This document shows positions 1 through 64,000 of a stretch of 64,000 bases of DNA, in pieces. The notes below the pieces were generated by a model, which saw only the letters and a list, made by a program, of their open reading frames with translations, was not told the DNA's origin and did not search any database. This stretch comes from Lachnospiraceae bacterium. GTDB taxonomy: Bacteria; Bacillota; Clostridia; Lachnospirales; Lachnospiraceae. Each line of letters begins with the position of its first letter. Positions within the stretch are counted from its first letter, which is position 1. Location: positions 1-64,000 of the forward strand of contig JAEENO010000041.1 of NCBI GenBank assembly GCA_016283755.1. Reading direction: 5' to 3'. The position numbers and the translations under genes were made by a program.

Positions 1-2
1 AG

Positions 3-92
3 CGGAGAAGGAGGGATTTGAACCCTCGCGCCGCTATTAACGACCTGCACCCTTTCCAGGGGTGTCCCTTCGGCCAGCTTGGGTACTTCTCC
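3..92 (-). tRNA. tRNA-Ser (anticodon GGA)
   Basis: Read on the minus strand, the sequence has a 7-bp acceptor stem (GGAGAAG with CTTCTCC), a long variable arm typical of class II tRNAs, a T-loop (GGTTCAAATCC) and an anticodon loop CTGGAAA giving GGA. It decodes UCC/UCU serine codons. The discriminator is G, as serine tRNAs require. CCA is not encoded. It lies about 125 bp downstream of a second serine tRNA and probably shares its promoter. Confidence 0.95.
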
Positions 93-133
93 ATATATAA
101 GTAGTTCGCGCTTACGCGAGCTGCTTATCAAGT

Positions 134-173
134 ATTCGCCTCTATCGAGCGAAGCTCGATTTAATTGGCGAAT
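134..173 (-). other. Nested hairpin in the tRNA-Ser/tRNA-Ser spacer
   Basis: Outer arms ATTCGCC (134-140) and GGCGAAT (167-173) enclose inner arms ATCGAGC (144-150) and GCTCGAT (154-160). Next to it, 100-127 forms an imperfect hairpin (AAGTAGTTCGCG against CGCGAGCTGCTT). No T-run follows on the minus strand, so it looks more like a processing structure in a tRNA precursor than a terminator. Function is inferred only. Confidence 0.4.
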
Positions 174-218
174 CTTCAATTACCTTGCCCTACATAAAAA
201 GCATATTAAATTGAAAAG

Positions 219-304
219 CGGAGAGGGCGGGATTCGAACCCGCGGTCCCTTGCGGGATCACTGGTTTTCAAGACCAGCTCCTTAAACCACTCGGACACCT
301 CTCC
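219..304 (-). tRNA. tRNA-Ser (anticodon UGA)
   Basis: Minus-strand class II tRNA with acceptor GGAGAGG/CCTCTCC, a long variable arm, T-arm GGGTTCGAATCCC and anticodon loop CTTGAAA, giving UGA. Discriminator G. CCA is not encoded. It is the promoter-proximal member of the serine tRNA pair. Confidence 0.96.
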
Positions 305-307
305 GTA

Positions 308-361
308 TGCGTTGACACTCAACGCAACATTTATTCTATCATCTGCGCGTTACCATGTCAA
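308..361 (-). promoter_or_regulatory. Promoter and 5' hairpin of the tRNA-Ser pair
   Basis: On the minus strand, TTGACA (361-356), a 17-nt spacer and TAGAAT (338-333) make a near-consensus sigma-A promoter. Transcription would start near 326, at the base of a perfect hairpin TGCGTTGA-CAC-TCAACGCA (308-326) that forms the 5' leader just before the tRNA. From about 362 to 588 there is only AT-rich sequence with no gene I can support. Confidence 0.8.
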
Positions 362-588
362 CTATAAAATCTTTCTAATTGTATGTTTTTTTAATACAAT
401 TCTATATATATCTTATTTCATTTTAGTTTCTAAGCTTAATCCTAAAAATTCACCTTACTAATACTCCCTTTTGCTTTTTTTACTTTTTTATGCTACATTA
501 TGCACACATAATTAATATCCTACATAAGTATTTCTACAGAAACTTCTTTAGGTTCTACTTCAAGAACAAGTATTTCCAACAGATGTAC

Positions 589-617
589 TTGACAGTTCAA
601 TATTTTATAGTTATAAT
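589..617 (+). promoter_or_regulatory. Consensus sigma-A promoter of the antitoxin RNA
   Basis: A perfect TTGACA (589-594), a 17-nt spacer and a perfect TATAAT (612-617) predict a strong constitutive start near 624. A strong promoter upstream of a short RNA and an attenuating terminator is the normal layout of type III toxin-antitoxin loci, where antitoxin RNA must be made in large excess. Confidence 0.85.
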
Positions 618-623
618 GCACAG

Positions 624-725
624 TATTCGGAGCGTCCTGCCGTTAAGTGGACTTCGAAACAGCGTATTGAAATCAATGGGTGGATATACGACCATAGGAC
701 TGTGCTAAAGCACAGTCCTTTTTTT
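624..725 (+). ncRNA. Putative type III antitoxin RNA (ToxI/CptI-like)
   Basis: About 100 nt lie between a consensus promoter and a strong intrinsic terminator (AGGACTGTGC, TAAA loop, GCACAGTCCT, T-run; 696-725), immediately before the toxin ribosome binding site. In type III systems this position holds an antitoxin RNA that the toxin cuts and is then bound by, and the terminator lets only part of transcription reach the toxin. A small GTCC/GGAC stem is visible inside. I see no clean tandem repeat, unlike classical ToxI, so it may hold one unit or a divergent pair, as in CptI-type RNAs with few repeats. Identity rests on position and layout, not on a sequence match. Confidence 0.7.
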
Positions 726-741
726 GTACGGAGGTAAAAGA

Positions 742-1314
742 TTGAAAAATGAAAAAGAATTAAAGCTATATCGCGTTATTCCACGATATATCGATGCATT
801 ACAAGATATCGAAAACGGCGGTGATTCTCGTGTCTACAATGTAAGAGACGGAAAAGAACATAGGCCTTTTGTTGGAATAATAACCACATGCAATAATAAA
901 ATCTATTGTATTCCTTTATCCGGATATAAAACCAAATACAAAGTTTTACCCGATAATGATACATTTATGAAAATAATAATCGATGAAAAAATCGTTGGCG
1001 CATTGCAGTTTTCCAGAATGATACCTGTTGAAGAGAGGCTACTAAAAGAACTTGATCTTCAAATTCATAAACATGACACTAAAAAGCAACAAGTGGCCAA
1101 AGAATTAAGACGTAAAGAAACCGAATGGTGCAACGAGCACAAACAAGAAATAATCGATAAATGCAGAGCTCTCTATAATACATACATAACCGGAAATCCT
1201 TTCAAGGGGCGAAAGCACTGTCTTGATTTCATCAAAATGGAAATCTTATACGAGGATTATATAAAAAAGCACCCTAAATCAGAACAAATTTGCACTGCTC
1301 TCAAACCATTCTGA
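742..1314 (+). CDS. Type III toxin, ToxN/AbiQ/CptN-like endoribonuclease
   Basis: 190 aa. The start is TTG at 742, seven nt after GGAGG (730-734); an upstream TTG at 724 lies inside the terminator T-run and has no ribosome binding site. The N-terminus (KLYRVIPRYIDALQ), the RPFVGII and YCIPLSGYKTK segments, the RMIPV motif and a helical C-terminal half with KCRALYNTYI match the ToxN/AbiQ/CptN fold: a sequence-specific RNase inhibited by its own RNA and often acting in abortive phage defence. The usual length is about 160-180 aa. The last residues (roughly ICTALKPF and stop) are encoded by the CRISPR terminal repeat (1287-1306) and by spacer DNA, so the native C-terminus may have been replaced or extended. 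Expression should depend on read-through of the upstream terminator. Confidence 0.85.
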   Translation: MKNEKELKLYRVIPRYIDALQDIENGGDSRVYNVRDGKEHRPFVGIITTCNNKIYCIPLSGYKTKYKVLPDNDTFMKIIIDEKIVGALQFSRMIPVEERLLKELDLQIHKHDTKKQQVAKELRRKETEWCNEHKQEIIDKCRALYNTYITGNPFKGRKHCLDFIKMEILYEDYIKKHPKSEQICTALKPF

Positions 1315-1372
1315 TGAAACATTACACAACAGCATGGTTTAAGTCCCCTGTGAATTTGCACTGCTCTCAAAC
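1271..1372 (-). CRISPR. Single-spacer type II-A CRISPR array
   Basis: A full 36-bp repeat occupies 1337-1372 (plus strand begins GTTTAAGTCCCCTGTG and ends CTGCTCTCAAAC). A 30-bp spacer occupies 1307-1336. A second, degenerate repeat fills 1271-1306, of which only 1287-1306 (AATTTGCACTGCTCTCAAAC) matches. In crRNA orientation (minus strand) the terminal repeat keeps its first 20 nt and has lost the rest, as is usual at a trailer end. Those 20 nt are the part that pairs with tracrRNA in a mature type II crRNA, so the spacer could still be used. The repeat is complementary to the anti-repeat at 7505-7536, which ties this array to the cas9 next door. Confidence 0.93.
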
Positions 1373-1509
1373 CTCAAATTATGATATAAGCCTACACTTA
1401 TAAACAACCTGCAATTGCTATAACTTAAGGTTTTTCACAGCGGACTATCGCAACTTCATTATATAATAAGAATTAAACTCCTGTAAACATTTCCTTTTTT
1501 TAAGTTAGA
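1373..1509 (-). promoter_or_regulatory. CRISPR leader with ATTTGAG anchor and promoter
   Basis: Directly beside the first repeat, the plus strand reads CTCAAAT (1373-1379), that is ATTTGAG in array orientation. This is the leader-anchoring sequence known to direct spacer insertion in type II-A systems. Farther upstream on minus, TTTACA (1487-1482), 18 nt and TATAAT (1463-1458) form a plausible array promoter. The leader lies between csn2 and the array and is transcribed in the direction of the cas genes. Confidence 0.8.
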
Positions 1510-2178
1510 TTAAGATATTTCACATAGATCGTCATCTACAATATAACGCTCTTCCATTTCCGACAACTCGTATTCTCTACCATCAATTAATAGAACATTG
1601 TAACCGTGCTTAACTATTTCCTTTAAAAACTGTGTAATCTCAATACAATCTATATAAGAATGAATATTTACAAGCACGAATAACTTATCAGTTTCATATC
1701 TTCTAACCAGTTCAAAATAATCAAGCAATTTCTCTGATAATAACTCATAATAATCTGCAAACTTTACACCTGAAGCTTTCAATAATGCATCCATTCCAAT
1801 TGGACCAATCTCAATATTTCCGGACATTTCAAAAGCAAGCCCATTACAATATCGTTCAATTTCACTTAATAATTCCGTGCTTCTTACATAATTAAAGTCA
1901 TTTACCGCAATCTTTGACATTTCAGCAATTGTTTTATTAATTAGTGTCTTTTTATTAATATCAAATGGAATAAATTGTGTTATTAGTTCTATCGATTTTG
2001 CTGTATCAAGCACCTTATCATCTTTCGACACTATGCAAGTTCCCTGATTTCCTTCTAGTTGCCATTCAATATCAGTAATAATTTTATAGAATAATTTGGG
2101 ATTCTCAATTACCAGAGATTTAACTTTATCCTCACAACATTCAAAGCATCTATTTATCCCTTCAAAAACTATTCTCAT
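1510..2178 (-). CDS. csn2: Csn2, type II-A adaptation protein
   Basis: 222 aa, the usual Csn2 length. Csn2 forms a tetrameric ring on DNA ends and works with Cas1, Cas2 and Cas9 to acquire new spacers. Csn2-like features are the N-terminal strand (MRIVFEGINRCF), the helical middle and the C-terminal segment KLFVLVNIHSYID followed by YNVLLIDGREY, the degenerate P-loop-like core of the family. The start overlaps the cas2 stop by 4 nt (ATGA), so it is translationally coupled. It is the last gene before the leader, and its presence together with Cas9 defines subtype II-A. Confidence 0.9.
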   Translation of the reverse strand: MRIVFEGINRCFECCEDKVKSLVIENPKLFYKIITDIEWQLEGNQGTCIVSKDDKVLDTAKSIELITQFIPFDINKKTLINKTIAEMSKIAVNDFNYVRSTELLSEIERYCNGLAFEMSGNIEIGPIGMDALLKASGVKFADYYELLSEKLLDYFELVRRYETDKLFVLVNIHSYIDCIEITQFLKEIVKHGYNVLLIDGREYELSEMEERYIVDDDLCEIS

Positions 2179-2498
2179 AAAACAATAAGCCTTTCTTCCG
2201 AATCAATAACATCACTTATGCTTTTTCCAACAACATAATCCATCTTTACAAACTGCTTTTCAGTCACGGACAGAATTTGTACAAGCCCTTCAGGTGGCTT
2301 ATTATCATATATTACCTTTCTTGCCGATGCTTCCATTGAAGGGCTTGTCATCATCTTGCAATATACCGATTCTTGTAACATAATGAATCCGTTCTTTATT
2401 AAAGCCTTACGGAATACTCTATAATTCTTTAATCCCTCAGCTGTTGTAACAGGTAGATCAAAAAATACCATCAATCTCATAAATCTGAAACCCGCCAT
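2175..2498 (-). CDS. cas2: Cas2, CRISPR adaptation endoribonuclease-fold protein
   Basis: 107 aa. Cas2 is the ferredoxin-fold dimer that bridges Cas1 dimers in the spacer integrase. The first strand (RLMVFFDLPVTT) carries the conserved Asp after the hydrophobic strand, and KNYRVFRKALIKNGFIMLQESVY is the typical Cas2 helix and second strand. Only one base separates the cas1 stop from the start, and the end overlaps csn2. Length and order fit a type II-A operon. Confidence 0.95.
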   Translation of the reverse strand: MAGFRFMRLMVFFDLPVTTAEGLKNYRVFRKALIKNGFIMLQESVYCKMMTSPSMEASARKVIYDNKPPEGLVQILSVTEKQFVKMDYVVGKSISDVIDSEERLIVL

Positions 2499-2499
2499 T

Positions 2500-3378
2500 T
2501 CATCCCTCTAAAGCATAGAACTTTATTTTTGAAGAATCATTGTCATTTATCGCATCCAAAACGCTTTTAGTATAAATGCGCATTGCGTTTGGCAAAGCTT
2601 GACTCTGCCCATCTATTATTACTCGCTTATCAAGTATCTTCCAAACATAATGCTTCTCATCCTTCTCAAATCTTATAGGCTGCATTTCATATACGAATCT
2701 ATCAACCAATACTCTAAACGGTTCCATAAAATCACATGCAAGGTTAAAATGATTAAACATATTATCATGAAAAATACCTAATTGCGTAAGATAACCATTT
2801 GCGGATATCTCACGATTGAAAGATGAAAGAATCAAACTATACCCATAATTTAAAGCTGCATTAATTGGTATTTCCGCACTTCGAGTAAAATCCAATCCGA
2901 AAAGTGCATTAAAATAAACTTTTGCCGCATGTCCTTCGCGGTTTGTCAAGTCCCCATAATCAACTTGATTAAGATATCCAAAGAGCATATCTGCTTGCTC
3001 ATTTTTACCTAATTCCGATAGAAAATCAGCCTGTTTTCTTATCTTTTCGCTTACTATATCACGCCAGATAGCTGCTTTTACTGTTGAATTCCATGCAAAT
3101 TGGGTTCGTATTTTAGACGAACTATCATGACTTCCATGATGAGGTATTAACTCCGATATCGGATTTCTCTTTGAATCACAGAAAATCACTTTAATTTTCT
3201 TTTCTGATGCAGCCTCAATCAAGAATCCGGTTAATGAAACTGCCGGATTCTCAATTAAAATAACTGCTATCTCATCCATCAAAACTCTCTTTGTTTCATT
3301 ATCATTTCTTACCACAAGATATCCCATCTTATAATCAAGTTTTGATTGAGTGCTTATAATTACTGTTCTCCAACTCAT
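2500..3378 (-). CDS. cas1: Cas1, CRISPR integrase
   Basis: 292 aa. It is the metal-dependent integrase that inserts protospacers at the leader-proximal repeat. The N-terminal beta domain (MSWRTVIISTQSKL) is followed by the alpha-helical catalytic domain, with the Glu in NREGHAAKVYF (near residue 150), the His in GIFHDNMFNHFNL and the acidic residues of CDFMEPFR. All are intact, so the system looks competent for adaptation. The start overlaps the cas9 stop as ATGA. Confidence 0.96.
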   Translation of the reverse strand: MSWRTVIISTQSKLDYKMGYLVVRNDNETKRVLMDEIAVILIENPAVSLTGFLIEAASEKKIKVIFCDSKRNPISELIPHHGSHDSSSKIRTQFAWNSTVKAAIWRDIVSEKIRKQADFLSELGKNEQADMLFGYLNQVDYGDLTNREGHAAKVYFNALFGLDFTRSAEIPINAALNYGYSLILSSFNREISANGYLTQLGIFHDNMFNHFNLACDFMEPFRVLVDRFVYEMQPIRFEKDEKHYVWKILDKRVIIDGQSQALPNAMRIYTKSVLDAINDNDSSKIKFYALEG

Positions 3379-6300
3379 AATAATTCAAACAAATTAATGG
3401 ACTGCTTTTCCCATAATCCTGATGGCGATTGGTCAATAATCCTTACATCCGTATAATACTTTTTCCAATTTGATATAGCCGTGCTAATAGTCATAGCAGC
3501 AGCATTCTTATTACCTCCAATTAAACTAAGGTCACTTCCTCCTGATACTCTTCCTAGTATTTGAATAATTGTTAATAATACATTTGCCTGTTCAACTTCA
3601 GTAAGTTTCATAAACATTTCACGGCCACTCGTCATAACTTCATATGGAGAGTTCGGTCTCTTAGAATAAACGCCTTCTTGAAACTTCTTTTCAAGAATAT
3701 CATATAACTTTACGTTATCTGTTGCTATCACCTTATCGTACTCTGAGTCGAAAACGTAATTTTTATTATTCTGCACTTTTGTAACAAGATTATCCATGCG
3801 TTTAATATAACACTTCCAATAATCATCAAGTGATAATTGAACAATTCCTTGCAACAATAGTTTCATTCCTTTATTAGCAACTCCTGTTATAACAGCTCTA
3901 TACCCATCAAATGATATAACAGTATTTACTTTTAAGGCCCGCATTCCCATTGGAAATACTACTTCATCTACTGTTTTTCCAAGAATGTATTGCAAACGCT
4001 TAATCGCGTACTCTTTTGCGTAGACACTATCAGATAAAAACCTATCTTTATTCATTAGTTCAACTGAAAGTATTATTATTTCTTCCTTTTTACCAACTCT
4101 GTATTTTGTCGGTATATAAAATGCTACCGCAGGCTTATTATATCCACCATATCTTTCAGTATCAGACAGCAATGTAACACCTGCTTTTCTTGGCACTAAA
4201 TCTGTACTTTTTTTCACGAGCATTTGTTTAAAAAATTCTCCTGTCTTCATGGCTGAAAACATGGTAAAATGTGCATTATTTTTCTTTGCAATGGCTATTG
4301 CCTTATCTCGCATTTTTTCGCCATCCCAAATTACTCTATCCCCAACCTTAACCGGATACTTAAATATATTCTCAGTTTTCATACTATATTGCATATCAAC
4401 ATTGAAATACTTTTTAGAAAACTTCATGTTGTAGACATTTCCAGTCACAATATTTAAATATGCATCTACCGCATGATGAAGATCATTAAAGCTTCTCGAT
4501 TTATAAATATCATATACCTGTCTAAATGAACTAACCAATCCGGCTTTTGAATATACTATTTCTGCTTTAGGGTATTTTTCGCCAAGAAGTATACCCAATG
4601 CTTTTGTAGACTGAGATGTTTCTACTAATTGTCTGTTAATAAACCCATACTTTTCTTCATCACTAAATGGTGTCGAACGCGTTAATCTTTTGTATTTTTC
4701 CTCGGTAATAGTTCCGGACTTATACCACCAAGCCCAAATATCCTTCATTTTATTTCTAATTTCAGCACTGATTGGATATACGTCCTGTTTTTTACCGTTC
4801 AACTCTGACAAACATAAAACCTTGTTATTATGAATGCTGTCATCTTTTACATATGACTGCGGATAAATATGATCAATGTCATATCTTTTTGAACCTTGCA
4901 TTAATTCTTCCAACTGAATTGGCTCGTTTGAATATGCGCATCTACCAAACTGCATAAAATATAGGAACAATCTATCCCCTTGTAATCTATTTGTTGCATA
5001 TTCTCCCAATGATTCTAATTGCTTTTTTAACTCACGAACTTCTTCGTTTTTACACGATGAATAAAGCTCTTGTATCTGCTCGAGCCTTGAATTAGTTTTT
5101 TTACCTTTTTTACTTGCATCCTCACCTCTAGTCATCTCGATAAAAATCTTCTCGGGTGTTCCAAAAGCCTTGCAAATATCATTAACAATATCCATTGTCC
5201 TGTATATCGGGCGTCTGACGGCAGTAGAAACATACATATCATCAAGTCTGCTCTCCAAACTCGACTTATGTTCTGTATAATACTCCTTTTGATACTCTTC
5301 AATAATCTCTTTAAATCTATATCTATCAGTTGCAATAATTTCCATCAGATTATCATTCGTGTTCCACAAAGCAGACAAAATAGTTGTTATTTCACCCGTA
5401 TTATACGCGCCTTCAAGTTCCGACAAGAACTTTCGGGAAAGTCTACCGAAATCTTTAAATCTCAAACTACATAAATACTTTCTATCCTCAACAGATATAT
5501 TGGGAAACTCTTTTTCAATCCATTTGGATAATCTGCTCTTGTTTTCCGCATAAGCAGAACGCTCAATTATTCTTTCTGCATCATCTTCAGAAAGCTTCCC
5601 ACTACTTAACATTTTATCTAAGGCTCTTCTTGAACTCAGCGAAGACTTAATTGATACATCAATACCGGTAACAGCTTCATCATTACCTTTATCAAGATAG
5701 CCATTACTAATCAAATAATCTATTATTGCATGCTTTGTCACTCTGTTCTTCTTTTCAAAAAGATCTGTATATAAGCCCTGTTTAACCTCAACCGGAATCT
5801 TTTCGCCATTTATCTTGATATTATTGATTTCATTTAAAACCATAAATTTTTGATAGCATAAAGAGTCCTTCGGTAATACATCTTCACCTGGAAGGTATGT
5901 ACATTTATTAGTCATTCTTCGTATGAAGTTTTCCTCGCTTTTATCAAGGTCAACCATTTTTTCAAAATTCCATGGCATAATCTTTCCCGTCTTTCTCACT
6001 AGCCAAGCCTTATCCGACCTATCATTTAACGGGCCAACAAAATACGGTATTTTGAACTTAAATATACTTACAATTTTTTCTGCGTTAGTTATTCCGTCCA
6101 TATCACTTTCACCTAAAAAAGCAAGATAATTCTCTGCATTTTCAAGAATTCTCTTTAACTCAAATAAGTATACCTGATGAGGTATAACTCTATTATCAGT
6201 ATTCTTTTGCTTTGGTAAAAATGTATTAAGAGCTAATCGCTCCATCATATCATCAAATTCTTTCTTATCCTTCTCTTTTACTTCAACTTGCTTCAAAATA

Positions 6301-7460
6301 CTAATAAGCGCCTTTGAAAAACTTTCTGCACTCGCTCTATTTTTAAGTTCTGCAGCTTTTCCCTTTTCAACATGATAAGTATAAGCAGGATAATTAAATA
6401 AATCCTTCTTTGCATATCTGAATATTTCCGCATATTTACCCGGAATATAATCTCTTACTATTCTCTTTAACAATTCCAAATCTGCTTTATGTTGCTCATA
6501 AATATGGACTTTTGCTCCAGAAATTGTCACTGCGCCATTCAAAATATTATTAAGAATTGCCCAATCATATAAAGAGCGCAAATGTGCTATAAGCTCATAA
6601 TCATCACCAATATTCGATGCTAGTTCAAGATGCTTTTCTTCATCCATTCCCAATGAAACAGAATCAAATTCCTCATATTCTTCTTTTCCAAATAGCTCCT
6701 TTACTTTACAAGTTCCACCTGCAAGCAATCTTATTATGCATACTAAACTAAAAGGAAATTCTTCTGTTATATCTTTTTTAGGCTTTTTACCTCCAAACAT
6801 AGTTTCAATCAATTGTTGTTCCTTGACCTTAACATATGTCTTATCTTTCAACACATTCCCTAATCTAGATAAATCAGGTGCCTCCCACGGAACAGCACAT
6901 CCATTATTACTAAAATACATTATTAAAGCATTATATGACTCTGTTATATCTGAAATTTTCGATATATTATTTTCATCCAAATTATCAAGAAAATGTCCTC
7001 TATGTGCAACTAACCATGCGCATGCCAAATAAACCAATCTAGCATCATGTGGAGCTGGATTATTCATTAACTCAACTATAAGATGATGTATTGTCGGATA
7101 CTCTTTATGATACTGTTTATCAGTATAATTCTTATCATTAAACAGAGTATACTCGTCTTCAGCATCTTCTCTATATTTATAACTTTCGGCCAATCTAACG
7201 AAAAATCGCTCATCCACCTTTGCAATTTCCTTTGCAAAGATTTCCTGAAGTAAACCAACTCGTTGCTTTCTTCGCTCTAATCTTCTCCTTGCAGTTCTAA
7301 AGCTACGCCTTTCTGCATTCGTTTTTCCCGCATCAAATATATGCGCCCCCCATGCAGGCTCTCCATGAAATTTCAACAGATTGTATTGCTCATCAGTAAC
7401 GGCATATCCAACCGAATCTGTACCAACATCCAATCCGAGATAATATTTTACCTTTTTCAT
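3375..7460 (-). CDS. cas9: Cas9, type II-A RNA-guided DNA endonuclease
   Basis: 1361 aa, near the usual length of large II-A Cas9 proteins. RuvC-I is at the N-terminus (YYLGLDVGTDSVGYAV, catalytic Asp11). An Arg-rich bridge helix follows near 52-75 (ERRSFRTARRRLERRKQR), then the long helical recognition lobe, RuvC-II (IFIEMTRGED, Glu near 774), HNH (YDIDHIYPQS, His near 862) and RuvC-III (HHAVDAYLN near 995). RuvC-III keeps the catalytic second His and the Asp. All nuclease residues are present and no frameshift is seen. The start has a GAGGG site seven nt upstream that lies inside the divergent tracrRNA promoter. The PAM cannot be read from the sequence. Confidence 0.98.
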   Translation of the reverse strand: MKKVKYYLGLDVGTDSVGYAVTDEQYNLLKFHGEPAWGAHIFDAGKTNAERRSFRTARRRLERRKQRVGLLQEIFAKEIAKVDERFFVRLAESYKYREDAEDEYTLFNDKNYTDKQYHKEYPTIHHLIVELMNNPAPHDARLVYLACAWLVAHRGHFLDNLDENNISKISDITESYNALIMYFSNNGCAVPWEAPDLSRLGNVLKDKTYVKVKEQQLIETMFGGKKPKKDITEEFPFSLVCIIRLLAGGTCKVKELFGKEEYEEFDSVSLGMDEEKHLELASNIGDDYELIAHLRSLYDWAILNNILNGAVTISGAKVHIYEQHKADLELLKRIVRDYIPGKYAEIFRYAKKDLFNYPAYTYHVEKGKAAELKNRASAESFSKALISILKQVEVKEKDKKEFDDMMERLALNTFLPKQKNTDNRVIPHQVYLFELKRILENAENYLAFLGESDMDGITNAEKIVSIFKFKIPYFVGPLNDRSDKAWLVRKTGKIMPWNFEKMVDLDKSEENFIRRMTNKCTYLPGEDVLPKDSLCYQKFMVLNEINNIKINGEKIPVEVKQGLYTDLFEKKNRVTKHAIIDYLISNGYLDKGNDEAVTGIDVSIKSSLSSRRALDKMLSSGKLSEDDAERIIERSAYAENKSRLSKWIEKEFPNISVEDRKYLCSLRFKDFGRLSRKFLSELEGAYNTGEITTILSALWNTNDNLMEIIATDRYRFKEIIEEYQKEYYTEHKSSLESRLDDMYVSTAVRRPIYRTMDIVNDICKAFGTPEKIFIEMTRGEDASKKGKKTNSRLEQIQELYSSCKNEEVRELKKQLESLGEYATNRLQGDRLFLYFMQFGRCAYSNEPIQLEELMQGSKRYDIDHIYPQSYVKDDSIHNNKVLCLSELNGKKQDVYPISAEIRNKMKDIWAWWYKSGTITEEKYKRLTRSTPFSDEEKYGFINRQLVETSQSTKALGILLGEKYPKAEIVYSKAGLVSSFRQVYDIYKSRSFNDLHHAVDAYLNIVTGNVYNMKFSKKYFNVDMQYSMKTENIFKYPVKVGDRVIWDGEKMRDKAIAIAKKNNAHFTMFSAMKTGEFFKQMLVKKSTDLVPRKAGVTLLSDTERYGGYNKPAVAFYIPTKYRVGKKEEIIILSVELMNKDRFLSDSVYAKEYAIKRLQYILGKTVDEVVFPMGMRALKVNTVISFDGYRAVITGVANKGMKLLLQGIVQLSLDDYWKCYIKRMDNLVTKVQNNKNYVFDSEYDKVIATDNVKLYDILEKKFQEGVYSKRPNSPYEVMTSGREMFMKLTEVEQANVLLTIIQILGRVSGGSDLSLIGGNKNAAAMTISTAISNWKKYYTDVRIIDQSPSGLWEKQSINLFELL

Positions 7461-7461
7461 A

Positions 7462-7490
7462 TTGACACCCTCACTTTGTTATATTATTAT
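7462..7490 (+). promoter_or_regulatory. tracrRNA promoter overlapping the cas9 5' region
   Basis: TTGACA (7462-7467), 17 nt, then TATTAT (7485-7490), predicting a start at 7497-7498. The -35 begins two bases upstream of the cas9 ATG, and the spacer covers the cas9 Shine-Dalgarno (plus-strand CCCTC at 7468-7472). On minus, a TATAAT (7491-7486) nearly coincides with the plus-strand -10 but has no good -35. RNA polymerase at one start would probably block the other. Confidence 0.8.
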
Positions 7491-7497
7491 ATTAGTA

Positions 7498-7612
7498 AGT
7501 TCACAGTCCCCTGTGAATTTGTACTGCGAGTTCAAATAAAAGTAAACTCAATCCGCCGACTTGTTCGGCTGCACAGTGTGTGCTTTAAGACTTCTTTAGA
7601 AGTCTTTTTTTT
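7498..7612 (+). ncRNA. tracrRNA
   Basis: The anti-repeat (7505-7536) pairs with the CRISPR repeat over 18 bp at the distal end, 5 bp (ACTGC) and a lower stem (TTCAAAT), leaving the GA/GAGT internal bulge characteristic of II-A duplexes. Downstream come a nexus-like segment, a GCCGA/TCGGC hairpin, a GCACA/TGTGC hairpin and an intrinsic terminator AAGACTTCT-TT-AGAAGTCTT with a T-run (7587-7612). It is divergent from cas9. The 5' end can also fold on itself: TTCACAG-TCCC-CTGTGAA (7500-7517), which would hide part of the anti-repeat until crRNA binds. Confidence 0.92.
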
Positions 7613-7771
7613 GTCCAAAAACTATATCATATATATAGTCCATTAGATAGGACAACCAAAATGATAAAATAAAATTTTATGCGCCATTCTTATAATCAAT
7701 ATTATCAGATACAGCAAAATCTTCAATACATAATGGTTGATTTCAGAAAATTTGAAAACGATAAAATCTTC

Positions 7772-7798
7772 TTTGAAGTCGCAATTTGCGACTTCAAA
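7772..7798. repeat. 27-bp perfect palindrome in the AT-rich gap
   Basis: Arms TTTGAAGTCGCAA and TTGCGACTTCAAA are perfect 13-bp inverted repeats around a single central base. No T-run follows on either strand, and no supported gene lies in 7613-7832. It could be an operator, an RNA stem or a scar of a mobile element. Confidence 0.7.
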
Positions 7799-7832
7799 CC
7801 AATATGCATAAATGTCTATATATAAATAAAAA

Positions 7833-7855
7833 AGTCGGCTGAATATCAGCCGACT
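7833..7855 (-). terminator. Intrinsic terminator ending the tex-tsa-ispD operon
   Basis: Stem AGTCGGCTGA/TCAGCCGACT with a 3-nt loop, followed on the minus strand by a run of six T. It lies about 20 bp beyond the stop of the last operon gene. Confidence 0.9.
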
Positions 7856-7874
7856 CACACTATAGTCTTATTCT

Positions 7875-8378
7875 CTATGCCCACGGATCTTGTGATGCAG
7901 GCACTCTTATATCGCTTAAGCACTGGATGTCATTGATAAACCACCGGCCTGTTGAAGGCTTCTTACGAAGCTTTACAGGGCGCGGTGAATCTGCTCCACC
8001 CGATGTAAGATAAAGTGTTGCCCAGTTCTCTTCAGGATATGAATAAGGATTATCACTTACTTCAAGCACATACGGCTTATTCGGTGTATATCCGTTTTCA
8101 GGTGTTGCGCCCTTAAAGAACGAAAGCACCTTATATTCCTTATCCTTCAAGCGATCCTTCATAAACTGCTTAAGAAACTCGTTAACATTTTCAGGTCCGT
8201 TAAGGAATTCAAGCATCTCCCACATAGCGGCTTCATTATCCTTATAATTGGTTAATGCCGCAATGCAAAGTGCTACCGTCTTAAACGGTGTATCAAGACT
8301 TGCCTCAGGGCGAGCTGTAAGCTCTGCCAAAGTCTTAGGAAACTCATTAAAAGTAAATGTCTCTACATTATTAGCCAT
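7875..8378 (-). CDS. Conserved protein of unknown function (DUF6935-like)
   Basis: 167 aa, no signal peptide or membrane segment. The pattern FPKTLAELTARPEASLDTPF, then SFFKGATPENGYTPNKPY, then SGGADSPRPVKLRKKPSTG and a C-terminal DIRVPASQDPWA fits a small family seen in clostridia that I associate with DUF6935; I am moderately sure of the number. No catalytic motif is evident. The start has GGAGG eight nt upstream. It is the last gene of the operon, followed by a terminator. Confidence 0.75.
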   Translation of the reverse strand: MANNVETFTFNEFPKTLAELTARPEASLDTPFKTVALCIAALTNYKDNEAAMWEMLEFLNGPENVNEFLKQFMKDRLKDKEYKVLSFFKGATPENGYTPNKPYVLEVSDNPYSYPEENWATLYLTSGGADSPRPVKLRKKPSTGRWFINDIQCLSDIRVPASQDPWA

Positions 8379-8400
8379 GTCATAAACCTCCGATTAATAA

Positions 8401-9090
8401 CTAATTCATAAGAAGTGCCTTGGCAACTTCTATATCCTCAGGTGTTGTAACCTTGATATTCTTATAATCACCTTCAATTACCTTAGCTTTTACGCCAAGA
8501 TAATTATATACGAATGTCACATCATCCGTTGCAGGTCCTTTTGTCGCGCTTTTCTCAGCAAGATTATATGCTTCCTTAATAAGCACGGTGTCAAATGCCT
8601 GCGGTGTCTGTGCAATATACAATCTGTCGCGTCTAAGTGATGCACTTACCATTCCGTCTTCCGTTGAATAGATGGTCTCCTTTGCAGGAACCGCAACAAG
8701 AATTGCACGCTCGGTTTTTACAGCATCAATAACCCTGTTGATAAGCGTATCAGTTATAAGCGGTCTTGCGCCGTCATGAATAAGAACATGTCCCGCATCA
8801 AGCGCAAGTAAAAGTCCGTGCTCAACAGACTTCGTTCTTGTAATTCCTCCGGGAGTAACCGCCTTAACCTTGTTAAAGCCGTACTTAACAACTATCTCAC
8901 TTTTAACATAATCAATATCTTCTTCCGGTACAACAAGCACTATATCATCAACTTCGCTTTCTTCAAAAGCTCTGACCGAATAGTACAGAAGCGGCTTATC
9001 GTTAATCTCCATAAACTGCTTCTTCGTATCGGAATTCATTCTCTTGCCCGACCCTGCTGCCACAATTATCGCTGTAACTTTACATGCCAT
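8401..9090 (-). CDS. ispD: IspD, 2-C-methyl-D-erythritol 4-phosphate cytidylyltransferase
   Basis: 229 aa, typical length. It transfers CMP from CTP to MEP in the non-mevalonate isoprenoid pathway. The N-terminal nucleotide-binding loop IVAAGSGKRM with KKQF, the HDGARPLI motif and the C-terminal ATDDVTFV and NIKVTTPEDIEVA segments are diagnostic. It sits between tsaD and an unknown gene in a housekeeping operon, eight bases after the tsaD stop. This shows the organism uses the MEP route. Confidence 0.96.
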   Translation of the reverse strand: MACKVTAIIVAAGSGKRMNSDTKKQFMEINDKPLLYYSVRAFEESEVDDIVLVVPEEDIDYVKSEIVVKYGFNKVKAVTPGGITRTKSVEHGLLLALDAGHVLIHDGARPLITDTLINRVIDAVKTERAILVAVPAKETIYSTEDGMVSASLRRDRLYIAQTPQAFDTVLIKEAYNLAEKSATKGPATDDVTFVYNYLGVKAKVIEGDYKNIKVTTPEDIEVAKALLMN

Positions 9091-9098
9091 ACAATCAC

Positions 9099-10121
9099 CT
9101 ATCTCTCACCAAGTTTAAGATTCGGAACCGCATTTAAAGACCAGTCCGCGAAATTACCTGCCTTATATTCATAATAAGCTGCAGCACCTATCATTGCTGC
9201 ATTATCCGTACACAGAATCGGCGACGGATGATAGAAAGTAAATCTGTTCTCCTCGCAAGCCCTACGGAAAGCTTCACGCAAGGTTCCGTTACTTGCAACA
9301 CCACCTGCGATCGCAAACTTTTTCACGTGCTCTGTCTTTGCAGCTCTCATTCCGTGCTCAACAAGTACGTCGGATACTGCCTGCTGGAAAGATGCCGCAA
9401 TATCAGCTTCACTATATTCTTCATCCTTCATCTTGCAGCCGTTGATATAATTAAGTACAGCAGACTTAAGTCCGCTGAACGAGAAATCATAAGGTCCGTC
9501 GGCAACAACCGCACGTGGGAATTTAATCGCTGTAGGATCTCCCTCATGGGCTTTTTTCTCAATCTTCGGGCCACCCGGGTATCCTAAGCCAATCGCACGG
9601 GCAACCTTATCAAAAGCTTCTCCCGCCGCATCATCTCTTGTCTTACCTAATATCTCATACTTGCCGTAATCCGCAACATTTACAAGATGTGTATGTCCGC
9701 CCGATATTACAAGACACATGAAAGGCGGTTCTAATTCCTTATTCTCTATGTAATTGGCGCTTATATGCCCTTCAATATGATGTACAGCAATTAACGGCTT
9801 CTTAGCGGCATATGCAATCGCCTTGGCTGCGGATACGCCTACAAGAAGCGCACCTACAAGTCCCGGGCCATAAGTTACGGCAATAGCATCCATATCGGAA
9901 AGCGCCATTCCCGCCTTATCAAGTGCTTCATCGATTACCTGATTAATGCGCTCTATATGCTTTCTTGATGCAATCTCCGGAACAACTCCGCCGTATAATG
10001 TATGCAAATCTATCTGCGATGAAATGACATTGCTTAATACCTCGCGACCGTTCTTTACGACTGCCGCGGCAGTCTCGTCGCACGAGGATTCTATCGCAAG
10101 AATAACTACATCTTTATCCAT
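9099..10121 (-). CDS. tsaD: TsaD, tRNA N6-threonylcarbamoyltransferase subunit
   Basis: 340 aa, the family length. With TsaB and TsaE it moves threonylcarbamoyl from its AMP adduct to A37 of ANN-decoding tRNAs. The metal-binding [13 protein letters not shown] (His near 110 and 114), the ASKAH-fold nucleotide motif SGGHTHLV and the C-terminal AGGVASNG and [12 protein letters not shown] are present. The partners tsaB and tsaE lie a few genes upstream in the same operon. tsaC/sua5 is not in this window. Confidence 0.97.
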
Positions 10122-10123
10122 TA

Positions 10124-10711
10124 CTAATCTTCCTTCTTATTCTCGGTTACATAGAATACCAAAATCTTCCAGTTATCGCTCTCATCTTTGCGAAGAACAT
10201 ACTGCTGCATCGTAGGTGTCGCGCCATTCTTATCGCGAAGAAGATAGGAGCATGTTACAAAAGCGCAATATCCCTTGTCATCGACATCCTTATATGTAAC
10301 CTCATCACTGCTGCAAAGCGCCGCGGATACAAGCACGCGCTCTGCATTTCTATAATTTCTAACATCAGCTCTTACGCTCTCATAGTACTGCATGGAAGGA
10401 TTATTATCCTGCAATTCCTTATCGAGAAGCTTAAACTGCTGATCCGCAAGTCTCTTAATCTGGTCATCCGACGGATCCTCATTATAAAGGCATGTAAGAA
10501 TCTCATTAAAGTACTTAACAACCTCGCGCGGAGTCTTCGGATAATCATAATCAAGGTCGCGGTCAAGGCACTTTTCTATGGCGGTTCTCTTATCATCCTG
10601 ATTCTGCGCGCCGTTGCCGCCTCTATGTGTAAGATAATAGTAATATCCAAGGATAAGTCCCGCACAAATAATCGTAACTATTGCAATCTTAACTATTTTC
10701 TTAACGTTCAT
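10124..10711 (-). CDS. Membrane-anchored protein of unknown function
   Basis: 195 aa when started at ATG 10711, which follows AGGAGGAG; a longer reading from 10735 overlaps rnz without a better site. One N-terminal membrane helix ([23 protein letters not shown]) is followed by an extracytoplasmic region with [22 protein letters not shown] and a C-terminal strand-rich part ending [14 protein letters not shown]. It resembles the small anchored proteins often found beside tsaD in Lachnospiraceae (DUF6715-like; number uncertain). No catalytic motif. Role unknown. Confidence 0.7.
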
Positions 10712-10721
10712 AATGCTCCTC

Positions 10722-11633
10722 CTACTCCTCTTCAAAGTTAATCGTCACGCTCTCGCCGTCACGCGATAATACTGTATTTTCAAATATCTTTCGAACCTTA
10801 GGCATATAATCCTCAGCACGTACAAGAGAAGGACTGTAATGTGTAAGCCACAGTTCCTTAACATGAGCATCCGCGGCAATCTTCGCTGCTTCGTAGAATG
10901 TCATATGCTTATAGCTTTCCGCCTTGGCCTGCATCTCAGGGTCGCAGTACATACCTTCAAGTATCGCAAGATCGGAGCCTTCCGTCATCTTGGTTATAAG
11001 TTTCGTGGGTCTTGAATCGGTACAGTATGTAACCTTAATTCCCTTTCTCGCATTACCGAGAACCATATCAGGTGTAAAAGTTTTGCCTTCTACTGTAACG
11101 CTTTCACCCTTCTGCAATACCTTCCAGCATTGAAGCGGTATATTAAGTTCACGCGCTTTTTCGGGATTAAACTTACCCGCCCTGTCGATTTGAATCGAAT
11201 AACCGTAGCAATCGGTTCTGTGCACACACTTAAATGCGTTAATCCTTAATCCGCAAAGTTCAAGCTCTTCCGTATCGCATACAAGCTCGATATATTTAAT
11301 CTCAAACGGTAATTCCGGAGCGATAATCCTTAACGATTCAACCACTTCGCGTAAGCGTTTCGGTCCCACCATCGTAAGCTCTTCCGTTCTTCCGGCATTA
11401 CCCATGGTAAGTAATAGTCCCGGCAACCCGCTTATATGGTCCGCATGGAAATGCGTAAATAAGATAACGTCAATAGGCTTCGGCGATATGCTCTGCTTTT
11501 TTAAAGCCACCTGGGTGCCTTCTCCGCAATCAATAAGAATCTGACTTCCGTTATATCTTAAAATACACGAAGTAAGTTTTCTGTTCGGAAGCGGCATCAT
11601 TCCCGCAGTTCCAAGTAAACAAACATCTAACAT
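10722..11633 (-). CDS. rnz: Ribonuclease Z
   Basis: 303 aa. A metallo-beta-lactamase-fold endonuclease that removes tRNA 3' trailers. The zinc motif FTHFHADHISG near residue 60, upstream GEGTQVALKK, and the later YCTDSRPT and LTHYSP metal ligands are in the expected order and spacing. The tRNA genes in this window lack encoded CCA, which fits a need for RNase Z processing. It lies between rimI and the anchored unknown protein. Confidence 0.95.
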   Translation of the reverse strand: MLDVCLLGTAGMMPLPNRKLTSCILRYNGSQILIDCGEGTQVALKKQSISPKPIDVILFTHFHADHISGLPGLLLTMGNAGRTEELTMVGPKRLREVVESLRIIAPELPFEIKYIELVCDTEELELCGLRINAFKCVHRTDCYGYSIQIDRAGKFNPEKARELNIPLQCWKVLQKGESVTVEGKTFTPDMVLGNARKGIKVTYCTDSRPTKLITKMTEGSDLAILEGMYCDPEMQAKAESYKHMTFYEAAKIAADAHVKELWLTHYSPSLVRAEDYMPKVRKIFENTVLSRDGESVTINFEEE

Positions 11634-11643
11634 TTATATCCTC

Positions 11644-12078
11644 TCAATTTAAATATCTTTCCATTATAATCGCGCTTTCACGAGGTTTCTCATAAAAATC
11701 GCGCCTAAGTCCCAGTTTTTTAAACCCGAGCTCTTCGTAAAGATGAATCGCGGGATCATTTGATTCTCTAACCTCAAGCAGTATTCTGTTAATCCCATTC
11801 TTAGCAGCTTTGGATAAAAGCGCATTAACCATATCGCGTCCTATGCCGCGATTTCTCATGTCGGGGTCTACAGCTACATTCGTAATCTCCGCTTCATCCA
11901 ATACTCCGTAATATCCGCAGTAACCGTATATTTCATCATTCTTCTCATAAACTATGAATTTATTACCGGGCATCTCAAGAGCTGCCTTAAATCCCTCTTT
12001 ACTCCAAGGCATTGAAAAACACGCATCTTCAATTACACTGACCCTGTCAAGGTCTTCTATACTCATATCACGAATCAT
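11644..12078 (-). CDS. rimI: RimI, ribosomal-protein-S18-alanine N-acetyltransferase
   Basis: 144 aa GNAT-fold enzyme. The acetyl-CoA site VDPDMRNRGIGRDMV, the LEVRESNDPAIHLYEELGF motif and the RRDFYEKPRESAIIMER ending match RimI, which acetylates the N-terminus of S18. It lies directly after tsaB, the standard tsaE-tsaB-rimI order. The ribosome binding site is weak, so expression may depend on coupling to tsaB. Confidence 0.93.
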   Translation of the reverse strand: MIRDMSIEDLDRVSVIEDACFSMPWSKEGFKAALEMPGNKFIVYEKNDEIYGYCGYYGVLDEAEITNVAVDPDMRNRGIGRDMVNALLSKAAKNGINRILLEVRESNDPAIHLYEELGFKKLGLRRDFYEKPRESAIIMERYLN

Positions 12079-12092
12079 CTTAATTCCGTCCG

Positions 12093-12800
12093 TTATAAGT
12101 TCTTTTCTTTCTCCATTCGCTCGCGTTCTGCCTGTGAAAGTCTTAAATATTCAGGTCTCATCATATCGGCACCAACTACCTTACCTTCTTTAACCATCTT
12201 AGCTGCAAGGACACATACGGATGCAGCGCTCTGATATGCAAGATTTGCGGGTGCATAGTGGCAGGGAACTTTTATACTATCATTAATGATATCCTTATAT
12301 ACAGGCACACCGTCACCGAGGAAAGTCACTTCCTTACCGAAGCCGTTTATCTTATCAATAATCTCGGTAATTGCAACCGCATCCGTATTGAATAAAGTCT
12401 TTAACTCTCCGTCTTCATATTCGAAGATTCCGGTATATACCTGGTCACGCTTTGCATCCATAATAGGGCAGATTACACCGCATGTGTTATATAGATTATA
12501 TGCAAGCGCTTCTACCGTCGGAACGGATACAAGCTCTTTACCCGTTGCAAGGCCTAAACCTTTAGCTGTTGCCGCACCTATTCTTAAGCCCGTAAAAGAA
12601 CCCGGACCTTCGGATACGGCTATATAATCCATTTCATTTACATCAATGTTAACTCGCTCCAAAACTTCTGCTATCATCGGAAGAAGTGTCTCAGAATGAG
12701 TCTTCTTAAAATTCGTTGTATACTCGGCGATTATCATATCATCCTGCCATACAGCAATCGATGCTGTAAGTCCCGAGCTTTCTATTCCAAGTATCTTCAA
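12093..12800 (-). CDS. tsaB: TsaB, t6A biosynthesis scaffold protein
   Basis: 235 aa. TsaB is a TsaD paralogue without catalysis that holds TsaD and TsaE together. ILGIESSGLTASIAVW at the N-terminus and SEGPGSFTGLRIGAATAKGL are the family signatures, and the TsaD metal-binding His pair is absent as expected. The start is TTG at 12800 with GGAGG eight nt upstream. It abuts the tsaE stop. Confidence 0.95.
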   Translation of the reverse strand: MKILGIESSGLTASIAVWQDDMIIAEYTTNFKKTHSETLLPMIAEVLERVNIDVNEMDYIAVSEGPGSFTGLRIGAATAKGLGLATGKELVSVPTVEALAYNLYNTCGVICPIMDAKRDQVYTGIFEYEDGELKTLFNTDAVAITEIIDKINGFGKEVTFLGDGVPVYKDIINDSIKVPCHYAPANLAYQSAASVCVLAAKMVKEGKVVGADMMRPEYLRLSQAERERMEKEKNL

Positions 12801-13229
12801 TTATTTAACCTCCGTAACGGTAATCTTACGATAATCAAAGCCCTTATTTAAGTCCTTTTCGATAAGAATTTCCGTGTGAGCTTTTGGAATAATATCCTCT
12901 ATAAGATTCGCCCATTCTATAAGCGATACACCGTCACCGTATACATATTCGTCAAAACCGATCTCATCCATCTCTTCGACATCGCCAATTCTGTAGACAT
13001 CGAAGTGATATAGCGGCAATCTTCCCTCGTCATACACCTGAATTATGGTAAATGTAGGAGAGTTAATCGGTTCTTCGATCTTAAGTCCCGCACCGAAACC
13101 CTTGGTAAATACGGTTTTGCCGACACCTAAATCTCCTATAAGAGTATAAACTTCGCCGGGTTCGGCTTTACTCCCGATATCTTTACCGATATTAAATGTT
13201 TCTTCCTCAGAATATGTCTCAAAAACCAT
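12801..13229 (-). CDS. tsaE: TsaE, t6A biosynthesis ATPase
   Basis: 142 aa from ATG 13229; a longer form from 13253 would run deeper into the upstream gene. The P-loop GDLGVGKTVFTKGF, then SPTFTIIQVY, the Walker-B-like LYHFDVYRI and the ending VSLIEWANLIED match TsaE, whose ATPase resets the TsaBD complex. It overlaps the preceding gene's 3' end by 11 nt, so the two are probably coupled. Confidence 0.95.
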   Translation of the reverse strand: MVFETYSEEETFNIGKDIGSKAEPGEVYTLIGDLGVGKTVFTKGFGAGLKIEEPINSPTFTIIQVYDEGRLPLYHFDVYRIGDVEEMDEIGFDEYVYGDGVSLIEWANLIEDIIPKAHTEILIEKDLNKGFDYRKITVTEVK

Positions 13230-13743
13230 ATTTCTTAGGTCCCTTCTCATCAAAATAACTCTTTAAGGCTGCTGCCCTCTCACCAAGCTGGTCCTTAGGA
13301 AAAATAGTTGCGGCTCTCGGTGTTGTATACATATAAAATGCAGACTTTGTCTCTTTTACTTTAAGTATCTCGGCAAAATTAAGATGTGTCGCGGTATTGC
13401 CCACTTCCTCGTCGCCCTCTAAGTGCTCCTTAAAGTCAACATCTATTCCGTCCTCATTTACCTTATAGCTCATTGTACGGGCAAGTGGCATATGCGGCTT
13501 AGTCTGCATCTTCGATACAAGGTAGAGATTAACAGGTGTATAAAAGATAAGAAGAATTGCCGCAGTTATATAGAGTAACGTCGTCGGCACTTCCGTTGTC
13601 CTCGCACCGTATATCGCGAGTCCAAATACTATGATTCCGAGAAGTGTAAATACATAAGTCTGGAATCTATGGTAATTATGATAGAGGTTGAATCTGTACA
13701 AATCTTTTCTTGTAAGTGTTATATCAAATGAAAGTTCGCTCAT
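13219..13743 (-). CDS. YcxB-like membrane protein
   Basis: 174 aa. Two adjacent membrane helices (FTLLGIIVFGLAIYGA and TTLLYITAAILLIFYTPVNLYLV) precede a soluble C-terminal domain with the YKVNEDGIDV pattern and TPRAATIFPKDQL seen in YcxB-type proteins. The function of the family is unknown. The start has AAAGGA upstream, and it sits one base after the tex stop. Confidence 0.8.
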   Translation of the reverse strand: MSELSFDITLTRKDLYRFNLYHNYHRFQTYVFTLLGIIVFGLAIYGARTTEVPTTLLYITAAILLIFYTPVNLYLVSKMQTKPHMPLARTMSYKVNEDGIDVDFKEHLEGDEEVGNTATHLNFAEILKVKETKSAFYMYTTPRAATIFPKDQLGERAAALKSYFDEKGPKKYGF

Positions 13744-13744
13744 C

Positions 13745-15889
13745 TTATATTCCTTTCATCGTAAGCTGGATTCTCTTCTTCTTAACATCGACGCTTAATA
13801 CCTTAACGTCGACTACATCGCCTACAGATACCGCATCAAGCGGATGCTTAATATAGCGCTCCGACATCTCGGATACATGTACAAGTCCGTCCTGGTGCAC
13901 TCCTATGTCGACAAAAGCGCCGAAATCTATAACATTTCTGACCGTTCCCTTAAGTACCATTCCCGGGGTAAGATCTGTTAATTCCATTACATCTGTTCTA
14001 AGAATCGGCTTCGGCATATCAAGTCTTGGGTCTCGCGCAGGCTTATCAAGTTCTTTTACAATATCGCGAAGTGAATACTCGCCGATATTAAGTTCTTCAG
14101 ATAATGCCTTATAATCCTTAATCTTGCTTGTTGCTTCATGCGCCTTAGCACTTCCAAGTTCATTTAATCCGACTCCGAGCTTTTCAAGCAGTGCTTTTGC
14201 GATGTCGTAAGACTCAGGATGAACAGAAGTTGCGTCCAAAGGATTGGCTCCTCCCATAATTCTCATAAATCCCGCACTTTGCTCAAAAGCCTTCGGTCCC
14301 AACTTCGGAACCTTTTTTAGATCGCTTCTCTTGGTAAACTTACCGTTCTCTTCTCTATAGGTTACAATATTCTTGGCGATAGGCTTTGAGATACCGGATA
14401 TATACGAAAGAAGTGAAGCTGATGCGGTATTAAGATCTACTCCGACCTTATTTACGCAATCTTCTACAACGCCTGACAAGGCTTCGGTTAATTTCTTCTG
14501 ATCCATGTCATGCTGATACTGACCGACTCCTATTGCCTTTGGCTCAATTTTTACAAGTTCTGCCAGAGGATCCTGCAATCTTCTTGCAATAGATGCGGCA
14601 CTTCTCTGTCCCACATCGAAGTTCGGGAACTCTTCCGTTGCAAGCTTACTTGCGGAATATACGGAAGCTCCCGCTTCATTAACGATTACGTATGATACAG
14701 GTTCCGAAATCTCATGTAAAAGCTCTGCAATTACCTTCTCCGATTCACGGGACGCAGTTCCGTTACCAACGGATATAAGGGTAATGCCGTACTTCTTGAT
14801 TAGCGCTTTTAATACCTTCTTGGATTCTTCGATTTTCTTCTGAGGTTCTGTCGGGAAGATAACGGTAGTATCAAGTACTTTACCGGTCTCATCAACTACC
14901 GCAAGCTTGCAGCCCGTTCTGAATGCCGGGTCCCAACCAAGTGTTACTTTACCCTGAATAGGCGGCTGCATAAGAAGCTGGGCTAAGTTCTTACCAAACA
15001 CCTTAATTGCCCCGTCTTCCGCATTCTCGGTAAGCATATTTCTTACTTCGCGCTCGATTGACGGCGCTATTAATCTATCATAACTGTCTTCTATGGCTTC
15101 TGCCAGTACTGCTGCCGTCTCGGCTTTCTCGTTAACTATAATCTGCTTCTTAAGGTAATCCGTAAGTCTCTCTTCCTCTACAAGTATTGATACCTTAAGT
15201 ATTTTCTCCGATTCACCGCGGTTTAAAGCCAAGACTCTGTGTCCTGCAATCTTCTTAACCGCTTCGGAGAAATCATAATACATGTCATATACGGTTGATT
15301 CCGCATCATCCTTAGCCTTAGACGTAATCATTCCATGCTCTACGGTATATTCTCTTATATATTTTCTGTAATCGGCATTTTCCGAAATTGACTCAGCGAT
15401 TATATCCTTGGCTCCGCTAATTGCATCTTCTGCAGACATAACTTCCTTGGATTCGTCTATGTACTTTGCAGCTTCAGTATCAAGCGGTGTGTTAAGACGC
15501 TGCAAAAGTATAATATTGGCAAGAGGCTCCAATCCCTTCTCTTTCGCGATTGTAGCTCTTGTTCTTCTCTTCGGTCTATAAGGAAGATAGAGGTCATCGA
15601 CTGCAACCATCGTTGTTGCGGCGACAATGGCCGCGCGTAACTCATCCGTTAACTTTCCCTGCTCTTCGATACTATTAAGTACCTGCTCCTTCTTTTCTTC
15701 AAGATTTCTAAGATACAATAATCTCTCATGAAGATTACGAAGTACTTCATCGTTAAGAGCTCCCGTAACTTCTTTTCTGTATCTTGCAATAAAAGGAATG
15801 GTATTTCCTTCGTCTATAAGCTTAACCGTTGCTTCAACCTGTGCCGGACGAATCTTCAATTCCTCTGCAATCGCTTTAATAATGTCCAT
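13745..15889 (-). CDS. tex: Tex, S1-domain RNA-binding transcription accessory protein
   Basis: 714 aa, the family size. In order: N-terminal helical domain (IPFIARYRKEVTGAL), a central YqgF/RNase-H-like domain (near 320-440, LGWDPAFRTGCKLAVVD and ISVGNGTASRE), helix-hairpin-helix repeats (near 480-560, NTASASLLSYISGIS) and a C-terminal S1 domain (near 640-710, GMVLKGTVRNVIDFGAFVDIG). Tex binds nucleic acid at transcribing polymerase and ribosomes. It appears to be the first gene of the operon running down to the terminator at 7833. Confidence 0.96.
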   Translation of the reverse strand: MDIIKAIAEELKIRPAQVEATVKLIDEGNTIPFIARYRKEVTGALNDEVLRNLHERLLYLRNLEEKKEQVLNSIEEQGKLTDELRAAIVAATTMVAVDDLYLPYRPKRRTRATIAKEKGLEPLANIILLQRLNTPLDTEAAKYIDESKEVMSAEDAISGAKDIIAESISENADYRKYIREYTVEHGMITSKAKDDAESTVYDMYYDFSEAVKKIAGHRVLALNRGESEKILKVSILVEEERLTDYLKKQIIVNEKAETAAVLAEAIEDSYDRLIAPSIEREVRNMLTENAEDGAIKVFGKNLAQLLMQPPIQGKVTLGWDPAFRTGCKLAVVDETGKVLDTTVIFPTEPQKKIEESKKVLKALIKKYGITLISVGNGTASRESEKVIAELLHEISEPVSYVIVNEAGASVYSASKLATEEFPNFDVGQRSAASIARRLQDPLAELVKIEPKAIGVGQYQHDMDQKKLTEALSGVVEDCVNKVGVDLNTASASLLSYISGISKPIAKNIVTYREENGKFTKRSDLKKVPKLGPKAFEQSAGFMRIMGGANPLDATSVHPESYDIAKALLEKLGVGLNELGSAKAHEATSKIKDYKALSEELNIGEYSLRDIVKELDKPARDPRLDMPKPILRTDVMELTDLTPGMVLKGTVRNVIDFGAFVDIGVHQDGLVHVSEMSERYIKHPLDAVSVGDVVDVKVLSVDVKKKRIQLTMKGI

Positions 15890-15999
15890 TCTATAATCCT
15901 TTTCTTTTTAAGTATCTTATATTAAGATTCATATTTATTCTATTTTATTATATGATATTACGCGCTTTTTCACAAGGAAAGAGTTACAGTGAATGTAAA

Positions 16000-16028
16000 T
16001 TGTAATTTTGGTTTAAGTCTGATACAAT
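16000..16028 (+). promoter_or_regulatory. Promoter of the two plus-strand membrane genes
   Basis: TTGTAA (16000-16005), a 17-nt spacer and TACAAT (16023-16028). It lies about 50 bp upstream of the first start codon, between divergent tex and this small operon. Confidence 0.55.
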
Positions 16029-16074
16029 ATCCTTTAGTGAGTTCACTTTAAAATTCTATCTTCGGAGGTAGTAT

Positions 16075-16440
16075 ATGGACTATCAAAATATCCCGATAAA
16101 AAGGCAGCCGATTGAGCCAAGTAAAAGTCCTCTTTCGGATATAGCTTTTGTAATCGCAATCATCGGTCTTTTCTGTTCGCCGGTTCCGTTCTTCGGACTT
16201 TTCGGTCCGGCACTTGCTATAATTCTTGCCAATATAGGCAGAGGATACAAGAATGAATTTACCGGCAAAGGAAAAACCGCATTTATAATTGGTATAATCG
16301 GACTTGTAATTTCAATCGCACTGTTAGTCGGAGAGATTTATCTCTACTTCTCAACGGTTCTTCCAACAGTCAATAACGATATTGAGGCACTTATTCAGCA
16401 GTACCTTAATCAGATTATTGATGAATCGATGATATATTAG
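16075..16440 (+). CDS. Small membrane protein, DUF4190-like
   Basis: 121 aa. Two hydrophobic helices (IAFVIAIIGLFCSPVPFFGLFGPALAII and AFIIGIIGLVISIALLVGEIYLYF) are separated by NIGRGYKNEFTGKGK, the pattern of DUF4190 proteins, whose role is unknown. The start ATG follows CGGAGGTAGTAT. Eleven bases separate it from the next membrane gene, so they form a two-gene unit. Confidence 0.75.
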   Translation: MDYQNIPIKRQPIEPSKSPLSDIAFVIAIIGLFCSPVPFFGLFGPALAIILANIGRGYKNEFTGKGKTAFIIGIIGLVISIALLVGEIYLYFSTVLPTVNNDIEALIQQYLNQIIDESMIY

Positions 16441-16451
16441 GAGGTGCCGTC

Positions 16452-17294
16452 ATGAAGAGAAAATGCTCAGAATTAAAGCGCTTAAGCCGCGCATCAATCC
16501 TCGGACAACTTCCGCTTATTATCTGCTCATACGTAATAGTAAGTGCGATTATTTCGATAGCAGAGAATATATTTACGTCGCCAATCTCAAATATGTATGA
16601 AAAGGCCATCCTTGAAGGATTCCCATACTCAATGCCTAACTTTACCGATTGGCCGATCATCTGCTACGCAGGACTTGCAGCAATGTTTATCGTAATGCTT
16701 GTATCATCCATCTTTACCGCAGGAATTATAAGAATCAATCTTGATGCGGCAAGAGGCAATCAGGTTAAGATTGGAAGTGTCTTTTCACAGTTTAAGTCAA
16801 GACCGGACCGCTTCATCATACTTACATTGATTTTACTTTTATGCACATGTCTGCCGTATGCTCCTTCGATTGTGCTTTTAATAATATGCAGCCTTATGGA
16901 ATTTGAAGGTTCTACGCTTACTGTACTTACATTAACATCAATGGCATTGCTTGTAATCGGAATGATTATTTCGATATATCTTTCGATCAAGTTTAAGCTT
17001 GCAATGTATATACTCGTGGATACAACAAGCCTATCGCCTTTCCTTGCCTTAAAGGACAGCTACCGCTTTATGAGCGGCAACGTATTCAGATATATCTATA
17101 TCATATTAAGCTTCATACCGATGGCACTTCTCGTGCTCTTTACATTCGGACTCGGAAGCTTATGGGTACAGCCTTATATCGATTGCACTTTGGCTAATCT
17201 CTATCTCGACATTTCGGGAGAGCTTAACAGAAAAGAAGAAGAAGCGAAACGACTTGAAGAAGAGATGGGACCTGCATTTGATACATACGTATAA
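16452..17294 (+). CDS. DUF975-like polytopic membrane protein
   Basis: 280 aa with about five or six membrane helices. The ALKDSYRFMSGNVFRYIYI segment between the last helices resembles the conserved loop of DUF975 proteins, and ITAGI/INLDAARG occurs after the second helix. A charged tail (LNRKEEEAKRLEEEMG) ends the protein. Function unknown. The start follows GGAGGTG. A terminator follows at once. Confidence 0.75.
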   Translation: MKRKCSELKRLSRASILGQLPLIICSYVIVSAIISIAENIFTSPISNMYEKAILEGFPYSMPNFTDWPIICYAGLAAMFIVMLVSSIFTAGIIRINLDAARGNQVKIGSVFSQFKSRPDRFIILTLILLLCTCLPYAPSIVLLIICSLMEFEGSTLTVLTLTSMALLVIGMIISIYLSIKFKLAMYILVDTTSLSPFLALKDSYRFMSGNVFRYIYIILSFIPMALLVLFTFGLGSLWVQPYIDCTLANLYLDISGELNRKEEEAKRLEEEMGPAFDTYV

Positions 17295-17304
17295 TCAAAT
17301 AATT

Positions 17305-17335
17305 AAAAGCCGCTTATTATAAGCGGCTTTTTTAT
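17305..17335. terminator. Bidirectional terminator between DUF975-like gene and lysC
   Basis: Stem AGCCGCTTA/TAAGCGGCT flanked by A-run on one side and T-run on the other, so it can stop transcription from both converging genes. Confidence 0.9.
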
Positions 17336-17360
17336 TATCATATTATAAAAGTTCTTCGCA

Positions 17361-18560
17361 CTAGATAAGCGCTGCGTGAATTGCACGAACTGCTTTTTCC
17401 ATATCAATCTCATCAATAAGAACCGTAATTCTTATCTCGCTTGTATATGTCATCTTGATACCGATATTGGCATTGTATAATGCTTCGAACATCTTAACTG
17501 CAACACCCGGATTGCTCTGAATTCCCGCACCTACTATAGATACCTTGGCAACGTGATCATCGCAAGTAACCTCACTTGCCTTGATTCTCTCTATATTCTC
17601 ATTAAGAAGCGCCAATGCTCTCGGAGCGCAATCCTTTGATACAAGAATTGATATATCTATCTTACCGTTATCGGACATATTATGTAATATTGCATCAACG
17701 GCAATACTGTTCGATGAGAGAAGGTCGAATACTCTGTATTCGGAACCTATTACATCAGGAACGCCCTTAATAACAAGGCATACACTATTCTTATCGGCTG
17801 CTACACCGCTTGCAAGCATACTTTCCACTTTAACTACCTCCTTAACATATGTGCCTTCAGTTTCAGACTTACTGTCACGAACAACAAGCGTCACTCCGTA
17901 CTTCTTTGCAAGTTCGACCGACCTGTTATGAAGTACCTGTGCGCCTATTGAAGCAAGTTCAAGCATCTCATCATATGTTATCTCCTGTAACTTACGCGCA
18001 TCAGGAACAATTCTCGGGTCTGCGGTATATACGCCGTCTACGTCCGTATATATCTCGCAGGTATCGGCGTGCATGGCTGCTGCCACAGCTACCGCCGTTG
18101 TATCGGAACCTCCTCTGCCTATAGTCGTTACATCACCGTACTTATCAAGTCCCTGGAAACCGGTTATACATACAACGCGTCTTGCCTCAAGCTCATGCTC
18201 GATTCGCTCCGTCTCAATCTTATGCAGTCTTGCAGTTAAGTGAGATGCCGTAGATACCATCGGGACCTGAAAGGCATTTAAAGAAACCGCCGGTACATTA
18301 AGCGCATCAAGTGCCATGCACATAAGTGCAACGGAAGTCTGCTCGCCTGTCGCAAGAAGTGCGTCCATCTCACGAGGCGGCGGAGTCATATTAAGTTCGT
18401 GTGCAAGGCTTAAAAGCTCATCTGTTGTCTGATCCATAGCAGATAATACCACTATGACATCGTTACCTAGCCTATAATCCTTTTCTATTCTTTTGGCGAC
18501 ATTCTTAATCTTCTCGGGATTACCCACAGAAGTGCCACCGAATTTTTTCACTATAAGCAT
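17361..18560 (-). CDS. lysC: Aspartate kinase
   Basis: 399 aa, a monofunctional aspartokinase that phosphorylates aspartate for lysine, threonine and methionine synthesis. KKFGGTSVGNPEKI opens the kinase domain, followed by LLATGEQTSVALM, TIGRGGSDTTAVA and YTDVDGVYTADPRIV. Two ACT domains follow (about 255-399), which usually bind lysine or threonine for feedback control. The start has GGAG nine nt upstream. It is transcribed just after an ACT-domain regulator gene. Confidence 0.97.
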   Translation of the reverse strand: MLIVKKFGGTSVGNPEKIKNVAKRIEKDYRLGNDVIVVLSAMDQTTDELLSLAHELNMTPPPREMDALLATGEQTSVALMCMALDALNVPAVSLNAFQVPMVSTASHLTARLHKIETERIEHELEARRVVCITGFQGLDKYGDVTTIGRGGSDTTAVAVAAAMHADTCEIYTDVDGVYTADPRIVPDARKLQEITYDEMLELASIGAQVLHNRSVELAKKYGVTLVVRDSKSETEGTYVKEVVKVESMLASGVAADKNSVCLVIKGVPDVIGSEYRVFDLLSSNSIAVDAILHNMSDNGKIDISILVSKDCAPRALALLNENIERIKASEVTCDDHVAKVSIVGAGIQSNPGVAVKMFEALYNANIGIKMTYTSEIRITVLIDEIDMEKAVRAIHAALI

Positions 18561-18565
18561 TGAAG

Positions 18566-19003
18566 TTAATTCTCCTTTGCCAGTATTTTGACGTAATGTA
18601 CGCCTTCTCGCTTACTGATATTCTCTATAATCTTCGGGAAATAATCCGCTTCTTCAGGTGCTTCAAGAACAAGCATCAGGTTTGCAAGCCCGTTAACGGA
18701 TATACCCTGATGAATATTGACTATATTAACCTTGTATTCCGCAATTGCATTTAATACACCGAGGAACACACCCGGGCCGTCATCAACCTGTAAGATTACC
18801 GTAGTAAGTTTACCCGCATCTTTTTTATGAAAGACAGAGATATCATCCTTATATTTATAGAACGAACTTCTGCTTATACCTACGGCATCTGCAGCATCCT
18901 GTATGGATTCCGCCTTACCCGATTCAAGAAGTTTCTTTGCTTCAACTACCTTAAGTAACACTTCAGGCACTGCCCGTTCTCTTAATACGTAATATTTCTC
19001 CAC
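18566..19003 (-). CDS. PheB-type ACT-domain regulatory protein
   Basis: 145 aa. An N-terminal helix-turn-helix-like part (KAESIQDAADAVGISRSSFYKYKDDI) and a C-terminal ACT domain (KLTTVILQVDDGPGVFLGVLNAIAEYKVNI) define the PheB/UPF0735 family, often next to aspartate-family amino acid genes. The start is GTG, overlapping the prfB stop by one base (TAGTG), with GGGAG seven nt upstream. The close link to lysC suggests amino-acid-responsive control; this is inference. Confidence 0.88.
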   Translation of the reverse strand: MEKYYVLRERAVPEVLLKVVEAKKLLESGKAESIQDAADAVGISRSSFYKYKDDISVFHKKDAGKLTTVILQVDDGPGVFLGVLNAIAEYKVNIVNIHQGISVNGLANLMLVLEAPEEADYFPKIIENISKREGVHYVKILAKEN

Positions 19004-20131
19004 TATTTATCTCCCTTATTCGGTAAACCTTTGGCTATACTCTTAAGATAAGCATTAATATATAAGTCAATATTACCATCCAATACGCCGAGTGCATTAC
19101 TACTCTCCGCACCGGTTCTGTGATCTTTTACAAGTGTATAAGGTTGCAGGACATACGATCTAATCTGGCTTCCGAAACCGTTCTCTGTTACCTCTCCTCT
19201 TATATCGGAGAGATAATCCTCATTCTCCTGCTTTTTAAGAAGATAAAGCTTAGCCTTAAGCATCTGCATAGCCTTATCCTTATTCATATGCTGCGATCTC
19301 TCATTCTGACACTGAACCACGATTCCCGTCGGAAAATGCGTAATTCTTATTGCGGATGAAGTCTTATTAATATGCTGTCCACCCGCACCGCTCGAACGAT
19401 ATGTATCTACTCTTATATCTTCGTCCTTAACCTCAACGTCGAGGTTTTCTTCTATATCAGGCATTACATCACACGATACAAACGATGTCTGTCTCTTTCC
19501 TGCCGCATTAAACGGCGATATACGCACAAGTCTGTGTACGCCTCTCTCTGACTTAAGAAATCCATAAGCATTCTCTCCGTTAACCTGGAAAGTAATGGAC
19601 TTAATTCCCGCCTCGTCTCCGTCAAGATAATCAAGTACTTCTATCGAAAAGCCATGACGCTCTGCCCACCTGGTATACATTCTGTATAACATCTCGTTAA
19701 AGTCACACGATTCCGTACCACCCGCGCCGGCATTAAGCTTAACTATCGCATTATCCTTATCGAATTCTCCCGATAAAAGTGTCTTCATATAAAGCGCATT
19801 ATACTCTTCTTCGAAACTGTCCATCTCGCGCTGAATCTCGGGTATAAGGCTCTCGTCTTCATCTTCATAACCCATGTCAAGAAGTACCTTAAGATCTTCG
19901 AACGCTGTCTCTATCTTCTTATAAGCTGCTATATCATCCTTTAATCCGGATAACTCCCTGGTCATCTGCTGTGCCTTATTGGGATCGTCCCAGAATCCCG
20001 GTTCTTCCATGATTTTCTCGAGTTCTGTTACTCTTTGGCTCTTATTTTCAAGGTCAAAGTGAATCCCTCAATTCTTTCAGCGGTTTCTCATAAGGGAGTA
20101 ATCTTGTCTTAATCTGATCTAATTCTACCAC
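19003..20131 (-). CDS. prfB: Peptide chain release factor 2 with programmed +1 frameshift
   Basis: The zero frame starts at GTG 20131 (AGGTG upstream) and reads 25 codons ending LKELRDSL, then hits TGA at 20056-20054. A +1 slip at CTT-TGA-C, preceded by an SD-like GAGGGA, continues as DLENKSQRV into the main frame, giving about 375 aa in total. This is the known autoregulation of RF2: low RF2 lengthens the pause at UGA and favours the shift. The stop-recognition tripeptide SPF (RISPFNAAGKRQ) and the catalytic GGQ (SGAGGQHINKT) are present. An annotation that opens at ATG 20010 misses the N-terminus. Confidence 0.97.
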
Positions 20132-20163
20132 CGATTCACCTACTTTCTCTCTAAGTGCTTTTA

Positions 20164-21501
20164 TTAATTATTCATCTTTGAATTAAGTACTTCAATTGCT
20201 TTATTAATCTGATTATCAAACTTATAATCGTATTTATCGTTCTCGCCGCCTAAGAACTCATACTCGAGCTCGATATCAGGTGCGATTCCGACACCATGGA
20301 TATAATTTCCATTAGGAGTATAATATCTCGATGTTGTGACCTTAATTGCTGTACCGTCCTTCATAGGCACGATAACCTGCACGATTCCCTTACCGTATGT
20401 ATTCGTTCCGATAAGTGTACCGTATTCATAATCCTTAACTGCGCCTGCAAAAATCTCGGATGCGGAAGCAGACGTTCCGTTAATAAGCACACAAAGAGGA
20501 AGCCCGAGTTCATTTGAATCAGATGTATATTCCTCACGCTTTCCATACTTATTCTCTGTATATACAAGCATTCCCTTAGGAAGAATCTCGTCAAGAATAT
20601 CTGTAACCGTAGTAAGTAAACCGCCCGGGTTGCCTCTAAGGTCAACGATAAGTGCCTTCATACCCTGCTTCTTAAGATCTTTTAACGCATCAGAAAACTG
20701 TGGACCGGTAACTTCATCAAACTGGGTAATCTGAATATATCCAATCTTATTGTCAAACATTGTATATTCAATCGTAGGAATATCAACTTTACGTCGGGTG
20801 CAGGTAAAGGTAAGCTCTTCCTCACCTCGCTTTACTACAATATCTACAGTTGTTCCTTCTTCGCCTCGGATATTATTAACGAAGTTACTTACTTCAACGC
20901 CTTCCGAAGACACGCCGTTAGCGGAAAGAATAATATCTCCTGCCATAAGACCCGCTTCTTCCGCCGGTGAATTCTTGTATACCTTATCAATCGTAATAAC
21001 GAGCGTTGTCTTATCCTGTGATAAAAGCGCTCCGATTCCGTAATATACGCCCGCGGTACTCATTATGAATTCCTGATACTCTTCTTCGGTATAGTAATTC
21101 GTGTACTTATCACCGAGAGAATCAACCATTCCCTTAAACATTCCTTCAGCAACAGTATCTGTATCGATATCATCATAATAATATGTTGAAAGAATGCTTA
21201 ATATATTGGATATCTTGTTCTCCATCTGCTCGGACAAGATTCCTGCGGTAAGTTCCTTATCAACCTTAAGCTCACTTATCGTATAACCGTACTTTCTCAA
21301 TGTTGAAAAAGCGATAAGACCTACAAGGGATACAATTAAAATGCAAAGTAACATTCCTGCAAATACACCCTTGCCAAATTCTTTGTTTCTTCGAGGCTTT
21401 TTAACCTCTTCCGCTGTCTGATTCATGCTATCTATATCGATAACCTGAAGGTTTTCTTCCGTTTCTTTTGTCTCTTCCTGCTCAAACTTTTCTTCGCTCA
21501 T
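20164..21501 (-). CDS. S41-family C-terminal processing peptidase
   Basis: 445 aa. One N-terminal membrane helix (near 44-67) anchors an external protease. A PDZ domain (near 150-235, GIGALLSQDKTTLVI and AGLMAGDIILSANG) precedes the S41 catalytic core with Ser in NGTSASASEIFAGAV (near 345) and Lys in TYGKGIVQ (near 371). The Lys/Ser dyad is intact. The family trims C-termini of exported proteins, and in Firmicutes it often lies after ftsEX, as here, where its gene follows ftsX by 14 bases. Confidence 0.94.
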   Translation of the reverse strand: MSEEKFEQEETKETEENLQVIDIDSMNQTAEEVKKPRRNKEFGKGVFAGMLLCILIVSLVGLIAFSTLRKYGYTISELKVDKELTAGILSEQMENKISNILSILSTYYYDDIDTDTVAEGMFKGMVDSLGDKYTNYYTEEEYQEFIMSTAGVYYGIGALLSQDKTTLVITIDKVYKNSPAEEAGLMAGDIILSANGVSSEGVEVSNFVNNIRGEEGTTVDIVVKRGEEELTFTCTRRKVDIPTIEYTMFDNKIGYIQITQFDEVTGPQFSDALKDLKKQGMKALIVDLRGNPGGLLTTVTDILDEILPKGMLVYTENKYGKREEYTSDSNELGLPLCVLINGTSASASEIFAGAVKDYEYGTLIGTNTYGKGIVQVIVPMKDGTAIKVTTSRYYTPNGNYIHGVGIAPDIELEYEFLGGENDKYDYKFDNQINKAIEVLNSKMNN

Positions 21502-21515
21502 AATAACCTCTTATC

Positions 21516-22427
21516 TTACACCTTTAAGTGCTTTCTTAATGTAATCTTACTTCCGACATAACCTATGCCGACTCCAAGAATAAGTGAAATCGGTGTAAGC
21601 ATCTTAAATATTGTATTAGCCGGAAGGAACTTCATTATGTTATTTAAGAAAATGAAATGCTCCATTATATAGGTAATAATCCTGCCATACATTAAATATA
21701 ATATTCCAAGCGGTATCGCAGAACCAACAAGGCCGATTAAAACTCCCTCGATTATAAACGGTTCTTTTACAAGGAAATCCGTCGCACCGATTAGTTTCAT
21801 TATCGCTATCTCGTCCTTTCTTACATTAATACCGACCATAATGGTATTACTTATAAGGAACACCGCAACGAGAAGAAGGATTATAATGATTGCCGCGGAT
21901 ATGTAACCCAAAAGCTTATTAAAATCCGAAAGCGTATTGGCAACAACGTCCGACTTATTAATCTGACGCACTCCGTCCTGCTGCTTAATGTACTTAACAA
22001 GTGAGGCCTGCTTGGATACATCGCTTAAATAAATCTGGTAATTGGCTGAATTAGCAAGAGGGTTATCTTCCTCAAATCCTGCAGACAATGCCTCGTTGCC
22101 CTCAAAGTACTTCTCTTTATAATCTTCCCATGCCTGCTCAGGTGAGATATATACCATCTTCTTAACTTCGGATCTCTTGGAGATTCTGTCTCCAATCTCC
22201 TTAATCTCGTCTTCAGTAAGCTCCTCATCAAAGAATACGGTGATTGCAACCTTTTCTTCGGCGTCCTTTACGATACTTTGAAAATTACTTACAATAGAAT
22301 AGAAGATTCCGAATAAGAATATGCATGCCGCCATAGTCGCAACCGACGCAAGCGAGAACATCTTATTCTTACCTATGTTAACGATACCTTGCTTTAAGGT
22401 GTATATATACGTACTTAACTTATGCAT
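21516..22427 (-). CDS. ftsX: FtsX, cell-division ABC transporter permease
   Basis: About 303 aa from ATG 22427, which overlaps the ftsE stop by 8 nt; a GTG three codons upstream is an alternative. Four membrane helices are arranged as one N-terminal and three C-terminal. Between them lies a large external loop that in Gram-positives contacts peptidoglycan hydrolases of the PcsB/CwlO kind. NVRKDEIAIMKLIGATDFLVKEPF is the conserved cytoplasmic loop. The NlpC/P60 hydrolase gene at 24763 is a possible client. Confidence 0.95.
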   Translation of the reverse strand: MHKLSTYIYTLKQGIVNIGKNKMFSLASVATMAACIFLFGIFYSIVSNFQSIVKDAEEKVAITVFFDEELTEDEIKEIGDRISKRSEVKKMVYISPEQAWEDYKEKYFEGNEALSAGFEEDNPLANSANYQIYLSDVSKQASLVKYIKQQDGVRQINKSDVVANTLSDFNKLLGYISAAIIIILLLVAVFLISNTIMVGINVRKDEIAIMKLIGATDFLVKEPFIIEGVLIGLVGSAIPLGILYLMYGRIITYIMEHFIFLNNIMKFLPANTIFKMLTPISLILGVGIGYVGSKITLRKHLKV

Positions 22428-23100
22428 TCCACTCACCCGCCTTAGTATCGTCTATTACAACACCTTTCTTCAAGGTGATGACTCTCTTTCTCATAGCTTT
22501 TACGATTTCCATGTTATGAGTAACAACAACAACCGTCGTTCCTCTTGCATTAATACTGTCAAGTAAACTCATAATATCCCAAGCGTTATCAGGGTCAAGG
22601 TTACCTGTAGGCTCATCCGCAAGAAGAATCTTCGGCTTATTGATAAGTGCACGCGCAATTGCCACACGCTGCTGCTCACCACCGGATAATTCCTTAGGCT
22701 TAGACTTATACTTCGCAGCAAGCCCTACCGTTGAAAGCATAAGCGGCACGTCCTTTTTAATCTGACGCGGCGACATCTCAATAACACGCTGTGCAAAAGC
22801 AACATTCTCATAGACATTTCTGTCCTTTAAAAGACGGAAGTCCTGATATACCATTCCTATATTTCTTCTATACATAGGAATACGTCTTCTGCGAAGCTTC
22901 TTTAAATTGATTCCGTTAACCGTGATAACTCCCTGCGAGGGTTCAAGTTCTTTGGTTAAAAGCTTTAAAAATGTAGACTTACCGGAACCGCTGTTACCTA
23001 CTATGAAGACGAATTCGCCTTCTTCTATCTCGATATTAACATCATTAAGCGCAGGTATTCCTTCCGTATAGTATTTACTTACATGTGAAAGCGTAATCAT
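22420..23100 (-). CDS. ftsE: FtsE, cell-division ABC transporter ATPase
   Basis: 226 aa. Walker [10 protein letters not shown] (near 35), Q-loop [19 protein letters not shown], signature [15 protein letters not shown], Walker [14 protein letters not shown] and the H-loop VVTHN are all present. FtsE powers FtsX and thereby wall hydrolysis at division. Only two bases separate it from the upstream regulator gene's stop, so it may be co-transcribed with that gene. Confidence 0.97.
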
Positions 23101-23102
23101 AA

Positions 23103-24182
23103 TTAATACTCCAATGATTCCATATATTTCATATACTTAACTACCATAAGCGCAATCTTAAAAGTAATCGCATCTTCAAATACACGTAAATCAAGACCGG
23201 TAATCTTAAGTAACTTGTCTAATCTATATACAAGTGTATTTCTGTGAATATATAACTGACGCGAAGTTTCCGACACATTAAGACTGTTCTCAAAGAACTT
23301 ATTAATCGTAGTCAAGGTCTCTTCATCAAATTCATCGGCAGAAAAACCACCGAAAATCTCTCTTATGAACATCTTGCAAAGAGGAATCGGAAGCTGATAT
23401 ATAAGTCTTCCTATTCCAAGGCTCGAATAAGCAACAACCCTCTCATTCTCAAAGAATATCTTACCTACATCAAGAGTCATTCTTGCTTCCTTATATGACT
23501 TAGATACTTCCTTAAGCTCATTTACAACCGTTCCGTATGCGATACGAGCATTGTTATTGCTGCCCAATGCATCTGCCATAGATTCCGCAATCTTATTAAG
23601 GTTCTCCATCGAATCATTATTGGAAACATCCTTAACAACAATAACATTCTTCTCATCTACCGCAGTAACGAAGTCTTTGCTTCTTGCACCGAAAAGACCA
23701 CGAAGAATCTCCATCTCATTACCGTCTTTGGTCTTGGTCTCAACAAGATATACGACGCGCTTAACTTCATTATCTATATGAAGTTTCTTTGCTCTGTTAT
23801 AAATATCAACAAGCAAAAGATTATCAAGAAGAAGGTTCTTGATAAAATTATCCTTATCGAATCTTTCCTTATATGCCACCATGAGATTGGATACCTCAAA
23901 GCAAGCAATACGGCCAATCATAAAAGCGTCATCCGTCTCGCCTTTAACCGCAATAATATACTCAAGCTGGGACTCATCATATACCTTAAAGAACTGATAG
24001 CCGGTCACAATCTGGCTGTCAGACTTAGATGCCGCAAAAGCTGTTACCGCAGCAGCGCTTTCTTCGATCTCTCTAAAGGTAGTCGAAAGAACTCTTCCTT
24101 CGGTATCAAGAACAGCAAGATCCATCTTGGTAATAGATTTTAATCCTTCCATTGTATTCTGAAGTATCTGATTGGATATCAT
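23103..24182 (-). CDS. CdaR/PucR-family helix-turn-helix regulator
   Basis: 359 aa. The C-terminal domain (near 295-350, NVSETSRQLYIHRNTLVYRLDKLLKITGLDLR) is the PucR/CdaR helix-turn-helix. The N-terminal part (LDTEGRVLSTTFREIEESA, YQFFKVYDESQLEYIIAVKGE) looks like the sugar-diacid-type sensory domain, and a GGDEF-like linker lies between. Its ligand is unknown. The start follows AAGGGG. Position directly upstream of ftsEX is unusual for a diacid regulator, so its target may be different. Confidence 0.85.
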   Translation of the reverse strand: MISNQILQNTMEGLKSITKMDLAVLDTEGRVLSTTFREIEESAAAVTAFAASKSDSQIVTGYQFFKVYDESQLEYIIAVKGETDDAFMIGRIACFEVSNLMVAYKERFDKDNFIKNLLLDNLLLVDIYNRAKKLHIDNEVKRVVYLVETKTKDGNEMEILRGLFGARSKDFVTAVDEKNVIVVKDVSNNDSMENLNKIAESMADALGSNNNARIAYGTVVNELKEVSKSYKEARMTLDVGKIFFENERVVAYSSLGIGRLIYQLPIPLCKMFIREIFGGFSADEFDEETLTTINKFFENSLNVSETSRQLYIHRNTLVYRLDKLLKITGLDLRVFEDAITFKIALMVVKYMKYMESLEY

Positions 24183-24728
24183 ATATTCTACCCCTTACCA
24201 TAAACTATTGGACAAGTTCTACAAATTATCTCATCCCATTACATACAAAACGACTAACTACACTTTATACTATACCCTAAATCAAGGCAAAAATAAAGTA
24301 AAACGGTAATCGCCGTTCATTTTTGTTATTTTCAGAATATTAAAAGGTAACAGATTTATTTTGTCATTCAATTGAAATGTCAATTCGAAATCTCTTTTTT
24401 CCTGCCTTTCGGTCATTTTTTATACAATCTGCACAAAACAAAAATTCGGTGACAACCTTTAAAACCCCTTATAAATGTTCCTAAATCAATCCATTTTTTC
24501 GTGGATAAAGTGGATAACTTCGTGCATAAGTATAAAATCGGCACTTTTTAGAGGGAGAATATGACGAAAATATGAAATATTTTTTTCAAGACCCAAATCC
24601 AAATATTTACATTTTCGTCATTTTGCTACTTTTGTATTCTCGGCGAAAATTTTCGAAAAAAATATTGCAATTTTCGTTTCATTTTCGCTTCTGTTTTAAT
24701 GCCTGCAACCTATTCTCACCACAAAAAA
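24183..24728. other. 546-bp AT-rich intergenic region with DnaA-box-like cluster
   Basis: No gene is supported here. Three same-orientation motifs of the form GTGNATAA (TTATNCAC on minus) lie at 24501-24508, 24510-24517 and 24522-24529, each 8 of 9 to the DnaA box. An inverted repeat TGACGAAAAT/ATTTTCGTCA has arms at 24562-24571 and 24611-24620, and ATTTTCG or CGAAAAT recurs several more times up to 24700. The region separates two minus-strand genes, so it must also hold the promoter of the CdaR-like gene. Confidence 0.5.
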
Positions 24729-24753
24729 GAAGACCCGCAAAAGCGGATCTTCT
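24729..24753 (-). terminator. Terminator of the NlpC/P60 gene
   Basis: AGAAGA(C)CCGC / GCGG(A)TCTTCT hairpin with an AAAA loop and, on the minus strand, a following run of T. It lies 10 bp past the stop codon. Confidence 0.88.
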
Positions 24754-24762
24754 TATTAATTC

Positions 24763-25944
24763 TTAGAATATTCTTCTTACACAAATGATGCTTCTGTAAC
24801 TTGCACGTGATACTTTAATTCCATCACGACGGTTACTTGCATGTACTATCTGACCGTTACCGATATAGATTGCAACATGTCCGGAGTAACATACAATGTC
24901 GCCCGGCTGCATCTCACTTGCTGATACTGCATATCCAACGCTTCTTAAAGATCTTGAAGAATGCGGAAGTGAAATACCGAATGCTGCATATACACTCATT
25001 ACGAATCCCGAGCAATCGGTTCCGTTGGTAAGTGAGCTTCCGCCCCATACATAAGGATTACCGACAAACTGTAATGCAAACGTTGCAACTGCAGATCCGT
25101 CACCGCCATCAGGCACTTCGTAGCTTGAACTGCCGCCACCGGACTTCTTCTTGCTTGCAGCCTTTCTTGCTGCTTCACGAGCTTCTGCTTCTTTCTTAAG
25201 ACGAGCCTGTTCTTCAGCAATCGTCTCACCGAAAGTATATTCAGTATGAAGAGTTACATAATCCATGGATACCCATCCATCGCCCTCTTCAATTGAAACC
25301 TTAACAAATCCATCCTTCTCATCAAGAACAACTACGTCTTCGCCCTTCGGAACACGTCCGACTATCTTAGAATCAGTAGAAGGTTCTTTTCTGATACGAA
25401 GCGACTCTGCATTGATCAATGCATAAGTTACGCTTGCTGACTTCAATGCAGATTCATTACCTACGAGTAAGAACTCAGCCTTAACATATCCTTTAACATT
25501 ACCGGATTCAATCTTGTACCAACCGTCTTCCGAAGAAAGAATCGTTGCTACATTCTTATTATAGAGCTTGCCGACAATCTCCGCATCAGTAGATGCCTCT
25601 GCTCTTACATTAACTGCTGTCTGAACCGCTGCTACCGCAAGACGGCTGAAATCATTCTCGTTAACCTTACCTTCTGTTTCTGCAGCACCTGATAAAACAA
25701 GTTCATCATTTGATGCAACAACAGTTACTTTATTAATATTAGCTTCAGCCGATGTATAGAGGATCTGACCGAACGCATCGGTAACTCCTGCATATAACGA
25801 TCTTGAACTTGTAGTCTTAACATCAATCGGGATTGCACTGAATACACCTGCTGTCGTTGATGCCTTAGCCCCTACCGGGAACGCGCTTACTGCAAGCGTC
25901 GTTACAAGTCCTAAAGCTGTAAGCTTCGCAAATAACTTATTCAT
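24763..25944 (-). CDS. Secreted NlpC/P60 peptidoglycan endopeptidase with SH3 domains
   Basis: 393 aa. A signal peptide (about 1-28, ending PVGAKAS) leads to two bacterial SH3 domains (near 106-165 and 170-235; VNVRAEASTDAEIVGKL and LRIRKEPSTDSKIVGRV). A Lys/Ala-rich linker follows, then an NlpC/P60 domain (near 280-393) with Cys in TDCSGFVMS, His in SGHVAIYIG and the third polar site in IVHASNR. It should cut D-Glu-to-diamino-acid bonds in wall peptides. It has its own strong promoter and a WalR-like box. Confidence 0.95.
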   Translation of the reverse strand: MNKLFAKLTALGLVTTLAVSAFPVGAKASTTAGVFSAIPIDVKTTSSRSLYAGVTDAFGQILYTSAEANINKVTVVASNDELVLSGAAETEGKVNENDFSRLAVAAVQTAVNVRAEASTDAEIVGKLYNKNVATILSSEDGWYKIESGNVKGYVKAEFLLVGNESALKSASVTYALINAESLRIRKEPSTDSKIVGRVPKGEDVVVLDEKDGFVKVSIEEGDGWVSMDYVTLHTEYTFGETIAEEQARLKKEAEAREAARKAASKKKSGGGSSSYEVPDGGDGSAVATFALQFVGNPYVWGGSSLTNGTDCSGFVMSVYAAFGISLPHSSRSLRSVGYAVSASEMQPGDIVCYSGHVAIYIGNGQIVHASNRRDGIKVSRASYRSIICVRRIF

Positions 25945-25967
25945 TAAAAACTAACTCCTTAACAGAT

Positions 25968-26028
25968 ATTACAAATGTGTTACAACTGTTACGAAAGTTA
26001 TTATAACACCCTTGTATAAAAATGTCAA
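25968..26028 (-). promoter_or_regulatory. NlpC/P60 gene promoter with WalR-like box
   Basis: On minus, TTGACA (26028-26023), 17 nt and TATAAT (26005-26000) form a perfect sigma-A promoter. Downstream, in the leader, is TGTAAC-ACATT-TGTAAT (25984-25968), which fits the WalR (YycF) consensus of two TGTWAH hexamers five bases apart. A site downstream of the start would suit repression; regulator identity is inferred. Confidence 0.7.
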
Positions 26029-26051
26029 ATTTAGTATTTAATTCGAAATAA

Positions 26052-26426
26052 TTATTTAATTGCTATTGCTTCGATTTCAAGAAGTACATCCTTAGGAAGA
26101 CGTGCAACTTCAACGCAGCTTCTTGCGGGATACTCTGAAGTAAAGAACTTTGAGTACTCCTCGTTAATCTTAGTGAAATCGTTCATATCCTTAATAAATA
26201 CTGTTGTCTTAACTACATTGTTAAGGCTTGAACCTGCTGACTCAAGAAGATTCTTAAGATTGGTAAATGCCTGTGTAGCCTGTCCTATAATATCGGAAGG
26301 AATATTGCCCGTTGCAGGATCAATGGCAATTACACCTGATGTGTAGATCATTCCGTTAACTTCAATTGCCTGTGAGTAAGGTCCGATTGCTGCCGGTGCC
26401 TTATCTGTACTGATAACTTTCTTCAT
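26052..26426 (-). CDS. ridA: RidA-family enamine/imine deaminase
   Basis: 124 aa, standard length. RidA hydrolyses reactive 2-aminoacrylate-type intermediates from PLP enzymes. APAAIGPYSQAIEVNGMIYTSG at the N-terminus and the conserved Arg in EYPARSCVEVARLPKDVLLEIEAIA are present. The start has AAGGAG eight nt upstream. It appears to be a single gene between cvfB and the NlpC/P60 gene. Confidence 0.95.
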   Translation of the reverse strand: MKKVISTDKAPAAIGPYSQAIEVNGMIYTSGVIAIDPATGNIPSDIIGQATQAFTNLKNLLESAGSSLNNVVKTTVFIKDMNDFTKINEEYSKFFTSEYPARSCVEVARLPKDVLLEIEAIAIK

Positions 26427-26474
26427 AATGATAATCTCCTTAAAAATACATATTATATAGTAAAAAGGTTGTCC

Positions 26475-27317
26475 CTATTTCACTCTTCTTATAGATTTCT
26501 CGGTAATCTCGACTATTCTTTCCTTATATAAATGTCCGACCGCTCTCTTAAATGCTGCCTTGCTTAATCCGACATCTCTCATAATTACTTCAGCGGGAGC
26601 CTTGTCATTAAAAGGTAACACCCCTGCAAATTCGTCTATTACCGATAGTACTTTCTCGGCATCCTTCTCAATCTGAAGATATGCCTTTTCGCGAAGTGTA
26701 AGCGTAAGCTTACCGTCTTCCTTAACTTCCGTAACCTTGGCTCTAATAATCTCTCCTATATGTAAAGTACTGTGATCTTCATGCGAAGGTATAAGCGCAG
26801 AAAAGCAATCGTCCACTGCTACAAAAGCTCCGAAATTCTTGGAAAACTCATACACACGTCCGCTGACCTCATCCCCTATTTGATAAGGAGACTGCGTCTT
26901 AAGGTAATGATATATACCACGCATCGATGCACAAAGGCGCGAGCTTTTATCAATATATAATCTAACCAAAACCTTATCGCCCGCCTCAACCTTCATTGTC
27001 TGTTCTTTATAAGGAAGAAACAGATCTTTTGGAAGTCCCCAGTCAAGAAAAGCGCCGATCTTATTAACCGATGCAACAGTCAAAAGCTTAACTTCATTAA
27101 ATTTAAGGTTAGGCTCGCTCGTTGTAGCAATAAGTCTGTCCTCGGAATCCTTATAAAGAAATACCTTAATCTCATCGCCGACCTTGGCCTCTTCCGGCAC
27201 CTGCTTAAAAGGAAGGAGAACTCTCTCTTCATCCCTGCTGTTGCCTTCCGCAAGATAAGCTCCGAAATCAACTTTTCTAACAACTTTTAATATCTGCTCT
27301 TCACCAAGCTTAAGCAT
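26475..27317 (-). CDS. cvfB: CvfB-family S1 RNA-binding protein
   Basis: 280 aa. Several S1-like modules in a row (DFGAYLAEG, KIGAFLDWGLPKDLFLPYKEQ, SKNFGAFVAVDDCFSALIPSHE) are followed by a C-terminal winged-helix (IMRDVGLSKAAFKRAVGHLYKERIVEI). This is the CvfB/YitL layout; such proteins bind RNA and affect virulence-factor expression in staphylococci. The precise role here is unknown. The start has GAGG six nt upstream. Confidence 0.92.
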   Translation of the reverse strand: MLKLGEEQILKVVRKVDFGAYLAEGNSRDEERVLLPFKQVPEEAKVGDEIKVFLYKDSEDRLIATTSEPNLKFNEVKLLTVASVNKIGAFLDWGLPKDLFLPYKEQTMKVEAGDKVLVRLYIDKSSRLCASMRGIYHYLKTQSPYQIGDEVSGRVYEFSKNFGAFVAVDDCFSALIPSHEDHSTLHIGEIIRAKVTEVKEDGKLTLTLREKAYLQIEKDAEKVLSVIDEFAGVLPFNDKAPAEVIMRDVGLSKAAFKRAVGHLYKERIVEITEKSIRRVK

Positions 27318-27343
27318 ACATTACCTCATATCTTTCTAAAGAA

Positions 27344-27372
27344 AAAGCACCACATATAATATGCGGTGCTTT
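27344..27372 (-). terminator. Terminator of tRNA-Gln
   Basis: AAAGCACC/GGTGCTTT stem with extra pairing near the loop and a T-rich run on the minus strand, seven bases after the tRNA 3' end. Confidence 0.85.
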
Positions 27373-27378
27373 AAATAG

Positions 27379-27451
27379 CTGGCCCACAAGGATTCGAACC
27401 TTGAAAATGACGGAGTCAGAGTCCGCTGCCTTACCGTTTGGCTATGGGCCA
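27379..27451 (-). tRNA. tRNA-Gln (anticodon CUG)
   Basis: Minus-strand cloverleaf: acceptor TGGCCCA/TGGGCCA, discriminator G, D-arm with AAACGGTAAGGC, anticodon loop CTCTGAC giving CUG, T-arm AAGGTTCGAATCCTT. The T1-A72-like weak first pair is a known tRNA-Gln identity element. CCA is not encoded. CUG is a secondary Gln anticodon, so a UUG isoacceptor should exist elsewhere. Confidence 0.95.
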
Positions 27452-27532
27452 ATATGTCGTCAACGAATGTTATTATACACGAACGTTAACACCAATGCAA
27501 GCACTTTTTAAAAAAACGCATATATTTTTGCA

Positions 27533-28177
27533 TTACAGAAGAATAATCTTGCCGTTATCCTCTGCATATTCAATATTTTCAACATTCTCCGGAGAAATCT
27601 TACCCTCAGACATCTCTGTAATGTCCGCAGCCACACTCTCATAGTCCTTATCTTCGCAAAGAAGCTTAAGAATAATATTCTCACCGTAGTCTCGGTTAAG
27701 GAAGTGCACCTTGCCGCCTTCCGCATATCGCTCGAATTTGCCGAGCATAGGATAAGGGCAATTTATTATAAAAGCTCTGCCCGCCATTTTCCTTGATGTC
27801 GTGGCATCCTTATATGCTTCTATTGCAGCACCCTGATAAGCTCGAAGAAGTCCGCCCGTACCAAGAAGCGTCCCTCCGAAATATCTTGTTACAACCACCA
27901 GCGCATTGGTAAGGTTATTCTTCTCCAACACTTCAAGCATGGGACGGCCGGCGGTTCCCGACGGTTCCCCGTCGTCGGAGCACTTTTTCTTCTCCATGTT
28001 ATTACCTATTATATAGGCATAACAATTATGCCTTGCGTCATAATACTTTTTTTTCACAGAAGCAATGTACGCCTCGGCCTCTTCTTCGGTTGCCACACTT
28101 ACAAGCGCAGCTATGAATCTTGACTTTTTTTCTTCGACGCATCCTTCGCCGCTCTTAAGAATAATGTTGGTTTCCAT
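27533..28177 (-). CDS. YigZ/IMPACT-family protein
   Basis: 214 aa. The N-terminal UPF0029 domain carries KKYYDARHNCYAYIIG and the signature DDGEPSGTAGRPML, then VVVTRYFGGTLLGTGGLLRAY. The C-terminal ferredoxin-like domain follows. The family is linked to translation and stress response (IMPACT) but has no settled biochemical role in bacteria. It appears monocistronic. Confidence 0.93.
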   Translation of the reverse strand: METNIILKSGEGCVEEKKSRFIAALVSVATEEEAEAYIASVKKKYYDARHNCYAYIIGNNMEKKKCSDDGEPSGTAGRPMLEVLEKNNLTNALVVVTRYFGGTLLGTGGLLRAYQGAAIEAYKDATTSRKMAGRAFIINCPYPMLGKFERYAEGGKVHFLNRDYGENIILKLLCEDKDYESVAADITEMSEGKISPENVENIEYAEDNGKIILL

Positions 28178-28285
28178 TCTTCCGTCCTTAGTTCTTTCTC
28201 ACACATTAGTTATTGTACCATATATAAGCCCATATTTAAACTCTTGACTATCCATATGGTGACTTTATTATTTTGACAAAATTTG

Positions 28286-28340
28286 GTATAATAACTATGT
28301 ATGTGTATACATACCAAATCACTCACTCCCCGAGTGATTT
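28286..28340 (+). promoter_or_regulatory. Promoter region and leader hairpin of the PBP gene
   Basis: A TATAAT lies at 28288-28293, with a TTGACA too close upstream (28274-28279) to serve it; that TTGACA could instead serve TATGTA 17 nt downstream. A partly palindromic GTATG-TGTATA-CATAC follows. A perfect 9-bp hairpin AAATCACTC (28316-28324) and GAGTGATTT (28332-28340) then stands in the 5' leader, about 30 bp before the start codon. It lacks a T-run, so it is not an intrinsic terminator. Confidence 0.5.
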
Positions 28341-28368
28341 CAGCTACTTATGAAAAGAGGAGTTATGC

Positions 28369-30909
28369 ATGAATTACAATAAGAAGAATGCGACGAAGAA
28401 GCGCAAGCGTGTAATGAGCAAGGGTGTCAAACTCTCTCACCGCTTCTCGCTTATTCTTGGAAGAGCGGTCCTCGTTGCCGTATTCGTCGCAGCAATAATC
28501 GGATGTTGTGTAGCCTTCGGTATATACAAAGGTATCCTGGCATCGGCCCCGGATATCAGAACACTTGATGTTTCACCTTCGGGTTATCTCTCAACAGTCT
28601 ACGACTGTAACGGTGAAGAGATAGATACACTTGTTGCCGCCGGCTCCAACAGACAGTACATAGGGATTAAAGATATTCCTAAGAGACTTCAGCTTGCCTT
28701 CGTTGCAATCGAGGATACCAGATTCTACGAGCATAAGGGCATCGACTTAAAAGGTATCGTTAGAGCGGGTGTAACTTTCATTGCATCGGGTTTTAAGTCA
28801 CAGCAGGGTGCAAGTACCATAACCCAGCAGCTTCTTAAGAACAACGTATTTACAAGCTGGACGGAAGAAAAATCAATATTGCAGAAAATTAAGCGTAAGA
28901 TTCAGGAACAGTACCTTGCGGTACAGCTCGAAAAGATTGTTGATAAGGACTGGATTTTGGAGAACTACCTTAACACCATTAACTTAGGTCAGAATACCTT
29001 GGGCGTACAGGCAGCTTCGCTTCGTTACTTTAACAAGGACGTATCCGAGCTTACACTTTCGGAATGTGCTGTAATTGCCGGAATCACTAAGAACCCTTCC
29101 GCATATAATCCGATTCGTCATCCCGAAGCCAATAAGAAGCGTATGGAAAAAGTTCTTCGCGATATGCTTTCCGCAGGCTTTATAACGGAGAAAGAGTATC
29201 AGGAAGCGCTTAAAGACGATGTATATGCAAGAATTCAGCAGATAGACGAAACAGTTACAACTTCCAATTCTTCATACTTTGTTGATGAACTTATAGAGCA
29301 GGTTATAACGGACCTTATGACCATCAAAGGATATTCTGAAGCACAAGCCTATAAGCTTGTCTACAGCGGCGGACTTAAGATATATTCCACACAGGATACC
29401 GCAATGCAGCAGATTATGGAAGCCGCATTAACCGATCCTGAGAATTATCCGGGAGAAAAGACCTATATTAACTGGCATATCCGTTATACGGACGCAGAAG
29501 GTAATGTAAAAGCTCTCTCCGAGCAGACAATTCTTGCTTATTATAAGGAAAGAAAGAGTAAGAATTATTCACTGGACTATGACGACCAGGAAGCAGCAGA
29601 CGCAGCAATTGCAGGCTTCAAGGAAGATTACATTGCTGAGTTCGGCGGAGAATTCGATGATTCAAGTGAATCCGTTCTCTACATTCCGGAGCCTCAGGCT
29701 TCAATGACAATAATCGATCATACAACCGGCGAAGTAAAAGCAATAGTCGGAGGTCGTGGCGAGAAGACAGGTCGTATGACCTTAAACAGAGCTTCCAACA
29801 CCTACCGTCAACCGGGTTCAACCTTTAAGGTTTTATCCGCTTACGCACCGGCACTTGATGCCTTAGGTAAAACCCTTGCATCGGTACAGGACGATGCTCC
29901 TTATAAAAAGACAGACGGTACAGATCTTAAGAACTACGACAAGAAGTTCAGAGGATTTACAACCTTCCGTGAAGGTATATATGATTCAATCAATATAGTT
30001 GCTGTTAAGACACTTGAAGAAGTATCCGCACAGGTAGGTTACGACTACTTACTTAACTTCGGATTCACTTCACTTTCAACGCAGGATATCGTACAGGTTC
30101 TTTGCCTCGGTGGTATCACAAAAGGCGTCTCCAACCTGGAGCTTTGTGCCGCATATGCTTCAATTGCCAACCACGGAACATATATCAAGCCTCGATTCTA
30201 CACAAGAATACTTGATAATAACGGTAATGTACTTATAGATAACTCTGCTACACAGGAACACAGAGTATTAAAAGAAACAACTGCATGGCTTCTTACCAAT
30301 GCAATGCAGGATGTTATGACAATCGGTACTTCACCTCGAGCAAGATTCGACGGAATGAGCATTGCAGGTAAATCCGGTACAACAAGTAATAACCGTGATG
30401 CGCTTTTTGCAGGATTTACTCCTTATTATACCTGCGTATCATGGGGTGGATATGATGACAACTCAGTTATGAAGTCAACGGGATATGTTAAAGATCTCTG
30501 GAGAATTGTAATGAGTCAGATTCATAAAGACTTACCTGACTTAGGATTCCCGATGCCCGAAGGCATCACCAAAGTTGCAATATGTACGAAATCGGGACTT
30601 CTTCCGATTGAAGGCGTATGTGACTGCGATCCGAGAGGCAGCTGTGTAAGAGAAGAATATTTTGAAATCGGTACGGTTCCTACAGAATACTGTAATCACC
30701 ATATCGGACTTAAGATATGTACAATGTCAGGTTGTGTTGCCTCCGCCAACTGCCCTGAATATATGTGTATTCAGAAAGTATTTATTATAGGCGGCGACCC
30801 GATGTCGGCAGACGGGCCTTACCTTGCACCGGAAGGCTTTGAAGACGAGGTTTGTCCTATCCACAGGGATGGCAATACCAATGATAACCCTGATGATCCG
30901 AACCCATAA
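28369..30909 (+). CDS. Class A penicillin-binding protein (PBP1A type)
   Basis: 846 aa bifunctional peptidoglycan synthase. A membrane helix (near 30-55) is followed by the GT51 glycosyltransferase with AIEDTRFYEHKGID (catalytic Glu near 114) and QGASTITQQLLKN. The transpeptidase has SxxK in PGSTFKVLS (Ser near 482) and KSGTT (near 667). A Cys-rich C-terminal tail (GVCDCDPRGSC, YCNHHIGLKICTMSGC) may form disulfides outside the cell. GAGGAG lies six nt before the ATG. It runs opposite to its neighbours as a single gene. Confidence 0.96.
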   Translation: MNYNKKNATKKRKRVMSKGVKLSHRFSLILGRAVLVAVFVAAIIGCCVAFGIYKGILASAPDIRTLDVSPSGYLSTVYDCNGEEIDTLVAAGSNRQYIGIKDIPKRLQLAFVAIEDTRFYEHKGIDLKGIVRAGVTFIASGFKSQQGASTITQQLLKNNVFTSWTEEKSILQKIKRKIQEQYLAVQLEKIVDKDWILENYLNTINLGQNTLGVQAASLRYFNKDVSELTLSECAVIAGITKNPSAYNPIRHPEANKKRMEKVLRDMLSAGFITEKEYQEALKDDVYARIQQIDETVTTSNSSYFVDELIEQVITDLMTIKGYSEAQAYKLVYSGGLKIYSTQDTAMQQIMEAALTDPENYPGEKTYINWHIRYTDAEGNVKALSEQTILAYYKERKSKNYSLDYDDQEAADAAIAGFKEDYIAEFGGEFDDSSESVLYIPEPQASMTIIDHTTGEVKAIVGGRGEKTGRMTLNRASNTYRQPGSTFKVLSAYAPALDALGKTLASVQDDAPYKKTDGTDLKNYDKKFRGFTTFREGIYDSINIVAVKTLEEVSAQVGYDYLLNFGFTSLSTQDIVQVLCLGGITKGVSNLELCAAYASIANHGTYIKPRFYTRILDNNGNVLIDNSATQEHRVLKETTAWLLTNAMQDVMTIGTSPRARFDGMSIAGKSGTTSNNRDALFAGFTPYYTCVSWGGYDDNSVMKSTGYVKDLWRIVMSQIHKDLPDLGFPMPEGITKVAICTKSGLLPIEGVCDCDPRGSCVREEYFEIGTVPTEYCNHHIGLKICTMSGCVASANCPEYMCIQKVFIIGGDPMSADGPYLAPEGFEDEVCPIHRDGNTNDNPDDPNP

Positions 30910-30928
30910 TATAAGATAACAATAAAGA

Positions 30929-30957
30929 AAACCGGGAGAATAATCTCCCGGTTTTTT
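30929..30957. terminator. Terminator shared by the PBP gene and the convergent gene
   Basis: AAACCGGGAGA/TCTCCCGGTTT stem with T-run on plus. The T-run overlaps the stop codon of the minus-strand gene that ends at 30956. A T-rich stretch on minus also follows, so it may work in both directions. Confidence 0.9.
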
Positions 30958-32008
30958 AACCTCTGCGTTCAAATATTGCTTCTGTATTGGCATCCATCAA
31001 CATCTTATATGAGACTTCGCTCGGAAGTCCTATTACTTCAAGTTCCGAACAATTCTCTCTTACAAGACGATCGTACATAACTCTTATCGCTTCTTCATAC
31101 GGCGTAAGGTCTTTAGTCTTATAAGCTTCCTTTGCAAGCTTGAATTCGACATTTATCGTAATTCTTGTACTGGTCTCAAATTCAACCTTGATATCCATCT
31201 CATACTCTTTACAGATGAAATTAATGTAATCAATCATAAAGCAAAGGCACAGATATATCTTAAGTATAAAATCACCCGGAAGCTTTACTACGTTCGATTC
31301 AACATCCATCTTATAGCTTCGTCCCGGTGCATTCTCGAAGAATCGTCCCCTTAAGACAACTTCAAGTGACATAAGATCCGGTATGGTCTTCTCACTTTCT
31401 TTTAAAGCCGTTCCGATTATCTTATTTTCAAGGCCAAGAAGCTTAAGGCGTTCGGCTTCATCAAGCGCTGTATTAACTGCAGTTGTCGCTTCAAATATCG
31501 CCTCTGCACAGTTTCTTATCATACTCTGCGCGTCTTCCTTGTCTATGACAGTATCAACAAGCTCTTTAAGCCTTATTCGCTGTTCTTCCTCATAGTCGAC
31601 GGCTGTTTTAACGTCTCCCTCATCTGCTTCGACCACATCAAAGGTCTCAAATGCCTGCTTAATGGCATCAAGCATATCTCCGCTGTAATCTGCAGGTCGC
31701 AAGAATATCTTAAATACATGCATCTTATTGATAAGGAATGCAGCCTGGCCCGTATGAAGCTTTGTCGTATATACTATACATACCGTATTGGGCGACGTCT
31801 TATTAAGGTACTGTACAATCTTGATTCCATCGATATCGGGAAGTCTTAAATTGGTTACAACAACCTTATACGAAGCCGCAGCTATCTTACGCACGCCCTC
31901 TACTCCGGAACGTGCCACTTCAACTTGAAAATCCTCGCTTTTATACGCGTCGGTAAATTCCTCGATAACATCCTGATGACTGCTTATAAAGAGTAATCTG
32001 TCTTCCAT
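30956..32008 (-). CDS. Degenerate response-regulator receiver with unknown C-terminal domain
   Basis: 350 aa. Residues 1-120 have the receiver fold pattern (RLLFISSHQDV, YKVVVTNLRLPDIDGIKIVQYL), but the phospho-acceptor Asp is Asn, the acidic pair near the N-terminus is lost and the conserved Lys before Pro is Arg (FLRP). It is probably a pseudo-receiver that does not take phosphate. Residues 150-350 hold a helical segment and strand-rich parts that do not match a DNA-binding domain; a vague likeness to a histidine-kinase core without its ATP motifs is possible. It lies after the lipid kinase gene. Role unknown. Confidence 0.7.
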   Translation of the reverse strand: MEDRLLFISSHQDVIEEFTDAYKSEDFQVEVARSGVEGVRKIAAASYKVVVTNLRLPDIDGIKIVQYLNKTSPNTVCIVYTTKLHTGQAAFLINKMHVFKIFLRPADYSGDMLDAIKQAFETFDVVEADEGDVKTAVDYEEEQRIRLKELVDTVIDKEDAQSMIRNCAEAIFEATTAVNTALDEAERLKLLGLENKIIGTALKESEKTIPDLMSLEVVLRGRFFENAPGRSYKMDVESNVVKLPGDFILKIYLCLCFMIDYINFICKEYEMDIKVEFETSTRITINVEFKLAKEAYKTKDLTPYEEAIRVMYDRLVRENCSELEVIGLPSEVSYKMLMDANTEAIFERRG

Positions 32009-32031
32009 ATCGTCCGCCCTTATACAAACGG

Positions 32032-32931
32032 CTATTTTCTAGCCTTAACCATAATTGCAACTTTTCTCTTAAGATTCTTAATAGTTACTTCCTTATATTC
32101 TCCGCCGTACTCACCGTCAACTGTCCACGGTGCGGTATTTTCAAATTCAAAGCTTATCTTCGACGATCTTGTTGTAATTACATTCTTGCCGTCCGCTTCG
32201 CCCAGAATAAGGCATCCCAACGTCTCGTTCCACTCAATCGGATTCTTAGGCGCTTTTACAAGGGTAAGTTCAAACAATCCGTCGTCAAGCTCGGTCTCCT
32301 TTCCGTTAAGTATCTTCATTCCGCCTACATATCTGGAATTCGATACCATTCCGTATATCCAATTGCCTTCATAGGTCGTATCATCCGCGGTAACCTTGAC
32401 ATTATAGGTCTTAACCTGATTAAGGCGCTTGGCGCCCTCTAAGATATATGCGGCATGGCCTAACATATTCTTAAGTCCCTGATCTGTTTGATAAGATACA
32501 TCGGTAAAAATTCCGAACGCCGCAACGTATACGAAAGTAGTACCGTTAAGGTCGCCTATATCGTATAGTGCCGGCTCTCCGTTAACAGCAATATCGGCAG
32601 CTTTAATCATATCCTTTGGAATTCCCAACGAATGTGCGAAATCATTGGTTGAGCCTGCCGGAATATAGCCTAGATTAGTATCTATCTTGCCCTTAAGAAT
32701 TCCGGATACGGTTTCATCAAGAGTTCCGTCACCGCCGGAGCACACAATATGATCGTAATACTTGCCGTCTGCGATAACCTTATGATATCCGTCTTCTCTT
32801 GCCTGTGTCGGATATGCGGTTACATCGTATCCTGCCTTGGTAAATATATCAATAATCTGTAATAACTTCGGCTTAATCTGCTCCTTACCCGAATGCGGAT
32901 TAAACACGAACAGACACTTCTTTCTATACAA
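32032..32931 (-). CDS. Diacylglycerol kinase-family lipid kinase
   Basis: 299 aa when begun at TTG 32931, with AGGAG seven nt upstream and just after the preceding stop; a longer form would overlap the HPr-like gene. RKKCLFVFNPHSGK, CSGGDGTLDETVSG and IPAGSTNDFAHSLG are the nucleotide and catalytic motifs of the DagK/YegS/BmrU fold, and WTVDGEYGG closes the second domain. It phosphorylates diacylglycerol or a similar lipid at the membrane; the exact substrate cannot be read. Confidence 0.93.
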   Translation of the reverse strand: MYRKKCLFVFNPHSGKEQIKPKLLQIIDIFTKAGYDVTAYPTQAREDGYHKVIADGKYYDHIVCSGGDGTLDETVSGILKGKIDTNLGYIPAGSTNDFAHSLGIPKDMIKAADIAVNGEPALYDIGDLNGTTFVYVAAFGIFTDVSYQTDQGLKNMLGHAAYILEGAKRLNQVKTYNVKVTADDTTYEGNWIYGMVSNSRYVGGMKILNGKETELDDGLFELTLVKAPKNPIEWNETLGCLILGEADGKNVITTRSSKISFEFENTAPWTVDGEYGGEYKEVTIKNLKRKVAIMVKARK

Positions 32932-32941
32932 ATTAACGCTC

Positions 32942-33196
32942 CTATCTTCCGAGAAGAAAATCCTCAATCGCTTTCATGGCCTCTTCCTCATCTTCACCTT
33001 CAATCGAAATACTGATCTCGTTGCCTGCGAGAAGATTAAGGGTCATCATTCCCATGATACTCTTTGCATTGATTACCTTGCTCTCAGTCTCGAAATAGAT
33101 TCTTGACTGAAAAGCGCTTGCCATTGACACAATCTCTGCCACAACTCTGTCTTCTTTTACAGCAGAAATACCTGACACTACCGACTTTTTAACCAT
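32942..33196 (-). CDS. HPr-like protein lacking the PTS histidine (Crh-like)
   Basis: 84 aa from ATG 33196, with GGAGGG upstream; it overlaps the whiA end by 8 nt. The HPr fold pattern is clear around the regulatory Ser46 (INAKSIMGMMTLN), but the GLHARP active site is replaced by roughly AVKEDRVV, with no His. It therefore cannot carry phosphate for sugar uptake, yet could be phosphorylated on the serine by HprK, whose gene is at 37416. In Bacillus subtilis, Crh is likewise a His-less HPr encoded just after whiA. Calling it Crh-like is inference from these two traits. Confidence 0.82.
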   Translation of the reverse strand: MVKKSVVSGISAVKEDRVVAEIVSMASAFQSRIYFETESKVINAKSIMGMMTLNLLAGNEISISIEGEDEEEAMKAIEDFLLGR

Positions 33197-34148
33197 TATT
33201 CCCTCCACTTGTTCCACGAAGTTCTTCCGCAATTGCGTGTAACTTCTTAAGTCTATGATTAAGACCTGATTTGCCGCAATCACCGTCAAGTAATCCCGCA
33301 AGCTCCTTTAACGGTGCTTCAGGATTCTCCAGTCTTATCCTTGCAGTCTCCTGTAAAAGAGGCGACAAATTATCAAGTCCAAGATGCTTATCTATGTATT
33401 CGATGTCCTCTATCTGCTTAACTGCGGCATTAACTGTCTTATTGATATTGGCCGTCTCACAGTTAACCCTTCTATTGACATCGTTACGTACTTCTTTAAT
33501 TATACGCACGTTCTCAAGTTCCATCAAAGCGGTATGCGCACCGATTACATTAAGCGCATCGGATATCTGCTCACCCTCTTTAATATAACATACAACGTGG
33601 CCTTTTCTAATTACCTTCTTAACTTCAATTCCGAAATATGCAAATTCCGAAATGATTCTGTCCGCCTTATCATCGTTAGGCGATACTATCTCGAGATGAT
33701 ACCCTTTTCCGGGATCCGTAACAGAACCTGCTGCGAAAAAAGCGCCTCGAAGGTAAGCTCTTTTACAGCAGCTCTTCATAAGAAGAAGCTTATTAACCGG
33801 TTCTTCTATTCTTATCTCCCCTTCGGTATTCTCAGCCTGCCATTTTAAGGCTTCGAACATCGTAGGGTTATCTATTTTCTCTATTACTTCTATCTTATAG
33901 ATTCTTCGTCCGCTGTCGCGGTTTTTCACTATTAACTCGGGTTTTGCCTTAAAAGCTTTTCTGACAAGTTCAAAATAACGCTTCGCCAAGATGACATTCT
34001 CCGTATATACGCTAAGGATGATGTCGTCTTCTTCCGTCTTAACTTTTCCCGCAAAAGATATGATTCCCGCAATCTCCGCCATCTGACAATGACGAGCTTT
34101 GGTTATCTCTCTCGACAGCTCTTCCTTAACACTCGATGAAAATGACAT
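33189..34148 (-). CDS. whiA: WhiA, sporulation/cell-division DNA-binding protein
   Basis: 319 aa. The N-terminal LAGLIDADG-like domain (CCKRAYLRGAFFAAGSVTDP) and the C-terminal helix-turn-helix (LLQETARIRLENPEAPLKELAGLL, SKSGLNHRLKKL pattern) identify WhiA, which in Firmicutes affects division and chromosome segregation. The start is two bases after the rapZ stop. The rapZ-whiA-HPr order is a standard Firmicutes block, but yvcK, often between them, is not here. Confidence 0.96.
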   Translation of the reverse strand: MSFSSSVKEELSREITKARHCQMAEIAGIISFAGKVKTEEDDIILSVYTENVILAKRYFELVRKAFKAKPELIVKNRDSGRRIYKIEVIEKIDNPTMFEALKWQAENTEGEIRIEEPVNKLLLMKSCCKRAYLRGAFFAAGSVTDPGKGYHLEIVSPNDDKADRIISEFAYFGIEVKKVIRKGHVVCYIKEGEQISDALNVIGAHTALMELENVRIIKEVRNDVNRRVNCETANINKTVNAAVKQIEDIEYIDKHLGLDNLSPLLQETARIRLENPEAPLKELAGLLDGDCGKSGLNHRLKKLHAIAEELRGTSGGNNG

Positions 34149-34150
34149 TA

Positions 34151-35020
34151 TTACCTTGCTCCGTCTCTTTTAAGGTCCGGATGCTCAACTCTTACGCCGA
34201 ACTCCGACCTATTCTTCAATCTGTCATATAGGGCATTGGCAAGCGTAACGGATCTGTGCTTTCCGCCGGTACAGCCTATGCTGATTACAAGCTGTGACTT
34301 GCCTTCTTTGATATAATTCGGAATAAGGAAATCAAGCATGTCCTCAAGCTTATCAAGAAATATTCCCGCTTCCGGAGATGACATTACATAATCCTGAACT
34401 TCCTTATCGTTACCGCTTAAATGTCTTAAGCCCTCAACATAATAAGGATTCGGCAAGAATCTTACATCAAGCACTATATCCGAATCTCTCGGAATGCCGT
34501 ACTTAAATCCAAACGAAAGTATACTTACAAAGAGATTATCAAACTTTTGATTCTGCAGGAATATCTTATCCAGTTCAGCCTTCAAGTCGCGGGTAAGAAG
34601 ATGCGATGTATCGAATATATAATCCGCAGCTTCTTTAATTCGCTCTAACCTTGCTCTCTCTTCTCTTATACCGTCTTCCACGCGCTTATTAAGTGCCAGT
34701 GGATGAGAACGTCTAGTCTCCTTATACCGTCTTACAAGCGTATCCTCATCCGCGTCAAGAAAAAGCACCTTAACCGATATTCCCCTCTCGGTTAAACTCG
34801 TGATTGCGTTCAAAAGTCCGTCTATATGCGTAGAATTACGCACATCTATTCCGAATGCAACACGGTCAACCTCGGTCACATACTCTTCAGACGCATCATC
34901 AAACTTGGATATCAAAGGAATCGGGAGATTATCGATGCAATAATATCCCAGATCCTCCATCATCTTTAATGCTGTGCTTTTACCTGCGCCGGACATACCG
35001 GTCAGAATAACAACTTCCAT
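34151..35020 (-). CDS. rapZ: RapZ/YvcJ-family nucleotide-binding protein
   Basis: About 289 aa from ATG 35020 (GAGGG upstream); a start five codons earlier is possible. The P-loop GMSGAGKST, the VLFLDADEDTLVRRYKETRR segment, DVRFLPNPYYV and the C-terminal IGCTGGKHRSV are family hallmarks. The protein binds ATP/GTP and in other bacteria acts as an RNA-binding adaptor or affects competence. It lies in a murB-rapZ-whiA-HPr operon. Confidence 0.95.
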   Translation of the reverse strand: MEVVILTGMSGAGKSTALKMMEDLGYYCIDNLPIPLISKFDDASEEYVTEVDRVAFGIDVRNSTHIDGLLNAITSLTERGISVKVLFLDADEDTLVRRYKETRRSHPLALNKRVEDGIREERARLERIKEAADYIFDTSHLLTRDLKAELDKIFLQNQKFDNLFVSILSFGFKYGIPRDSDIVLDVRFLPNPYYVEGLRHLSGNDKEVQDYVMSSPEAGIFLDKLEDMLDFLIPNYIKEGKSQLVISIGCTGGKHRSVTLANALYDRLKNRSEFGVRVEHPDLKRDGAR

Positions 35021-35045
35021 TCTTTTCCCTCTCATATCTCGTAAA

Positions 35046-35957
35046 TTAAAACTTTCCGAGCATTCTTACTTCAGGTTCCAACATAATACCAAACTTGTCA
35101 TTGACCTCTTCCTGAACCTTCTTCATAAGATTAATTATATCCTCACTTGTCGCATTATCGACATTTATTACAAATCCACAATGCTTGGCGGATACTTCCG
35201 CACCGCCGACTCTTAAGCCCGCAAGACCGGCATCCTCAATAAGCTTGCCCGCATAATTACCTTCCGGTCTCTTAAAAAAGCTTCCCGCGCTGGGGTAATT
35301 AAGCGGCTGCTTATCGCGGCGCCTTCCGTTATAATCATCCATTGCGGCCTTGATTTCATCCTTATTACCGGCATTAAGCTTAAATACCATCTCTGTGATG
35401 ATAAGATTCTTCTCCATAAAAGCGCTGTGTCTGTAGCTTAAATCCATATCGTCAGGCGTAAACTCAAGCTCTTTTCCGTCAGAATCTAAAGCACGTGCCG
35501 AATAAATAACATCTTTCATCTCTCCGCCGTACGCGCCGGCATTCATATAAAGTCCGCCGCCCGCACTTCCCGGAATACCCGATGCAAATTCGAGTCCCGT
35601 AAGAGAATTCTCATATGCTGCTCTTGCAACACTTGCAAGTGACGCTCCTGCCTCTGCCGTAATCATATCGCCGTTCACGGTTATCTTGTTGAAAGCATCC
35701 CCTATCTCGATGACAAGCCCCTCAAATCCATTGTCACTGACGAGAATATTGCTTCCCCTGCCTATAACCACGTATGGAAGAGCGCTTTTCTTACAAAAAG
35801 CGATTATGCCCGGAAGATGATTCTTGTCCGGACTTATAAAGAGTGAACAAGGCCCACCAACCCTAAAGCTGGTGTGCCTGTTCATTAACTCATTCGTTAT
35901 TACTTTTGTACCTGATATCTCGCTTAAGATATCCGCTAAATCTTCGTACAAAATCAA
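35046..35957 (-). CDS. murB: MurB, UDP-N-acetylenolpyruvoylglucosamine reductase
   Basis: 303 aa, type II MurB length. It reduces the enolpyruvyl group made by MurA, using FAD and NADPH. The FAD-binding region IGRGSNILVSDNGF, ASGIPGSAGGGLYMNAGAYGG, catalytic Ser in SAGSFFKRPEG and the C-terminal Glu in LEPEVRMLG are all present. murA is in the window too, 20 kb away. Confidence 0.97.
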   Translation of the reverse strand: MILYEDLADILSEISGTKVITNELMNRHTSFRVGGPCSLFISPDKNHLPGIIAFCKKSALPYVVIGRGSNILVSDNGFEGLVIEIGDAFNKITVNGDMITAEAGASLASVARAAYENSLTGLEFASGIPGSAGGGLYMNAGAYGGEMKDVIYSARALDSDGKELEFTPDDMDLSYRHSAFMEKNLIITEMVFKLNAGNKDEIKAAMDDYNGRRRDKQPLNYPSAGSFFKRPEGNYAGKLIEDAGLAGLRVGGAEVSAKHCGFVINVDNATSEDIINLMKKVQEEVNDKFGIMLEPEVRMLGKF

Positions 35958-35966
35958 TACTCCTTT

Positions 35967-37364
35967 TTATGCGTTCTTTAAGAATGCAACGTATCCAAGT
36001 AATGCTTCGTAAAGGTCTACCTTACTGATTGTCTCGCAAGGTGCATGCATTGAAAGTACTGCAACACCACTGTCGATAACATTCATATCATACTCTGCAA
36101 GGATATAAGCGATCGTTCCGCCGCCACCCTGATCAACCTTACCAAGTTCAGCTGTCTGGAAGTATACATCTGCATCATCAAAGATCTTTCTGATCTTAGC
36201 CATGTACTCAGCGTTGGCATCGTTAGAGCCACCCTTTCCTCTTGAACCTGTGTACTTATTGATGCAAAGTCCTCTTCCAAGGAATGCTGTATTCTTCTTC
36301 TCCATAACTGACGGGAAGAGAGGATCGTAACCTGCTGATACATCGGATGAAAGCATGCAGGAATTCTTTAAGCATCTTCTTAAAAGAATGTCTGAATACT
36401 TGCCCATAAGGTTCATAATTTCTGCAGTAACGTTCTCGAAGAATCTTGAATGCATACCTGTTGCACCAACGGAACCAATCTCTTCCTTATCAACGAGTAA
36501 GCAGCAAGCTGTCTTCTTCGGTGTACCGATTTCAAGCATTGCCTTGTAGGAAGGATATGCACATACTCTGTCATCATGTCCGTATCCTAAGAGCATCGAA
36601 CGATCGAATCCTAAGTCTCTTGCAGGACCTGCAGGAACAACTTCAATCTCTGCGGATAAGAAATCCTCTTCCTCAAACTTATATTCTTTCTTGATAATCT
36701 CTAAGATATTAGCCTTAACTCTGTCCTTGATGTCCTTCTTATCCTTACCCTGCTTAGGTCCCGGAATAGAACCGATAAGGACATCAAGACTCTCACCTTC
36801 TATGACCTTGGATGCTGTCTTAGTCATCTGGTCTGCGGATAAGTGAATAAGAAGGTCTGTAATTGTAAATACAGGATCACCCGGCTTCTCGCCGATAGCA
36901 ATCTTAACTACTGAACCGTCCTTCTTAGCTACTACGCCGTGAAGTGCAAGCGGGATTGTAACCCACTGATACTTCTTAACACCACCGTAATAATGTGTGT
37001 CAAGTAAAGCAAAGTCAGTATCCTCATACATAGGATTCTGCTTTAAATCAAGACGCGGAGAATCAAGGTGTGCACCAACGATGTTCATACCGTTCTCCAT
37101 AGGCTCCTTACCGATAACATAAAGTGCCAAAGTCTTACCCATATTGTTAGCGTAAACCTTATCGCCTGCTTTAAGCTTGGTTCCCTTCTTGATGACTGCA
37201 TCAAGATTCTTGAAACCGTCTGCTTCAGCCATTCTGATAATCTCGTCTACTGATTCTCTCTCTGTCTTGCAGTCAGAGATAAATTTGCGGTAACCTTCCG
37301 CAAAGTCCATGACCTTCTTGAGGCCCTTTTTATCGTACTTATCCCAAGCATTTTTGCGTTCCAT
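35967..37364 (-). CDS. M18-family aminopeptidase
   Basis: 465 aa zinc aminopeptidase. Metal ligands are visible in VGAHLDSPRLD, DDRVCAYPS, DKEEIGSVGATG and the C-terminal SMHAPCETISK. Length and order fit the M18 group, which releases N-terminal amino acids from cytoplasmic peptides and forms dodecamers. GGGGG lies upstream of the ATG. It lies between hprK and murB. Confidence 0.95.
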   Translation of the reverse strand: MERKNAWDKYDKKGLKKVMDFAEGYRKFISDCKTERESVDEIIRMAEADGFKNLDAVIKKGTKLKAGDKVYANNMGKTLALYVIGKEPMENGMNIVGAHLDSPRLDLKQNPMYEDTDFALLDTHYYGGVKKYQWVTIPLALHGVVAKKDGSVVKIAIGEKPGDPVFTITDLLIHLSADQMTKTASKVIEGESLDVLIGSIPGPKQGKDKKDIKDRVKANILEIIKKEYKFEEEDFLSAEIEVVPAGPARDLGFDRSMLLGYGHDDRVCAYPSYKAMLEIGTPKKTACCLLVDKEEIGSVGATGMHSRFFENVTAEIMNLMGKYSDILLRRCLKNSCMLSSDVSAGYDPLFPSVMEKKNTAFLGRGLCINKYTGSRGKGGSNDANAEYMAKIRKIFDDADVYFQTAELGKVDQGGGGTIAYILAEYDMNVIDSGVAVLSMHAPCETISKVDLYEALLGYVAFLKNA

Positions 37365-37415
37365 GGTACGATCCCCCTTTGTTTTTTATATAAATAACGC
37401 CAAATTTCGCAACAT

Positions 37416-38339
37416 CTACTCTTTGTCGGTATTATCCTGTACTCTTCTGTATAATTCTTCGGCAGCGTTATAACCCATCTTCTTCTGTCTGTGATTAACC
37501 GCCGCAACCTCACATATAGCCGCTATATTACGTCCCGGACGAATCGGAAGCGACTGGCATACGACCTTATTGCCGAGAAACTCCGTATAATCGTCCTTAA
37601 GACCTATTCTATCATATTCCGTCTTGCCGTTCCACTCGGACAACTTAATCACAAGATCTATGTTCTGTGACTCAAGTACCGACTCCGCTCCGAAAAGCAT
37701 CTGAACGTCGATGATTCCTATGCCGCGCACTTCCAACAAATACTTGGTAACCGAAGGTGCACTTCCCACAAGTGTCGTATCGTTAATACGCTTAATCGTA
37801 ACAGCATCATCCGCAACAAGTCTGTGACCGCGTCGTACAAGCTCAAGTGCGGCCTCACTCTTACCGATTCCGCTCTCGCCCGTAATGAGAACTCCTTCAC
37901 CGTATATATCAACCAATACGCCATGCACGGTAATTGAAGGTGCAAAGTATTCGTTAAGATAATTGATAAGCTCTACCACAAAAGCACTTGTCGCAAGACT
38001 TGTACCAAGTATCGGCACCTTATGTTCCGCTGCGATTCTTAAAAGCTCTTCTTCCGGCTCTATATCTCTTGTGAAGATTATGCAAGGAATATTGTAAGAG
38101 AAAAGCTTCTTATAGACAGTCTTCTTTGCTTCAGCGTCGACCGTCGTAAGATATGAACTCTCGACTCGTCCGATAAGCTGAATTCTGGTCTCCTGGAAAT
38201 AATCAAAGAAGCCCGTAAGCTGTAACGCAAGACGATTGATATCTGCCTCTGTCACCAAAGTTTCTTCGGTATTAACCAATGGAGTAAAATTATGCAATTT
38301 AAAGTGCTCTGTAAGTTCGCTTATCTTCAACGGTTCCAT
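37416..38339 (-). CDS. hprK: HprK, HPr kinase/phosphorylase
   Basis: 307 aa. Walker A GESGIGKSEAALELV, ADDAVTIKR and the HprK signature LEVRGIGIIDVQMLFG are intact. It phosphorylates and dephosphorylates Ser46 of HPr or Crh in response to glycolytic intermediates, the core of catabolite control in Firmicutes. Its likely substrates are the chromosomal HPr and the His-less HPr-like protein at 32942. It follows uvrC. Confidence 0.97.
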   Translation of the reverse strand: MEPLKISELTEHFKLHNFTPLVNTEETLVTEADINRLALQLTGFFDYFQETRIQLIGRVESSYLTTVDAEAKKTVYKKLFSYNIPCIIFTRDIEPEEELLRIAAEHKVPILGTSLATSAFVVELINYLNEYFAPSITVHGVLVDIYGEGVLITGESGIGKSEAALELVRRGHRLVADDAVTIKRINDTTLVGSAPSVTKYLLEVRGIGIIDVQMLFGAESVLESQNIDLVIKLSEWNGKTEYDRIGLKDDYTEFLGNKVVCQSLPIRPGRNIAAICEVAAVNHRQKKMGYNAAEELYRRVQDNTDKE

Positions 38340-38387
38340 AACTTATTCCTTCTAAAAAACAGCATAAACCCATACATTAGAATTGTA

Positions 38388-40250
38388 TCACAACGTATGC
38401 ATATAATCAAATACCGATTGTGCGGACAGTTTGTTGAATCCGGGAACTTTTAGAATATCATCCACACTTGCTTTCTTAAGTTCCTCTAACGACTCGAATG
38501 CCTTCATAAGCGCGTTGCGGCGCTTCGCTCCCACATTCGGTATATCATCCAATACAGAATGTACCTGATTCTTACTTCTAAGCATCCTGTGATACTCTAT
38601 CGCAAACCTGTGTGCTTCATCCTGAATTCTTGTCAGAAGCTTAAATCCTTCGGAACCTGTATCAATCGGAAGTTCAATGCCTTTATAATATATTCCGCGC
38701 GTCCTGTGATTATCATCCTTAACCATACCGGCAATCGGAATATCAAGCTTAAGCTCCGCCATAACGCGTTCGGCTACACTTACCTGGCCCTTGCCGCCGT
38801 CCATAAATATAACATCAGGAAATCTTGTAAAACTCCCGTATTCATTGTCTTCTTCACGGCTTGCCATATCCTCCGCTTCCGCAAGGCCATGCGTAAATCT
38901 TCTGGTCAAGACTTCATACATTGATGCGTAATCATCCGGTCCCGACACGGTTTTAAGCCTGAACTTCCTGTAATCGTTCTTCTTTGGCTTACCGTCTTCA
39001 AATACAACCATCGAGCCTACGCTTAAGAATCCGCTTATATTCGATATATCAAAAGCTTCTACGCGGGATAAAGGTGGAAGCTTGAGTAACTCCGAAAGCT
39101 CTCTCATAGCACCCTTCGTTCGTGCTTCTTCACGTTTAAGCTGTTCCTTGTTCTGCTTTAAAAGCATGGTAGCATTAGTTTTTGCGAGATTTACAAGTTT
39201 TTCCTTCTTACCGATTTTCGGGACTACAATAGATAACTTCTTACCGCGGCGCTTTGATAGCCATTCTTCTATCTCCGACGCATTTTCCGGCATTATTTCA
39301 GTCATTATCTCATGCGGAAGATACGGTGTTCCGCCGTAGTACTGTGTAAGGAAGCTTTCTAAAATATCACCTTCTCCATCACCTTCCGCAATCGTCATAT
39401 AGACATGCTCTCTGCCCATCATTCGGCCGTTTCTTATGAAGAATACCTGAACAACCGCATCGTTTTCTTCCGTTGCCATCGCAACTATGTCTCTATCCTC
39501 AAAGTCAGAGTTATTAATCTTCTGCTTCTCTATTACATGCTTAACGGATTCAATCAGATCACGATATATAGCTGCATCCTCAAAGTTCATCTCTTCGGAT
39601 GCCGCATTCATCTTATCAGTAAGTCCGGTAACTACTCCTTTATAATCGCCTTCAAGGAAAGCGATTGCCTTATCTACATTCTTCCTGTACTCTTCCTTAC
39701 TGATCCCGTTATCACAAGGCTTATCACACATCTTCATCTGATAATAAAGGCACGGCTTGGTAGGCTTTGACTCATCTATTGTGCGGTTACAGTTTCTTAT
39801 GTGATAGAGCTTTTGCAAAAGATCGATTGTATCCTTAACCGCAGCCGCAGACGTAAACGGTCCGTAGTACTTGGATTTATTCTTCTTCATTTGGCGTGAA
39901 AAAAGAAGACGAGGGTAATCGTCTTCTAATGTCACGCGAATAAAAGGATAGGTCTTGCCATCCTTAAGCATCGTATTATATTTCGGAGAGTGCTCTTTGA
40001 TAAGATTATTCTCTAAGATAAGTGCTTCAAGCTCGGAATCGGTCACAATGTACTCAAATCTCGTTACATGAGGCATCATCTTCTCAATCTTGATTCTTCC
40101 GTCCTGTCCCGGACGGAAATACTGACGCACGCGGTTTCTAAGGGAGACCGCCTTACCCACATAGATAATCTCGTCTCCCTCACCGTGCATTATATATACG
40201 CCCGGCTTAGCCGGTAATTTCTTAAGTTCACTCTCAAAATCAAAACTCAT
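38388..40250 (-). CDS. uvrC: UvrC, nucleotide excision repair endonuclease subunit
   Basis: 620 aa, family length. A GIY-YIG domain is at the N-terminus (KPGVYIMHGEGDEIIYVGKAVSLRNRVRQYF), a UVR motif near 200-235, a central RNase-H-like domain (AFDISNISGFLSVGSMVVFEDG, VIFMDGGKGQVS) and C-terminal helix-hairpin-helix motifs (DDIPNVGAKRRNALMKAF). Both incision domains look intact. One base separates it from the ftsH stop, and its ribosome binding site is weak, so coupling to ftsH is likely. Confidence 0.97.
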   Translation of the reverse strand: MSFDFESELKKLPAKPGVYIMHGEGDEIIYVGKAVSLRNRVRQYFRPGQDGRIKIEKMMPHVTRFEYIVTDSELEALILENNLIKEHSPKYNTMLKDGKTYPFIRVTLEDDYPRLLFSRQMKKNKSKYYGPFTSAAAVKDTIDLLQKLYHIRNCNRTIDESKPTKPCLYYQMKMCDKPCDNGISKEEYRKNVDKAIAFLEGDYKGVVTGLTDKMNAASEEMNFEDAAIYRDLIESVKHVIEKQKINNSDFEDRDIVAMATEENDAVVQVFFIRNGRMMGREHVYMTIAEGDGEGDILESFLTQYYGGTPYLPHEIMTEIMPENASEIEEWLSKRRGKKLSIVVPKIGKKEKLVNLAKTNATMLLKQNKEQLKREEARTKGAMRELSELLKLPPLSRVEAFDISNISGFLSVGSMVVFEDGKPKKNDYRKFRLKTVSGPDDYASMYEVLTRRFTHGLAEAEDMASREEDNEYGSFTRFPDVIFMDGGKGQVSVAERVMAELKLDIPIAGMVKDDNHRTRGIYYKGIELPIDTGSEGFKLLTRIQDEAHRFAIEYHRMLRSKNQVHSVLDDIPNVGAKRRNALMKAFESLEELKKASVDDILKVPGFNKLSAQSVFDYMHTL

Positions 40251-40251
40251 A

Positions 40252-42189
40252 TTATTCTTCTACGAATATATCTTCTTCAGGAGATGAAATTCCCTTAACT
40301 TCGTTAAAGATCTCCATGAATTCCTTACCTGTAATGGATTCCTTCTCAATCAAGAACTCAGCAATTTTATCAAGCACTGTGCGGTTCTCGCTTAAAAGCT
40401 CCTTAGCCTTATCGTAACTTCTCTTAAGAAGTTCCTTAACTTCCGTATCAATCTCGGATGCTGTTGCTTCACCGCAATTTAATACCGATCTGCCGTCAAG
40501 GTACTTGCTTTCAACGGATTCTAATGCCATAAGGCCGAAGCGCTCGCTCATACCGTACTGGGTTATCATCGCTCTCGCAATATTGGTTGCCTGTTCGATA
40601 TCATTGGATGCGCCGGTTGTTACGGAATTAAATACTATCTCTTCCGCAGCACGGCCCGCCATGAATGTCACAAGGCGTGCGCTTAATTCGTCCTTACTCA
40701 TAAGGTATTTCTCTTCCTCAGGTGTCTGCATAACATATCCGAGCGAACCCTTGGTGCGAGGAACGATTGTAATCTTCTGAATAGGCTCTGTATTCTTCTG
40801 CAATGCCGTTGCAAGTGCATGACCGACTTCGTGATAAGCGACAATCTTGCGCTCATCCTTGCTCATAATACGGTCTTTCTTCTCCTTACCTGCGATAACA
40901 GTCTCGACAGATTCAAGAAGATCCTTCTGTGATACAGCTTTTCTTCCGTTCTTAACCGCATTAAGAGCCGCTTCATTAATCATGTTGGCAAGATCGGAAC
41001 CTACTGCTCCGCTTGTTGCAAGACCGATCTCATCAAAATCAACCGTATCATCCATAAGAACGTCCTTACTGTGAACTTTTAATGTATCTATACGTCCCTT
41101 AAGATCAGGCTTATCTACAATTACTCTTCTGTCAAATCTACCCGGACGAAGAAGAGCCTTATCAAGTACATCAGGTCTGTTGGTTGCCGCTAGGATTAAA
41201 ATACCCTTAGACGTATCGAATCCATCCATTTCCGCCAATAACTGGTTCAATGTCTGTTCTCTCTCGTCGTTACCACCGCCGTATCTTGAATCACGGCTCT
41301 TACCGATTGCATCAATCTCATCGATGAAGATGATACACGGCGCCTGACGGGATGCTTCCTGGAAAAGGTCTCTTACTCTCTTTGCTCCGACGCCGACATA
41401 CATCTCAACGAAATCGGAACCTGCAATCGAGAAGAAAGGTACCTTAGCTTCACCGGCCACTGCCTTGGCAAGAAGTGTCTTACCTGTTCCCGGAGGGCCT
41501 ACAAGAAGCGCACCCTTTGGAAGCTTAGCGCCAATTGCTGCATACTTTTTCGGATTATGAAGGAAGTCTACAACTTCCTGTAAAGATTCCTTTGCTTCTT
41601 CCTGTCCGGCAACATCCTTAAATGTAACTCCGGTATCTTTCTCAACATAGACCTTGACATTACTCTTTAAGCCCAATCCACCGATTCCGTTACCAAGCTT
41701 CTTCATAAGCTGGCTTCCTATCCAGAACATAAGAATCAGCGGAAGGATTATCGAAAGGATATTGAATACGTAATTCGCTGTATCCTTCGGGATCTCCTTC
41801 TGATAAGTAACTCCGTGTTCATCAAGGAGCGTAAGCAAGGATTCGTCGTTAATTGCACCGGTTATGTATACAGTACTGTCGCCCGTCTCCGGTTTAAGTC
41901 TTATGTTATACTGTCTTGCCGTCATTGAGACCGTCGCAACCTTGTCTTCTTTAACAAGGCTTAAGAATTTCGTATACGAAATCTCCTGAGTTCTCGAATT
42001 GGAAATCATGGTCTGATAGAAGGTGAAGATGAATAAACCTACCAAAAGAACCATTAAAAAGCTTAAAATCGGATTGGGATTCTTCTTTTTGTCGTTATTT
42101 CCATTGTTGTTCCCGTTATTATTCCCGTTATTATTCGGGCTATTGTTCGGGTTGTTGTTGCCATTGTTCATATTCAAATTATCCGGCAT
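40252..42189 (-). CDS. ftsH: FtsH, membrane AAA+ zinc protease
   Basis: 645 aa. The first 35 residues are an Asn/Gly-rich low-complexity stretch, then two membrane helices (near 40-58 and 143-162) flank a small external domain. The AAA+ module has Walker [15 protein letters not shown] (near 228) and FIDEIDAIG. The protease domain has HEVGH near 452. It degrades membrane and short-lived proteins. The Asn-rich start is unusual for FtsH and may be a flexible cytoplasmic tail. GGAGG precedes the ATG. Confidence 0.97.
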
Positions 42190-42310
42190 TTATTAAACCT
42201 CCGTAGAGTTATTTCTCGCACAATAATTCATACCAATTTATATTATATGGTTTTGGATAAGAATAAGCAATAAACAAATAAGAAACTAAATCTAATAAAA
42301 TAATAAAACA

Positions 42311-42355
42311 CCGTCGTTACCTATGGCTTTAAGTTTCACCATAGGTCAACGACGG
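42311..42355 (-). terminator. Long hairpin terminator after the 42384 gene
   Basis: CCGTCGTT-CCTATGG pairs with CCATAGG-AACGACGG across a 12-nt loop, followed on minus by TGTTTTATTATTTT. It stands between the membrane protein gene and the ftsH start; nothing else is seen in 42190-42383 except the ftsH upstream region. Confidence 0.75.
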
Positions 42356-42383
42356 AGCTTTTATAAAGGTCTCTTATATTATA

Positions 42384-43547
42384 TTAAATAAACGATATTA
42401 ACTGATATATCCAGTTAGCAGCGATACCTGCACAGATTCCCCCGATTGTATGGGAAAGAATTGCCTTGCCGGTAAGCTCTCTTGCATTCATGCTGTCCAT
42501 CATTGCGATATGTGTACTTAAGTATCCCGAGAAGCACATACACATCGATGTAAATACAGCAATATCATGTGCATTGCAGGTACCTTTCATAAGCATCTGC
42601 GGCATAAGCCCGATTGCTGCTGCCGCCGCGCCGAGGCTGGTAATCGGAACCGCGATACACGATGATGTGGAAAATCCGAATAAAGGCTTAAGAATGAAGT
42701 CAATCTTATCGCCCAGCCATGGCAAAAGCGCTACACCTTCATATGCTGCACCCGTATATCCGCCCTTACTCGGACCGTTTGAGAGAATCATTATAAGTGT
42801 GCAGATTATAAGCACACCCGGAATAATCGATAATCCTAAGTCCACTCCACTCTTTCCACCGCGAAGAAGTGCATTCATCGCACGGCTTGCAACAGAACCG
42901 TCGGATATCTCTCTTTCGGTACGCTTCTCTGTTATCTTGGTTGCTTCGCTCGGCTCTGCCCATTCATCCTTACCATACATCTTCTTGGTAAAGTGAAGCA
43001 TAATTCTCGTAGATACTATACTTCCGATAATCGCGCCTATATTGCCGACAAGTGCTGCCATTCCGAACTTTTCACCGGTAGGAGACTTAAGGCCGATAAC
43101 ATAGGTCGTAATGATCATTCCCATTCCGAATGCGGTTCCAAGGTTGGTAAGTGCCGGAAGCTGATACTTCTTAAAGTACTTTCTGAATCCCCTGTCCGCC
43201 GAGAGTGTAAGAATTGCAGGGTTGTCCGAAAGGTATGTCGTAACGATACCGATCGAGCTTGCACCCGGAAGACCGTATAACCACTTCATAAGCGGTGCGA
43301 TGATCTTATCAGCCAATGCAACAAGACCGAACTCTCCGAAAAGAGCTGCGATTCCTCCTGCTATAACAGCCAACGACATTATCTTAAAACAAGTATCGAT
43401 AAGCAGGTTAAAACCTGTATTCATTATCGTATTGAATAAATTTGCCGTGCCCATAACGTGGCCTGCTGCCACAAATAACCCCATAAATACTATCGTGAAG
43501 ATAAATACTTCAGGTCCGAATATCTTCTTGTAACGTTTTTCTTGCAT
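42384..43547 (-). CDS. Polytopic membrane protein with nucleoside-recognition-like gates
   Basis: 387 aa with about nine or ten helices. The SLAVIAGGIAALFGEFGLVALADKII and YLSDNPAILTLSADRGF segments resemble the gate domain family found in spore maturation and ferrous iron/nucleoside transport proteins. Its overall form is like the clostridial CD0519/CD1768 membrane proteins, as far as I recall. Substrate unknown. GAGG precedes the start. It is a single gene with its own terminator. Confidence 0.75.
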   Translation of the reverse strand: MQEKRYKKIFGPEVFIFTIVFMGLFVAAGHVMGTANLFNTIMNTGFNLLIDTCFKIMSLAVIAGGIAALFGEFGLVALADKIIAPLMKWLYGLPGASSIGIVTTYLSDNPAILTLSADRGFRKYFKKYQLPALTNLGTAFGMGMIITTYVIGLKSPTGEKFGMAALVGNIGAIIGSIVSTRIMLHFTKKMYGKDEWAEPSEATKITEKRTEREISDGSVASRAMNALLRGGKSGVDLGLSIIPGVLIICTLIMILSNGPSKGGYTGAAYEGVALLPWLGDKIDFILKPLFGFSTSSCIAVPITSLGAAAAAIGLMPQMLMKGTCNAHDIAVFTSMCMCFSGYLSTHIAMMDSMNARELTGKAILSHTIGGICAGIAANWIYQLISFI

Positions 43548-43590
43548 TTTAATATCCTCTTATCCCATATATTGGTTTAAATAAAATAAA

Positions 43591-43621
43591 CCCCACGGAA
43601 TAATACTATACTCGCGTGGGG
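43591..43621 (-). terminator. Terminator of the WYL regulator gene
   Basis: CCCCACG/CGTGGGG stem with a long loop; on minus a T-rich tail (TTTATTTTATTT) follows. Confidence 0.8.
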
Positions 43622-43695
43622 CTAAAAATGCAATAGGCTATGATTTATTTTTTTAATTGATTTATAAGCATTTCCTATAAATGTTCAAAGAATGC

Positions 43696-44682
43696 TTATT
43701 TTCCGCTGTATTTCTTACTTATCTCACCTATAAATTTCTTGAATTCTTTTCTGATATTCTCCGGTCCGATGATCTCTACCTCATTACCAAGGCCGACTAC
43801 CCAGCCGAAGAACTGATTACTTATCTTGGCATCGACTCTTGCTTCGAAGCATTCATCATCTATAGGCTTAATGGTAACATCTCTTCCGAATCTGTCTATA
43901 ACAACACCGACAAGCTTATTAGGAAATTTAATATATACCTTGCTGTCATCTCCGCCGAACATTCCGAAAATAGACTTGCAAAATGCCGCAACATCGAAGT
44001 CCTTCATCTTGTCGTTACCAACTCTGTCGCTCTTCGTAACCGCTAAGTCTTTCATCTTATCGACTCTGTAATACTTTGTTGTATCCGCTGCCTCATCGTA
44101 TCCGATAAGATAATAATTCTCATCATCCCAGATCAAATGCCACGGACTTACACAATATTCTTCGCCGTTCTTTTTAGGCACAAGTTCGCGCTTAAGGTTC
44201 CACTCACAATACTTGAAATTAATCTTCTTATTCTCCGCAATCGCATTATAGATACTGTCAACATTATAAAGAACGCTCTCATTTACGGCCTTGGAGCGAT
44301 TGGCTATATAGACGTTACGCTGTAGGTTCTTGGCTTCATATATGGAAGTCTCGCTTTCGAGCTTTTTAATAAGCTCCTCAGACTTCTTCTCGGTTAAAAA
44401 GTTTGCCGCCTGGACAACATCTACAAGAATTTTAAGCTCTGCCAGTTCATAGTCGCGTGATGCGATATAATGCTTTCCCTTAGAAGGAGTGACTATATCC
44501 ATTCCCCAATCTTCAAGCGTCCTAATATCATTATATAAGCTCTTTCTCTCGGCGGATATTCCTTCTTCCTCGAGCTTTGAACATATATCCTTAATCGTAA
44601 GGGGATGCTTTTCATCGCTGTATCGTAATAATATTTTAGCTATTGCAGTAAGCTTAAGCTTCTGATTCTCAGATCTTGGCAT
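43696..44682 (-). CDS. WYL-domain transcriptional regulator
   Basis: 328 aa. An N-terminal helix-turn-helix (near 10-70, HPLTIKDICSKLEEEGISAERKSLYNDIRTLEDWG) and a central WYL domain (near 150-235, INFKYCEW, SPWHLIWDDENYYLIGYDEA) are followed by the WCX extension (SNQFFGWVVGLGNEVEIIGPE). WYL domains sense nucleotides or small ligands and often control defence or DNA-damage genes. Here it leads no defence gene in sight; it follows a 76-aa gene and a HutD-like gene. Confidence 0.93.
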   Translation of the reverse strand: MPRSENQKLKLTAIAKILLRYSDEKHPLTIKDICSKLEEEGISAERKSLYNDIRTLEDWGMDIVTPSKGKHYIASRDYELAELKILVDVVQAANFLTEKKSEELIKKLESETSIYEAKNLQRNVYIANRSKAVNESVLYNVDSIYNAIAENKKINFKYCEWNLKRELVPKKNGEEYCVSPWHLIWDDENYYLIGYDEAADTTKYYRVDKMKDLAVTKSDRVGNDKMKDFDVAAFCKSIFGMFGGDDSKVYIKFPNKLVGVVIDRFGRDVTIKPIDDECFEARVDAKISNQFFGWVVGLGNEVEIIGPENIRKEFKKFIGEISKKYSGK

Positions 44683-44691
44683 CGTCTTCTC

Positions 44692-44922
44692 CTATTCATT
44701 AAATTCAACCGTTACATAAAATCCAGCTTCTGTTGCCTCTACCTTGGTAACCTTACCCTCCGTGCTTTTAAGGCGCTCTGTAGGCTTAATATTTGCAGAC
44801 ATGGCGTATGCTCTTCCGAGTGTGTAATATACCGATGTCGGAAGCTTACCTTCGGTTACAGGCAAGATATCTCCCTCTTTGCAAAGGCCTTCACGCTCCA
44901 TCTTAAAAATAAGTTCGCGCAT
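44692..44922 (-). CDS. Small protein of unknown function (76 aa)
   Basis: Started at ATG 44922, which has GAGGG seven nt upstream; a longer reading overlaps the HutD-like gene without support. It has no membrane helix. The beginning MRELIFKMEREGLCKEGDI and the C-terminal strand region VTKVEATEAGFYVTVEFNE suggest a small alpha/beta protein. I do not recognise it. It overlaps or abuts the HutD-like stop, so it is co-transcribed with it. Confidence 0.65.
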   Translation of the reverse strand: MRELIFKMEREGLCKEGDILPVTEGKLPTSVYYTLGRAYAMSANIKPTERLKSTEGKVTKVEATEAGFYVTVEFNE

Positions 44923-44923
44923 A

Positions 44924-45484
44924 TTATTCACCCTCAATCTCAACAACAAGAACATTCTGCGTTCTTTCGCTATAGATAAGATAGTCCATATCGCTGTTTG
45001 TAATAACACAGGAATCGCCGGTCGATAATTCAACCGGATCCGCATTTGAGAATCTAACCTGAACCGCTCCTACCGCAAATATAAGAACGGTTCCTTCCTT
45101 TAATGCGGTTCTCTTCTCGCCTATAGGAAGAACATGCATCTTACCCTCCGTGCCCTTAAGCATGAGGTTAAAGTCTGTCGCCTTACCTACGCAGTGAACC
45201 TTGTCCTCACCTTCGAATTCAACGATATCAAGCGGCGATAAAATCTTCGGCTCCGCATCATTAATATGTAATTCCATATCACCGTGAATAAGAGAAATAA
45301 ACCTGTGCACGCCCGGAAGCTCGGTAAAGTCCGATTCCTTTACTTCCACAACTGCAGAACTTACTCTTGCATGGAATCTTCTCTCCGCATAGTCGCCTTC
45401 TTCCGGAAGAATAAGGATTTCCTTGGTAACTCCTCCGCTCCATTCACTAACCTTGTAGTTTTCTTTTTTAATTACGTTGATCAT
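44924..45484 (-). CDS. HutD/Ves-family cupin-like protein
   Basis: 186 aa. KVSEWSGGVTKEILILPEEGDYAERRFHARVSSA is the HutD opening, followed by the cupin strands FISLIHGDMELHI and LSPLDIVEFEGE. HutD proteins are bicupins linked to histidine use or cold-shock Ves, with no firm biochemical role. No other hut gene is present here, so the histidine link is unsupported. Confidence 0.85.
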   Translation of the reverse strand: MINVIKKENYKVSEWSGGVTKEILILPEEGDYAERRFHARVSSAVVEVKESDFTELPGVHRFISLIHGDMELHINDAEPKILSPLDIVEFEGEDKVHCVGKATDFNLMLKGTEGKMHVLPIGEKRTALKEGTVLIFAVGAVQVRFSNADPVELSTGDSCVITNSDMDYLIYSERTQNVLVVEIEGE

Positions 45485-45487
45485 ATC

Positions 45488-46480
45488 TTACGCCTTCCTG
45501 ATTAATCTTAAACTTCCGGCACCATTCTCCGCAATCACCTCTGCAAGTGCGCCGTTTATAATTGTCATCGACGGATGAACATGTCCTATATCCGCCTCTG
45601 TAATAATTGGTATATCTTCACCCAAGGCACGCATAAACGCTTCTTCATAGCTCATATCCATCATAGTGTTCGGGAAACATACGCGTCCGTTGACTATTCC
45701 CTTAAGATACTTAAACCAGCCTGCATATTTCATCTGTAAAAGCGCATGACAGGTATCTTCCGCGCTCAATGCAAATATATCGAAATACCATATGAAGCCG
45801 TCTTCCTTATACTTTTCGAGGAATGTGCTTACCTCTCCGTATGGTGTTCCCACAAGATTTCTTAATACGTCAAGGCATCCGCCTATCAATCGTCCCGTCA
45901 TCTTAACAGACTTTCCCGAAACCGTTTTATATATGGTATCTTCGTTTAAAGTATATCCCTTCTCTGTAGTACGAAAGCCGCGTTGGTGTCTCTTGGTTGA
46001 AACTTGTGTAACATCTTCTCCACGAAGAATTGCAAGTGCAATCTCAAGTGACTCGTGTAAAGGGTTCATCGAAAACGACTTCGCATTAGGACCGTAAACT
46101 GTTGCCATGTCACAAATAACCGTCGTCGGGAACGTATAGTTCGTATTATCGGAGAAACCCATAAACCACTTGGGATGAGCTTTTATACTATTAAAATCAA
46201 GGTACGGCAGTATTTCTTCCATAAAGTCGCCACCCTTGGCAGAAAATACAGCATCTACCGAATCATCTTCGATAAGTTCCATTAATTCTCGCGCACGGGT
46301 TGCCGCATCCGCACTTACTACCCCTGTATTTCTGACACTTTTTGTCTCTTTTATCGTAAACCCATAATCGAAAAGCATCTTAAGTGCCAAGTTATACTCA
46401 TCAAGGCTTTCTCCGACGCCGCTGCTTGGCGCAGGTATTCCGATTGTGCTTTTACAGTCTATATTCTTAGGATATATCAT
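45488..46480 (-). CDS. S66-family LD-carboxypeptidase / MccF-like peptidase
   Basis: 330 aa. IGIPAPSSGVGESLDEY starts the N-terminal domain, followed by VFSAKGGDFMEEILPYLDF and the nucleophile-region GFSDNTNYTF. Conserved C-terminal segments (GRLIGGCLDVLRNLVGTPYG, IITEADIGHVHPSMTI) carry the Glu and His of the Ser-Glu-His triad. The family includes LdcA, which trims wall tetrapeptides, and MccF, which inactivates microcin C; sequence alone does not tell which. It lies between HutD-like and a small Cys-rich gene. Confidence 0.9.
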   Translation of the reverse strand: MIYPKNIDCKSTIGIPAPSSGVGESLDEYNLALKMLFDYGFTIKETKSVRNTGVVSADAATRARELMELIEDDSVDAVFSAKGGDFMEEILPYLDFNSIKAHPKWFMGFSDNTNYTFPTTVICDMATVYGPNAKSFSMNPLHESLEIALAILRGEDVTQVSTKRHQRGFRTTEKGYTLNEDTIYKTVSGKSVKMTGRLIGGCLDVLRNLVGTPYGEVSTFLEKYKEDGFIWYFDIFALSAEDTCHALLQMKYAGWFKYLKGIVNGRVCFPNTMMDMSYEEAFMRALGEDIPIITEADIGHVHPSMTIINGALAEVIAENGAGSLRLIRKA

Positions 46481-46488
46481 CTTAACCT

Positions 46489-46671
46489 CTACATCTGATG
46501 CTTTACTATTGTATATTCATCACCCGGTCTGTAGTACGGGCATTTCTTATAATCCGACGTAAGAAAGTGCGCAAGTTCATCCTCATCAAGATAGACTCCG
46601 CAGCTATACTCGTCGAATTCCTCATCGTATTCAAAATTCATGCATGTATCGCATTCCGTATAATCAGGCAT
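46489..46671 (-). CDS. Small Cys-containing protein, DUF6472-like
   Basis: 60 aa from ATG 46671 (GAGGT upstream). Four cysteines in CDTCMNFEYDEEFDEYSCG and KKCPYYRPGDEY could bind a metal. The length and the pattern match a short Lachnospiraceae family I recall as DUF6472. Function unknown. It sits nine bases before the S66 peptidase start and may be in its operon. Confidence 0.8.
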   Translation of the reverse strand: MPDYTECDTCMNFEYDEEFDEYSCGVYLDEDELAHFLTSDYKKCPYYRPGDEYTIVKHQM

Positions 46672-46739
46672 AACTTTTACCTCTACTTTCAATATCTTAA
46701 TAATAGCAGAATGGTGCCTTAGTTTCAAATTAAAAAGAA

Positions 46740-46765
46740 GCACTTTCTACTCTTGTAAAAAGTGC
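46740..46765 (-). terminator. Terminator of the M42 peptidase gene
   Basis: GCACTTT/AAAGTGC stem with a 12-nt loop and TTCTTTTT following on minus, 13 bases past the stop. Confidence 0.75.
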
Positions 46766-46777
46766 CTCTTAATCTGC

Positions 46778-47815
46778 TTAAAAGAACTTAAGGTTCATGC
46801 CGGCGGTACATTCGCAAAGAAACTCTGCCAAAAGCTCGATACAGTCATTTACATCATCGAGTGAACCGGTCTCGTCAGGACAATGCATATAGCGAAGCGG
46901 AATCGAGATAAGCGCGAAAGGAACGCCGATTCCCGACTTATGCATAACATCTCCGTCAGTTCCCGTTCTGCCGTTAGCTGCCTCATACTGAACTTTTATC
47001 TTCATCTTATCTGCAGCTTTCTTTAATTTCTCGTTAACTATCTTATGAATCGACGGATTATTGCAGATAACAGGGCCGCAGCCCACTCTTACATCACCTG
47101 TTGATGCTGTATCTACGCCCGGATAATCGGTTGCATAAGTTACATCAACCGCGATTGCGATATTCGGCTGAACTCTTGAAGCGCTGAAATATGCGCCGTT
47201 CATGGTTGTCTCTTCGCCCGTTGTGGTTGTGGCATATGCACCAATCTTGCAGCCTTTCTTCTTGGCAAGTGCAACTGCCTCCATAACTATAAAAGCTCCA
47301 AGTCGGTCATCAAGGGCTCTTCCCGTTATGCGGTTATTAAGAAGCTCTCTGTACTCGGTATCGAATGTTGCCGTATCACCTAAGGATATGCGCTTTTCAG
47401 CATCCTTCTTATCCTTTGCTCCGATATCTATCGTAAGGTCTTTTGCCTTAATGTCGCCTCTTTTTGCAAGGTCTCTGGTATTAACAACGGCACCGTATAC
47501 AATACCTTTCTTGGTATCAATCTTAACCTTATGTCCCGGATAGCAGGTTGTGTAGATTCCACCTATATTGGTGACTTTCAGCATACCGTTATCCATAATA
47601 TTGGTAACCATAAGACCGATTTCATCGGCGTGTCCCGTAAGAAGCACCTTGAACTCAGCCTTCGGATTAACGACTGCGGTTACATTCGAAAGCTCGTCGG
47701 TTCTTACTTCATCTACCTTTTTCTTATAATGATCGTAAATCTTCTTCTCTAAAGCCTGCTCGTTGCCGGATACAGACATTGTCGATAACATCTCATACAA
47801 AAACTTCTTATCCAT
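46778..47815 (-). CDS. M42-family metallopeptidase
   Basis: 345 aa. LLTGHADEIGLMV carries the first metal ligand, ALDDRLGAFIVMEA the bridging Asp, TTTGEETTMNGAYFSA the catalytic Glu pair, and AVDVTYATDYPG and RYMHCPDETGSLDDV the last ligands. These glutamyl or deblocking aminopeptidases form dodecameric tetrahedra and degrade short peptides. Together with the M18 enzyme at 35967 it suggests active peptide use. GGAGAG lies before the ATG. Confidence 0.95.
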   Translation of the reverse strand: MDKKFLYEMLSTMSVSGNEQALEKKIYDHYKKKVDEVRTDELSNVTAVVNPKAEFKVLLTGHADEIGLMVTNIMDNGMLKVTNIGGIYTTCYPGHKVKIDTKKGIVYGAVVNTRDLAKRGDIKAKDLTIDIGAKDKKDAEKRISLGDTATFDTEYRELLNNRITGRALDDRLGAFIVMEAVALAKKKGCKIGAYATTTTGEETTMNGAYFSASRVQPNIAIAVDVTYATDYPGVDTASTGDVRVGCGPVICNNPSIHKIVNEKLKKAADKMKIKVQYEAANGRTGTDGDVMHKSGIGVPFALISIPLRYMHCPDETGSLDDVNDCIELLAEFLCECTAGMNLKFF

Positions 47816-48988
47816 TTAACTCTCCGTTTCTTCCTCAACGTCCTCGTCATCGTAGATATCCTTCGGTACGATTCCGAGTAACTGGCGAACTCTTAACACA
47901 AGTGACAGCGAGTTAATCGGTTTCGTAAGATAACCTTGTGCACCCGACTGAATGCACGATACTACTGTCGCTTTCTCTTTGTTACCGGTAAGCATAATTA
48001 CCGGAACGTTGTTGAATTCTTTTTTCTGACGCATATATCTTAACACGAAAAGTCCGTTTTTAACAGGCATTTCGTAGTCAAGAATTACTATATCAGGAAT
48101 CTTCGTATCGAAGTATTTAATTGCCTGATCTGCAGACGAAATCGCAACAACCTTATACTCATTCTTAAGTATGGTCTGAAGATTCTTAAGGCTCATAACA
48201 TCATCGTCAACTACGAGCACAAGCTTTCTGTCTGCAAGGCTCGGTCCTTTTTTAATTGCCTCATCAACCTTATTGCGAAGGTCTTCTCCTTTAACCGGCT
48301 TCATAATGTAGCCCGCAGGACTTTTATCCTGACACTTGTTTAAAAGCTCTGCATCCGCACAGTCTGTCAAAAATACTACAGGGACCTTGGCTCCGTTCGG
48401 AATTTTTCTTAATTTTTCGACGAGGTCAAACGGGTCCATATCATAGCAGTCAAGGTCTAAAAGAATACAATCCGCTTCTTCAGTCTTAAGATAATCGAGT
48501 ATCTCTTTCGCGCTTCTTGCTTCTATAGGATTATACTGATCTTCTAACAGACTTATCTCCATACTTCTTAAGTAATCGTCATCATCAAGAACGATTACCT
48601 GCGGAATTCTGTTAAGTTCATCCATGAGCGCAGCAACTCTGGCAACGCCTTCATCTATCTCATCAGGGTTATTCTGAACGATAAGACGCGTCGTTACGAA
48701 GTATGGCACAATCTTTTCCTGTAATTCAAGATTAACAACAAGTAAAATCGGCAGATTCGAGAACTGCGGCTTAATTAAAATATCTCCCATCTTCTCAAGC
48801 TCCGACTTTTCTGTATCGGAATATACATAAACAAGGACATCAGGACGATGCTCCATAAGTTTATCAATCAAATCATCATGACTTCCGGCCACGGTAAGCT
48901 TACATATCTTTCCGAGCTTTTCACGTACCGTATCAAGTCTCGTTCTGTCAGAATCATAAATGTATACGTTTTTTCCGCACTTAGACAT
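47816..48988 (-). CDS. Triple-receiver protein without output domain
   Basis: 390 aa from ATG 48988 (GGGGG upstream). Three receiver-like units stand in a row: the first (1-115, NVYIYDSDRTRL, DVLVYVYSD) lacks a clear phospho-Asp. The second (near 128-245, VIVLDDDDYL, CILLDLDCYDMDP, GYIMKP) keeps the acidic pocket and Lys. The third (near 258-380, LVLVVDDDVMSLK, IVILDYEMPVKNG, GYLTKPI) is canonical. No DNA-binding or enzymatic domain follows. It could be a phosphate relay or sink. It lies next to the M42 gene, with no kinase nearby. Confidence 0.85.
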   Translation of the reverse strand: MSKCGKNVYIYDSDRTRLDTVREKLGKICKLTVAGSHDDLIDKLMEHRPDVLVYVYSDTEKSELEKMGDILIKPQFSNLPILLVVNLELQEKIVPYFVTTRLIVQNNPDEIDEGVARVAALMDELNRIPQVIVLDDDDYLRSMEISLLEDQYNPIEARSAKEILDYLKTEEADCILLDLDCYDMDPFDLVEKLRKIPNGAKVPVVFLTDCADAELLNKCQDKSPAGYIMKPVKGEDLRNKVDEAIKKGPSLADRKLVLVVDDDVMSLKNLQTILKNEYKVVAISSADQAIKYFDTKIPDIVILDYEMPVKNGLFVLRYMRQKKEFNNVPVIMLTGNKEKATVVSCIQSGAQGYLTKPINSLSLVLRVRQLLGIVPKDIYDDEDVEEETES

Positions 48989-49034
48989 ATAAATACCCCC
49001 ATTAACGTACTGTAGCAATTACAATAACAAAAAA

Positions 49035-49062
49035 GTGTGTCGAACTTTTAAATCCGACACAC
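49035..49062 (-). terminator. Terminator of the second C1A protease gene
   Basis: GTGTGTCG/CGACACAC stem and a T-run on minus, 30 bases past the stop at 49092. Confidence 0.88.
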
Positions 49063-49091
49063 CTTTTCGTTAAAAATATGTGATTCTTTAG

Positions 49092-51161
49092 TTATTTATT
49101 TGTTGTAATTGTCTTAGCTGCTGAAAGGGCACTTGTTCTATTGCCTACCTTAACAGTTAACTTATAAGTATAGGTAACACCCTTCTCATATTTACCCTGC
49201 TCTGCTTTCTTAAATGTATCAACGAAAGTAGTCTTAGTTGTGTTACCAATGTACTGATATGTCTTACCAACTAATCTGTAAACACTGTAACTCTTAGCAT
49301 CCTTTACAGCCTTGATTGATACTTTAATCTGACCCTTCTTGGTATTCTCAAGCTTTGTAAGCCAAGGAGCTGCGATTGTAGCTCTTATAGTCTTCTCAGC
49401 TGAGTTACCTTCAATGGAACCTGCGAAAGGAACTACCTTGTATATATAATCCTGACCAATTGTAAGACCTGTATCAGCATACTTTGTTGTTGCTGCATCT
49501 ACAGTTGCAAGAAGTGAGAAGTCAGCTTCAACACCCTTAACCTTACGATAGATGTTGTATCCTTCAGCGCCTTCTACAGTCTTCCATGTAACGGTAACCT
49601 TAGCTTCTTCATTGTTAAGAAGATAGAATGTAGGCTCGTCTAATGTAGGAAGTCGGTGGATAACCGGCATATCATGGCCGTTTCTTACAAACGCTTTTAT
49701 ACATACATCTCCGGTTTCACCGTCATAATCTTCATACATATCGCTGTAATCATCCCATACGCCCTTACCATATGTAACGAATGTCTCTCCTGATTTTCCC
49801 GGAGCAACAATTCCGTCTCGTTCATACGACATATCGCAACGATACCAGATAGGCTCACTAAAGTTGACAGTAATATAATACTTCTTACCCCAGTCAAGAT
49901 TTACGCCCTTATTAAACTCAATCTTCTGATACTCAGAATACTTAACATCAACAGTCTGTGTATAGATGCACTTTCCGCTTCCGATTGCCTTCTCATCAGT
50001 AACATCTGTATACACGTTAATTGTCGCTTTAACCGATTTAAATTCATAACCATATTCAGCAATAGGGCAAATCGAAATTGCTGTAAGTGTCTGATTTCCC
50101 TTTGATGTCAAAGCCATTGCAACACCGCTTATATCAGGTTCCCAATTTGCTCCCGGGCCGCCGTCATACTGATATGTACAATCAGTAGAATGTAACGGTG
50201 AAAGAGTAGCTGAAGCTATCCAATAGTCTGAGGAAAGTGCTGCATCATAATATGAAAGATAGAAATATCCGTTATCACCCCAGCTTTTACCCCAGCTGTT
50301 CTTAACAATCCATGCACCGTCTTTTTCAGGCTGTGTAGTAAAGTTTTCCTTACTGTAATTATCATCCCATCCAACGATAGTTACCGCATGATCGATATAC
50401 TGATACTTGTCTGTCCACTCAGGAAGATACGCCGCATTTGTTTTCTCGTTGTAATAATTCTTATCCCATGAGCTTGCACATACGGTAACCCAAACGGCAC
50501 CGTTTCTTGTTATTAATTCTTTTGCTCCGTTAATGTCATTGGCAGCTATAGTATATACAGCATTAAAATCAAACATGTTATATTCAGTTGCATATTCTAT
50601 ACTTAAAGGCTGCTTAATGTTCTTATAAGGACATAACTCTTCTGATACAGGTCCGTATCCTTTCATAAGAGTGGATGCAGCATCATAGTGCCAACCACCG
50701 TTGTCCTGCCATTTATTAAGCTGGGTTCCTTCACCTTCAATAGCCTCGTCCTGACCTTCTACTATATTGTAAGTAAAATAACCAAGCTGATATTCAGAAA
50801 TATCTACATTAGAATCAGCAAGACCCAACATAATGGCATTACTTTCCATTGATGCGCACATCGTAAATAACCAGCAAGTACCGTAAGGGTTCTGATTCTT
50901 AACAGAAGTTACAAGTCCGTGCTCTCTTAAATCAAAACTTGTAGGGAAATTCTGCTCTGTTGCAACATACTCTGTAACACCGGTTTTCTCATTTCCCATT
51001 GCATTTGAAATACCTTTTATTAGTCTGTCCGGCTTAGGCATTCCCATTGCTCCCAAGAAGAAACGAGTACTGTTTTCTTTAGCGTTTGCCTGTGCCGGCA
51101 TCATTAAGCCGGATACAATCATCGCCATCGCAAGAATAAGCGATAATATACGTTTTTTCAT
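49092..51161 (-). CDS. Secreted C1A cysteine protease with lectin-like and Fn3 domains
   Basis: 689 aa from ATG 51161 (AGGAGG upstream). A signal peptide (1-25, ending AQANA) is followed by a papain-like domain: Gln in VKNQNPYGTCW, Cys in GTCWLFTM, His in IDHAVTIVGWDDNY and Asn in IVKNSWGKSWG. Next comes a beta-rich 'lectin-like' part (near 325-460), then fibronectin-III-like modules (near 480-689, PTFYLLNNEEAKVTVTWKTVEG and YSVYRLVGKTYQYIG). It is the downstream paralogue of the protease at 51300. Substrates are unknown; an extracellular digestive or surface role is likely. Confidence 0.93.
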   Translation of the reverse strand: MKKRILSLILAMAMIVSGLMMPAQANAKENSTRFFLGAMGMPKPDRLIKGISNAMGNEKTGVTEYVATEQNFPTSFDLREHGLVTSVKNQNPYGTCWLFTMCASMESNAIMLGLADSNVDISEYQLGYFTYNIVEGQDEAIEGEGTQLNKWQDNGGWHYDAASTLMKGYGPVSEELCPYKNIKQPLSIEYATEYNMFDFNAVYTIAANDINGAKELITRNGAVWVTVCASSWDKNYYNEKTNAAYLPEWTDKYQYIDHAVTIVGWDDNYSKENFTTQPEKDGAWIVKNSWGKSWGDNGYFYLSYYDAALSSDYWIASATLSPLHSTDCTYQYDGGPGANWEPDISGVAMALTSKGNQTLTAISICPIAEYGYEFKSVKATINVYTDVTDEKAIGSGKCIYTQTVDVKYSEYQKIEFNKGVNLDWGKKYYITVNFSEPIWYRCDMSYERDGIVAPGKSGETFVTYGKGVWDDYSDMYEDYDGETGDVCIKAFVRNGHDMPVIHRLPTLDEPTFYLLNNEEAKVTVTWKTVEGAEGYNIYRKVKGVEADFSLLATVDAATTKYADTGLTIGQDYIYKVVPFAGSIEGNSAEKTIRATIAAPWLTKLENTKKGQIKVSIKAVKDAKSYSVYRLVGKTYQYIGNTTKTTFVDTFKKAEQGKYEKGVTYTYKLTVKVGNRTSALSAAKTITTNK

Positions 51162-51251
51162 CCCATAGTCCTCCTTCATACGTTCGCTTCTGCGAACATG
51201 ACAATATTATACTCCCGTATCGTTAAATAATCCACAATAGTTTTCAACAAA

Positions 51252-51279
51252 AAGCGGGATTGGAAATCCAATCCCGCTT
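51252..51279 (-). terminator. Terminator between the two C1A protease genes
   Basis: AAGCGGGATTGG/CCAATCCCGCTT perfect 12-bp stem with a 4-nt loop and T-run on minus. It separates the paralogues, so the downstream copy needs its own promoter or read-through. Confidence 0.9.
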
Positions 51280-51299
51280 AAGATACTTATAATATCTAA

Positions 51300-53378
51300 T
51301 TACTTGCTTGTAGTAATTGTCTTAGCTGCTGAAAGGGCACTTGTTCTGTCGCCTCTCTTAACTGCTAACTTGTAAGTATAAGTAACACCCTTCTCGTAAG
51401 ATCCCTTCTTGAAGGTATCAACATATGTAGTCTTAGTTGTATTGCCAAGGTACTGATATGTCTTACCGATTAATCTGTAAGCGCTGTAGCTCTTAGCTCC
51501 GTTAACCTTCTGAATTGTAATCTTAACCTGGCCCTTCTTGGTGTTCTCAAGCTTTGTAATCCAAGGAGCTGCGATTGTAGCTCTTATAGTCTTCTCAGCT
51601 GAGTTACCTTCAATAGAACCTGCGAAAGGAACTACCTTGTAGATGTAGTCCTGACCGATTGTAAGACCTGTATCAGCATACTTTGTTGTAGCTGCATCTA
51701 CTGTTGCAAGGAGTGAGAAGTTATCTTCAACGCCCTTAACCTTACGATAGATGTTGTATCCTTCTGCATTCTCTACAGTCTTCCATGTAACTGTAACCTT
51801 AGCTTCTTCATTGTTAAGAAGATAGAATGTAGGCTCTTCTAAGGAAACTGCGTTAGGATCGCGATGGATTACAGGCATGTCATGACCGTTACGTACGAAT
51901 ACCTTCATACATACGCTGTTTGCAGGATCTTCATCTGCATCAGCATAGTTGTCATACCACTTGTTATCTCTTGCAACACGTGTAAATGTCTCGCCTTCAA
52001 GGGCGGATGCATATGCCTTTCTCTCGCCCCAGTCAACAGGTCCATCGAGATAATATCCGATTGGTGCACTGAATGTAACGATAACTGTAATCTTATCGCC
52101 TTCGCTTATGTTAACACCCTTCTTGAACTCAAGTGTCTGATAATTCTCAGTTATAACATCGTAACCTGTCTGTGTATAGATAGGAGTTGCTGTAGCAGCT
52201 GCTTCCACACTTGCAAGATTCTTATATACATTAACTGTTGCCTTAACAGGTGCAAATACGCCGTCTTCACTTGCATTGCATGGCTTAATTGCTACTGCTG
52301 TGATTGTCTGGTCTGCTCTACCTGTATAGTTAATAGCAACATCAGTTACGTCTGCAAGATAGAAAAGACCTAAGCCACCATCATACTGATATGAATAATC
52401 GTAATACTCAAGCGGAGCAACCTTGTATCCTGCTAACATATGATCTGCATCAAGAGCAGCATCATAATAAGATACATAGAGATATCCAGCATCGCCCCAC
52501 TCTTCGCCCCAGCTGTTCTTGATAATCCAAGCGCCGTCGCCTTCAGGCTGTGTAGCAAAGTTCTCTTTGCTGTAGTTATCATCCCAACCTACAACGAGGA
52601 TAGCATGATCGGTTCCTGTATAGTTCTTATCCCAAGCAGGAAGATAAGCTGCACTTGTCTTCTCGTTGAAGAACTTCTTATCTGACCAAGAAGCTGCACA
52701 GAAGGAAATGTACATAGCACCGTTCTTTGTAAGGTACTCCTTGATTGCTGCTCTATCATTAGCTGCAATAGCTTCAACAGCTGCTGTTCTAAATACGTTA
52801 TGAGCTGTAGCATCTTCTGATTCCCAGTTCTTCTTTGCAGACTTATATGGATAAAACTCTTCAGGTGCAGGACCGTAGCCCTTCATAAGGCCAGCCATCG
52901 CATAGAAGTAGTTACCACCGTTATCTAACCAATTCTTAGCTGCATCAAAGCCTTCGCCCTGGATCATTTCATCCTGAACTTCCGGAATATGAGTTGCAAA
53001 GTAACCCATCTGAATTTCGGAAAGGTCAATGTCAGAATCAGCAAGACCCAACATAATAGCATTACTCTCAATAGATCCGATAGTTGCGAATGTCCAGCAA
53101 GTTCCGTAAGGGTTCTGATTCTTAACGGAAGTTACAAGACCGTAATCTCTTAAGTCAAACTTAGAAGGTGTTGCGCAATCTGTAGCTTCATATACAGACA
53201 TGCCCATAGCTGCTGCCTTCTGTTCAAGAGACATTCCCTTAAACATTACATTCTCATCAATGTGTCCCATAGCACCGATGAAGAATCTTGATTTTGCTTC
53301 TGCCTTGCTTGCAGGCATTGCAAGCATAGACACAACGAGTGCTAATGCAAGAACACTAGCTAACAAACGTTTCTTCAT
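51300..53378 (-). CDS. Secreted C1A cysteine protease, tandem paralogue
   Basis: 692 aa. A signal peptide (1-28, MKKRLLASVLALALVVSMLAM followed by ASKAEA) leads to a papain-like domain with VKNQNPYGTCWTFATIG, TDHAILVVGWDDNY and IIKNSWGEEWGDAGY, then the lectin-like region and Fn3-type modules. The C-terminal 200 residues are almost identical to those of the neighbour at 49092, while the protease parts differ clearly. This suggests duplication with later gene conversion or selection on the C-terminal modules. It has a good promoter of its own. Confidence 0.94.
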   Translation of the reverse strand: MKKRLLASVLALALVVSMLAMPASKAEAKSRFFIGAMGHIDENVMFKGMSLEQKAAAMGMSVYEATDCATPSKFDLRDYGLVTSVKNQNPYGTCWTFATIGSIESNAIMLGLADSDIDLSEIQMGYFATHIPEVQDEMIQGEGFDAAKNWLDNGGNYFYAMAGLMKGYGPAPEEFYPYKSAKKNWESEDATAHNVFRTAAVEAIAANDRAAIKEYLTKNGAMYISFCAASWSDKKFFNEKTSAAYLPAWDKNYTGTDHAILVVGWDDNYSKENFATQPEGDGAWIIKNSWGEEWGDAGYLYVSYYDAALDADHMLAGYKVAPLEYYDYSYQYDGGLGLFYLADVTDVAINYTGRADQTITAVAIKPCNASEDGVFAPVKATVNVYKNLASVEAAATATPIYTQTGYDVITENYQTLEFKKGVNISEGDKITVIVTFSAPIGYYLDGPVDWGERKAYASALEGETFTRVARDNKWYDNYADADEDPANSVCMKVFVRNGHDMPVIHRDPNAVSLEEPTFYLLNNEEAKVTVTWKTVENAEGYNIYRKVKGVEDNFSLLATVDAATTKYADTGLTIGQDYIYKVVPFAGSIEGNSAEKTIRATIAAPWITKLENTKKGQVKITIQKVNGAKSYSAYRLIGKTYQYLGNTTKTTYVDTFKKGSYEKGVTYTYKLAVKRGDRTSALSAAKTITTSK

Positions 53379-53428
53379 AAATAAGTTCCTCTCTTACATT
53401 TGTTTTTGTCCTTTCGGACGGATAACTT

Positions 53429-53457
53429 ATTATAACACCATTTATTAACAATTCCAA
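53429..53457 (-). promoter_or_regulatory. Promoter of the C1A protease gene
   Basis: On minus, TTGGAA (53457-53452), 17 nt and TATAAT (53434-53429), about 50 bp upstream of the start codon. A small hairpin GTCC-GAAA-GGAC follows in the leader. Confidence 0.75.
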
Positions 53458-53579
53458 CATTTAATTCATAATTTACTCATTGTATATTTATGTTTTATCC
53501 GATTTTCAATAACCGTTTCCTTATACTTTGACTATAAAATGTCATTGTTTATTCTATATATAATTTGTCTTGAAACCAA

Positions 53580-53607
53580 AAAGATTCGCGGCAACCCACG
53601 AATCTTT
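53580..53607 (-). terminator. Terminator of the SdpI-like gene
   Basis: AAAGATTCG/CGAATCTTT stem, T-run on minus, just after the stop codon at 53611. Confidence 0.8.
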
Positions 53608-53610
53608 ATC

Positions 53611-53961
53611 TTATGCATTATCAAATTTATTCTTCAATGCGCCTTCCGTCAGCGGTACTGCCAAAAGCATTGCGGAAATCTCCAAAAGCAATATCACTCC
53701 GCAGAACGGTTCGAACAGGTCACTGTTCAATCTTAAAAGGATTATTCCGAAAAGGAGAGTAATTAAGAGAAGCCGCTTACCTATCCACAGGTAGAACCGG
53801 CCACATATCTTATGGGCGTAGCGCTCTGTCGCCTCATTCCGAAGCGCCCGCTCCGTCCGATAATAACGCTCTTTCCTCGGCTTAGCCCTTAGTAACTTCA
53901 TTCCCATAATCACCATTGCAACAGGCATAAGAAGAAGTAAGGCCGTCAGGAATATCCACAT
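53611..53961 (-). CDS. SdpI-like small membrane protein
   Basis: 116 aa from ATG 53961; a TTG seven codons upstream is an alternative, and both ribosome sites are weak. Three hydrophobic helices are seen. Between the first two is RTERALRNEATERYAHKICGRFYLWIG, which resembles the cytoplasmic loop of SdpI-family proteins (pattern RTxxxxxNexTxxxAhkxxGk). SdpI itself is an immunity and signalling protein against the SdpC toxin; no sdpC-like gene is nearby, so the role is open. Confidence 0.6.
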   Translation of the reverse strand: MWIFLTALLLLMPVAMVIMGMKLLRAKPRKERYYRTERALRNEATERYAHKICGRFYLWIGKRLLLITLLFGIILLRLNSDLFEPFCGVILLLEISAMLLAVPLTEGALKNKFDNA

Positions 53962-54124
53962 ATACGTACCACCACTTATCAAACTTTACAGAGAATCATT
54001 TCTCTATATCTTGTATATCGGGTACTTTGTTCTACACTTTATAGCAATTTACAAATTTCTTACATTTTTTTCGATAAATTAGTCAATTTAGTTTTTTTTC
54101 CTATTTGACTGTATGTTTGAATTC

Positions 54125-54982
54125 TTATTTAAACTCCTCGGGATGAGCCCTGAAATACTCAATCATGGTTTTCGTCATACTTAGCGTCGAATCATCCCTC
54201 GGGATATCTTCTCTTTTAAACCACTCCGCAACAGACAATTCTCCATCATCAAGTGTAACCTCCGGCGAGCCGTCAAGTTCTGCAAAAAATCCAATAAGAA
54301 GCGACTGCGTAAAAGGCCACGGCTGGCTCGTAAAATATCTTACATTCTTAACTTTTAATCCGGTCTCTTCCATCACCTCACGATGAACCGTCTGTTCAAT
54401 CGTCTCACCGATCTCCGCATATCCCGCAACAAGCGCATATCTATTATAATATCCGCCCGCGTATTTGCTTAATAAAATCTTATCTCCATCCGTTATCGCA
54501 ACTATCATTGCAGGATTAATCCTCGGATACAGATGCTGATTGCACTTAGGACATATCAGTGCTCGTTCCTTCTCGCTATGTCTATATGCGCTTCCACATG
54601 CTCCGCAATACTTATTCTTTTCATAAAAGCTCGTCAGATGAAATGCTACCGATGCCGCAAATGCGATTTCATTAGGCGCTTTTCCGCGGAAGGTAAACTT
54701 ATCCTTAAGCTCGTAACCAAGAAGGGTGAGCTTTTCTACCATGTTAATCTCGTTCTTCGGGAAAAGCATATAGATTCCGCGTTCATCAAGCTTAAGTAAG
54801 AATCTGAATTCTCCCAGATCCTTGCACTCGTCATAAGAAGGCAGGATAACCCTGTCATTATCGAGTCGCATGAAAACTTTCTCGCCCTCGGAATAAATGA
54901 TTAAATCGCCTGTCTTAGGGGGTCTTAACTCCCACTCATTATGTAATACGTATGGCGCTATGTCCTGAAACATCTTTCTCAC
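54125..54982 (-). CDS. nudC: NudC-type NAD(+) diphosphatase
   Basis: 285 aa. A four-Cys zinc ribbon (YCGACGSAYRHSEKERALICPKC) precedes the Nudix box (GYAEIGETIEQTVHREVMEETG), which is followed by the NADH-pyrophosphatase signature SQPWPFTQS. It hydrolyses NAD(H) to NMN and AMP and can remove NAD caps from RNA. GAGGTGAG precedes the start. It is monocistronic and divergent from the DJ-1 gene. Confidence 0.95.
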   Translation of the reverse strand: MRKMFQDIAPYVLHNEWELRPPKTGDLIIYSEGEKVFMRLDNDRVILPSYDECKDLGEFRFLLKLDERGIYMLFPKNEINMVEKLTLLGYELKDKFTFRGKAPNEIAFAASVAFHLTSFYEKNKYCGACGSAYRHSEKERALICPKCNQHLYPRINPAMIVAITDGDKILLSKYAGGYYNRYALVAGYAEIGETIEQTVHREVMEETGLKVKNVRYFTSQPWPFTQSLLIGFFAELDGSPEVTLDDGELSVAEWFKREDIPRDDSTLSMTKTMIEYFRAHPEEFK

Positions 54983-55100
54983 CTCGTAACCTGCTGTTAA
55001 AAACTTTTTATTTGCACATCAAATGTGCACATTCTACTACTATAATTATTATATCTATTCGTCTTCTAATTGTAAATTAGAGCTTGTAAAGGGGGTTACT

Positions 55101-55643
55101 ATGAAATACGCAATTCTTATGGACGACGGTGTTGAAGAGATCGAAGCCTTAACCGTCGTAGATATACTTCGCCGTGCGGAAATCGAGATTGATATGATTT
55201 CTGCATCTGATGACAGGAGAGTTACAGGTGCCCACGGAATCGTTATTGAAGCAGATAACATCGGAAATGATGTCCGCTTCAGTAAATATGACGGTGTTAT
55301 TATTCCGGGCGGAATGGGCAATGTCAATCGCCTCAAGGCCAATTCGCACGTATCTTTTGTATTAAAGAGTTTTTTATCACGTAATGACTTAATTGCCGCA
55401 ATCTGTGCGGGTCCTACAGTCCTTGGTGCGCTCGATATTCTCAAAGAGAGAAAAGCCACATGTTATCCGGGATTAGAAGATCAGCTTAATTGTGCATCCA
55501 CTCCTTCGGACAACGTAGTTATAGATGATAACATCATAACATCCAAGGGTCCCGGCACTGCGATGGAATTTGCACTCGCAATCGTTGCATATCTTAAAGA
55601 TCAGGAAACTGCGGATGCTGTTCGAAAAGCGCTTTTATACTAA
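55101..55643 (+). CDS. DJ-1/PfpI-family protein
   Basis: 180 aa from ATG 55101, with GGGGGT upstream; a longer reading from 55023 has no site. KYAILMDDGVEEIEALTVVDILRRA and the nucleophile elbow AAICAGPTVLG (Cys) match the DJ-1/YajL/ThiJ group, whose members act as redox-sensing chaperones or glyoxalase/deglycase-like enzymes. Glu near residue 14 and the Cys are both present. It ends at a strong terminator shared with convergent murA. Confidence 0.92.
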   Translation: MKYAILMDDGVEEIEALTVVDILRRAEIEIDMISASDDRRVTGAHGIVIEADNIGNDVRFSKYDGVIIPGGMGNVNRLKANSHVSFVLKSFLSRNDLIAAICAGPTVLGALDILKERKATCYPGLEDQLNCASTPSDNVVIDDNIITSKGPGTAMEFALAIVAYLKDQETADAVRKALLY

Positions 55644-55666
55644 GATAATTAAATATCGGATACAAG

Positions 55667-55692
55667 AAAACGGCAGGACATCCTGCCGTTTT
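55667..55692. terminator. Bidirectional terminator between the DJ-1 gene and murA
   Basis: AAAACGGCAGGA/TCCTGCCGTTTT, a 12-bp stem flanked by A and T runs, able to serve both strands. Confidence 0.92.
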
Positions 55693-55699
55693 AATTATC

Positions 55700-56968
55700 T
55701 TATTTAACCATTATTTCTGCGCCGAGGCCTTTTAACTTCTCGACGAAGTTCTTATATCCACGCTCGATATGATGCATACCTTCGACTTCGGTCGTTCCGT
55801 CCGCGATTAAGCCGGCACAGATAAGTGCTGTAGCCGCTCTTATATCGGAACCTACAAGCTTACTGCCGTCGAGCTTCTTAACGCCCTTGATCTTAACGGT
55901 GTTACCGTTATGCTCAACCTTTGCACCCATCTTCGAAAGCTCATAGATATATGAGAATCTCTCAGGGAATACAAGGTCTGTTATTGATGATTCACCATCC
56001 GCCTTAACCGCGAGAACCGTAAGCAGCGGCTGAAGATCTGTCGCAACACCGGGATACGGCATTGTAGTAACCTTCAGAGGATTAATCACTCCTGTACTTA
56101 CAATGTGAATCTCATTATCATTATATTCAATGAATATACCCGCTCTGGTTAATGTCTGAATAAGCGGATTGTTATGGGTTGGAATACAATTCTTAATAAC
56201 CGCATCACCACCCGTTATCGCAACTGCCGTAAGGAATACGCCGGTCTCGATTCTGTCGGATATAACATCATGAACAACATCGGCCTTAACAGGTGCCGAG
56301 CCGTATACCGTAATCTTATCCGAACCCGCACCGGTAATCTTAACGCCCATCTTAGTAAGAAGGTTCGCCAAGTCTACTATCTCAGGCTCTTTCGCACAGT
56401 TACTTATCGTAGTCTTGCCCTTCGCACGCGAAGCTGCAAGAATTATATTACAGGTTGCGCCGACAGACGGGAAACGTAAGAACAAATCCATTCCCTTAAG
56501 TCCGTTAGGGGCTGTTGCCTCAACAACACCACCGTCGAGCTTATACTTCATACCCATCATTTCCAAGTTATCAAGATGGATATCGATAGGTCTGTCCCCT
56601 ATTCTGTCGCCACCCGGAAGTCCAAGATAAGCATGGTTAAGACCTGCCATCATAACTCCGAGAAAATATGTCGATCCGCGAATCGAACCGCAAAGTTCAC
56701 GCGGCAATTCCGCATATTTAAGTTCGCCGGATATCGTCATTGTCTCATCTTCGTAGTTAACCGTCTTGCCTAAAGCGCGTAAAAGATCTGCCATTACGCC
56801 GACATCCGATATATCAGGCACATTATTAAGCGTCACTGTCGTATCCTTATCGGCAAGTGCCGCTGCTGCCATACATACCAAAGTTGAATTCTTAGATCCT
56901 TCTATATATACCTCGCCGGACAGCCTCTTGCCGCCTCTGACGAAGATATGTCTATTATCATTCTGCAT
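55700..56968 (-). CDS. murA: MurA, UDP-GlcNAc enolpyruvyltransferase with Asp at the fosfomycin site
   Basis: 422 aa. It makes the first committed peptidoglycan precursor by adding enolpyruvate from PEP. EGSKNSTL (Lys26-Asn27), the Arg of SIRGSTYF and the Asp of YPGVATDLQP are conserved. The loop that in most MurA reads LPGGC is here LPGGD (Asp121, followed by RIGDRP). This Cys-to-Asp exchange is known from naturally fosfomycin-resistant MurA. Another murA copy outside the window cannot be excluded. Confidence 0.95.
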   Translation of the reverse strand: MQNDNRHIFVRGGKRLSGEVYIEGSKNSTLVCMAAAALADKDTTVTLNNVPDISDVGVMADLLRALGKTVNYEDETMTISGELKYAELPRELCGSIRGSTYFLGVMMAGLNHAYLGLPGGDRIGDRPIDIHLDNLEMMGMKYKLDGGVVEATAPNGLKGMDLFLRFPSVGATCNIILAASRAKGKTTISNCAKEPEIVDLANLLTKMGVKITGAGSDKITVYGSAPVKADVVHDVISDRIETGVFLTAVAITGGDAVIKNCIPTHNNPLIQTLTRAGIFIEYNDNEIHIVSTGVINPLKVTTMPYPGVATDLQPLLTVLAVKADGESSITDLVFPERFSYIYELSKMGAKVEHNGNTVKIKGVKKLDGSKLVGSDIRAATALICAGLIADGTTEVEGMHHIERGYKNFVEKLKGLGAEIMVK

Positions 56969-57071
56969 GAAAACCGGTTCCTTCCTGCATTTTAAAGAAT
57001 CCTTCTCATAACCTTACACCCACAAAACAACTACTATATCTTACCTTAGATAAGATAAAAAGTAAAGACAT

Positions 57072-57926
57072 TTATTTAACGCATCTCTTCGCGGCTTCTA
57101 CGACATGTGACACGAGAACGCTTGTCGTTACTGAGCCTACGCCGCCCGGCACCGGAGTGATCTTTTCAACAAGACCATCAGCCTCTTCGAAAAGCACATC
57201 TCCGCAGAGCTTCTGCTTATCTTCATTCCAGCCGATACCTACGTCGATAACGGTCTGCCCTTCGGATAAATATTCCTTATTAACTGATTCCATCTGGCCC
57301 GATGCAGCAATAACAATCTCAGCCTTACGGGTAATTGAAGGTACATCAACTGTTCTTGTATGACATATTGTTACCGTTGCATTCTTATGCATAAGCATCA
57401 TTGCGACCGGACGACCGATTACAAGTGAACGACCGATAACAGTTACGTTCTTACCCTTAGGGTCTATATTGTAATATTCAAGTATCTTCATAGCTGCTTC
57501 AGCAGTACACGGCGGAAATCCGATATCTGTATTGGTAAAAACTCCTGCAAGAGAGCCATCGGTACATCCGTCGACATCCTTGGCAGGGTTAAGCATCTTT
57601 CTTGCTCTCTCTCCATCGATATGCTTAGGAAGCGGGCGGAACATAAGAATTCCGTGAACCTTGTCATTATTATTAAGATCATCTAAAACCTTGAAGAATT
57701 CATTTTCCTCAACGTCCGCAGGAAGAACTACGTTAAGTACCGTAACGCCTACCTGCTCGCATCGCTTGCATGCACCGCGCTCATAACTTAGATCATCTTC
57801 TCTCTCCCCAACTCTAAGAATCGCCAAAGTCGGATTGATTCCTTTATTCTTTAATTCTGCCACAGCTGCTGCCATCTCTTCGTTAAGCTTAGCCGCAACC
57901 GGGGCACCCTTTAAAATCTCGGTCAT
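57072..57926 (-). CDS. folD: FolD-family methylene-tetrahydrofolate dehydrogenase
   Basis: 284 aa. The NAD(P) site TVIGRSLVIGRPVAMMLMHKNATVTICHTRT and the C-terminal ITPVPGGVGSVTTSVLV are typical. In the active-site helix, where bifunctional FolD has a Tyr followed four residues later by Lys (Lys56 in E. coli), this protein reads SYERGACKR, leaving Ala at that place. The following QLPLP motif is FRPLP. Both changes hit the cyclohydrolase site, so it may be a dehydrogenase only, with cyclohydrolase supplied by another enzyme. GGAGAGG precedes the start. Confidence 0.93.
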   Translation of the reverse strand: MTEILKGAPVAAKLNEEMAAAVAELKNKGINPTLAILRVGEREDDLSYERGACKRCEQVGVTVLNVVLPADVEENEFFKVLDDLNNNDKVHGILMFRPLPKHIDGERARKMLNPAKDVDGCTDGSLAGVFTNTDIGFPPCTAEAAMKILEYYNIDPKGKNVTVIGRSLVIGRPVAMMLMHKNATVTICHTRTVDVPSITRKAEIVIAASGQMESVNKEYLSEGQTVIDVGIGWNEDKQKLCGDVLFEEADGLVEKITPVPGGVGSVTTSVLVSHVVEAAKRCVK

Positions 57927-58048
57927 GTTAACCTCTCCTAATATTCCCTATAGTCAATAAGTAATGATTTCCCATAAAACCATTATGTAAATTATATCAA
58001 ATTTGAGGGGTATTCTCAATACAAGTTAATTGGAATTCTGCAATAAAG

Positions 58049-58076
58049 AAGGGGCTTGGTTAAAACCAAACCCCTT
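58049..58076 (-). terminator. Terminator of the BMP lipoprotein gene
   Basis: AAGGGG-TTGGTT pairs with AACCAA-CCCCTT with one mismatch pair; a T-rich tail follows on minus, about 40 bases past the stop. Confidence 0.75.
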
Positions 58077-58114
58077 GATTATTTAAATAATTTAATCAAC
58101 AATCGTAATCGAAA

Positions 58115-59287
58115 TTACTTAATGTTGCCCTGATCTACTACTGTAATTACTGTAGCGAAATCAGCTGCGTTCTTTGTAATATCGTTAGAAACTGTTATTG
58201 TACCTGCATGCATAGCTGCAACAAGTGCCTTGTAGTCATCAGCTGTGAATGTATCACCAAACTGTGTTGAAGGAGCGATCTGTACGAAGTTCTCTTCAGG
58301 GTTATCAGATACAAGACCTAATGTATCAATCTTACCACCTGCGAATGTACCTGCAACTACTGCTGCAAGAGTTGCCTTAACTGTTGCTGCAAGACCCTTC
58401 ATGGCTGAAGTAACTGTCATGCCAGGTGTCTCGAACATACCGTCAATGATTGCTGCCTGGTCAACGTCAACACCGATAACCTTAGCATTAACCTTCTTAG
58501 CTGCCTCACCTGCAGATGTGAAGATACCACCACCACAAGCGAATACAACTTCTGTACCTGCCTGATACCATGTATCCATGAATGCTGTGATATCAGCATC
58601 ACCATAGAACTGGTTACCATAGCAATACTTAACCTCAACGTCTGTAAGGCCAAGCTCAGCTGCTGCTGCATCAACGCCCTGTACGAAACCATAACCGTAA
58701 CGTACAACTGCAGGAACTGCCATACCACCAAGGAAGCCTAACTTCTTGTAGCCAAGCTTAACTGCTGCATAACCTGCCATGTATCCGCAAAGCTCTTCCT
58801 GGTATACTGCACAGTAAAGGTTTGAAGGAACTACATAGTCATCACCGAGGTCACCTGCACTAACGTCAAGTGCGATGAATGTAACTTCAGGGTTGTCACC
58901 TGCTGTAGCCTTGATTGCAGGACCAAATGCATAACCAGGCATAACGATTACGTTGTATCCCTCATCGATTGCCTGCTCGATAGAAGCGATTCTGTCTTCA
59001 TCAGAGTCAGAAGCCGGCTTGAAATATGTGAAGCCTAAGCCGTTCTCTGTACAGAAAGCCTGGCAAGCTTCATATGTTGTCTGGTTGAAAGACTGGTCTG
59101 TGATATCGCCGTAGTCTGTAACCATAGCAACCTTGAATTCCTTATCGGTTGTCTGCTGCTCGTTATTTGTGTTGCTGTTGCTGTTATTGTTATTGTTGTT
59201 GGAATTGTTGCTCTCTGTGTTGCCACCGCAAGCAACTAATGCCATTACCATAGCTAAACACAGGATTAATGATAATATTTTCTTCAT
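58115..59287 (-). CDS. BMP-family substrate-binding lipoprotein
   Basis: 390 aa. A lipoprotein signal ends LVACGG (Cys20) and an Asn-rich linker (about 23-46) follows. The BMP/Med domain has KVAMVTDYGDITDQSFNQTTYEA, NVIVMPGYAFGPAIKATA, GFLGGMAVPAVVRYGYGFVQGVDAAA and FACGGGIFTSAGEAAKK. Such proteins bind nucleosides, as in BmpA, PnrA and related uptake systems. It is the last gene of the transporter cluster, 111 bp after the second permease, with a good ribosome site (AAAGGTGG) and perhaps a promoter of its own. Confidence 0.95.
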   Translation of the reverse strand: MKKILSLILCLAMVMALVACGGNTESNNSNNNNNNSNSNTNNEQQTTDKEFKVAMVTDYGDITDQSFNQTTYEACQAFCTENGLGFTYFKPASDSDEDRIASIEQAIDEGYNVIVMPGYAFGPAIKATAGDNPEVTFIALDVSAGDLGDDYVVPSNLYCAVYQEELCGYMAGYAAVKLGYKKLGFLGGMAVPAVVRYGYGFVQGVDAAAAELGLTDVEVKYCYGNQFYGDADITAFMDTWYQAGTEVVFACGGGIFTSAGEAAKKVNAKVIGVDVDQAAIIDGMFETPGMTVTSAMKGLAATVKATLAAVVAGTFAGGKIDTLGLVSDNPEENFVQIAPSTQFGDTFTADDYKALVAAMHAGTITVSNDITKNAADFATVITVVDQGNIK

Positions 59288-59398
59288 TTTGAATAATCCA
59301 CCTTTCTTATTATGAAAATTATCATTTTTATTTAATCGCAGGTCTCCCTACGAAAAAACCAAGTTTAATCATATCAAATTAATGTGATATCTTAGTGA

Positions 59399-60340
59399 TT
59401 AACGCTGTCCCTTATCGTAAGGAATACCTTCTGCCTTAGGAGCATGTGAGTGTTTCGACGATAAAGCCAGCACGACTAATGATACTATATAAGGCATCAT
59501 GTTGTAAATACCTGCAGGAATATTTAGATTATATAAAAAGTCAAATCCTACATATACGTTGGATAAAGCTCTGAAAAATCCGAAAAGCAATGCAACGAGT
59601 GCAATTCTTCTTGGCTTCCACTGTCCGAATATCATAACCGCAAGGGATAAGAATCCGAATCCGGCAACGCCGACTTCAAATTTCCAAAGCGATACGCCTG
59701 CAAGGATATAGCAGATACCACCGAGTCCGCCGAGTGCACCCGACATAAGTACACCGAGCCATCTCATCTTGTATACGCTGATACCTACACTGTCTGCTGC
59801 CTGCGGATGTTCACCGCACGCCATAAGTCTTAAGCCGTATTTAGTCTTATATAAGAACACATGAACAAGTATAAGAGCTATAACAGCCGCAACCATGAAC
59901 CAGTTGAATTCGAATCCGCCGATATTCTTAACGAACATATTTCTCTGAGTAACATACTCAATCTCGGAAGATACATTATTAGGATCCTGCGCTGTGTTAA
60001 TAGCCTTAACAAGTACCGTAGCGCCTGCTACGCCGAGCATATTAAGCGCTGTACCGATAATTGTCTGATCCGCCTTAAAGTTAATACATGCAACACCAAG
60101 AAGGGTTGAATATAAAACCCCGCACAAAATTGCAACTATCATAACGGTAATAACCATTACAAAAGCAGGAACCGTTATAGGCATAAAACGCATTGTAAGC
60201 GCACCGCCAAGGGCACCTATAACCATAATTCCTTCGAGGCCCAAGTTAATAACTCCGGAATGCTCCGATACGCAACCGCCCAATGCTACGAGTAATAATA
60301 CGGAAGCAAATATTAATGTATATTGAATAAGTAAAGTCAT
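59399..60340 (-). CDS. ABC transporter permease (nucleoside/BMP type), second subunit
   Basis: 313 aa with about eight or nine helices. GCVSEHSGVINLGLEGIMVIGALGGAL near the N-terminus and GEHPQAADSVGISVYKMRWLGVLMSGALGGLGG in the cytoplasmic loop are the branched-chain-type permease signatures of the NupQ/YufQ group. The start ATG overlaps the upstream permease stop (TAATG), with GGAGG eight nt before it. Confidence 0.94.
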   Translation of the reverse strand: MTLLIQYTLIFASVLLLVALGGCVSEHSGVINLGLEGIMVIGALGGALTMRFMPITVPAFVMVITVMIVAILCGVLYSTLLGVACINFKADQTIIGTALNMLGVAGATVLVKAINTAQDPNNVSSEIEYVTQRNMFVKNIGGFEFNWFMVAAVIALILVHVFLYKTKYGLRLMACGEHPQAADSVGISVYKMRWLGVLMSGALGGLGGICYILAGVSLWKFEVGVAGFGFLSLAVMIFGQWKPRRIALVALLFGFFRALSNVYVGFDFLYNLNIPAGIYNMMPYIVSLVVLALSSKHSHAPKAEGIPYDKGQR

Positions 60341-61458
60341 TAATTCTCGCCTCCTTCTTTATTAGCATTACTGTCTTTCTTATCGCGCTTTGCCAATACG
60401 GTATTCATCACATATTTAATGAAGAATACGAAACCGCAGAAGTAAATAATTACGCTCGATATGAAATCGGATATCTGTGAGCAATACATTGACTTATCAA
60501 CGTAAGCACCACCGTCAGCTATATGCTGAATGAAATATGATGAGAAGATTGCGCCTATCGGGCTTAATCCTCCGAGGAATGCGGTTGCGATACCGTTGAA
60601 TCCCATTCCCGGAACGGAAGCTGCCGTGCACTCCCATCTCATATAACCTGTCTGGTAAAGTAAGCTTGCACCAAGTCCTGCCAAAGCTCCCGATATAATA
60701 AGAGAAAGGATTAAATTTCTCTTCTCTGCCATACCACAGTACTTTGCAGCCTTGCTGTTAAATCCCGTAGCCTTAAGCTCATAACCAAGCTTTGTTTTAT
60801 TAAGAATTACCCAGATAGCTATTGTAACTACAAGAGCTATCGGAAGGGCAATCGTTATATACTGATTGTTGTTAAAGAATTTATCAAGTCCCGCATTCGG
60901 TAAAAGCGCCTTAGGATTGATTTCACTTAAATATCCTGTATAAGGGCTCGCAACTTCCTTAACTTTATTAAGTACAATGTTGGTAAAGTAAAGGATTATC
61001 CAGTTAAGCATAATTCCCGAGATAACCTCGTTAACATTAAATGCTGCCTTGAGGATTCCGACCAATGCTCCTGCAAAACCACCTGCGATAATTGCAAAGA
61101 GCATGCAAGGAAACCATCCCCAGTGCCACTGGAGCGCTGCGTAGAGTGATGCGCATACGCCGATGCAATACTGTCCTGCGGCACCGATGTTGAAAAGTCC
61201 TACTTTATAGGAAAAGAGGATACTTAACGAACACATAAGAAGCGGTACTGTCTTAGCTATGGTATTGCCGAATCGCTGAATCTGCTTAGCAGGATTGTTA
61301 AAGTTAAAAAAGTTCTTGATAAGGTCCATTATTGCTTCACCCGCACCTGACGGATTAATGAAAAGCAATGCAATGTAACCTACAAGCATACCTAATATAA
61401 TACACAGGATTGAGGCGATGAAAGCCTGAACACCATCATTTTTCAATATTTTTCTCAT
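60340..61458 (-). CDS. ABC transporter permease (nucleoside/BMP type), first subunit
   Basis: 372 aa, about nine or ten helices. LFNIGAAGQYCIGVCASLYAAL, ISGIMLNWIILYFTNIVLNKV and KATGFNSKAAKYCGMAEKRNLIL are hallmarks of the NupP/YufP permease group. It overlaps the ATPase stop as ATGA. A charged C-terminal tail (KRDKKDSNANKEGGE) is cytoplasmic. Confidence 0.94.
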   Translation of the reverse strand: MRKILKNDGVQAFIASILCIILGMLVGYIALLFINPSGAGEAIMDLIKNFFNFNNPAKQIQRFGNTIAKTVPLLMCSLSILFSYKVGLFNIGAAGQYCIGVCASLYAALQWHWGWFPCMLFAIIAGGFAGALVGILKAAFNVNEVISGIMLNWIILYFTNIVLNKVKEVASPYTGYLSEINPKALLPNAGLDKFFNNNQYITIALPIALVVTIAIWVILNKTKLGYELKATGFNSKAAKYCGMAEKRNLILSLIISGALAGLGASLLYQTGYMRWECTAASVPGMGFNGIATAFLGGLSPIGAIFSSYFIQHIADGGAYVDKSMYCSQISDFISSVIIYFCGFVFFIKYVMNTVLAKRDKKDSNANKEGGEN

Positions 61459-62993
61459 GCTTTCACCTCATCTCTTTTAGCTCCCGCCATGTAAAGACCG
61501 AGCTCTTCTTCTGTAGTATTCTTAGGATTAAGTTCACCGACTATCTCGCCTTCGTATAACACGAGAATTCTGTCGGATACATCCATAACCTCTTCAAGCT
61601 CATATGAAACCATAAGAACCGCCTTGCCAGCATCGCGCTGTGCAACAAGCTGCTTATGAATATATTCAATTGCTCCGACATCAAGTCCACGTGTCGGCTG
61701 AACTGCCACAAGAAGCTCCGGGTTCTTATCAATCTCACGACCGATGATAGCTTTCTGCTGATTACCGCCCGACATTGAACGCGCAATCGTAATCGGACCC
61801 TGTCCGCTTCTTACGTCGTACTGCTCAATTATCTTATTGGCATAATTTCTTATATTCTTTCTTCTCAAGAATCCTGCCTTATTGGTAAATTCAGGCTCAA
61901 AATATCTCTCCAGAATAAGATTGTCCTCAAGTGAATAGTCAAGAACAAGACCATGCTTATGTCTGTCCTCAGGAATATGAGACATTCCCATCTTGTTACG
62001 ATGCCTTATGGATTCTTTTGTAATATTCTTATTTAATAATGTAAGCTTACCGGACTTAAGAGGAAGAAGACCTGTTATTCCTTCAACAAGTTCTCTCTGT
62101 CCGTTGCCGTCAATACCTGCTATACATACAATCTCGCCACCGCGAACCTTGAATGATACGTTCTTAACCGCATCAAGCTTATGGCCTTCGGATGCAACGA
62201 CCATATTCTCCACATCAAGGACAACATCACCCGGTGTCTTATCTTCCTTCGCAACGTGGAAATTGACATTACGTCCAACCATCATTGCGGATAATTCTTC
62301 CATCGAAGTATCCTTGGTCTCAACCGTTCCGATATACTTACCCTTACGAAGAACCGAACAACGGTCCGCAACCTTCATAATCTCTTCAAGCTTATGGGAT
62401 ATGAACAGAATCGATTTTCCTTCCTTAACAAGGTTCTTCATAATCTGCATAAGCTCATCAATCTCCTGCGGAGTAAGTACCGCAGTCGGCTCATCGAATA
62501 TAAGAATCTCATTATCTCTGTACAACATCTTTAAAATCTCGGTACGTTGCTGCATACCAATGGTTATGTCTTCAATTATTGCATCCGGATCTATACTTAA
62601 TCCGTAACGCTCCGAAAGTGCCATAACCTTCTCACGTGCTTCCTTCTTCTGTAAGAAGCCTTTCTTAGTGTCTTCTACGCCCAAGATAATATTATCAAGC
62701 ACGCTAAAGCACTCAACCAGCTTAAAATGCTGATGCACCATACCGATTCCAAGTGCATTTGCGTCATTAGGATTCTTAATCTCTACCTCAACGCCGTCTT
62801 TCTTAATGATTCCTTCTTCAGGCTGATACAGTCCGAAAAGTACACTCATCAAGGTTGACTTTCCCGCACCGTTCTCGCCAAGAAGTGCGTGAATCTCGCC
62901 TTTTTTAAGCTGCAGCGTAATGTTGTCATTCGCTATAATGCCCGGGAAACGCTTGGTGATATTAAGCATCTCAATTGCATAAGGAGTGTCCAT
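61455..62993 (-). CDS. ABC transporter ATP-binding protein, two nucleotide-binding domains
   Basis: 512 aa. The first domain has Walker A GENGAGKSTLMSVLFGL, signature-like ITIGMQQRTEILKML and Walker B ILIFDEPTAVLTP. The second has a reduced A-loop (GIDGNGQRELVEGITGLL) with MSGGNQQKAIIGREI, as is usual in ribose/nucleoside-type ATPases (YufO, RbsA-like). It is first in the operon. The substrate is probably a nucleoside, judged from the BMP partner. Confidence 0.95.
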   Translation of the reverse strand: MDTPYAIEMLNITKRFPGIIANDNITLQLKKGEIHALLGENGAGKSTLMSVLFGLYQPEEGIIKKDGVEVEIKNPNDANALGIGMVHQHFKLVECFSVLDNIILGVEDTKKGFLQKKEAREKVMALSERYGLSIDPDAIIEDITIGMQQRTEILKMLYRDNEILIFDEPTAVLTPQEIDELMQIMKNLVKEGKSILFISHKLEEIMKVADRCSVLRKGKYIGTVETKDTSMEELSAMMVGRNVNFHVAKEDKTPGDVVLDVENMVVASEGHKLDAVKNVSFKVRGGEIVCIAGIDGNGQRELVEGITGLLPLKSGKLTLLNKNITKESIRHRNKMGMSHIPEDRHKHGLVLDYSLEDNLILERYFEPEFTNKAGFLRRKNIRNYANKIIEQYDVRSGQGPITIARSMSGGNQQKAIIGREIDKNPELLVAVQPTRGLDVGAIEYIHKQLVAQRDAGKAVLMVSYELEEVMDVSDRILVLYEGEIVGELNPKNTTEEELGLYMAGAKRDEVKA

Positions 62994-63205
62994 CCTGTCA
63001 TGCCCCTTTCCTTGTATTTACTGATATGTCAAACCACAACATAATGTGCTTTTATTATACTCCCTTTTAAGGAAATATACCATATCTAGATAATTAAAAT
63101 ATATTAATCTATTTTATTATACACCCTATCGTCAAGCTTTCTATTTAAAGTCTTAGAAAAAAGTGGTAATATATAATGAACGATTTTTGTAAGGAGACCT
63201 TTATT

Positions 63206-64000
63206 ATGCTTAAAAAAAGAAAAGAAGAAGGTTTTAAGATAATAATAGTAGGCTGTGGCAAGGTAGGTGTTACCCTTGTAGATCAGTTAAGCAAAGAGGG
63301 ACACGACATAACAGTTATTGATACAGACGCATCCATTGTAAACGATGTATCATCTGCTTATGATGTAATGGGCTATACCGGTAACGGAGCAAGTTTCACA
63401 ACTCTTGTCGAAGCAGGTGTTACCAATGCAGACCTCTTAATTGCGGTTACAGCCTCAGATGAACTCAATCTTCTGTGCTGTACCTTAGCCAAGCAGGTAG
63501 GTAACTGTGCAACCATAGCAAGAGTAAGAACTCCTGATTACAGTAAAGAAACCAACTACTTACGTGAAAAGCTCGGACTCGCAATGATTATTAATCCGGA
63601 ACTTGAAGCTGCACTTGAAACTGCAGCAATCCTCGCGCTTCCGAACGCACTCGAGGTCAATGCTTTTGCACACGGGCAGGCAACACTCGTTAAATTCCGC
63701 ATTCCGGAAGACAGCGATATCGCAGGACAGACACTTGCGCAGGTCGGTCAGTCAATTAAGTCAAATATCCTTTTCTGCGCAATAGAGCGTGATAAGGAAG
63801 TATATATACCTTCAGGTAATTTCACACTTCAGGCGGGAGATATTATTTCCTATGTATCCAATCGTCGTAACGCATCAACATTCTTGACGGAAATCGGTTA
63901 TAAGTCCAATAAAGTTAAGGATACCATGATTATCGGCGGCGGTAAGGGCGCTTATTACCTTGCAGAACAACTCATCTCAATGGGCATCAAGGTTAAGATA
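63206..64000 (+). CDS. trkA: TrkA, potassium uptake NAD-binding subunit (cut by window end)
   Basis: 265 codons are visible from ATG 63206 (AAGGAG nine nt upstream), with no stop before the window ends. KIIIVGCGKVGVTLVDQLSKEGHDITVID is an RCK/TrkA-N Rossmann site, followed by GNGASFTTLVEAGVTNADLLIAVTASDELNLL. A TrkA-C-like unit spans about 165-230, and a second Rossmann start (MIIGGGKGAYYLAEQL) shows the double-RCK layout. TrkA gates the TrkH/G potassium channel. A TATAAT at 63172-63177 may be its -10; the -35 is unclear. Confidence 0.94.
   Translation, partial: MLKKRKEEGFKIIIVGCGKVGVTLVDQLSKEGHDITVIDTDASIVNDVSSAYDVMGYTGNGASFTTLVEAGVTNADLLIAVTASDELNLLCCTLAKQVGNCATIARVRTPDYSKETNYLREKLGLAMIINPELEAALETAAILALPNALEVNAFAHGQATLVKFRIPEDSDIAGQTLAQVGQSIKSNILFCAIERDKEVYIPSGNFTLQAGDIISYVSNRRNASTFLTEIGYKSNKVKDTMIIGGGKGAYYLAEQLISMGIKVKI

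Follow-up and report, generated by a model that had tools for sequence, protein, structure and literature searches.

The type II-A locus and its tracrRNA gene

The window, i.e. the whole stretch of 64,000 nucleotides analysed here (positions 1 to 64,000 of contig JAEENO010000041.1 from a Lachnospiraceae bacterium), carries on its minus strand a complete type II-A CRISPR-Cas operon. It comprises cas9 (3375-7460, 1361 aa; TIGR01865, 871 bits against a cut-off of 100), cas1 (2500-3378; TIGR03639, 307 bits), cas2 (2175-2498; TIGR01573, 61 bits) and the subtype II-A marker csn2 (1510-2178; TIGR01866, 143.5 bits). An array with a matching repeat lies near the operon on the same strand (1287-1373) and consists of the repeat GTTTGAGAGCAGTGCAAATTCACAGGGGACTTAAAC, which is present in five copies in a relative (L031), one spacer and a degenerate terminal repeat of which only the first 20 nt are retained. 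The sole spacer, CATGCTGTTGTGTAATGTTTCATCAGAATG on the crRNA strand (1308-1337), matched nothing in a phage collection. A plus-strand open reading frame of 196 aa without an NCBIfam family (724-1314) extends into the terminal repeat, so that its final codons consist of repeat sequence. Genes for RNase J and RNase III are present in the genome. Viral contigs scanned with the Cas9 alignment yielded no relatives.

Directly upstream of cas9, on the opposite (plus) strand, lies a tracrRNA gene, recognised by a promoter, an anti-repeat complementary to the array repeat, a nexus-like stem and an intrinsic terminator. The promoter, TTGACA-17-TATTAT (7462-7490; hexamers at 7462-7467 and 7485-7490), matches the consensus at 11 of 12 positions. 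The primary transcript is predicted to run from about 7497, 7 nt past the -10 element, to 7614, the end of the terminator (7587-7614, composed of 7587-7606 and a T run). A direct repeat (D1) and cofolding place the anti-repeat at 7505-7537: positions 7505-7527 pair with the upper repeat, followed by a bulge and the lower stem. The whole tracrRNA folds more stably than its shuffles (z = -4.12). Rfam returned no tracrRNA model match for 7490-7626, the best hit being tsr26 at 23.9 bits against a cut-off of 141. As in S. pyogenes, whose tracrRNA occurs as the 89-nt tracr-S and the 171-nt tracr-L, the system is of type II-A, the tracrRNA gene is near cas9 and the anti-repeat lies towards the 5' side of the RNA.

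A hairpin at the 5' end of the tracrRNA

The 5' end of the predicted primary tracrRNA is a 10-bp hairpin, AAGUUCACAG-UCCC-CUGUGAAUUU (7497-7520). Its 5' arm (AAGTTCACAG, 7497-7506) pairs with a 3' arm (CTGTGAATTT, 7511-7520) across a TCCC loop (7507-7510), with both the loop and the 3' arm being part of the anti-repeat. The first-pass annotation had described this element as a 7-bp hairpin; the hairpin itself stands but its length does not, and ten rather than seven anti-repeat bases are thus hidden. If transcription begins 1-2 nt earlier, the stem grows to 11-12 bp. In the predicted fold of the free tracrRNA, bases of the 5' arm are unpaired with a probability near 0, while GTACTGC (7521-7527), a candidate toehold for the crRNA, is exposed (unpaired probability 0.90-0.93). 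That the 5' arm is not plain anti-repeat sequence, as had been proposed, is borne out by folding: the tracrRNA segment reaches -8.8 kcal/mol, the repeat complement GTTTAAGTCCCCTGTGAATTTGCACTGC -1.4 kcal/mol. The predicted repeat:tracrRNA duplex (-48.2 kcal/mol) displaces the hairpin. This and the covariation described below agree with the initial view that a 5' hairpin takes up anti-repeat bases and has to be opened before the crRNA can pair. In S. pyogenes, by contrast with the strong hairpin at the predicted +1 seen here, the 5' fold of the 89-nt tracrRNA is weak (-2.6); a literature search for published tracrRNA sequences found none.

Conservation of the hairpin was examined among Cas9 relatives drawn from 194 related genomes, 397 genomes of the family, 399 of the phylum and 80 named loci. 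The arrays of about 60 loci supplied repeat sequences, and anti-repeats were then located. A rule-based search, combining the core motif with the best upstream -35/-10 pair and setting the tracrRNA start 7 nt past the -10 without consulting any fold, gave 68 starts, 61 of them with a long anti-repeat. In 56 of these 61 tracrRNAs (92%), pairing in the minimum-energy fold begins at +1 or +2 relative to the predicted start, compared with 19% in dinucleotide shuffles; placing the start anywhere from 5 to 8 nt after the -10 still leaves 46-56 of the 61 pairing from +1/+2. We then swapped 5' flanks among 19 representatives of clusters with dissimilar anti-repeats. The mean energy rose from -4.15 kcal/mol with their own flanks to -1.14 kcal/mol with swapped ones, and not one of 20,000 permutations reached the energy of the own arms (p about 5e-5). 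Across 38 loci, folding favours the tracrRNA segment over the complement of its own repeat by an average of 4.5 kcal/mol (means of -4.98 and -0.45, respectively; Wilcoxon p 8e-8).

Within the clade of the window, the stem register was anchored by the CCC loop and not by folding. In this register 95% of the cells of the stem pair, against 86.9% after shuffling (0/500 shuffles reached this value), and ten cells, spread over five pairs, have changed on both sides (0/500 shuffles). Sliding the register lowers pairing to 32-50%. Cell counts are not independent events, the sequences being related, and the swap among dissimilar clusters is the better guard against this. Covariation of the 5' arm in relatives, which the first-pass annotation had named as a check on its proposal, is present.

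Could the hairpin be due to chance, or be a by-product of the repeat sequence? CRISPR repeats may contain partial dyads, and the complement of the S. pyogenes repeat folds at -5.3. In the loci studied here, however, the plain repeat complement does not fold (the mean of -0.45 given above), and chance is contradicted by both the flank-swap and the covariation tests. Together, these three lines of evidence refute such an origin for the set as a whole, and we give it practically no weight.

On a Cas9 tree of 82 rows, the hairpin is found in nearly all parts. Loop length differs among loci (3 to about 16 nt), and in most of them the distance from the end of the masked segment to the core AGTTCAAAT that follows varies little (6-10 nt). 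Stems are weak (-0.3 to -1.1 kcal/mol) in four loci (L015, L062, L098 and L119). Seven loci with short anti-repeats of about 12-15 nt before the core (L007, L010, L011, L013, L014, L126 and L136) have neither the distal anti-repeat nor the 5' arm. They fall on at least two branches of the tree; a short anti-repeat without a 5' arm characterises the members read of a supported 13-row group and, separately, L126 and L136. In 17 loci, tracrRNA and cas9 are on the same strand, 111-344 nt apart, and most of these have the same kind of hairpin, in the majority UUUAGUA-CCA-UACUAAA with both arms deviating from the repeat complement. This hairpin was read in L049, L059, L060, L063, L105, L110 and others, where the tracrRNA lies upstream of cas9. 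Among Bacilli, a search for plasmid-borne Cas9 proteins recovered Listeria, Nicoliella and a cloning vector among others; Listeria alone was informative and has a possible short UGUUA/UAACA stem.

Eight loci (L005, L033, L037, L070, L076, L083, L092 and L102) show a recurrent A-to-G change: 11-12 nt ahead of the core, their anti-repeats have G where the repeat complement has A. This change converts an A-U pair with the crRNA to G-U, and the hairpin gains a G-C pair. In a reversion test, deviations of the anti-repeat from the repeat strengthened the hairpin in 24 cases and weakened it in 4, a ratio similar to that of random substitutions (832 to 204), and the test thus adds nothing.

The same hairpin, built from different letters and kept in dozens of relatives, is almost certainly functional. 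At the level of sequence comparison, it is shown to be maintained by compensatory change across Clostridial II-A systems.

An inverted repeat located at a promoter might serve as a DNA operator instead, and it would fold in the cas9 leader as well, so that selection could have acted on an antisense RNA and not on the tracrRNA. The composition of the stem bears on this choice. In the loop-anchored stem we counted 20 G-U pairs (24.3 expected when arms are permuted) and a single A-C cell (5.8 expected); of 120 cells, 111 can pair on the tracrRNA strand and 92 on the antisense strand. G-U pairs thus far outnumber A-C cells which, with a loop as variable as described above, argues that selection has been on the tracrRNA and not on a DNA operator or the cas9 leader. 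The sequence also varies among relatives. An operator or leader structure is hence very unlikely, and the pairing pattern shows the tracrRNA strand to be the one on which the hairpin acts.

Promoter overlap and cas9 transcription

The tracrRNA promoter abuts the cas9 start codon, which is another difference from S. pyogenes. As first annotated, TTGACA starts two bases from the A (7460, minus strand) of the cas9 ATG, the spacer (7468-7484) contains the complement of the cas9 ribosome-binding site region GTGAGGG (7468-7476, minus strand), and a minus-strand TATAAT (7491-7486) overlaps the tracrRNA -10 element. Of 50 divergent loci, 18 have the tracrRNA -35 exactly 2 nt from the cas9 ATG and 25 have it at 1-5 nt. 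This state occurs on several branches of the Cas9 tree, which requires at least four changes. These counts support the notion that a tracrRNA -35 adjoining the cas9 start is a fixed architecture.

The first-pass annotation went further and suggested that the two transcripts could exclude each other through shared promoter DNA. This part is not supported. The hexamer 17 nt from the minus-strand TATAAT is ACAGGG, i.e. there is no matching -35, and the only minus-strand site that scores at the overlap is TTCACA-17-TAATAT (9/12). A score of about 8 at the overlap is reached only in the window, in its closest relative (L002) and in L015, and the minus-strand -10 is conserved only within the genus. 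Over 24 loci, the cas9 promoter score over the tracrRNA -10 has a mean of 4.5, which is low in absolute terms though above shuffles. A bidirectional promoter would be expected to have conserved elements for both directions about one -10, and such a pattern was not observed.

Candidate cas9 promoters are instead enriched beyond the tracrRNA terminator, where a cas9-strand site with a score of 8 or more is present in 12 of 24 loci of this layout, against 2.2 expected (z = 6.5). In the window, the best site on the cas9 strand is TTGTCC-18-TATGAT (7655-7626, score 9.1-9.2). Its predicted start is near 7619, and the resulting leader of about 159 nt would be antisense to all of the tracrRNA. L002 is without a strong site beyond the terminator (4.4), and the promoter at 7655-7626 therefore stays a candidate.

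Transcriptional coupling, in which a -10 used in both directions, or a cas9 leader overlapping the tracrRNA in antisense, makes one transcript exclude the other, would draw on several of these observations: the 2-nt offset fixed in 18 loci, the antisense overlap implied by promoters beyond the terminator, and two precedents. E. coli has many bidirectional promoters whose two directions use one -10 (Warman et al. 2021; PMC12825309), and an antisense RNA over the 3' end of tracrRNA was observed in S. agalactiae (PMC4448216). The window resembles the former in that its minus-strand TATAAT overlaps the tracrRNA -10, and differs in that this TATAAT has no good -35, is not conserved and is accompanied by better cas9 promoter candidates upstream. 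The genus-limited -10 and the low scores at the overlap speak against coupling. Coupling also leaves the hairpin unexplained: loci with tracrRNA and cas9 on one strand have kept the hairpin, and it is thus independent of promoter overlap. Overall, we regard coupling as an improbable account of the element.

Possible roles of the 5' hairpin

Given a stem that starts no more than about a base from the tracrRNA start predicted from the promoter consensus, the reading that we favour, with a probability of roughly one half, is that the 5'-terminal stem-loop is a removable cap which would block decay from the 5' end and be displaced by the crRNA. In this model, the first transcribed bases would pair with the distal anti-repeat, forming the 5'-terminal stem-loop of the primary tracrRNA and leaving at most about one unpaired 5' base as long as the RNA is free. 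The RppH of B. subtilis acts only where two or more 5' bases are unpaired, Bacillus RNAs are stabilised by 5' hairpins, and a 5'-terminal stem within about a base of the RNA end blocks RppH as well as the entry of RNase J (PMC3997798). With so few unpaired bases, removal of the 5' pyrophosphate and attack by RNase J would be blocked until a guide is available. The repeat of a pre-crRNA would pair first with the exposed proximal anti-repeat (7521-7527 and the lower stem) and then displace the 5' arm, resulting in a long duplex. RNase III would cut this duplex, and arm and loop would be lost from the mature tracrRNA. With the distal anti-repeat occupied, pairing to RNAs other than repeats may be disfavoured as well. 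In S. pyogenes, RNase III co-processing removes the 5' part of tracrRNA, the 89- and 171-nt primary forms yielding a 75-nt form (PMC3936727), and the same is proposed here. The proposed cap is like the 5' stabilising stem-loops of E. coli ompA and papA and of Bacillus mRNAs, with a stem that would begin within about a base of the 5' end. It differs from them in that one of its arms is the functional anti-repeat; crRNA binding would therefore open the hairpin and RNase III would remove it. Against the cap, stability and masking predict nearly identical sequence patterns, stems are weak in the four loci named above and in the 89-nt S. pyogenes tracrRNA, and some relatives manage without a hairpin.

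Alternatively, the hairpin might be an autoinhibitory switch that mainly masks the distal anti-repeat and is opened only by true repeats entering at the proximal anti-repeat. Such a switch would limit noncanonical crRNAs and premature loading of Cas9. It fits the near-constant end point of the masked segment relative to the core and the exposure of the proximal stretch, as well as the finding in C. jejuni that noncanonical crRNAs form when tracrRNA pairs with cellular RNAs (PMC8224270). Masking alone, however, does not need a stem that starts at +1, as almost all of the long-anti-repeat tracrRNAs have. We consider a mainly autoinhibitory role possible but less likely, and prefer the cap since a stem that starts at the first base is what a block of the 5' end needs. 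Cap and masking may both apply.

A third alternative is a natural single guide of the kind formed by S. pyogenes tracr-L (PMC11417352), in which the 5' arm would mimic the crRNA repeat and sequence upstream of it would guide Cas9 to the cas promoter. The 5' arm does equal part of the repeat (TTCACAG) and, as in tracr-L, a 5' segment pairs intramolecularly with the anti-repeat. But the arm starts at the predicted +1, which leaves no guide 5' of it, and it pairs in another register, with the distal anti-repeat and not with the guide-adjacent lower stem. A single guide of the tracr-L type was thus rejected, and we hold this role to be extremely unlikely.

More broadly, and more speculatively, the tracrRNAs of Clostridial II-A systems with long anti-repeats might be made in a closed, crRNA-gated form. 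The 5' hairpin would shut the distal anti-repeat and protect the RNA, it would open only by invasion of a repeat, and its destruction by RNase III would make the passage from free precursor to guide-loaded RNA a one-way switch. In addition, cas9 output could be coupled to the tracrRNA level through a cas9 leader that is antisense along the full tracrRNA.

tracrRNA and 5' stabilising hairpins are each already known. A conserved hairpin with the anti-repeat as one of its arms was not found in the literature searched; an earlier mention in comparative tracrRNA papers is possible, and we claim no priority. Single-guide designs often trim the 5' side of the tracrRNA or rewrite the anti-repeat, and either change would break the fold of the hairpin.

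To our knowledge, accounts of tracrRNA usually deal with the crRNA-bound RNA alone. That most of the sampled II-A tracrRNAs with long anti-repeats have a covarying 5' hairpin indicates that selection acts on the free tracrRNA precursor, before a guide is bound, and makes two questions testable: by what means the RNA persists while free, and how pairing with wrong partners is avoided.
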